Part shown: positions 1-37,251 of the stretch, one piece after another
Layout: every line of letters starts with the position of its first letter
Numbering within the stretch: position 1 is the stretch's first letter
Assembly: GCA_013416795.1 (NCBI GenBank)
Contig: RQSC01000029.1
Coordinates: 238,573-275,823 of the forward strand
From: Prasinococcaceae sp. CCMP 1430
Taxonomy: Eukaryota > Prasinodermophyta > Palmophyllophyceae > Prasinococcales > Prasinococcaceae
Length of the DNA: 37,251 nucleotides
Direction: 5' to 3'
The notes under the pieces: generated by a model
The model's database searches: none
The model's input: the letters and a program-made list of their open reading frames with translations, nothing else
Told to the model about the DNA's origin: nothing
Translations under genes and position numbers: made by a program

Positions 1-729
1 CCCTGTGCCGCGCGCCGCCGCCAGCCGGCGCCGCGCCGAGGCCTCCGAGCCGCCAGCGTGGCGCCCTCGCCGAAAAAGATCTGGCGTTTGTTGTTGGAAC
101 TGAGGGGGCTCGAGCGCTTTGGCAGAATGCAATCGTTTTGACCTGGGCTGGGGGCGAGGGGGCGACTGCAATTCGCACGTAAAAATACGTGAGGACAGCG
201 GACGGCGTCGAGCGCCGTTCGTGCCGCATCTACGAGGGCTGTGGTGCCGATGCTGGTGGCCGTCACTCGCGCTGGGCAGGAGTAGAGGGAGTCGTCTCGA
301 CGGTGTGCTCGCTCTCCCTCGGCCTCCTGCTGCGCAGCCGCAGGAAGAGGGTGGCGGCCACCACGGCGGCGGCGGCAACGCTGGCGGCGACGATGCGCCG
401 GCGCTGTGAGGCACGGGAGTCCTCGGAGGCGGGCTCTCGGGAGGAGGAGGCGGTGGACTCGGAGGAGGAGGAGGATGACGAGTCAGGCTCGGAGGAGGCG
501 GGCTCGGAGGAGGCGGGCTCGGGGGAGACGGTGGAAGGGGTGGAGGGGGCGGGCTCGGAGGAGACGGGCTCGGAGGAGGTGGTGGTGGAGGAGCAGGGCT
601 CCGGAGAAGAGATGGACGAAAAGGAGGTCGACGGGCGCAAAAGAGGTGCGTGAAAACGCGACCCGTGGACGTACACCCGCCGGGGTCGCGTCCGCGCGCC
701 ACTGCGCGCGCCGCTCGTGCAAAAAACAG
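1..729 (-). CDS. Partial Pro/Ser-rich protein running off the left edge (uncertain frame)
   Basis: On the minus strand one frame is free of stops from about 729 to the window edge. Between roughly 600 and 420 it reads as runs of Pro broken by Ser (PPPPPPPSPSPPSPPPPP style), the composition of green-algal pherophorin/extensin stalks and of the protein encoded at 17742-20999. A second minus frame (about 784 to 263) reads the same block as Ser/Glu/Pro-rich and ends in a basic-flanked hydrophobic stretch near 400-320 (RRRIVAASVAAAAVVAATLF) followed by a basic tail and a stop. That order, a Pro-rich stalk, then a membrane helix, then a short tail, mirrors the C-terminus of the 17742-20999 protein, but the two parts lie in different frames here and I found no convincing intron to join them. 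No start codon is visible. It may be a real gene fragment with an indel, or chance openness in GC-rich DNA. Confidence 0.28.
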   Translation of the reverse strand, partial: MFFARAARAVARGRDPGGCTSTGRVFTHLFCARRPPFRPSLLRSPAPPPPPPPSPSPPSPPPPPLPPSPPSPPPPSPPPPSLTRHPPPPPSPPPPPPESPPPRTPVPHSAGASSPPALPPPPWWPPPSSCGCAAGGRGRASTPSRRLPLLLPSASDGHQHRHHSPRRCGTNGARRRPLSSRIFTCELQSPPRPQPRSKRLHSAKALEPPQFQQQTPDLFRRGRHAGGSEASARRRLAAARGTG

Positions 730-1147
730 CTAGAAAAATGCAGCACGTCCCCTGCAGACACCGCGTGCCCACACGCCACTCCATGTCAGTGCAGACGTAT
801 GTCCAAATCTATCAAATGTAATAAAAACGTCACACAGTCATAACTCTGCGCGCAGGCGTGCATTTCGACATCTGAAGAGTGATACGGCATCGTGGAGATC
901 AGCCGCATCCTCTGCTAGCTCAACCCTCTTGCCGAAGGTGAGCGTGGGGCTCCGGCTGGTGCGGACGGCCCCGGGCGGGCCCGGGCGTCGGGTGGGAAAC
1001 GCGCGCGCGGCGGCGCCGCCGCGGCACTTCTTGGCATTTCCGCGTACGGGCAGGGCGCACAGGCAGCGGGTGCCGCAGAGGGTGCGCGGGCGCGCGAGGG
1101 GCAGGGAACGGGCCGGGCGCGCGAAAGAGAGGCGCTTTGGGAGGAGA
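730..1147 (+). promoter_or_regulatory. Upstream region / 5' UTR of the H+-ATPase gene
   Basis: There is no convincing gene here. Around 795-836 lies one of the few AT-rich patches of the left end (TCTATCAAATGTAATAAAAA), a plausible promoter or 5'-UTR boundary. At 937/938 the sequence AAG|GTGAGC is a good splice donor upstream of the ATG at 1148, so a 5'-UTR intron ending somewhere in 1050-1140 is possible. The frame of the ATPase stays open upstream of 1148, but it has no ATG and encodes unlikely Arg/Gly-rich sequence, so I treat it as untranslated. Confidence 0.3.
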
Positions 1148-4100
1148 ATGGGGTGGTTTGGCCGCGGAGAAGACAAGTCCAATGAGGAAGGGAAGAGTGG
1201 GCAGTCGGGCGCAGAGGAAGTGCAGCTGACTGCGGCGGGCGGCGATGGCGCCAGGGCGAGCGACGAGCACGCGCAGCGCGAGGAGTTGGAGCCCGTGAAG
1301 AAGGCCCTGTCCGTGGTCGTGGAGGACCCAGAGAGCGGAGAAGCGCCGCGCGCGGCCGCGAGCTCCAAGTCGCCGCCCATCAATGGGAGCTCCACCGTTG
1401 GGGCGGGCGCGGACGGGGGCGAGGCGCAGTCCAAGGAGAAGAAGCCCTCCGCCCTGCCCGAGGGCAACACTGAGACTGGAGCAAAGGCGCCCGACCACCC
1501 GCGCGTGGCAGGCAAGACCGATGAGGAGCTCGCTCCTGGCCTGTCGTCTGAAGTGGCCGCGCAGGCACTCCAGGAGGACGGTCCCAACGAGGTCAAGACC
1601 CGCGTGACGCCCGAGTGGTGGAAGATCGTCTCTCGATACCTCGGCATCGTGCCGCTCATTCTCATCATCACGGCGATCCTTTCGGCGGCCGTGCCCGAGA
1701 ACTGCACGCAGCGGGAGCTGGCGGGCGGCTGCGTGGACGGCGTCCGCGACTGGCTCTCTTTCGGACTCCTCCTTTTCGAGCTCAACCTGATCGTGTTCGT
1801 GGACTACTTTTCTGAGCGCAACGCCGGCAACGCCATCGATGCGCTGAAGAAGATGAGCCGCCCGGTGTGCCGTTGCAAGCGCGATGGCGTTTGGACCGAC
1901 GTGGCTGTGCCCGAGTTGGTGTGCGGAGACGTGGTCGAGCTCGTCGGCGGCACGGTGGTCCCCGCCGACGGCCGCCTGCTCGGCCCCGGGGAGCCCATGC
2001 TGCTCGACGAGTCGTCCCTGACAGGCGAGGCCCTCGCTGTGACCAAGTTCCCGGGCGACGATGTCCTGAGCGGCGCCGTCGTCGAGCAGGGCGAGCTCGA
2101 GATGGTGGTCACCGCTTGCGGGCCAAACTCGTTCCACGGCAAGACCATCGCTCTCATCGATAGTGTGCAGGAGCAGGGAAACATTCAAAAGGTGCTCGGC
2201 CGCGTCGCGCTCATGATGGTCATCATCGGCGCCATCGGCGTGACGGCCATCTTCTTCGTGATGGTCTTCCGCGACAAGCAGAGCGTGGGCGACTCTTTCA
2301 AGCAGGCCTTCGTCATTCTCGTGAGCGTCATCCCTCTGGGCGCGCCGGTAGTCACCACCACCTGCCTCGCAATCGGCGCACTTGAGCTCTCGCGAGAGAA
2401 GGCGGTGGTGAGCCGCCTGAGCGCCATCGAGGAGATGGCGGGCATGGACATTTTGTGCAGCGACAAGACGGGAACGCTGACCACGAACCAGCTCATCTTG
2501 GACACCGACGAGATCTCGACCCTTACGGACGTCGACCCCAGCTATGTTGTGCTGGTGGCAGCCCTGGCCGCCAAGCAGGAGAACCAGGACGCCATCGACA
2601 AGGCTGTGTGTGGCGCCCTCACTGACGAGGGGCGCGAGTCGCTCGCTGGGCACACTGTGCACCGCTTCGTGCCCTTCAATCCCGTGGACAAGCGCACCGA
2701 GTCGACGGTCACGGCGCCCGACGGCACCGAGTGGCTCTACTCGAAGGGCGCACCGCACATCATGCGCGACCTCGTTGCCATCACCCACCCGGACGTGGCG
2801 GAGCGCGCCGACGAGATCATCCTCGACAAGGCACAGCGCGGCCTGCGTGCGCTGGGCGTGGCGCGTGCGCGCCTCTCGCCCGGCGCTGTCGAGGGAGAGC
2901 ACGACCAGGGCGAGTGGGAGCTACTTGGCATGATCTCCCTGCTGGACCCGCCGCGGCACGACTCAGGAGACACCATCGTCCGCGCCGCGGAGATGGGCGT
3001 CGAGGTCAAGATGATCACCGGTGACCAGCGTGCAATTGGCATCGAGACCGCGCGCAGGCTCAACATGGGGACAGACATCCTTGGCAACGAGATCTGGGGC
3101 GACATGCAGAACCATGACACCGTAGGCGGGCGCACCCTCGGCGAAATCGTCGAGAGCGTGAACGGCTTTGCTGGCGTTTACCCGGAGCACAAATTCAAGA
3201 TCGTCGAGTCGCTGCAGCAGCGGGGACATTTCGTGGGCATGACAGGCGACGGAGTGAACGATGCGCCCGCGCTGAAGCGGGCAAACGTCGGCATTGCGGT
3301 CGACGGCGCCACAGACGCCGCAAAGGGCGCAGCTGACATCCTGCTGAACGCTCCCGGGCTGAGCACCATTGTGACGGCACTCGTACACTCGCGCATCATT
3401 TTCCGCCGTCTCGAGGAGTACATCATCTACCGCATGGGCTCGAGCATGCTCATCCTCATCTTCTTCTTCTTCAGCATCATTGTCGTCGAGTTCGACTTCC
3501 CGACGTGGGCGCTAATCCTGCTGTCGCTCGTCAACGACTTCACGGTCATGGCCACCTCGCTTGACCGCGTGCATCCCAACCGCGAACCCGACCACTGGGT
3601 GATGTGGAAGCTCCTGCTCATCTCGCTTGTGATCGGTGGCATCTTCGCCGTCGCGGCCCTCCTGCTCGTGTACCTCTCGCTGGAGACCGAGGTGAACTGG
3701 TGGCATATCTGGAACCTGCGCCCACTCAAGCTGCAGGAGACCGTCGCCGTTATCTACGCGCACTTGGGTATCGCAATTCAGCTGAGCATCTTCTCGGCGC
3801 GCAACAGGTCGTTCGCGCTCTGGTTTGGGCCCAACCACAGCCCGCCGCCGAGCCTATACCTCCTGGTCCCCGTGGGCCTCGCTCTGCTGCTGGCGACGTT
3901 CCTTGGAGTGTACTGGCCCGGCGACGTGTCGCTCGGCGGCGGAGTCGCCATGGAGGGCGCGAGTTGTGCGTAAGCGCGCGCTCATGCGCGCGTGCACGAG
4001 GACATGCGCCATGCGCTCCTCCTTGTGCCGCGGCCGCACGCAATGAAAATAGCATGACAGTCTGTACTGACGCGCGCGCGCACCACGCATGCGTGGATGC

Positions 4101-4676
4101 CCCCCGCCCGCGCCGCTGCCTGTCGCCACTCAAGGGGGGCACATTGGCGTCACGTGGTTTTACACCGTGGTGTGGTGGTTCGTCGCGGACCTATTCAAGG
4201 TGGGCGTATTCTACGCGCTTTCCAAGGACTCGCACGACGTGCTGTTTGGCCTGCCCCTCGAGAAGAACAACGAGGCGCAGCGCGCAGAGGAGCTCAAGAA
4301 AATGCAAGCGGAGAACCGCAAGGCGCTGTACGAGGCAAGCGGCGACACGCCAGCAGAGCGCCTCGCGTCCGAGATGCGCCAGAGGCCGGAGGGCTACCTG
4401 TCGCAGCGCCCGCACGGCAGCATCGCCGCTGGCGCTGCGGCCTCGCCACTGATGCAGATGAAGGCCGCTGCAGACACAGGCAAGGCGCCACGCGTGGCCA
4501 CCATGCCGCCGGGCGGGTTCGTTGGCAGCAGCGAGACGGCCTCGGCGCAGGGCGCTGCCTACGAGCTTCACAAGCGCGTCACGCGCATCGAGAGGCGCAC
4601 CGACGCGCTCGAGGCCGGCGCCGGTCACTTCGACACGCGCATCACTGCGCTCGAGAACAGCAAGAAGAACAAGTGA
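1148..4676 (+). CDS. Plasma-membrane H+-ATPase (P-type ATPase, type IIIA)
   Basis: This pump would move protons out of the cell using ATP, setting up the plasma-membrane gradient. CDS is join(1148..3965, 4135..4676), 1119 residues. The start is the first in-frame ATG. An acidic, low-complexity N-terminal extension of about 150 residues precedes the family core. Visible motifs are LTGEALAVTK with TGE at 292-294 (actuator), CSDKTGTLTTNQL with the phosphorylated Asp439, MITGDQRAIGIETARR, and the hinge MTGDGVNDAPALKRANVG near 698-714. Several hydrophobic helices follow (for example SSMLILIFFFFSIIVVEF). The 169-nt intron (GTGCGT...CTCAAG, phase 1) restores the conserved join WGHIGVTWFYTVVWWFVADL. 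Plant pumps end in an autoinhibitory domain with a penultimate Thr for 14-3-3. This protein instead ends in a charged, heptad-like tail finishing in NSKKNK, so regulation probably differs. Family assignment is secure; the ion (H+) is inferred from similarity to type IIIA pumps. Confidence 0.93.
3966..4134 (+). other. Intron in the H+-ATPase gene (169 nt, phase 1)
   Basis: Donor GTGCGTAAGC at 3966, acceptor CACTCAAG ending at 4134. Reading through gives a stop at 3971-3973. Removal joins T of one exon to GG of the next, making the Trp of a WGHIGVTW motif that matches the last membrane region of plant and algal H+-ATPases. Confidence 0.85.
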
Positions 4677-5622
4677 TTGCACGCGACGGCGGGCGCCCTG
4701 CGCGGTGGTAGCAGGCAGCCGGGGAATGGCGGCATGGCAGTATAGACGGATAGAGGCACACGCGGCCACGCAGAGAGACGACCAAAGAGAGATGAGGAGA
4801 GACGGGTGTTGGGGGGGAGAGAGAGAGCCGCGTCGCGGCGAAGGGGCTATAGCCGACGGGGGGGCTGGGGGGGGAGGCGCTACAGTACCTAGTGCCAGCG
4901 TCTGCGTGTAAGACACTTTGCACACGTGTGCGCCAATTCGCGGGCGCGCATTGCCGCCCGCCGCGCACAGCGCGGCCAGCCAGGTGCGGCGGGTGGGCGC
5001 TGCAGGCTGCTGGGCCTCCGTTCGCCACTGGCATCGCCCCGCCTTTCGCTCGGCCGTCCCCTCGCCGGAGTGCAGCGCAGCGCGCGGCGCCCGCGTCCTC
5101 GCCGCCCCTCCCTGCGCTTCGAGGCGCTTCGACCGGTGCGCGGATGGCCGCCGCTGCCGACACGCACACGCACACGCCGAAAAGGTGGCGCCCAAACCGC
5201 CCGACCAAAAAAGCGCGCAGCCGCGCCAAAAAAACGGCGTGAAAAGGGGAGGCCGCCCCGGAAAACCCCACCGGAAGGCACGCCGGACAGAGTGCCTTTC
5301 GATTGCACCTGTGGCGTGGGTGGACGGGTGCGCGCGCACCCGCCGGTGCGAACGAACGCGTCCTGACGTATGCATACAAATTTTACTGCAGTTGTGACTG
5401 TGCGCGCATCGCCGGCGGCCGAAATATATCGCCGCGCGCGAAAAGCGCGCGCGCAGCAGTGACGCGCGCGCGCGGCGCGCGAGGCGAGGGGCGCCGCGGT
5501 GCAGCTGGACGGTCGGGCCGACGAACCGCAGCAGCGCCCCCGCCACCACCACCACCATCGCCTGTGCCAGCGCCATCGGCCCCGCGAGCGCGGCCCGGCC
5601 GCCGCCGCGCGGCCTCACGGCG
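4677..5622 (+). promoter_or_regulatory. Intergenic region between H+-ATPase and GHKL-ATPase genes
   Basis: I see no convincing gene; the open frames are CG-rich shadows. Purine-rich repeats lie at about 4770-4830. Near the downstream gene there are two AT-rich islands: TGACGTATGCATACAAATTT at 5364-5383, containing the 10-bp palindrome GTATGCATAC at 5368-5377, and GAAATATATC at 5421-5430, a TATA-like element about 195 nt upstream of the ATG at 5623. These are candidate promoter elements only. Confidence 0.3.
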
Positions 5623-7830
5623 ATGCAGGCAGACGCGTGGGAGCGCGAGGTGGGGGAGGCCGAGGCGCGCCTGAAGGGGCACGCCAGAGAGTACGCCAAG
5701 CTCGCGCGGCGCGCCCTGCCCTCCAAGCGGGACACGCGTCGCGCGGCCGCGGCCAGGGCGACAGAGCGGCTCGACGGGGAGGCCGAGCGCGCGCGGGACG
5801 GGCAGCGTCGGAAGAAGGGCGCCGAGAAGAGTCGAAAGCCGCCAAGCCCGCGGCGGGAGCGGGCGGTGCGGCGCGCGGTGGCGGCCAGCACCGAGCCCGC
5901 GGGAGCAGGCACCGCAGGAAGCGCAGCAGGGAGGGACGGAGCGGATGCGAGGAGGCAGGCGGCGACATTGCCCCCCGATGTGCGCAGCGCAGTCGGCGCG
6001 CAGCCCGCGGCGGACTCGCTGTCGTTGCGCGTGTCCTCGCCCGAGGTGCTGCTCAACCACATGGCGGAGCGCTACTCGTCGTCGTCGCGCATCGTGATGG
6101 AGTTCATCGACAATGCGTTCGACTCCGCCGAGGGGCTGCTAGAGGAGCGCCGCTCGCTGGGCAGCGAGGGCGAGGACGTCTCGGCCGTGCCGCACTACTC
6201 GAGGCCGATCGACATCGACGTGGTCGTCGACCGCGAGCGACGCACCATCCGAGTCACCGACAACTGCGTGGGCATGCCGCGCGATGTGCTGAGACGCGTC
6301 GTGCTCAACGTGGGCGAGAGCCGCAAGCGCGGCTCGTCCTTCCTCAATGGCCAATTTGGCTTCGGCATGCAGGCTTTCCGCGCGTGCTGCGGCAGCCTCG
6401 TGGTGCGCAGCCGCGCCGACCCCGGCGCTCCTGTGCTGGGCATCGCCATCAGCCGCGGCCAGGCCGACGGATTCGAGCTGGAGGAGGTGGTGGGCTCCGC
6501 CGCCGACGCAGCTGTTGGCGCGACGGGCACCGACGTGCTACTCAGCGACTTCGACGAGCAGTGGGTCGACAGCACCTTCGAGGTGGACGCGATGGCCGCC
6601 GAGATCGAGTCGCACTTCGAGCGCCTGCTCGGCCGCGGAAACCTGCGCGTGCGCGTGCGCTGCGCGGCCACGGGCGAGGAGCGCGTGTGCCGGCCGTTCG
6701 ACTACGCCGATCCGGCGCTCGACGCGGCAGCGCACGTCGAGCGTGTCTTCACCGTCGCGACGCCAGGATCCAGCGCCGACGCTGTGCCGCAGACGGTGCG
6801 GCTAAGCCTGGCTGTGGTGCGCACCGAGGTGAACGATCGCCAGCCGCGCTTCTTCGTCAACGGCCGGCGCGTGTCCGCCGTGTGTGCCACGCGCTCCTTC
6901 ACGGGCGTGTCGGCCAAGCGCTGGACAGTGTGGGCGCACCCTCTGTTGGTGGGTTACATTGACGTGGACTCGCCGCCGGGCGCTCCACTGCAGCCAGTCA
7001 TCACTCGCGACGAATTCAAGCGTACGCGCGGCCGCCGCGCGGCCTTCCAGCGCGTCGTTGACGAGTGCGAGGCCGAGCTTGAGGCCGCGCTGGAGGGAAT
7101 CAACAAGGCGCAGAGCGATAAAGACCTCACGGCGCTCGAGGACCTGCTCACGCAGTGCCTTAGCTCGGTGTCCAAGGAGGACAACCGCAGGCGGCGCAAG
7201 AAGCGCACGAGCATGTGGGAGCGCGCTAAGAGGGCGGTCGGCCTGGGCAATGATGACGCCGACGTGCAGGGCATCGAGCCACCAGAGGGTGGCCTTGCGG
7301 CGCTGTGGGCGGGCGTTCTGCCAACCGTGCTCACGGTGGGCGCGCCGGCCGCTGAGGACGACGTTGAAACAGGGGACGACACCAAGGCAGAAGCTAACAC
7401 CGCCGATGTGAAGAACATGCAGGGCGGCGGGGCTGCCAAGAAGAGCAATGAGTTTGCGCCTGAGGTGCGGCTCGTGGCGAGCTTGCCCGGTGAACCCTCG
7501 GGGGAGCAGGCTTCGAGCGACACAGGAGGCCGCAGCCGGCTGGCGGGCAACTGCATCTACGTTGCTGTGTCACACCCTGACTTCCAGGAGCGTCTGCGCA
7601 AGAGTCGCCGCGGGCGTGAGAAAATTGACGAGCGCCTGCTTGGCTACTTGAGCACGCTCATTGCGGCGCACTACCGAGAGCGAGAGCTGCTCAGCGGACG
7701 GCTAGAAGACGATACCAACCCGTTCGCGAATATGGTTGACACATACGTCAACCTGGAGGGCCGCCTACGTACGTGCCTGCCTGCGCTGCTGCGCCAGATT
7801 GAGGAGGCAGAGGCGGAGGTCGATGCGTGA
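5623..7830 (+). CDS. GHKL-family ATPase (Hsp90/MutL/TopoVI-B/MORC-like fold)
   Basis: Intronless 735-residue protein starting at the first in-frame ATG. Residues 1-130 are basic and low-complexity (possible nuclear or disordered tail). The ATP-binding GHKL (Bergerat) fold follows, with all hallmark motifs. N box: EFIDNAFDSAEG, with Mg-binding Asn164 and the general-base Glu160. G1: VTDNCVGM, 211-218. G2: NGQFGFGMQAF, 242-252. A transducer-like region follows with FFVNGRRVS (about 410-418), recalling the FVNGR of MutL proteins, then ITRDEFKRTRGRRAAF. The C-terminal third has an acidic or disordered linker and a conserved-looking segment IYVAVSHPDFQERLRKS with a helical end. GHKL ATPases of this size act as ATP-driven clamps on DNA or on client proteins. 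The G2 wording fits neither canonical MORC nor canonical MutL, so the subfamily and substrate are unknown. Confidence 0.72.
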   Translation: MQADAWEREVGEAEARLKGHAREYAKLARRALPSKRDTRRAAAARATERLDGEAERARDGQRRKKGAEKSRKPPSPRRERAVRRAVAASTEPAGAGTAGSAAGRDGADARRQAATLPPDVRSAVGAQPAADSLSLRVSSPEVLLNHMAERYSSSSRIVMEFIDNAFDSAEGLLEERRSLGSEGEDVSAVPHYSRPIDIDVVVDRERRTIRVTDNCVGMPRDVLRRVVLNVGESRKRGSSFLNGQFGFGMQAFRACCGSLVVRSRADPGAPVLGIAISRGQADGFELEEVVGSAADAAVGATGTDVLLSDFDEQWVDSTFEVDAMAAEIESHFERLLGRGNLRVRVRCAATGEERVCRPFDYADPALDAAAHVERVFTVATPGSSADAVPQTVRLSLAVVRTEVNDRQPRFFVNGRRVSAVCATRSFTGVSAKRWTVWAHPLLVGYIDVDSPPGAPLQPVITRDEFKRTRGRRAAFQRVVDECEAELEAALEGINKAQSDKDLTALEDLLTQCLSSVSKEDNRRRRKKRTSMWERAKRAVGLGNDDADVQGIEPPEGGLAALWAGVLPTVLTVGAPAAEDDVETGDDTKAEANTADVKNMQGGGAAKKSNEFAPEVRLVASLPGEPSGEQASSDTGGRSRLAGNCIYVAVSHPDFQERLRKSRRGREKIDERLLGYLSTLIAAHYRERELLSGRLEDDTNPFANMVDTYVNLEGRLRTCLPALLRQIEEAEAEVDA

Positions 7831-8016
7831 TGCGCGCAGCAACCAACCAGACATGATCGATGACTTTCGACAACGAAGATACTGGGAATAGCGCAGCAGC
7901 GGAAAGCGCAGAAGTAGACAGACAGACGCATAGGGAGAGCGCCGCGCCACGCCTGGCCCGCCGCGCCTGGCCCGCCGATGTAAGGCAAGTTAGCCACCCG
8001 CAACATCAATCAAGCC
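7831..8016. other. 3' flank of the GHKL-ATPase gene
   Basis: Short spacer following the stop at 7828-7830. I see no gene or clear signal before retroelement-derived sequence begins near 8017. Confidence 0.4.
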
Positions 8017-8143
8017 ACTCACCACCAGTGCCGCAAGTGCCTCCGGGTCATGGCTGGCACGCCTGGTCGGCACGAAGGCTCAACGCGCTGCGCCTTCTAC
8101 GAGGCCGCCCATCAGGCCGTCGACGCCGGCTCCAGCCGGGACA
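8017..8143 (+). repeat. Diverged copy of retroelement zinc-finger segment (copy 1)
   Basis: This stretch encodes HQCRKCLRVMAG...GRHEGSTRCAFYEAAH and is clearly related to 8988-9110 (HQCHKCFRAMAG...GRHKGSTRCAFYAAAH) at both DNA and protein level. The Cys-x2-Cys...His...Cys pattern looks like a zinc knuckle or finger from the N-terminal part of a non-LTR retrotransposon. It has no usable start and is a dead fragment. Confidence 0.6.
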
Positions 8144-8330
8144 GATACGTTCCAGCACCCCCCCCGCTGGCACCCCCCCGCATGCAAAGTGATATAGGGC
8201 GCCGGATTCCAGTGACCTAGTTTCAATGCATCTGGCTTTTTGCGCGGGGCGGCGCGCTTTCTCGCGCCGGCGAATCCCCGCGGCCGGGCCCGGCGCCGGC
8301 AGAGCGCCCGCGCGCGCGGGCGGGGGAAGT

Positions 8331-8420
8331 GCAGCCAGCGGTGGAGGTGCGGGGGTCGGGGGGAAGGGAGTCGAGGTAGGCGACCGCCGCCTTGCCGTCG
8401 CCCACGGTGAGCAGAGCCGC
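8331..8420 (-). repeat. Copy 1 of the inverted-plus-mirror repeat
   Basis: 8382-8420 is the exact reverse complement of 10314-10352 (39/39). The adjoining 8331-8381 is not the reverse complement but the exact mirror image of 10353-10403 (51/51). On the minus strand, 8381 to 8331 reads AYLDSLPPDPRTSTAGC, directly after GDGKAAV, in the same frame as its partner. This reads like ordinary protein and is probably the unaltered form. Confidence 0.9.
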
Positions 8421-9436
8421 GTCACCAACTCGTTCGAGTACTCGTTCGGTACTGACGAAAATGGCCAGCCCACTGACCTGCGCTCGGACCTAGTCATCAC
8501 CGACACCGACACAGGCTACAGACACTGCCTCGACGTCACCTTCACGGATCCGTCTGCCAAGATCAACATGACAGGCGCGAACCCGTCCACGGCGGCAGGC
8601 CTAGCCACCCCCCGCCCTCCCCGGCGGCGCTCGGCTCGCAATCGCGGCCAGGCCTGCCACGGCGAGGGAGGATGGGACGCCACGCAGTATGGCTCGAGCC
8701 CAGCAGGGGCTTTGCCGCGAGGCCCGAGGGCCCGCTCCCCCGAGGGGGCGGGTCGCGTCTCCCACGGCCCCACAGGCTCGTGCCACTGCCCGGTCTGCCG
8801 CGAGTCCAAGCCATCTGCCACGGAGCTCCGGGGCCACTGGAACGCCAAGTGCGAGCCGGTCGGCCTCCCGCCCACAGGCTGGAAGGCCGGCGACCCTGTA
8901 CCCACACGCCTCCTGCCAGACTTGGCCAGGGCCTGGTGCGACCATCCGGTCCGCCGCCTCACCCCCGCCGAGAAGGCGTCCATGGACGCTGCCCACCAGT
9001 GCCACAAGTGCTTCAGGGCCATGGCTGGCTCGATGGGCCGGCACAAAGGCTCCACGCGCTGCGCCTTCTACGCGGCCGCCCATGAGGCCGTCGGCGCCGG
9101 CGCCAGCCCTTCTGCGGGCCTAGTGGCGACCAACACCGATGCGGCGCCTCCCCAACCCCCGCGCAGGGCGTCCAACTGGGACGCTGGCATCCGCTGGCTG
9201 GGCACCCTCGACCCGAGCGACCACCTCCACGCGCCGGGGGGGCGCATGACTCTGGACGACTTCCCCAGCAAGCCCTCCGCGGCCCTCTTCGGGGACTGCG
9301 TGGATCTCACACTGGCCCTCTACAAGGACCACCCCACTGAGGCCACCATGCTCCTTCACCTGCTGCCACGCATGCTGCTGGGCCGCCTGTCGCAGGAGCG
9401 CCTGGACCTCACCCCGAGCTCCGCCCCCTACGGTCG

Positions 9437-9861
9437 CTCATCGAAGCCACCGTCAAGGACCGCTGCAAGCGCTTCCTCGACGACTCTGCCAACTGGGAAC
9501 TGCTCCTCAACGAAGCACACGTCGAGCTCGCCACCGCTGCGGCCGAGGCGAAACTGCTGGCAGCTGCACGCGACCCGTGCGCACCCCACGTCACCAAGAG
9601 TGAGGCCGACCGCGCCGACCGCCTGGTCCACAAGCACCAACCCGGCCGCGCGCTCAAGGTCCTCATCGCCCCGCCACTGGCGGACACCTCCGACCCAGCC
9701 GTCCTGCACAAGCTGCGCGAGCTTCACCCGCAGGCAGAGGATGACTACGAGTCGTACGCGTGGCCGCCAGCTCCACCGCCACCTCCCCCTGACTCCGGTG
9801 AGGGCATCGACTGTTCGGTGGAGGGACTCCTACTCGCCTTCGAACACCTCAATCGACTCTG
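9437..9861 (+). pseudogene. Pre-RT segment of the retroelement in the shifted frame
   Basis: Read from CTC at 9437, this frame gives a hydrophilic helical segment (IEATVKDRCKRFLDDSANWE) and then SEADRADRLVHKHQPGRALK, IAPPLADTSDPAVLHKLREL and HPQAEDDYES, ending at a TGA at 9859. The pattern 'GRALKxL...DxSDPxVxxxLRxLHP' is the region just before the RT fingers in many LINE proteins. The first 115 or so nt are duplicated at about 11609-11725. Confidence 0.6.
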
Positions 9862-10313
9862 ACAAGGTCGTTACCTTCCGCCCCCACTCCGCCTTCCACG
9901 GCAAGGAGTCAACCGTGCTACCTCCTCCTCCACTCTCCACCATCACGCACCCGCCTTCCGACGACGAACTGCGGGCGTTCATCTCGCTACTGGCGGCTGA
10001 GGAGCCCAAGTTGGAGCGGCGGGCGGCGGCAACGAATGGCTCGCAAGGCAGTCAGCAACGCTTCGAGCAGCAGCGCTGCAAGGACGTGGCATCGGCTCTT
10101 CGCTGCTTACACATCGCTCCGAGGGGCCTTCGCGCCTGCATCGCGTCTGTCAACGGGGCGAGTGGACGCGCCGCCAAAGTGGTCGCGCTCGCCAAGTCCC
10201 AGCAGCGCAAGCTGCGCATGCACGTCCATCCTGACAGGCTCACCGCTGCCCGCAAGGAGGCGCTGGGCGCCGACCTCTTCGACAAGATCGCCGATGTCAA
10301 CTGCGTCCTTGAT

Positions 10314-10403
10314 GCGGCTCTGCTCACCGTGGGCGACGGCAAGGCGGCGGTCCGGATGGAGCTGAGGGAAGGGGGGCTGGGGGCGTGGAGGTGGCGACCG
10401 ACG
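10314..10403 (+). repeat. Copy 2 of the inverted-plus-mirror repeat
   Basis: 10314-10352 pairs as a normal inverted repeat with 8382-8420. 10353-10403 equals the base-by-base complement, without reversal, of what a normal inverted copy would carry. It spans exactly 17 codons and reads RMELREGGLGAWRWRPT, in place of the AYLDSLPPDPRTSTAGC read from the other copy. Confidence 0.9.
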
Positions 10404-10557
10404 CGCGGTCCCCGCCAACTTCCGCAGCAGCAGCAGGGCTTCCCGCTCGGCACCAAGGACTTCGTGGCAGGGGCTCTCGAGAAGAAGGACGCGTTGTACT
10501 ATCGCAAGCTCACCGCCTGCAACCAGTTCTCCGCGTGGGGGCACAACAGCGCAGCGC

Positions 10558-10612
10558 TCAAGGTACTCCGCACGTGTGTCCACCCCATCAGCGACTACCT
10601 CCTGCGCGGCCT
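10558..10612 (+). repeat. Direct repeat, copy A (55 bp)
   Basis: Identical to 10648-10702 (TCAAGGTACTCCGCACGTGT onward). The two copies are offset by 90 bp, with 35 bp of GC-rich sequence between them that ends in an in-frame TAG. A tandem duplication therefore split the thumb-like frame. Confidence 0.9.
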
Positions 10613-10643
10613 TCGGCGCGCGCGCGGATCGGGAAAGTTATAG

Positions 10644-11465
10644 GTGTTCAAGGTACTCCGCACGTGTGTCCACCCCATCAGCGACTACCTCCTGCGCGGC
10701 CTCTTCCCAGGCGGCAAGGGCGAACAGGACAGGTACGCTGAGCCAGCACACTTCCTCGTGAAGCGTCACCACGCCCTGCTCCAGGCCACGGTGGACTGCG
10801 CACTCGGACAGGTCCCACCAGACGACACCCCGACCCGCACTGGGTCGCTGGCGAAGATCTTCCCCAAGCACATCGGACTTCCCATCTCCCAGGGTGGGTT
10901 CGGTATGCGCGCCCCTTCCACCGTTCGCCTGCCGGCGTGGGTTGGTGCGAGGACTTCCGTCCTTCCCTTCGCCACACGCCACCCCCTCGCCTGGCAGTAC
11001 TTCACCCGCCCCGACACAGCGGGCGCTGCCCTGTACGAGGCCCTGCAGACCATGCTCAACACCGACGACGAGCCCCTGGTTCCACCGTTTCCCGCGAATG
11101 CCGATCCGAGTCGGCCCAGTTTCCCCACTACTCCCCTTTACAACGCAGCTTACGCCGGCCACGATAAGTGCGTGCAGCTGCTGCTCGAGGCGGGCGCGGA
11201 CACAAACACGGGCGATGTGAGATACGACATGACTCCTTTGAACGGTGCAACCGAGCTGGGTCACATTGAGTGCGTGCGACTGCTGCTGGAGGCGGGCGCC
11301 GACATGAACCAGCCAGACAAAGACAAGTTCACCCCAATTATTACTGCAGCCCGATGGAACCGCGCAGACTGCCTCGAGCTCCTGATCGAGGCAGGCGCCG
11401 AAATTGAGAAGCGGGACCTTGGCGCCGTCGCAGACCGTCTCGACGTCGTCGATGATGGCAGCTAA
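10644..11465 (+). pseudogene. RT thumb-region remnant fused to ankyrin repeats
   Basis: The open frame begins after the TAG at 10643 and has no ATG at its start (its first candidate codon is GTG). The first half continues the LINE-like thumb (LPISQGGFGMRAPSTVRLPA). From about 11125 it becomes three ankyrin-type repeats: TPLYNAAYAGHDKCVQLLLE, TPLNGATELGHIECVRLLLE and TPIITAARWNRADCLELLIE, with the usual AGAD turns. The stop at 11463-11465 lies inside the left inverted repeat of the next element. Either the ankyrin part is a captured host-gene fragment or the element inserted into an ankyrin gene. No start, RT core or complete gene can be defined. Confidence 0.6.
10648..10702 (+). repeat. Direct repeat, copy B (55 bp)
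   Basis: Second copy of 10558-10612. The sequence downstream (LFPGGKGEQDRYAEPAHFLV) continues the retroelement protein naturally, so copy B is the one joined to the original downstream sequence. Confidence 0.9.
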
Positions 11466-11529
11466 GGGTGCGATTACAGTATGGAAAGACGCAAGCGAGA
11501 GGTTGCGTAGCGCGCGTGTGTCTAAGATG
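11462..11529 (+). repeat. Left terminal inverted repeat
   Basis: Pairs with 12107-12174. It contains the stop codon of the ankyrin-encoding frame. Confidence 0.75.
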
Positions 11530-11608
11530 ATGATGACGATGATGGAGAGGACCATGGCGTCGGGGTCCAGCTTGCTGGCAGTAGGCACACCTGCGGCTGC
11601 CTGACCGG

Positions 11609-11725
11609 CTCATCGAAGCCACCGTCAAGGACCGCTGCAAGCGCTTCCTCGACGACTCCGCCAACTGGGAACTGCTCCACAACGAAGCACACGTCGAGCT
11701 CGCCACCGCTGCGACAGAGGCGCAA
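11609..11725 (+). repeat. Second copy of retroelement pre-RT segment
   Basis: Nearly identical to 9435-9551 (CTCATCGAAGCCACCGTCAA onward, differing at a few bases). It encodes LIEATVKDRCKRFLDDSANW again and then diverges. It lies inside the inverted-repeat unit. Confidence 0.85.
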
Positions 11726-11816
11726 CAGTTCGTCGCTGGCAGCGACAGCAACGAACGGGTCATCTCGTCTCGCGGCGCCACCCAAGGATGCGCCTTCGGG
11801 TAGCGCTACGCGAAAA

Positions 11817-12081
11817 CTCTGTGAGCACCACCACATCCAGTTCCACACGCTGGCGTTCGACACCCTGGGCCGGGCGCACAGGTCCTCCAGAGGTGCCATC
11901 GAGCACCTCTTCACCAACAGGGTCACGGCGACGAACCCAAGCCGTTGGCCGACGGGCAAGGCTCTTCGGGTCCTTGCCGACGGCCTGCACAATTCATCGT
12001 CTGCATGCGTGCTCCGCGCGTGCGGCGTGCACACACACGACCACCCAAGGCGCCGCTCTCGCAGCCGCGCTGCGGGTGGAT
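11817..12081 (+). pseudogene. LINE endonuclease-domain-like remnant
   Basis: An open stretch reads CEHHHIQFHTLAFDTLGRAH and AIEHLFTNRVTATNPSRW, ending at a TAG at 12079-12081. The pattern of a hydrophobic strand, then DTLGR, then a short helix resembles the C-terminal restriction-like endonuclease region of LINE proteins. It has no start and is a dead fragment. Confidence 0.4.
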
Positions 12082-12106
12082 AGCTCGCTCTCACACACGA
12101 ACCTAG

Positions 12107-12174
12107 ATCTTACACACGCGCGCTACGCAACCTTGCGCTTGCGTCTCCTCGTACTGTAATCGCACCCTACACTA
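12107..12174 (-). repeat. Right terminal inverted repeat
   Basis: Inverted partner of 11462-11529. The outer end reads ACTGTAATCGCACCC followed by TA. Confidence 0.75.
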
Positions 12175-12539
12175 CTATAACTTGCTTGATAACTTCTTAC
12201 ACAGGAGCGCGGCAAACCTCAATGCTGCAGCTCGACACGGCACTCTCTCTCTCTCCGCAAATCGCCATTGTTTGTTATCACGTTCTCAGTCTCTCTCCCC
12301 TCCCTCTTTACGCTCTCTCCCCTCCCTCCCCCACCCACCCACCCACCCACCCACCCACCCCGAAACCCCTTCTCTCTCCCACTGGTGGCAGCACCCCGTG
12401 AAGGACTGCGTGTACCTCATGTCTGCCGCGCCAGGTAGACATCCCAAGGCGTCTCCCAAGTACAACAAGGTCTGCACGCTCTCCTTGCCGCGCGAGGCAG
12501 GTGGCGTCGTGTCCACACATGCATCAACGCGATGGCTCG
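12175..12539. other. 3' flank of the membrane-protein gene; simple repeats
   Basis: I see no gene. It contains CT-rich runs (about 12240-12330) and an AT-richer patch at 12171-12200. It is the likely 3' UTR and spacer for the minus-strand gene that ends at 12540. Confidence 0.4.
12330..12361. repeat. (CCCA)n tetranucleotide microsatellite
   Basis: About seven tandem CCCA units on the plus strand (TGGG on the minus strand), preceded by CCCT/CTCT tracts. Confidence 0.9.
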
Positions 12540-14363
12540 CTAGCAACCAGGCGGTAGTTGGACATCCGGAAGCGGACACGTCCTCGACGTGCCCAATGAC
12601 GAGCCGCCATCGGACGCAAACCACACGCGATAGTTTATGTTGACCATGATCAAAGTATCGAACAGCAGCCAGGAGAAGACGAGCACGTAGAAGCCCATGC
12701 GCTCGCTGTGCGTGGCGAGGACTTCCTGAAGAGCCTTGGTGAACGGATAGAGCACAGGCCAATAGAACTTCGTCACCTTGATGTACACGTACAGGAGCAC
12801 GATCGCCGACACAAGCGCGACACCTGAGAAGCCAAAGCTCGCCCAGTACTGAGAGTCGGAGAACGTTCGCACGGTGAACACCTGCTGTGGCAGGCAGGGG
12901 TCTGCGTCCGAGATGCGTTGGTCGCGCGAGTGCGCATGCGGGAGCAAACACGTGTCAGCGAGCACCGGCGGACGCAGCAATCTGCGCGCACGCATTCGCT
13001 GCGGGAAGCCTTTTCTAACTTATGTGGCACCATACCCTGCCAGAAGTTGGCGGCGCGCGTGCAGATAAGAGAGCCAGCAAGCACATGTGGTGCGGCCAGC
13101 GTGCTTGTGGATCTGTGCAGACGGCAGCTATGTGGGTGTCGCGAGTGTCGCGCGTCACGTACCCCGCTCGCTGTAGGGATAGTAGTCGCTGTTGGGCCCC
13201 CACCGCAGAATTGGGGATATCACGAGGTACGTCGCATAGCTCGCCCCCACACCGATGAACTTGGCAATGGCGAAACGCTGCTTCGCCCGAAGGTAATCCG
13301 GGTGAGCGTTCGATGTTCCGCGGCCGTCGATGTCGCATTCATAGTCGAGCGGGAGCGCCAGGCTGTCGATGTTGTCTCCTCGAGGGTTGCAGCGGCGGCC
13401 CTTGAAGATGTTGATGCCCCATGTCTTGATCCAGCAGCGGAAGCGAAACCACATGCTCGTGAGATGAATGGGGCTGATGAGAAGGGGCGCCACTGTGGAG
13501 AAGAAGAGGCCGACATACACCCCCATGAGGTCACCAACGCTGTCCTTGCCCTCGCTCTCGTTCGAGCTATTGAAGGCCGCGTACAAAGCAAGCGCGGTGT
13601 AGACGAAGAATCCGGAGAGGATGAACGTCATGTCTGAGTGGAAGATCGCCTGGGTGGGCTTTGAAGTGATGTGCTGCACCACCTTACGGTAAATGGTCTC
13701 AGGGATGAACAGGATGAATGAGAGCGCCGTACGGACGCCGTCTGACACCTGCGTGAACCCGTAACTGTACGCGTAGAGGAAGATGATGAAGAGGTGCATG
13801 ATGAAGAGGATGAGGAAGTACAGCTGCGACCACGCAGATGCCAGCCCAGCGGGGCGCGCAGTCGCCGACATCCACGAGCGGAGCGCCGAGAGAGACAGAC
13901 ATTCATCATCAGTGACGAACACACGCATGATCACAAGTGCAGGCGACCTCGCGACAACGATGGAGCCCCACATCACACCAAGAGCGCAAACACCAGCCGC
14001 GAACGCTTGCATTGGTGCAGCACCCTTCCCATCCGCGCACACACCTTCATGCGCTCCCACTTGCTTTCGGTCGTGTTGAACTTCCCTCGAAATTGCGTCT
14101 TCTGCCTCTTGAACTCTGGAGCACGCAAGGCGGTGCGTCCGCGACGGTAAGCCTTGTCGCCGCCGTCCGTCGCTTCGAGCGCTTCCTGCGCATCCGCGAC
14201 TATGTTGGCAGGTGTGGTTGCTGCCTCGGGCGCTTCAGGGGCGCTTGGCACCCAGCCCGTGTGCGGCTTGGGGCCCTTCGAGCGATGGCCACGCGAGCCC
14301 GCCCCGAGCCCGTCCGAAGAAGCGGCACTGTGCGCGTCGATGAGGCNTCGGGGCGCATGCCAT
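12540..14363 (-). CDS. Unrecognised multi-pass membrane protein (three exons)
   Basis: I do not recognise the family. The proposed CDS is complement(join(12540..12901, 13163..13823, 14045..14363)), about 446 residues if the ambiguous base at 14347 is dropped. Exon 1 encodes a soluble, basic, Ala/Pro-rich tail (KGPKPHTGWVPS...GKFNTTESKWERMK). Exons 2 and 3 encode about six or seven hydrophobic segments, for example LYFLILFIMHLFIIFLYAYS, MTFILSGFFVYTALALYAAF, FAIAKFIGVGASYATYLVIS and MGFYVLVFSWLLFDTLIMVN. Intron 13162-12902 (GTACGT...GACGCAG, phase 1) joins YYPYSER to DPCLPQQVFTV. Intron 14044-13824 (GTGTGT...GGTCGCAG, phase 0) joins ERMK directly to the first helix. Loops carry Cys pairs (RCWIKTW, RRCNP, YECDIDG, DPCLP) that may form lumenal or extracellular disulfides. 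The start depends on the N at 14347, so the N-terminus is the least certain part. Confidence 0.6.
14347..14347. other. Ambiguous base (n), probably a spurious insertion
   Basis: With the N counted, the first-exon frame of the minus-strand membrane protein has no ATG. With it removed, ATG at 14363-14361 falls in frame with the rest of the exon (MACAPSLIDAHSAAS). The N is thus more likely an extra base than an unknown base. Confidence 0.5.
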
Positions 14364-14950
14364 GCGCAACTCTTTTCGGCGCGCGCACGCTCCCGGAAGA
14401 CGACATCAAAGCACACCCGAAGCACCGCGGCAGAGCAAGGCTTTCGGCCGGCTGCTCCGCGCGTTCCCCGCGCCGCCCAGCCACGGCGCGCGCGCGCGCG
14501 CGCTACGGCGGCGCCCAAATCTTGTTAACATGCATTTCAGATCAAAATGCTTGCCGAGAGCGCCCGTCCGCGCGCGATCTGCGCCGAAGCGCGCTCAAAA
14601 CGCGCTCCGCGATGCCGTTTTTGGATTTCGAACAATGTGGGTTACGTCGCGGGCCCGCGCTCCGAAAGCGGAGCAACAACGCAGAATGCTTTCCCGTGGG
14701 TGGGCCCGCAGGTTGCGCGCGCGCCGTGTGGTGCGTGCGCTGCGCGCGCGGCGGCGTTCACAGTGCGGGCAGTGCGCGCGCGCGGCCGCTGCGCCCAACC
14801 CTGGGGGGGGGCGGGACCGAACCCGGCCACATCAACGAGCGAGCACCATGGCTGGCCTGTACGCCCACGTGCGCAACCTTGCCGTGCCTGTCGAGGCAAT
14901 TCCCCCACTGATTATCCGCAACTCCCTGCGTACGCGTCTCCGTGCTCCAC
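14364..14950. other. Intergenic region upstream of the membrane-protein gene
   Basis: No supported gene. It contains a CG alternating run at about 14487-14503 and a G-run near 14806-14813. It serves as the promoter region for the minus-strand gene starting at 14363 and as the 3' flank of the methyltransferase gene. A short plus-strand frame from ATG 14849 is discussed among the rejected items. Confidence 0.4.
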
Positions 14951-17266
14951 TCACGTCAAGTCCACCACAGGCACCGGCCCAGTGGCGGCTGCACGATCGC
15001 TGGGCGCGCTCGTCCATCGCTGCTCCTCAAGCGTCGGCCCAGGCTTGGGACCGGGCTGGTCAGGCAGAGTATCCCTGGTAGACTTGCGCCTGGACAAGTG
15101 CAGATCAACGTCCGGCCGCTGCGCGGGCACTCCATTCGCCGGCTCGTCATCCGCTCCAGTGCACACGTCGCTGCCGTTGCGCCCCTTGACATCGGGCCAC
15201 TGGTAGAGGGGCCCGTAGTCGTACAAAATCTCTTCACCAGGCTCGATGTCGCGCATCGCAAAGAAGCAGATCCGATAGCAGAATCGCGACTGCGGCGGGA
15301 CACGAGGGTCTTCGGGCGTCAGAGCGCACTGCCTGAGAAGGTTGGCGCCGTCAACAGAGTGATTGATCCAGCGCGCGACCGAGCCGCAGTTGAAGCCATC
15401 CATGCACAACTCGTTCGCGTCGGCGAAGCCGTTGTCGTCCTCGTTGAGCTCGTCTTTGATGTAGTGGTCGAGGTTCCACGTGTACGACCGGCGCATGCTT
15501 GGCGCCCCATTAGCTGCGATTGAGTTCCCGAGCTCTTCCTTGCCATGTTCGTCCTCGTACTGTCTGCTGGTGTACAAGTACCCCGCGTACTCGCACACGA
15601 AGTCGCCCACATACAAGAACGTGCCCGCGCGCACGCCCCAGCCGCGACCGTTGGACGTCCGGAACACCTCCAGCTTGGAATGAATGCCGTTTTCCACGAC
15701 CTTGCGCATGTCACCGATCTCGATGATACCATCGCAGCCTTCGACAAGGCAGTCGTCATCGTTGTAGACAGCCACCTCCGCAGTCTTGGGCAGCTCCTTC
15801 GGCACGCGAGCGATCGCCTCGAGAGCCTCGTCCGAGGCGTTTTCGATCGTTGGTGACTTCAGGTAGCAGAAGCCGGACGGCGCAAGGTCTGCGAATCCCT
15901 TGCCGTCCGATGTTTCGTTGTACACAGGGATCCTGACTTTCTCTGCTCCGCCACTGACGTCAGCGCAGACCAGATACCTCGCGAGCATCTCTTGGCGCGT
16001 GGCCGCCCTCTTACGCTTGGCTCCCATCTTCGGGACTGGTACGGTCGCCCCCGCTGTAGCCCTCCTCTTGCGCCCGCCAATTCTTGCCAGCGCCTTGCGT
16101 CTCGACTGGACGCTGATGGACTTCTGCTTGGCATGTTCTTTGATTGGGGTGAGGACGAACTTCGCGCGCGTACGTGCGCATTTGTGCGCATGCGTGTCAG
16201 CGTTCGTGTGCACACGCGTGCATGTGTGCGCGTGCGCGCGCGCGCGAGTGTGTGTGTGCGCGCGCCTCCGTACCTTGAACACGTTGGGTCCGTCAACCCC
16301 CGGGCCGTAGCGCACGCTTGTACACTTGTACAAGCCATCATAAAAGTACTCCCTGACGTCCTTCCCGTTTTTTTTGACGATGCGGCCGCGCAGCACGCGC
16401 ACAGGCGTCCCGCACTTGTTGCTGAGGACGAGCGCAGCGTTGCCTCTCGTGTTCTCCTGGTCTTTGGTTTGTTTGCCCTTCTCCATCCCTCCCGCCCCTG
16501 TGTACTGTATCGTGCCGTCGTCGTTGTCGTCGCGGTCGTCTTCATAAGCACCGCTGAGACAAATCGCGTACGCCGGAACGCCGGTAGTGAACATGATTCC
16601 AGACACGATAGCGGTGTGCAGGCCAAGGATGGCCGCCTCTCCACGGCCGTTCAAGCGAACGCCCACAGGCACGTCGCTGATATGGCCGTGTGCGTTTGCT
16701 GGCGTCCACTGCTTCCGAAGCTCTTTGAATGCGACCATGTCGGGCTTGGCCTGTTTCACAGCCTCGAGCTCTGCCAGGCGCTTGCGATAGAGGGCAAGGC
16801 CCTGCGCAGCCCTGCCTGTCGGCTCTGGATACGCGTGATTCAGGCCCCCTCCGGTCCCGCTTGCGCCCGCCGCCACACCGTTTGGGCCAGCCGTGGCGCC
16901 GCTCGGCTCAGCTGCGCCCCCGCTCGCGCCGGCGTCAGCATCCCTCGGCGTGGTTGCGCCCCCGCTCGCGCCGGCCTTAGCATCCCTCGGCTCGTCTCCT
17001 CGCTCGCTCGCCTCTGAGCAGCTCGCAGGGGAAAGGGCGGCGGCCGCCATGCCCGCATCGCCGAGCGGTGAGCGCGCCGCGTCCCCTCCTCCTCCTCCTC
17101 CTCCGCCGCCGCCGCCCTCGCCGCCGCCCTCGCCTCCGCCTCCGCCTCCGCCTCCGCTGCCGCCCTCACCGCCGGCGCCCCCGCCTGTCCCGCCCCCCGC
17201 CGGCGGCGGCGCCTCCGTCCCCTCGTCCATGGAAGCCACGCCCGCGACCGTGCTTCCCTTCCCCAT
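14951..17266 (-). CDS. SRA-SET histone methyltransferase (SUVH-type, predicted H3K9)
   Basis: SRA-SET proteins bind methylated cytosine and methylate histone H3, usually Lys9, linking DNA methylation to silencing in plants and algae. CDS is complement(join(14951..16159, 16274..17266)), 733 residues from ATG 17266 (ATG 17230 is an alternative). Residues 1-150 are Gly/Ala-rich. The SRA/YDG domain spans about 195-345 (HGHISDVPVGVRLNGRGEAA, SGAYEDDRDDNDDGTIQYTG, KCTSVRYGPGVDGPNVFKF). A basic linker follows (GGRKRRATAGA). The SET domain spans about 492-650: NGRGWGVRAG, FVCEYAG, the substrate/cofactor motif RWINHS and EEILYDYG. The pre-SET region is reduced to two close cysteines (CLVEGC) rather than the nine-Cys zinc cluster, and no post-SET CxCx4C follows the SET domain. 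Activity and lysine specificity are therefore inferences. The first 1 kb upstream holds a telobox. Confidence 0.88.
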   Translation of the reverse strand: MGKGSTVAGVASMDEGTEAPPPAGGGTGGGAGGEGGSGGGGGGGGEGGGEGGGGGGGGGGGDAARSPLGDAGMAAAALSPASCSEASERGDEPRDAKAGASGGATTPRDADAGASGGAAEPSGATAGPNGVAAGASGTGGGLNHAYPEPTGRAAQGLALYRKRLAELEAVKQAKPDMVAFKELRKQWTPANAHGHISDVPVGVRLNGRGEAAILGLHTAIVSGIMFTTGVPAYAICLSGAYEDDRDDNDDGTIQYTGAGGMEKGKQTKDQENTRGNAALVLSNKCGTPVRVLRGRIVKKNGKDVREYFYDGLYKCTSVRYGPGVDGPNVFKVRRRAHTHTRARAHAHTCTRVHTNADTHAHKCARTRAKFVLTPIKEHAKQKSISVQSRRKALARIGGRKRRATAGATVPVPKMGAKRKRAATRQEMLARYLVCADVSGGAEKVRIPVYNETSDGKGFADLAPSGFCYLKSPTIENASDEALEAIARVPKELPKTAEVAVYNDDDCLVEGCDGIIEIGDMRKVVENGIHSKLEVFRTSNGRGWGVRAGTFLYVGDFVCEYAGYLYTSRQYEDEHGKEELGNSIAANGAPSMRRSYTWNLDHYIKDELNEDDNGFADANELCMDGFNCGSVARWINHSVDGANLLRQCALTPEDPRVPPQSRFCYRICFFAMRDIEPGEEILYDYGPLYQWPDVKGRNGSDVCTGADDEPANGVPAQRPDVDLHLSRRKSTRDTLPDQPGPKPGPTLEEQRWTSAPSDRAAATGPVPVVDLT
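16160..16273 (-). other. Frame-neutral 114-nt intron hidden inside the SRA-SET reading frame
   Basis: Minus-strand donor AAG|GTACGG at 16273, acceptor GCGCGAAG ending at 16160. The intron is an AC/GT-rich tract, has no in-frame stop and is a multiple of three. Unspliced it would add 38 residues of His/Arg/Thr repeats (RAHTHTRARAHAHT) in the middle of a conserved SRA strand. Splicing restores VFKFVLTPIKEH. Confidence 0.8.
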
Positions 17267-17741
17267 CCACCCCTCGCGCGCGGCGCTCGCGCTGTGACGC
17301 TCGCGCTGTGGCGCCCACCCCACACAGCAACACCCCACGACCGAGCCGCCCCGTCCGCGAAGGACTCCGAGGGTCAACGCCAGAGTCGAGTGATATCATC
17401 TCGCAAGACAGGATTAGGGTTTTAGATATTTAGGTATGATACGCGAACCCTGATTATGCTGCAGCCTCCCAACGGCATGTGTGTGTGTGCGGAGGCGACG
17501 CGGCACGCAGTGGGCTGCGAGGCTCGGCTCGGCCCGCTGGCGCGACAGCAGCACGTGAGGCGACGGCGCATGCAGGGCGCGGCAGCGACGCATGTGCGCG
17601 CCAGCAAAGGGCGGCGGCGGGTGTGGGCACGCCACACGCGCGGCGCGGTGCGAATCTCTGCGCATGCTTTGCTCTCGCGCCGCGGGGGCGTGATCTGAAT
17701 CGCGCTAGACTCTGTCCCGCACTGAAGACGTTAAGACTCAA
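17267..17741 (-). promoter_or_regulatory. Promoter region of the SRA-SET gene
   Basis: Non-coding gap between the methyltransferase start and the end of the RCC1/SPP gene. It contains an AT-rich island at about 17395-17462, unusual in this GC-rich DNA, with a telobox. I see nothing gene-like in it. Confidence 0.4.
17414..17422 (-). promoter_or_regulatory. Telobox (AAACCCTAA on the minus strand)
   Basis: TTAGGGTTT on the plus strand, about 148 nt upstream of the SRA-SET ATG and inside the AT-rich island. In plants this motif marks promoters bound by telobox factors. It is a single copy, so chance remains possible. Confidence 0.35.
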
Positions 17742-20700
17742 CTAGGCAGCTGTTGGCTTTGCGGCGGGCTGAGCGTCAGGCTCGGCGGCGCCTTGCTCGG
17801 CGGCAGGCTCGATTCTGGGCTCCGCAGCGGGCTCGGCGGCGGGCTCGGCAAGTGATAGCTCAGTGTCGGCAGGCTCGGCGGCGGGCTCGACAGCAGATAG
17901 CTGAGTGGAGTCATCGGCGGGCGCAGCGGCAGGCTCTGCACCGGCTGATTCGGCGGCGGGCTCGGTCGGAAACTCGGCGGGAGGCTCGGCGGTGGAGGGC
18001 TTGGCAGAGAGCTCGGAGGAGATCAAGATGGCGGGCTCGGACTCAATCAAAATGGCGATATCCGCGGAGTCCCCTCTTAGCCGCTCGTGCATGTCCTCGT
18101 CCAAGTGCTGGGCCGCGTTTTCAGCGTCCTCGACACACCCAAGGTCGGCACGGTTGTCTGGCAGGCCTTGCAAGCTCGCCCCGCCATGTTTTCCCTCAGA
18201 GTCGCCACCCCTCCGCTTCATTTTGCGCAGCCAAAGAAGCAGGAGAACGACCAGCGCGGCAGGGGCGGCGCCCGCAATGGTTTGGGTGCTGATGGCGCTG
18301 CGGCGCGCAGATGTCCTGGAGGGAAGCGGCAGACGCCGAGAAGGAGGTGGGCGTGGAGGCGAGCTCGGGCTTGGTGGCGCGGGAGGCGGCGGGCTCGGCG
18401 GGGGCGGGCTCAGTGGCGGCGACGGCACGGGTGGCGGGGGAAGAATGCGCGTCCTGCACATGTCTGAGCGCGTGCCGTCTTCGTCCTTCCCAAAAGCCAC
18501 ATAAGTCACCACCTCCTGCACCTCAAAGTTCACCGCCTGGCTGGAACAGAGTATCTCGCACCGACCCTCTTCGCACGCCATGTCGCTCAGCGCAGCGCGC
18601 TGCCTCCGCCAGCCCTCCTCGTCCGTGACCGTTTCCGCGAGTGGGGGCATCGTGGCATCCACGTAGAGGACGATGTCGGGCTCTTCATCCGTGCGGAACA
18701 GCGTCGACGAGATGCTGCCAATCTCTGTGGCACGGATGGCGTTGGACCTGAGGTTGCCCCCGGCGCCCCCCTCGCCCGCAGGCTGGATGAATGTCACGTC
18801 GTACGTGACGAACACCTTTCCGAATTGCATTCTTGCTGTCGACTCAACGTACACAAAAGCTGGGTCCACGCCCAGCAGTCGCGCATACTCGGCGTCTAGC
18901 TCAGATTGCCGCGCATAGAAGTCCTCGAGAGTGGTCACGGGCTCGCGCGCGATGAATTCCGACCTGACAGTCACCTCCGAGCTCACATCTTCCACGGCGG
19001 CGCTGTCCTTGATGCCGGCCTCGACGGCCTCGAAGTTGGCGTCTTGCAGAGTGTTCGCGTCGATCCGCACAGCAAAGTGCCGCGACACCTGCCTGAGCGG
19101 TGGGGGGCTCGGCGGAGGGCTCGGCGGCGGAGGGCTGGGCGGTAGGCTGGGCGGGGGGCTCGGCGGCGGGCTAGGAGGTGGCGATGCCATGGGTGCGCCG
19201 GGTGGAGGACGCGGCGGCGGCGGACTCGGCGGCGGGCTTGGCGGCGGGCTTGGTGGAGAGCTTGGTGGCGGACTGGGTGGAGAGCTTGGCGGTGGGCTCG
19301 GTGGTGGCGATGCCTTCGGTGCGCCGGGCGGAGGACGCGGCGGCGGAGGGCTAGGCGGCGGGCTCGGAGGAGAGGTCGGCGGAAAACTGGGCGGAGGGCT
19401 TGGCGGTGGAGGGCTCGGCGGGAGGCTGGGCGGGGGGCTCGGCGGCGGGCTCGGAGGTGGTGATGCCCTGGGTGCGCCGGGTGGAGGACGCGGCGGCGGT
19501 GGGCTCGGTGGTGGGCTCGGCGGCGGGCTTGGAGGAGGGCTTGGCGGCGGACTGGGCGGTCGGCTCGGCGGCAGGCTCGGCGGTGGGCTCGGAGGTGGTG
19601 ATGCCCGGGGTGCGCCGGGTGGAGGACGCGGCGGAGGAGGGCTCGGGGGCGGGCGTGGTGGTGATGGGCTTGGTGGCGGGCTCGGCGGGGCACTCGGAGG
19701 TGGGTTGGGTGGTGAGCTCGGCGGTGGACTCGATGGTGGTGGGTTCGGAGGCGGGCTAGGTGGGGGGCTCGGAGGCGTGCTCGGCGGCGGACTGGGCGGA
19801 GGGCTCGGCGGCGGAGGGCTCGGTGGGAGGCCGGGCGGAGGGCTCGGCGGTGGGCTCGGCGGTGGTGAAGCCCTGGGTGCGCCGGGCGGAGGCCGCGGCG
19901 GCGGCGGGCTTGGCGGCGGGCTCGGAGGAGGGCTTGGCGGCGGGCTCGGGGGAGGGCTCGGCGGCGGACTGGGCGGAAGACCTGGCGGCGGAGGGCTAGG
20001 CGGCGGACTGGGCGGAGGGCTCGGCGGCGGGGGGCTCGGCGGTGGGCTGGGCGGAGGGCTGGGCGGTGGGCTCACCAGGCTCGGTACATCGACTTGGCCG
20101 GCGTCGTTGCCTCCCCAGCAGCGCAGCGCGCCGTCGGCCTGCGCGATGCCGCACGTGTGTTCATATCCGGCGCTCAACGAGGACCACGCGCCCACGCCGC
20201 TCGGCACGTCCGTCTGATTTTGGTCGTTGCGTCCCCAGCAGCGCAGCGCACCGTCGGCCTGCGCGATGCCGCACGTGTGGGACTGTCCGACGCTCACCAG
20301 TGACCACGCGCCCACGCCATTCGGCACGTCTTTCTCGCCGTAGGTGTTGTTGGCTCCCCAGCAGCGCAGCGCGCCGTCGGCCTGTCCTATGCCGCACGTG
20401 TGCTGACTCCCGGCGCTCACGGAGGACCACGCGTCCACGCCGCTCGGGACGTCCGCCTGGCCGTAGTCGTTGCGTCCCCAGCAGCGCAGCGCGCCGTCGG
20501 CCTGGGCGACGGCACACGTGTAGAATGCTCCTGCGCTCACGGAGGACCACGCGCCAACGTCGCTCGGCACGTCCGCCTGGTTTAGGTCGTTCCATCCCCA
20601 GCAGCGCAGCGCGCCGGTGGCCTGCGCGATGCCGCACGTGTGGTACCGCCCGACGCTCACGGAGGACCACGCGCCCACGCCAGTTGGCACGTCAGTCTGG

Positions 20701-20999
20701 CCGTACTTGCCGTATCCCCAGCAGCGCAGCGCGCCGTCGGCCTGGGCGACGCCACACGTGTGGTACCATCCTGCGCTCGCGTAGGAGAATGCGCCCACGC
20801 CGGCCGGCGGCTCACTCTGGCGGTAGCCGCTCGATCCCCAGCAGCGCAGCGCGCCGTCAGCCTGCTCGATGCCGCACGTGTGCTGCCATCCAGCGCTCAC
20901 GGAGGACCAGGATTCGCCACTTGCGGCGGCCGGCGTTGGAGCGTGGAGTGCCGCGAGCAGCAACGCCGCCGCGAGCTGCAACGACGCCGCGCGCCGCAA
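17742..20999 (-). CDS. RCC1-repeat / pherophorin-like single-pass membrane protein
   Basis: The open frame encodes 1085 residues with no internal intron. It begins with a signal-peptide-like stretch (SLQLAAALLLAALHAPTPAA). Seven RCC1-type repeats of about 40 residues follow (about 28-302), each with HTCGIAQADGALRCWG and so two Cys per blade. A hydroxyproline-rich type stalk spans about 305-634, made of SPPP units with five copies of PPGAPRASPPP-like blocks. A globular region of unknown type lies at about 635-852, then a second short Pro-rich stretch. The membrane helix is TIAGAAPAALVVLLLLWLRK, and the cytosolic tail of about 160 residues is acidic and rich in AEPAAEP. The layout suggests a wall-anchored surface receptor or adhesin; RCC1-like ectodomains also occur in plant CRINKLY4 kinases, but no kinase is present here. 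No in-frame ATG exists between the upstream TAG and the signal peptide (20999 is TTG), so the true start probably lies in an unseen upstream exon. Confidence 0.75.
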   Translation of the reverse strand: MRRAASLQLAAALLLAALHAPTPAAASGESWSSVSAGWQHTCGIEQADGALRCWGSSGYRQSEPPAGVGAFSYASAGWYHTCGVAQADGALRCWGYGKYGQTDVPTGVGAWSSVSVGRYHTCGIAQATGALRCWGWNDLNQADVPSDVGAWSSVSAGAFYTCAVAQADGALRCWGRNDYGQADVPSGVDAWSSVSAGSQHTCGIGQADGALRCWGANNTYGEKDVPNGVGAWSLVSVGQSHTCGIAQADGALRCWGRNDQNQTDVPSGVGAWSSLSAGYEHTCGIAQADGALRCWGGNDAGQVDVPSLVSPPPSPPPSPPPSPPPPSPPPSPPPSPPPPGLPPSPPPSPPPSPPPSPPPSPPPSPPPPRPPPGAPRASPPPSPPPSPPPGLPPSPPPPSPPPSPPPSTPPSPPPSPPPNPPPSSPPPSSPPNPPPSAPPSPPPSPSPPRPPPSPPPPRPPPGAPRASPPPSPPPSLPPSRPPSPPPSPPPSPPPSPPPSPPPPRPPPGAPRASPPPSPPPSPPPSLPPSPPPPSPPPSFPPTSPPSPPPSPPPPRPPPGAPKASPPPSPPPSSPPSPPPSSPPSPPPSPPPSPPPPRPPPGAPMASPPPSPPPSPPPSLPPSPPPPSPPPSPPPLRQVSRHFAVRIDANTLQDANFEAVEAGIKDSAAVEDVSSEVTVRSEFIAREPVTTLEDFYARQSELDAEYARLLGVDPAFVYVESTARMQFGKVFVTYDVTFIQPAGEGGAGGNLRSNAIRATEIGSISSTLFRTDEEPDIVLYVDATMPPLAETVTDEEGWRRQRAALSDMACEEGRCEILCSSQAVNFEVQEVVTYVAFGKDEDGTRSDMCRTRILPPPPVPSPPLSPPPPSPPPPAPPSPSSPPRPPPSRRLPLPSRTSARRSAISTQTIAGAAPAALVVLLLLWLRKMKRRGGDSEGKHGGASLQGLPDNRADLGCVEDAENAAQHLDEDMHERLRGDSADIAILIESEPAILISSELSAKPSTAEPPAEFPTEPAAESAGAEPAAAPADDSTQLSAVEPAAEPADTELSLAEPAAEPAAEPRIEPAAEQGAAEPDAQPAAKPTAA
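19099..20091 (-). repeat. Coding tandem repeats of the SPPP stalk
   Basis: About 1 kb of imperfect repeats, reading on the plus strand as GGCGGGCTCGGC-type units. On top of the 9-15 nt units there is a higher-order block (GGTGCGCCGGGCGGAGGACG-like) repeated five times, near 19190, 19318, 19470, 19608 and 19877. The strand asymmetry is extreme: the plus strand is almost free of runs of C. Confidence 0.85.
20095..20935 (-). repeat. Seven 120-bp repeats encoding RCC1-type blades
   Basis: The core CCCCAGCAGCGCAGCGCGCC recurs at about 120-nt spacing seven times (near 20113, 20232, 20356, 20473, 20596, 20716, 20836). High DNA identity indicates recent duplication or gene conversion. Confidence 0.85.
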
Positions 21000-21507
21000 C
21001 GCCGCCGCGCGCCACGGCGCCCGGACCCGCGTGTGCTGGGCGCGCTGGCGGCGATTGACGACGTGGCACTACCTTGGGGCGAGGGGGCGTTGTGGCGCGC
21101 ACCCCGCGGGCTGGTGGCTGCGCACCCGCACGATATCTGCTGCGGTGCACTCGCGCACAGCTGCGGGGAACCCCCGCAGCATGGGGTTACACAGGGCGTG
21201 TCCTCCGGCTTTGTGTACGCACGGTTTCAAATTAAAAAAAAAAAAGCGCAGGGCTGCGCGGCACTGGCACGCGCACAGAGCCTTGATGACTAGTCTATTG
21301 ATTGGTACTACTGAAACATGTCTTTGTGCAGGGTAGAGTTATAGTTAGTGACTATAGGCTGCGACAACGCCCTGCGAATGGAGCAGCGGCTGCTCGGCGG
21401 GAGCGGGGGCGCCGTGGACGCGGCCGTGGCCGCGACGGAACTCGAAGGCGATGCTGATATGCGACTCTCCGTCAGGTCATGCTCAGGCTGTCGCTAGCAC
21501 TTGGACT
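21000..21507. other. Upstream region of the RCC1/SPP gene; 3' flank of the kinase-cyclase gene
   Basis: No supported gene. It contains an A-run at about 21234-21244 and an AT-rich patch at about 21290-21360. It should hold the missing first exon or start of the RCC1/SPP protein. A 52-codon plus-strand frame beginning at ATG 21379 has no recognisable features. Confidence 0.35.
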
Positions 21508-24500
21508 TTATTCTATTGCGACTGCATGCTCCGCGTCGCTCTCCTCATCGGCGGCGTCCGCGGCATCCAGCTCGCACAAGTGTGCACGCAGATCGCCGCC
21601 CTCGCCGCCTGCTACCCAGAGCGTCTGTACACCCTTGCCCTTGATATCCACGCGCCCTCGTTCCTCCAGCGTCAGCCAAGGCGCTTGCTCTCGAAGTGCT
21701 GCCGCGCCGGCGTCGCTGGTGGTCAGACGCTGGGCGAGCCCATGGCTCTCGCAGCGGCTCGCAGTGTTCACGGTATCACCATACACCGAAAACTTGAGCT
21801 TGTCGCTTCCCAAGAGCCCCCCAACAACAGGCCCGCAGTGAAAGCCGGCGCGAATTTCCAGCGCGCCCAGCTCAGGTCGAGATTCGTCCACCAGCGTGTC
21901 GGCGGCCTCCTGTATCGCTGCCAGCGCAAACGCCGCCACGCGCGCGGAGTGCGTACGCCGCTGTTTCTTTGCCAACCCCCCGGCTACCATGTAGCAATCG
22001 CCAATGGTCTCCAGCTTGAAGAGGTCAAACTCTCGCACGAGAGAGTCGAAGCGGCTGTAGAGCCTGTCGAGCATGTCGGTCACCAGTTCGGGGTCACCAA
22101 GCTCGTCGCTCAAGTGCGTGAAGTTCACGATGTCGCAAAAAAATATCGACACCATCTCGTATCGCAGCGCGCCAACCTTCTCACCGCGCGTGAGCCTTGC
22201 TGCCACGTCGGGTGGCAGCATGCGCTCCAGCAGCATGGATCGCCGCGTGTTGGCTGCGGGATCGAAGAGATCGGCCTTTCGAAGTGCGCCGCCCTTGCTC
22301 TGGAGAGAGTCAATGGCGGCATCGCATTCCACCAGCGAAGGCCGGCGATCCGGATTCGCCAAGAGACAGTCCTCGATGAGTTGAACGATCGTCGGCGGCG
22401 TCGCCTGACGCATTTCATGCGTGATGGTCGGGCGAAGCTTTGTCTCGGGGGAGCGTACAGCCTGCAGAATCTCACGCGTGCTCATGTCATCCTGGTCGGA
22501 GTAAGGTGATCGCCTGCTGAAGAGTTCCCACAGCAGCATACCGAAACTGTAGACATCCGACGCTTCGCTATTGGGCTGGCCGTCAAGCAGCTCCGGTGCC
22601 ATGTAGAAGGGCGTGCCCACGGCGACGCGCCGCCCGCCACTTACCCGCAGCAAACTTTGCTTCGTCGAGGAGAGTCCAAAGTCTGACAGCTTGCATTCAA
22701 AGCTGTCACTGACAAGCACGTTGGCCGCCTTGATGTCCCCTGTGTACACAGAGCAGAGCGCGCAATGTCAGAAGAAAATTGCAAAAGACGCCGGCGAGCG
22801 TGCATGCGCGCCCTTCTCAATTGCAGCTGCTCGCCGATGGCGCGGCGAAAATTCTCGCATACCATGAATAATAGCCGGCGTTGAATCGTGGAGGTAGCGA
22901 AGCCCCGAGCACACGTCTCGCGCCATACTGATACACAGATTCGCAGGCAGGTCTGAACTCGGATTGAGCAGAAGATCCCGCAACGTTCCCCTGGGGAGAT
23001 ATTCAAGAACAAGCAGCGGTTCGGACTCCTTCGTCGCCCCGAGCACTGTGACGATGTGTGGATGTCGAAGGCGGACCATCAGCCGAATTTCCTTGCGAAA
23101 GATGTGTGCACGCCGAGACGAGCTCATGCCGCGACTGCTGCCTCGATTGCTGATGGCGGAGCCATTGTCGCTGACCAGCCCACCTGGAGACAGGCACCCA
23201 CTAAGCGAGGCACATGAACCACCGACGAGGCCACCACTGCCGCTGCCACCGCCGCTCCCGCTGTCGATGCCGCTCGAGCTGCCAGTTCCCTCGACCGTCA
23301 GGCCCAATTGCCCCCCAATGACGATCGACGCTACATGATGCCCATCAGGCACTGAACTTGTAGATGTTGAAGCGCTTGATCCGCTGTCTGCCTTCTGCAC
23401 GGCAGCCAACACCGAGCGCTCACTGCCCGCGTGCTTCAGCATTCTGGCCTTGGCTGTGCCCGCAGGCTCCAGCACCGTCGTGGTGCTTGATGTCTGGCTA
23501 GACGTGGACGCCTCGCCGTTGGATGAGCCGTTCGTCACACTCGCCGATCCAGATCGCGCCGCAGGCGACCCAAGAGACACGCGTTTTAGCGCGACCAACG
23601 TCCCACGGAAGCGGCCAAGGAAAACAGTGCCGAAGTTGCCCCGACCCAGCACCGTGAATGGCTCGACCGTCTCGAGCTCCCTCGGATCGATGATCCACGC
23701 GGACTCGTATTTGTGCCGGAGATGCCTGCGCCTCAGCCATGCGGTGCCGACAGCGATGATTCCAAGCGCGCCTAAGCCCGCAATCACGCCGATCGCCCAG
23801 TTCGGCAAGCCCCCACTGCTCGATTCTAGCTTGATGCATGACAGCGTGTCTATGTCGGCCACGTACCCATCATCGCATTCGCAGAACTCTTGTTCAGAAG
23901 ACTCGCAGGTCGAGTGTTTGGGACAAGTACCGTTGCCGCAGCTCACAAACCCAAGGTCCGCCGGCACGCCGGTGGCTATCAGATATGTTCGGCCATCTCC
24001 GCTGGCGCTCACGCGCGTCACGGTGACAGTCAGGAGTTGCGGCTGACCTGTAGCATTCGTCACTAAAACATCGCTATGCCCCTTGAAGCTCTGGCTATGT
24101 TCGCCGAACTGGCCCTCGTCTGCAGCATCCGTGTGTGCTTGGACCCACGCGAGACGGTCCGTGCCGTCGGGGAGGATGCTGCCAAGCTCGATGGTGGGCG
24201 AACACGTCGACGTCTCCACGTGCGATGCGCTGATTGTGGATGCAACGATGCACGCTTGCTCTTGGCTGTCGTCCAAGCGTAGCACGTATACCTGCGCACC
24301 GCTGAAGTCCCCAAGGAGATGGTCGTTGGCGTACGTGAGGGCCGTGAAGGTGTCATTGAGCGTTGCCTGGCGGATGGGCGCGGCCTGCAACAGGCGGCGA
24401 CCAGAGCCGTCATCTGAGCTGTTCGCCATTTGTGTCCAGCAGGCAGCATCTGCTTGGACTTCGCTCGAATCTGATGAAAGCCCTCCATTCTCTGGCGCCG

Positions 24501-26685
24501 ACGCGAGGACGCGCCACAACAACGCAGCCTTGGCCAGGCGAGCGTTGGACAAAGCGCATGCCGTGGCATGCTCCCGACCGCACGGTCGCCCGCCGAAGGA
24601 CGTGGTGGGGCGCGGCGCACGCGTACCGAAGCCTGCAACGTAGAAATAGCGGTGCGAGTCGTAGACGAAGCCGCGGGCGTACAGTGCGTGCTCGGTCACC
24701 TCCAGCACCGTGCCATTGGAAACGACGCCCCATGGTGCCAAGAGCCAGCCGCCGAGCAACCCAGTGTCGGAACCTCCGAATTGCGATGTCGCGATGCGCT
24801 TCAGCTTGCGGATGAAGCAGTCGAACGAATCGCCGACCTGGCCAAAGCCGTCCATGTAGAGCTGCCGAAGCGTAGAATAGTTCTGCGGGTAGAAGCGCGG
24901 CACGCTCATGAGCGTGCCATCGTCCTCGCTGTCGACGATGACGGCACCAAAAGGCGCCGACAGCTGGCCAAGGCCAGCAAAGCGATCGCTCGTGGATACC
25001 TTGCGCAGCAGCTCGTCCAGCGTTTCGTCCACGTGCACTTCTGTCGCAACGTCGCTGACCAGCCGCATCGTGTTGCTCACCGCACAGGGAGACGCAAACG
25101 CGGCGCTGCACTTGTTTTGGGCCGCGTGAGCGGCGGTGTCTGTGCAATTGACGGCCGCGCGGCTGGGCTGGCCCAAGTCATCCCTCCACACATCGGCGCA
25201 TCGCTCGGGTCGGGGGATGTGGTTGTATCCGACGGCCAAGTAGAATTGTTGCACAGAGCCGGCGAGAGGAAATTCGAATTCCATGTGCAGCGCGACTTTC
25301 ACGTCCTGCGCGGCCTCACTGGCATTCGTGAGCTGGCCGTTTGCAATTCGAACCTGGTCCTCACGCGTTGGCCACTTGTAGCTTAGCCAGCTGCCACCTG
25401 GCTGCGATGCAGCAGCAGTGCTGTCGGCATTGAACTGCACGCCGTCGAGCGCGGGCGAGACTGTCGACACGATTGCAGTAGTCGTCATACCCACAAACTT
25501 GCTGACGGCACCATGCGCGACGACTACGCCCGAATAATGTTTGGCAAAGACATAGAAGCCTCCGGCAATGACATAGTCGTCGCTGTAGCTCATTTTGTTC
25601 AGCGCGCCCTCAAACTCCCAAGGAGTAGACGCCCGCGTGACCGCGTCAAGCGCCTTGCCCACGAGCGTCACTGAATTGGCAATGGAGCACAAATTGTTGT
25701 ACGCCGCACTGCAGGGCAGTACTGGAGCGTGGGCGACGTTTCGGTACCCGTAGGCAACAACAGTCCCAGCCGGTGTCGGCGCCGATGCGTAGAACACCCA
25801 TTCATCTACGTGTAGCCCGCCGAGGTGCGCACTATGACCGCCAACCAGCGTGCTTGGCATCAAAACGTACACAAACGCACCGGACTGGCACGCGTCCAGC
25901 GCGGCGCGAAAGCGCTGAAGATAGCCATCAGCAGCCGCCGCCACACTCTGTGCGTCTGTGACATTCACCAATTCCGGCTCGCTGACGCAGAAGCCCGCGC
26001 CCGGCGAGTCTGCGTCCTCGCGGCAAATGGCACCAGGAACGCCTTTGATCGGCACGACGCCTCTGCGCTGCGATTCTATGGTCTCCTCTGACAATGTGCA
26101 ATTCTCACACGTGATGTCCATGATCCATTCGGCCAGCGTCTTGCCCACCGACAGCTCGCCCTTGGCTACGTCCCCTTCATGGCTGATGTTGCGTCCGTTG
26201 GCCTGAATCGTCCCAGACGCCACGTCGAAAAGCAGGGGCCAAAAATGTGTCGCGTGGCCGCCGCGGCCGGCGCTGACCTCGGCGTGGAATGCGGCCGCCG
26301 CGCCCTCCTCCTCGGCGGCCACCAGCTGCGCGCGCAGCTCTTCAGCGTATGCTTCGACACAGTTGCGCGAACACGCCGCATTGTTGTCCGCATCGCAAAC
26401 CGCTTCTCCGCGGCCTGCGCTGTCAGGCGGTATGTAGGTAGAACGGCACTTGTACAGGCCAGGATTGGGCAAAGGAGCGGTGGCGCGCGCGCACGGTGAG
26501 AAAGGCGGCGATGCGCTCGTGTCGATCACCTCCGTGCCGACGCCGCAGAGCGGCGCGGCGCCACTAGCACAGGATGCGACGGCGGCGGCGCACAGCAGGA
26601 AAAGCACACACTCGGGTCGTCCGCGCCGGGTGGCGGCTGCGCAGTACGGTTGCCAGGACGCGCGCGCGCCCGCCGCTCGGGGCAT
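21508..26685 (-). CDS. Receptor-type protein kinase fused to a guanylate cyclase
   Basis: CDS is complement(join(21508..22739, 22863..26685)), 1684 residues. A signal peptide (CVLFLLCAAAVASCAS) leads into a large ectodomain of about 900 residues with three related blocks. Each block ends in a strand like VVAYGYRNVAHAP, LAVGYNHIPRPE or YVAGFGTRAPRP, followed by a C...CA/S(I)SN motif. An EGF-like Cys cluster lies near 915-945 (CGNGTCPKHSTCESSEQEFC). The membrane helix is NWAIGVIAGLGALGIIAVGT (about 963-985). The kinase has LGRGNFG (1013-1019), ALKRV, a Ser/Gly-rich insert of about 150 residues before the alpha-C Glu, the catalytic loop HGDIKAANVL (1274-1283), DFG at 1294-1296 and APE. A class III cyclase follows with metal Asp1477 (FCDIVNFT) and KLETIGD, whose Glu1518 favours GTP, then YGDTVNTASR. 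It would couple an outside signal to phosphorylation and cGMP. The ligand is unknown. Confidence 0.88.
22740..22862 (-). other. Intron splitting the kinase catalytic loop (123 nt, phase 1)
   Basis: Minus-strand donor CATG|GTATGC at 22862, acceptor GTGTACACAG ending at 22740. The join recreates the Gly of the catalytic loop HGDIKAANVL; reading through gives a frame with no kinase features and an early stop. Confidence 0.88.
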
Positions 26686-27200
26686 GCCTGCCAACAGCAC
26701 CCGACGCCCGCCCGCTCGCCCGCACGAGGGCAACGCCCACGCGCGGGCGACGGCTGCACGTGGTTGAAATCCTCCCGATTCGGCCGCGGGTTCGCCCCCC
26801 CTCCCTCACGCACCCCCACACGCAGCCGCAGCGCGCTAGCCAGCGGCGCGGTGTGGTGCGGCGCGAGGTGGCTGTGCCCATGCTGCTTTTTCCCCCGCGC
26901 GCGTTCAAGAATCGCAAGGGTAACAAAATCCACGTGCAGCAAAAGTGACGCGCGCTCCCATGCCGCACCCGAAGTGGCCACGAAGAGCTCCCAAATAGTA
27001 TACAGTAGGACTACACAGTAGTTAGAGTACATTTCGTGTGTGTGCTTTCGTCTATCACTCACACTCTGCATGCGCGGAGAGGTGGCACGCGCCGATCTCA
27101 GTCGTTCAGGCAGCGTCTCTCAGCTCGGCTCGAACGCGGGGATCACCCTCGCCACTAGGCCCAACAACATTCGCGCAGTAGACGGGGTCCCGAGCTTGTA
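26686..27200 (-). promoter_or_regulatory. Promoter region of the kinase-cyclase gene
   Basis: 515 nt without a supported gene, between the cyclase-gene start and the end of the BRCT gene. An AT-rich patch with GTATACAGTAGGACTACACA lies at about 26998-27017, some 315 nt upstream of the ATG. The rest is GC-rich. Confidence 0.35.
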
Positions 27201-29025
27201 TCAGAAGTCCAGGTAGGCCGAAGGGGCGACAGGCGCCCCGATGCGAAGCGCAATGCCATTGTCGTTGTAGCCGGCCGAGTACTCGGTGATGACCATGTCC
27301 GGGCTCCCCGCGCCGCCCTCGATGAGGCCAACACCCGAGTGAAGGCCATCGGCAACATCCTTAAGGCTCATAAGGCGGACTCCCTTCGCGCGCGCTGAGC
27401 TCACCTGCGGGGGCACCGCGTGTGCGCGCAGCGCGGGAGCGCGGGCGGATTTGTCAGCCAGGTGCGCGTGAGACATCGTGCGCTCGCCCGCCCGACACAA
27501 GCGCACGCTGTACCTTTGAATAACCAGGCGCCTTGCCGACAACGAGGAGCGTCGTCTTCCCGCTCACCGAGCTCGTTACGCGCGCACCAAAGCTCTCAAG
27601 CAGCCGCTTCGCGCGGTCCTTCCCCAGACTCAGGCCCGTGCCGCCTCCGATTTCTGGAAAGACGCCCGTGAGGACCACAGTCTGACCCTTGAGGCTGTCG
27701 CTCGAAGCGGCCCCGTTCTTGCCGGGTACGGGCACGACGAAGCGCGCCTTCTTCTTGGCAGGAGCCTTGGCGAGCGCAGACTTGCCTTTCGAGGCTGCCG
27801 CGACGGTGAGCGCAGTGGGTGATTCAGCCTTGGCCTTGAGCTTGGTCTCGGCCGGCTTCGCCTTGGACGGGACGGCACTTTTGGCCTCGGCCGCGCCTTC
27901 GGCAGCGGCATTCTTGGCAGCCCCCGCGCTGCCAGCGGCCCCGCCCTTTTCCTTCTTAGGCCTCTTCCTCGCTGACGCGCCGGCCCCAGTCTTATTCGCC
28001 GCAGCGGCGGCTCGGCCGTGCGCCTCGGCTGCAGCAGCCGTAACCTTGCGCTTGTAGAGCCTCGCCCAGTGTTTCCTGTCCATGGTGTGGCGCGCCACTT
28101 CGCGCTGCGCCGAGCGCGCGTCGCCGCGCCAGGCTCGCGTCAGCACATGCCCAACCAGGGCAGCGCACGCGTGCAGGCCGCCGGAAGGGCGCCGCTCCTC
28201 CGAGCAGGGTACTAACCTTGTCTCCTTCGCGGAGCTCTGCGAAGCCAGACAGCACAACGCTGCTCATCGCCAGCAGCGCCTCCTCGAAGGCGGCGACGTC
28301 TGTGACGGTATCGGGATCGGGGAGGCCGAGCCAGACCTTCGAGGGGACTCGCCAAGAAGACAACAGGACCCATCGAGAGTAGGATCCCGCCTGCGGATCC
28401 AGAGCGCCCACGCGCAGCGCGCCCTTCTCGATGGTCACGCCCGTCGCCCTGCATGACGAGCGCCCCGACTTGGCGCGCTCCACGTGGTGCCTCGGAACGG
28501 GCTCGTCGGCCGCGCTTGCGTAGTAGTCCCATGAGCGCACCTCGAATCCACGCGCGGCGGCGGCCGCCGAGCCGTACGCGTCCGCTGTGGGCGCGTCGGC
28601 CGCTTCAGCGAACGAGCTCACAGCCTTTGTCTCGTAGAGCTCACGCAGGACCTCGAACGACGCCTGAGTCGCGCGAAATTCTGCCACATCTCCGCCCTTG
28701 TCCGGATGCTCCTTGAGGATCTACGTTCACACATGCGCGCGTGGATCAATGAACACGCCTGTGTCAGCTATGTCCTGTGCGCCCACGAGTCCCCGCGCGC
28801 GCCGCCAGGGCAATGCAATACCTTCTTGAAGTAGACGCGCTTGACACGCCTCCACTCGGCGTCCAGGCCGTCGCACTCGGCGAGTTCGGACGCGTCAGCG
28901 ACGCCACATCTGGCGAGGCATGCCGAGACGGTCATGTCGTCTTCGCCGCCGTCGGCGCCACCGCTGCCACCATAGCGGCCGCGACCGCTGCCACGGCCGC
29001 CGCGTGCGCTGCTGCGCCTGGGCAT
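27201..29025 (-). CDS. J-domain / PARP-finger-like / BRCT protein (four exons)
   Basis: CDS is complement(join(27201..27404, 27514..28104, 28217..28720, 28822..29025)), 500 residues, with all introns in phase 0 (109, 112 and 101 nt). Residues 1-30 are Arg/Gly-rich. A J-domain is assembled across the first intron: EWRRVKRVYFKK joins ILKEHPDKGGDVAEFRAT, with the HPD motif that stimulates Hsp70. Residues about 146-230 resemble a PARP-type zinc finger (HHVERAKSGRSSCRATGV, then IEKGALRVG). Only the first Cys is kept and the other zinc ligands seem lost. Then comes a Lys/Ala-rich, probably nuclear linker (ARKRPKKEKG). A BRCT domain spans about 375-458 (LKGQTVVLTGVFPEI, then KRLLESFGARVTSSVSGKTT), of the type seen in RFC1, DNA ligase and PARP1. 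A short C-tail ends the protein. A nuclear role in DNA repair or replication is an inference. ATGs further upstream are possible starts. Confidence 0.75.
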
Positions 29026-29438
29026 CTCGCGCGAGGAGATGCCCAAGCTCTGCGCTGCCCGCTGTGCGTCGCCGCCGGCGGCAGCAGTTGTTGTGGCGCC
29101 CGCAGGTGCGGGCGCGAATGGCACCGCCCCCAAGCTGATGTGACAGGTGCGTTCCGATTTTAGAACTTTCTTTACAGCTTTTTGGAAAGTCGCGCTCGCG
29201 CTCTGCGCTGCGCGCCCCGGCGCTGCGGCGCTGTGCGTGCCGCCAACGTCCATGCCCTTGCAGCGCTGGCTGTGGGGTGGTGGGTGCACGCACCGTGCGG
29301 GGTGCGTCCCAAAATGCTTGCGCCTGCGCATGCCGCCGCATTCCGACACTCGCTGGTGCTGTCCAATGCACGCGCGCGCGGCGCGATCCCTTTACATGCG
29401 CGCGCCACCGCGCGACGTCGGTCAGCGTGGCGCCTCAT
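29026..29438 (-). promoter_or_regulatory. Promoter/5' flank of the J/BRCT gene
   Basis: No supported gene. The J/BRCT frame stays open upstream of the chosen ATG and contains further ATGs (for example near 29331), so part of this may be coding. An AT-richer patch lies at about 29150-29190. Confidence 0.3.
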
Positions 29439-32400
29439 TCACTCGACGCCGTCATCGCTGCTGGCAGCACACTCAGCACCGTCGCTCGCACACTCGCCGC
29501 TGGCCCCGCTGGCGACAGTGGATTCCGCGTCGAGGCCATCGTAGGAGAGGCTACCCTCCCGCCAAACCGAGCCGCCAACTGCGGCCGCCGATCCGGGCGG
29601 CAGCGTGTCGCCCGTTGACTCGGACTGCGCCGCGCCCAGCTGATCGTCGGGTCCTGCCGTGCCCACGATGCAATGCAGAGGCCCCGGCGCGTACGTGCAC
29701 TCGGCCTCCTCGATAAAGACGAGCCTGCGCGCGCGAGCAGCGCGGTGGTGCGTGGTCATGACATGGCGACAAAGAAGCGGCAGCGGCATCGGCGTCGATG
29801 CCGGTGTCAGAGGTGTCAGCGAGGTTTGTCGGCGCGTCGGCGGGCGCGCACATGTGCATGCGAGCGCACGCGCGCGCACACAAGAGCAGTCGCAAGCTGG
29901 GTAGCACCGACTCACCCTCCCTTCGAGTTTGTATTGGCTGGCAGCGGTGCCTCGGGGGTGGCGACGACCATCCAACTCATATCGCCGCCGTCCTCATTGT
30001 TCGCCAAGATGAGCAAGTGCCCGCGCGTTGTCAAGAAGGCGACGCGATCGTTGCCCAAAGCGACTGGCGTAGAGTTGGTCAGACCGAACCCCGCGCCGCG
30101 GCCAGCGCGCTCCTGCAGCGAGCCGTGGCTCTTCCATGCCCAGCGCGCGCTGCCCCCCGTCGACTGGGCCTGCCCCTCCGCTCGCGCCGGCTCCTGCGCC
30201 TTTTTGAGCTCCCAAACCTTGCCGCTCTTGCCAACAGCGAACACCGAATCGCCGCCGAGCATAACACCACCCGGGGCGCTCATGAGCGGGTCGGGACGTC
30301 TGTCAGACGCGCCAGGCTGGCCAAAGTGGTCCCACGCCCACGCGCGTTTGTCCCCGTCCCATCGAACCGACACCAGAGCACCCGCCTCAGTGCGCAGAAA
30401 CAGCTCCCCCTCCGCGCGGGTAGCGATCGGGCGCGAGACAGCTCCCGGCAGCAAGCTGAGCACGACGCCGTCTGGTGGCGGTGGCAGAGCGGTCCACCGT
30501 TTGTCAACGAGGCTCACGGCAAACAGGCGACCGTACTCGTCCACCACGAAAGCCTTGTTCTGACGGAGCACGTGCGCGTCCGCAATAGCGCCGACACGCG
30601 CAGCCCCGGCATCGCCGCTGCCCGGTGGCATGCCGAGGCTCTCCCACGAGGCTGTTGCGCCAACATGGCCGCCAAGTGCTCCTGCGGTGCCGAAGCGCAT
30701 CACGACTAGGTAGCCCTTCGTGCTCACAAAAAACTTTGGACGATGCATGCCATTGGCGGGCGCTCCGGCGTCGACTGGCGCGGCGGAAGCCACGTGCAGT
30801 GAGGTTGGCACCGGCACCTGGGCCCACGCGAGGTAAGAGCTGTCGGTCGGGACAAAGGAAGGACTGGCAGGATGCTCGCTCTGGCCACGGCTCCACAAGC
30901 GCGGCCTCCCCGACGTCACCGCGAGCAGCGAATCATGTACGCTGAGTATGCTCGTGACGGGCAGCTTCTTGTGTGGGTGCTTCAGCCACACCCACGCCAT
31001 GCCGTTCCAGGATAACTCCCACAGCACGCCGGTCCCAGAGACAACGAAGAGCGACTGGCCGTTGCGCGTGGCACGCAGGCGATCCGAGGCTGTGCGCCCC
31101 GCCTGCGCGGCGGGAAGCAGGGATTCTGAGATGGCGGGAGTGCTCGCGGCATCGAGCGGCAGGGCGCTCCCCATCAGCTCCGCGGCAATGCCCGCGCTGC
31201 TCGCATTGGCCAAGCCGCCGATGGCGACCCCCACGTCGCAGTTGTTTGGCCCCTCCTCGTAGTCACAGTTCGGCTCGTCGCCACCCTCGTGCTCAGGGGG
31301 CGCGCGAATGACATACTTGACCTGGTTGTGCGCCTTGCCGTTGCCGGCCATACCAGGCATACCAGGCTCGTATTTTGACACCGGGCCCGCATGGAAGTAC
31401 ATGTCCACGATGCGACAGTCAGCCAGGAGTGCCATCGCGTCCGGTGCACCTTCGAATTTCTTCGCAGCAGCCGCGAGGCTGTGCTTGTGCGGCGCGACGG
31501 CCATCATGATAGATGACAGAAGGGCGCCGGGGCCGCTGCCCGTGAGGGCATCCGCAGGTGGGTCGTGCGCCCTGAAGTGCCAGCCATGCTCGCCCGTCAC
31601 AATCTCCAGGAGGCCGCCCGCGAGGTTGGGTGCGATGAAAGAGAGCGTCTGCGGCTGCGCCCTGCGAGAGCGGAAATCAGGTGACATGAGGTTGGACCAG
31701 TCATGCACGAAGATTTCCATCGAGGCTGTAAGCACCGACGTCTCCGTAGGCATCTCCGCGTCTGAGGGCGCCCACACCGACGTCCACACCCACGAATTGT
31801 GGGAGTCGGACGGCAAGCGCGCCACCACGCGTCCCGATGTGCTGCGCAGCAGCATCGCGTAAGCCCCGGACGTGATGTGCAGCACGGAGTCGCCCAGGAG
31901 GTGCTTCACGAGGTCTGTTGATAGAACAGTCGCAGGCTCCTGTGCGATCCCCTCAACGTCCTCCGGCCGGCTGTGCAGCATCCAGGGAGCAAATTCTTCT
32001 CCCGCCACGCTCGGCACGCGCGTTACCCAGCGGCTGTCCAGTATTGCGGCGCCCTGTATTGCGCGGGAAATGTATTGGCAGGAGGATGGGTCAGCGCGAG
32101 GGGAACGTTGCGCACAAGAGCCACGACGCACGTAGTGGCGCTGCGGCAGGCAGTGCCCACATATACTCCAGTTGAAGTCTGATCCGCCATACTACATCGG
32201 GAGGGAAGCCGCGCGACCATCGGCATTTCTGACGCAACGGCGTGCACGCGGCAAATGCACTCGCGAATGCGTGCGGGTTTGTGTGCGGGCGCGCCCATAC
32301 ACCGCACGCTCGTGGCTCGTGGGTCACAACTCACCTCCCATGAGTATTCGTAGAGGTCACCGGCTGTCGAGACGATAAAGAGCGAGCCCGGCGCAGTGTC

Positions 32401-33996
32401 GCCCGCTCCCGCTAGGGCGCCAACCAACACTCCCATCGGGCGCTTGTGCTGCCGCCACTGCGGCTTGCGAAGGCCAATGAGCTCGTATACCTCTCCATCG
32501 CGCGACACGAAAAATACACTACCTGTAGCTGCCGATCCCCCCGTGGCTGTTGCTGGTGCTGCCCTGCCCAGCACCGCTGGAGGTCGCACCTGATGCCAGG
32601 CCAGCAGGGCGTTACCTTCAGAATCGCACACCATGGTCTCCCACGCGCAGCTAACGGGCTCTACGTGCGCCACAAATAGATCACCGCTCGCTGAGATCGC
32701 AAGCAGCGCGTCGGCAATGCGCCCCAGCGACACCGCCTCACCCGCCCAGGCAGGCAGGTAGAGGGGCGTGTACACCCAGCGCAGGCCATTGAAGAAACGC
32801 TGTGTGGGTGTGCCGCTACAGCCGATGTAGAACACCAGCGTGTCGTGGTACCACAGCATGCGACGCGGCGCGCCGCCGCCACCACCACCCTGCTCATCGT
32901 ACGCGGTGCCATCCAGCGAGCCATGCGACGGACCAGGCCCCTCCCAATGCGAGCAGCCACCGAGGGACACAGGCAACTCACGTGACTGTCGCGCGAGGCG
33001 CGAGCCGGATGCCGCGGAATGCACATTGCGGCTGTCTGCTGCACGAAGCGCACTGACGCTCATGGGCCCGCTGCCGGTGACAGGGCCGTTCGTACCAACA
33101 CCGCCCGTCCTCTGATGGCGGTGCAGCGAATTCACGCGCTGACTGTTCACCGCGGCGACCAGCGCAGCCTGCCCGCGCGCCGATGGGCTCGGGAGCGCGC
33201 GTTGGTCGAAGAGCGACCGCACGGCTGACCAGAGGCCCGTGCCAGCGTCAAATGCCCACGACACGCGCGGATCCCCGCGCGGCGGCTGCACGATGGGTCG
33301 CCCGTACACGTCCCTTTTGCTCTGTAGCGTCGGAAACATCCATGCCCCGTCCAGCCCGCCACGCGCGCAGAGGGGATACCCGCCGCGCGTCTCGATCGCC
33401 GGTGGTTCGCCGTACGTCACCCACACGCGGCCGGCGCCCTCGACGATCGCGCTCGGCGTGACGGGCAACCCCCCTGGAGTGCCGATCAGCGGGCCGTGGG
33501 CGAGCGCGCCACTGTCGCCCGCAGCACCGCGCACGCTCGTGCCACCAAGGCCGGTCGGCGGAGGCACACCGCCGCTGCCCGTTGGTTGCTGCTGGGAGAG
33601 CTCGCTACCGCCGAAACCGACAGCGGCGGCTGCGGCCACCGCCGTGGGGATCCCCGCCTCGGGGGAGTCGGCGTCGTGGTCTTTCAGCCCCATTCCGGCT
33701 GCAGATGCAGCCGCGCCCGCGCGCATGGCCGGGTCGGTGCCCGCCGCGTCCACAACGCGGTCCAGCTCCCGCAGCATCCCCTCGCCAGTGGGCGTCATTT
33801 CACGCGTCGCGGTGCCGCGGCGCTCGCTGTTGCTCTTGGACGAGCCCCAGATGCCCGCGCGCACGACCACCACGTGGGCCATGATCGCGAACGCCGCCGC
33901 CACCAGCACCGGCGCCGCGCGCGCGATCCTGTCGCGCGGCCATGGCGTGCGAGAGCAGCGCACGCGCACAGCGCGCGCGCGCGCCCCGGCCGCCAT
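29439..33996 (-). CDS. Large single-pass membrane protein with propeller-like repeats
   Basis: CDS is complement(join(29439..29724, 29916..32053, 32335..33996)), 1361 residues. Introns are 281 nt (GTGAGT...AATACAG, phase 0, joining YEYSWE to GAAILDSR) and 191 nt (GTGAGT...GCGCAG, phase 2, joining SKG to GLVFIEEAECTY). A short basic N-terminus and one helix (APVLVAAAFAIMAHVVVVRA, about 28-47) suggest a signal-anchor protein. The rest would be lumenal or extracellular. It is full of short strands of the type 'hydrophobic-S-xx-G-x-L-hydrophobic-E': ALLAISASGDLFVAHVE, SVFFVSRDGEVYELIG, SLFIVSTAGDLYEYSWE, SLFVVSGTGVLWELSW, KFFVSTKGYLVVMRF and SVFAVGKSGKVWELKK. Each is followed by a Trp-containing segment. 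That is typical of beta-propeller or tectonin-like folds. I do not recognise a named family. Confidence 0.7.
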
Positions 33997-34499
33997 CGTC
34001 GCGCGCTCGCTGTTGTAGAGCAGGATCTTGGGCAGCGCCGCGTCAAAGTAGGACTACAGAAGCGCCCCCCGCGGAACCGGAACCGGAACCGATCGGAACG
34101 GGGGCGAAACCAAAGGCCGAGGCAAAGGCCGGGAAACGACCGTACTATTATTCAGCAGAGCGTCCCCCATCCCATCGATCGGAGCGGGAGCTGGGCTTCG
34201 CCACGCTCGCCACCCCACCCCTCCCCGGCCGGCCCGGCGCGCGCGCACGCGTTTTGAACTCCAGACACGCGCATGATAGTACATCTGAAATATAATTTGG
34301 ATACCACACGGGAAAGTTCAACCGGGCGGCGGCGCGTGGAGGGGGGCCGCCGGCGGCGCGCGCGCGCGCACGCGGTGCGGCGGGGGGCGGCACACGCTGC
34401 GCGGCCGCGGGGCCCGGAGCGGGCGAACGCGGCGGCCACAGCTGGAGGATAGGGGGGGGGGGGATTCGCGCGGGGCCTGGGGCGGCGAGGGTGCGGGCG
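33997..34499. promoter_or_regulatory. Bidirectional promoter region
   Basis: 503 nt separate the divergent starts of the propeller protein (33996, minus) and the CS-domain protein (34500, plus). It holds GGAACC tandem units (34074-34093), an AT island CTGAAATATAATTTGGATAC (34285-34304) about 200 nt upstream of the plus-strand ATG, and a 12-G run at 34452-34463, 37 nt upstream of that ATG. Confidence 0.45.
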
Positions 34500-35631
34500 A
34501 TGGCACCCACGGCGGAGAGCTCGCACCAATGCGTGCTTGTCCGCATCGCCGCCGATGCGTCGGTGCCGCTCGCCGAGTGCAGCGTGGGCTACGATGGGCC
34601 TGGGTCCGAGTCAGAAGTCGGGTGCGTCACCAGCTTTGTCAAGGCGCGCCTTGCTGAGGCGCACCCGGACGCATCCGCCGTCGACCCCTCGGAGCTCGCC
34701 GCGCAGATGCGCCAGCACACGGGCCAGGACGTGACCGCCGACATGGCACGCGCTCTCGCGGGGATGAACATGGTTGAGACGACCGCGCTGATGCCCGGCG
34801 GCACCCACAACGGCTTCGTGCACGTGAACCTGTACGGCGACGACAGGGGCTCGCTCAAGGGGCTGCCGCGCAACGCGCGTGCCGAGGCGATGTGTGCCGC
34901 GTGCGGCCTCGCCGGCACAAATGTGTACGGGGACGTGTACGCAGGCCGCCTCATCGACTGCGACGACCGCTTCGAGCGTATGGACTTCACGCTGGCGGAC
35001 ATGGACTCGGGTGCAGAATGGGTGGCCGAGGCGCGCGCGATTAACGCGCGCAAGCGCGAGGGCGGGCAGGGCGCAGCCGAGGCGCGCGTGCGCGATGCGC
35101 TGGGGGCCGCGGGTGCCAATGCGCAGTTCGGCTCGATGGCAGCGCCGGGTGGCGCAGGGCTGGGCGAAGAAAGCACGGGCGGACGCGAGGGGAACGCCAC
35201 GTGGAAGGTGCGCAAGCGCGTGCTGAGGCGGGTGGAGGCGAAAGCGGCGCGGCGCGAGCCTGCATTCTCGCTCTCGCGGCTCTTTGCACCCAAGCCGCTG
35301 ACGCCGTCCCAACCGCTCGCAGGACGGCGAGGACGATGGCGAGCTGGAGGTGAGAGTGTCGCTGCCCGAGGGCGAATTGCGCGAGGCCGGCGCGGCCAAG
35401 CTGCTCAGCGTTCAGCTTCTTGCGCGCGGCACCGAGCTCACGGTGCGCGCAAAGGGGCGCGACGAGCCGCTGCTGCACGCGCGTGGGCTGCTCAGGGCCG
35501 CTGCCGCGGATGACCTCACGTGGTTTCTCGACAAGGACTCCAATGAGCTCGTCGTTGGGCTGTGCGCCTCGGACGGAGGGAGCTGGACGGGCAGGCTCGT
35601 GGGCGCGGGCGGCGCGGTGGAGGCGCCGTGA
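34500..35631 (+). CDS. CS-domain (NudC/p23-like) protein
   Basis: CDS is join(34500..35207, 35323..35631), 338 residues from the first ATG. The 115-nt intron (AAG|GTGCGC...CGCTCGCAG, phase 0) is supported by a frame change and by a CTGAC branch-like site near 35299. The C-terminal domain (about 245-330) fits the CS fold of NudC and p23 co-chaperones: VRVSLPEGEL, TELTVRAKGRDEPLLHARG and DDLTWFLDKDSNELVVGLC, with the Trp and the final strand typical of NudC-like proteins. The N-terminal 200 residues contain GGTHNGFVHVNLYGDDRG and a C-x2-C pair (MCAACGLAG) that I cannot assign. CS proteins commonly bind Hsp90 or Hsp40 clients or the dynein pathway; which applies here is unknown. Confidence 0.65.
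35208..35322 (+). other. Intron in the CS-domain gene (115 nt, phase 0)
   Basis: Donor GTGCGCAAG at 35208 and acceptor AACCGCTCGCAG ending at 35322. The upstream frame read through runs into Arg-rich sequence, while splicing joins NATWK to DGEDDGELEVRVSLPEG. Confidence 0.7.
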
Positions 35632-35706
35632 GTGAGCCGTAAGGTATTTACATAGAGCGCGCCCAGCGACTCAGACGCGGACAAAAGGAATTGGGCCGCA
35701 CGCGCA
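35632..35706. terminator. Shared 3' ends of convergent CS-domain and Alfin-like genes
   Basis: Only 75 nt separate the two stop codons. A single AT-rich patch (TAAGGTATTTACATAG, 35640-35655) is available for 3'-end signals, so the two transcripts probably overlap. Confidence 0.4.
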
Positions 35707-36569
35707 TCAATCGAACAGCGCGATGTGGCCGTCGGCGAGCAGCTCCATGAGTGACAGCTCCTCCGTCTCGCCCGTTGAGTACAGTACCTTGGCGGTCTTG
35801 TTGCGTGTGTTGATGGAGGTCATCTCGCAGCGGTACCACTTGTCGTCGTCCGGCCAGTACAGCTCTGCCTCCTTGCCCTTGAGCTCCGGCGTGATCTCCT
35901 CGTTCGCTGTAGGCACCCCAACCAGCGAGCGTGTGGACGCGCGAGCGCACGGGGAGGGGTAGACGGCCAGACAGGCGCGTACACGCCACCCGGCGTGTCA
36001 GCAAGTCGTCAGCAGCACTCGCGCTGGGCGTAGAGAGGGCGATGCGCGCACAGGCGCGCGCGCACGCTGCCGGACCCTCCGTCGTGGCGACACTCAGCGC
36101 ATCGATGCGCGCGCGCGACGCACGCTTCATGATTCTCGCCGAGCTGCTGGGCTTGGACATCTTGGCGGGCGGCGCAGGCGCGGGCGCGGGCGCCTGTTTG
36201 CGTTTCTTCTCCTTCTTGCCACCATCCTCCGTCTTGACACCAGTCACGATCTCGCGCACCGTCGGGTGCTTGTTGCACAGTTTAAAGAGCTTCTCACGCT
36301 CCGCCGTCGTAAGCTGCGAGAAGAGAGGACGGGAGGTTGGCGTCAGGCCAGAGGGGGCAGCCCGCTGCGCGCGGCGCGCGGCGCGCTCAGCGCCCCGCAG
36401 CACGGCGCAGCAGCGCGCGCGCACTCACCTTGGACCCCCAGTAGAACGCCACGCTGAGCAGCCACACGTCGCTGTGCACCGCCACAAGCGTCAGCCAATC
36501 CTCCCTGAGCATCCCATCGCGCGCGAAGTTGATGCCGACCACCGGTTCAGGGAGCTCTGCCGGCACCTC
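35707..36569 (-). CDS. Alfin-like domain protein with a C-terminal Tudor-like domain (5' end not resolved)
   Basis: Three exons are clear: 36569-36429, 36313-36094 and 35906-35707. The first two encode the second half of an Alfin domain: [47 protein letters not shown] joined to [20 protein letters not shown], then EIVTGV. This matches the conserved core of plant AL proteins, which bind chromatin. Splice sites are strong: TTTCGCAG-type acceptors, GTGAGT donor at 36428. A Lys-rich linker follows ([19 protein letters not shown]). Plant AL proteins end in a PHD finger that reads H3K4me3. This one has no Cys/His cluster and ends in a Tudor-like module ([20 protein letters not shown], then [15 protein letters not shown]) with cage-type aromatics. 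The donor of the second exon is ambiguous between 36093 (A|GTGTCG) and one 24 nt downstream. The N-terminal half of the Alfin domain must lie further upstream, possibly beyond the window. Confidence 0.8.
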
Positions 36570-37251
36570 CTGCGGGGCGCGCACAGTCAACGGGAGCGGG
36601 CGAACGTGGGCGGACGTGGGCACGTCGTGGCGAGTGCGCCGCAGGCAGGCGTCAGCGTCGCAGAGGCACATCCCGACGGCGCAAAGGGGCCGATCGCCTC
36701 GCCATGATACGCGCTCGCCACCCGCGCGCGCCGCAGCGCTGCCGTGCGCGCCCGCGTGCGCCAACACCCGCGAACGCAAGGTCTGCGCGCCCGTTCCGCA
36801 CACCCCAACCCCATATGCGCGCACTTTCGCTCAGCCGAGGCCGCGGCGGCACGCGGTGGGACGGGGCGTCGCGAACGCCGGCCGCTGCGCGCTCGAGTAG
36901 CGGCGCAACGTGCATGCGGACGCGGCCGACGCGCGGGGGGCCTCAAGGTGCCCCGCGCGTGTTGGGTTCACGCCATTGTCGCTCATCTGCACCGCCGCCG
37001 CGCAGCGCTGCGTAACGCTGTGGGCGAGCTGGCACGAGCGCATTTGGGGGCGTGCCCGGGCACGGGTGAAGGTGTGTGTGTGGGGGGGGGGGGGGAGGCG
37101 GACGTGTTCGCGCTTGCGATCGAGCTCGCCTTTGCGCGGGCCGCGCGCGCATTCGAGAGTCCCCCACGGGCGTTCGCGCGCACGCAGCTGCGTTGCCCCC
37201 GCAGCGGCCCCGCAGCCGCCGCGCCGCCTTTCGCGGCGGCTGCGGTGGCGC
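36570..37251. other. Region upstream of the Alfin-Tudor exons
   Basis: It should contain the first exon(s) of the Alfin-like gene, but no frame shows the expected N-terminal Alfin sequence clearly. A minus-strand frame ahead of the acceptor at 36570 reads [16 protein letters not shown], which could be a remnant of the Cys-containing part, but this is weak. Other contents are a 14-G run at 37082-37095 and strongly CG-rich sequence to the window edge. Confidence 0.3.

Follow-up and report, generated by a model that had tools for sequence, protein, structure and literature searches.

The closest described case is the 'swinger' DNA of Seligmann, in which, under the rule A<->T + C<->G, sharp switches are claimed inside otherwise regular sequence (PMC4942731; its refs 96, 97, and 99). 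According to the same paper, this is the sole swinger rule observed in DNA (PMC4942731). The transformation and the sharp switches are the same at the locus analysed here, but the swinger claims concern mainly mitochondrial or ribosomal records and are read as a mode of the polymerase. Micro-inversions are likewise short, in place and length-preserving; however, they yield the reverse complement in place, whereas the block described below is complemented only. To our knowledge, micro-inversions are made by known biology and in-place complements are not: all known polymerases copy antiparallel strands, and we know of no polymerase or repair pathway that makes an in-place complement. Errors of gap filling or contig joining in assemblies resemble the present case in several respects, namely the location of blocks in repeats, the proximity of runs of N and single-N joins, the restriction to one copy, the repeated sizes and the exact edges. 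No paper describing an assembly fault that complements without reversing was found in the open-access literature.

The window, i.e., the whole stretch of DNA analysed (37,251 nt), is C76:238573-275823 of a 24.5-Mb assembly in 145 contigs, where C-numbers denote contigs and L-numbers the loci compared. The sequence around the block is part of a dispersed repeat, of which the genome has numerous partial copies. Since its 805-amino acid open reading frame (ORF), which carries the block, matched no Pfam family, the element is named here only as a dispersed repeat. The locus itself is a mosaic of inverted fragments. The following parts are needed first (window positions):

8331 to 8423, minus strand: inverted, unaltered repeat fragment of 93 nt, 97.8% identical to the C71 and C38 copies
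10037 to 10352, plus strand: left flank, normal repeat sequence, 96.5% direct identity to the C71 copy (L049), the match ending exactly at 10352
10353 to 10435, plus strand: in-place complement block of 83 nt (A<->T, C<->G, unreversed) relative to paralogous repeat copies
10436 to 10612, plus strand: right flank, normal repeat sequence, 98.9% identical to the C38 copy, on the diagonal of the left flank

The original prediction had described an inverted repeat of 39 nt, in which 10314-10352 is the reverse complement of 8382-8420, continued by a 51-nt mirror, in which 10353-10403 is the simple reverse of 8331-8381 and thus the in-place complement of the expected inverted copy; both readings hold at every base (39/39 and 51/51). 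This mirror pair is by far the longest of the window, the next ones being of low complexity and at most 33 nt, and chance is excluded as its cause. That one copy has been complemented in place is borne out by other contigs, as 10353-10435 is the complement, at 83 of 83 positions, of C71:258885-258967, C38:47866-47948 and C59:266226-266308, and at 79 of 83 positions of C75 and of both C54 copies. The same comparison corrects the size of the altered stretch, which is 83 nt and not 51; the shorter limit had been perceived because the 8331-8423 fragment stops at 8331. This fragment is another, inverted copy of the repeat and not the source partner of the block, and the length of exactly 17 codons is a coincidence of the cut at 8331, the full block not being a multiple of 3.

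Both flanks of the block are collinear and lie on the same diagonal in the C71, C59, and C38 copies, with no base gained or lost. Across the left edge (10352/10353) the window copy reads ...GGCGGCGGTC and then CGGATGGAGCTGAGG, while the remaining full copies of the junction, which it had been proposed to check in the genome, continue with GCCTACCTCG and none with CGGATGGAGC. When the untransformed block was searched genome-wide, nothing else matched (a gap at query positions 134 to 216). The C71 and C38 copies are 100% identical over 1,530 nt, and the block of the window is in neither.

The kind of transformation was determined by applying all 24 letter permutations in both directions (48 combinations) to every equal-length mismatched segment between collinear flanks (37 candidates). 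In comparisons of distinct places, A<->T + C<->G in the same direction was the sole combination scoring above 60%. Among the 37 candidate segments, no true micro-inversion (in-place reverse complement) was found except for trivial self-matches of fold-backs. A known mutational process would be expected to produce the opposite pattern.

All-against-all comparison under complementing revealed seven in-place complement blocks on five contigs, with lengths of 32, 55, 55, 55, 83, 87, and 110 nt. The comparison covered about 178 kb of non-redundant sequence, of which about 43 kb was testable, i.e., had a paralogue; only repeats can be tested by paralogue comparison. Besides the block of the window, these are:

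C120:62847-62956 (L006 1315-1424): block of 110 nt in the same repeat as the window block, 110/110 complement to three other copies
C71:256598-256684 (L049 1599-1685): in-place complement block of 87 nt
Window 9747 to 9845, plus strand: normal counterpart of this 87-nt block, by comparison with C71
C59:265209-265263, 265520-265574, and 265764-265818 (L052): three in-place complement blocks of 55 nt each
C13:498-529 (L022): in-place complement block of 32 nt

Each of the seven is length-preserving to the base and is carried by a single copy, at least two other copies agreeing on the normal sequence. No block is common to any two copies, even among near-identical ones, some of which are 100% identical over 1.5 kb. 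When 1,946 nt of the repeat was complemented and searched against the whole genome, only the two blocks already known there were recovered, which also served as a positive control, and a search with the complement of another 1,007 nt, the commonest part of the repeat, found none, this search being blind to the known 32-nt block. The normal dinucleotide at the left edge (in contig orientation) is CG in five of the seven blocks and at the right edge in none of the seven, an observation that is post hoc, comes from a small sample and is not relied on.

Besides the block, the window contains parts that look like traces of joining:

8226 to 8329, plus strand: unrelated piece joined at about 8330/8331, 100% identical to C88:43969-44072 and then N, and 100% identical to C59:266733-266787 and then N
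10558 to 10612, plus strand: exact 55-nt direct duplication, copy 1
10613 to 10647, plus strand: 35-nt spacer between the 55-nt copies, unmatched under four transforms
10648 to 10702, plus strand: 55-nt duplication, copy 2, a sequence present once in paralogues

The matches of the 8226-8329 piece at C88 and C59 end exactly at the runs of N. In the alignment with L050, 10436-10612 corresponds to 5177-5353 and 10656-12359 to 5307-7010, so that the two stretches overlap in L050, and the spacer had no match within the compared loci as a copy, complement, mirror or reverse complement. Similar arrangements occur on C75 (L050 4250-4390), where an exact direct duplication of 55 nt surrounds 31 unmatched nt, and on C120 (L006 1835-1978), where one of 56 nt surrounds 32 unmatched nt. 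These duplications of 55-56 nt with spacers of 31-35 nt resemble contig overlaps that were left unmerged and carry junk tails. The figure of 55 nt is common to the duplications and to the three blocks of 55 nt, and is doubled in the block of 110 nt; the blocks of 32, 83, and 87 nt are off this series. The block-bearing repeats have runs of N and single-N joins within them or close by, although such runs may represent withheld sequence rather than gaps. Single N bases were seen at window position 14347, at C79:59165 and at L050 2206. At C79:59165 the single N links two oppositely oriented copies of one repeat in a fold-back, which suggests a scaffold join. Two opposed copies of the dispersed repeat also form a large palindrome with near-identical arms at C54:101600-106800, possibly a further misjoin.

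The block at 10353-10435 is, as judged from its sequence, very probably an artefact of sequence construction and not a real genomic feature. We infer as the responsible software step one of assembly, gap closing, merging or finishing that would join pieces within dispersed or tandem repeats. Segments of 32-110 nt coming from the opposite strand would be joined complemented but unreversed (equivalently, reversed but uncomplemented), and the outcome would be a length-preserving complement in place. A processing error in which complement replaced reverse complement had been named beforehand as the likeliest cause, and the recurrence of the same fault at six other places of the assembly speaks in its favor. 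The blocks of 55, 55, 55, and 110 nt are most naturally accounted for by joining at fixed overlaps of 55 nt, but one fixed overlap does not explain everything since lengths of 32, 83, and 87 nt fall outside this figure.

A special form of artefact would be a fault in the decoding of colour-space (SOLiD) data. In two-base encoding, a sequence and its in-place complement share the same colours. The use of a complemented anchor base for a gap filled from the opposite strand would therefore complement the whole segment exactly and in place, and the colours would change once at each edge. According to one account of SOLiD translation, a single misread colour leads to a chain of errors (PMC4569514). 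Random colour errors, however, would add blocks of the A<->C/G<->T and A<->G/C<->T exchanges, and none of the seven blocks is of these kinds; as only one of the three expected exchange types is present, the random model is rejected and the anchor-strand version alone survives. There being no sign that SOLiD data were used, this version is considered improbable.

Outside artefacts of construction, the repeats of the genome might truly carry numerous short stretches replaced, at exactly the same length, by their in-place complement, through a real mutational process akin to parallel-stranded copying ('swinger' replication) or to unreversed strand exchange. The blocks are exact, sharp-edged and recurrent, and the identical transformation with sharp switches has been claimed for GenBank DNA (PMC4942731, its refs 96, 97, and 99). 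Tested for a homologue that appears after A<->T, C<->G exchange with the direction kept, the block of the window has one at 83 of 83 positions. Against such a process stand the lack of any known polymerase or repair pathway for it, the exactness of each event to the base, the recurrence of lengths at 55 and 110, the absence of blocks from about 23 kb of dynein genes and, as an argument against inheritance, the fact that no block is shared between copies, near-identical ones included. In contrast to the swinger claims, each block here is restricted to one copy, the blocks are concentrated in nuclear repeats and their lengths recur at 55 and 110 nt; these features point to software, and a real process is held to be most improbable. 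Were the block present in the real molecule, it would contradict antiparallel copying and constitute a major discovery; if it is an artefact, it offers a concrete and testable explanation for published claims of 'swinger DNA' of the A<->T + C<->G kind.

In a mosaic of inverted fragments, a small inversion of the ordinary type or template switching between inverted copies of the repeat might be expected, but either would give the reverse complement whereas the block is the plain complement at 83 of 83 positions, so that the sequence rules out both, as the original prediction had argued, and leaves them next to no probability. Mirror symmetry arising by chance or from low complexity, as in purine-rich mirror repeats of the H-DNA type, would agree with the purine-rich block and with the commonness of low-complexity mirror repeats (e.g., 12329-12361), but is ruled out by the 83-nt match to paralogues and by the position of the block inside otherwise collinear flanks, its probability being negligible.

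The reading as an artefact of construction implies a systematic assembly fault that breaks reading frames, which can be seen from the three 55-nt blocks of C59. All three occur within a span of 610 nt, inside an ankyrin-repeat reading frame or immediately beyond its end, and a long run of N lies about 1-1.6 kb away. Two of the three add stop codons, and each of these two erases one ankyrin repeat. At all three positions, the copies of the ankyrin frame on C96 and C69 have the normal sequence. Such a fault would escape ordinary quality checks because length and GC content are unchanged.

In coding sequence, a codon-usage scan gave no convincing block, either in about 23 kb of open dynein frame (eight loci, from one gene family only) or in the six Pfam-bearing ORFs of the window. 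The maximum window score was 7.0 and fell in the N-terminal part of an ORF; the C59 blocks, used as controls, score 12.8-19.7. Planted controls of 55 to 110 nt exceeded the cut-off in 62-93% of trials, and a stop codon was created in 57-79%. The blocks thus look restricted to repeats, or strongly enriched in them, and repeats are where assemblers break and joins get made. This confinement is supportive but not decisive since the same bias would arise if real events in genes were removed by selection. Dynein heavy-chain genes are numerous in the genome, which marks it as eukaryotic. One ORF of the window (14954-17377, minus strand) combines a SAD_SRA and a SET domain in a single protein, as is known from plant histone methyltransferases of the SUVH type.
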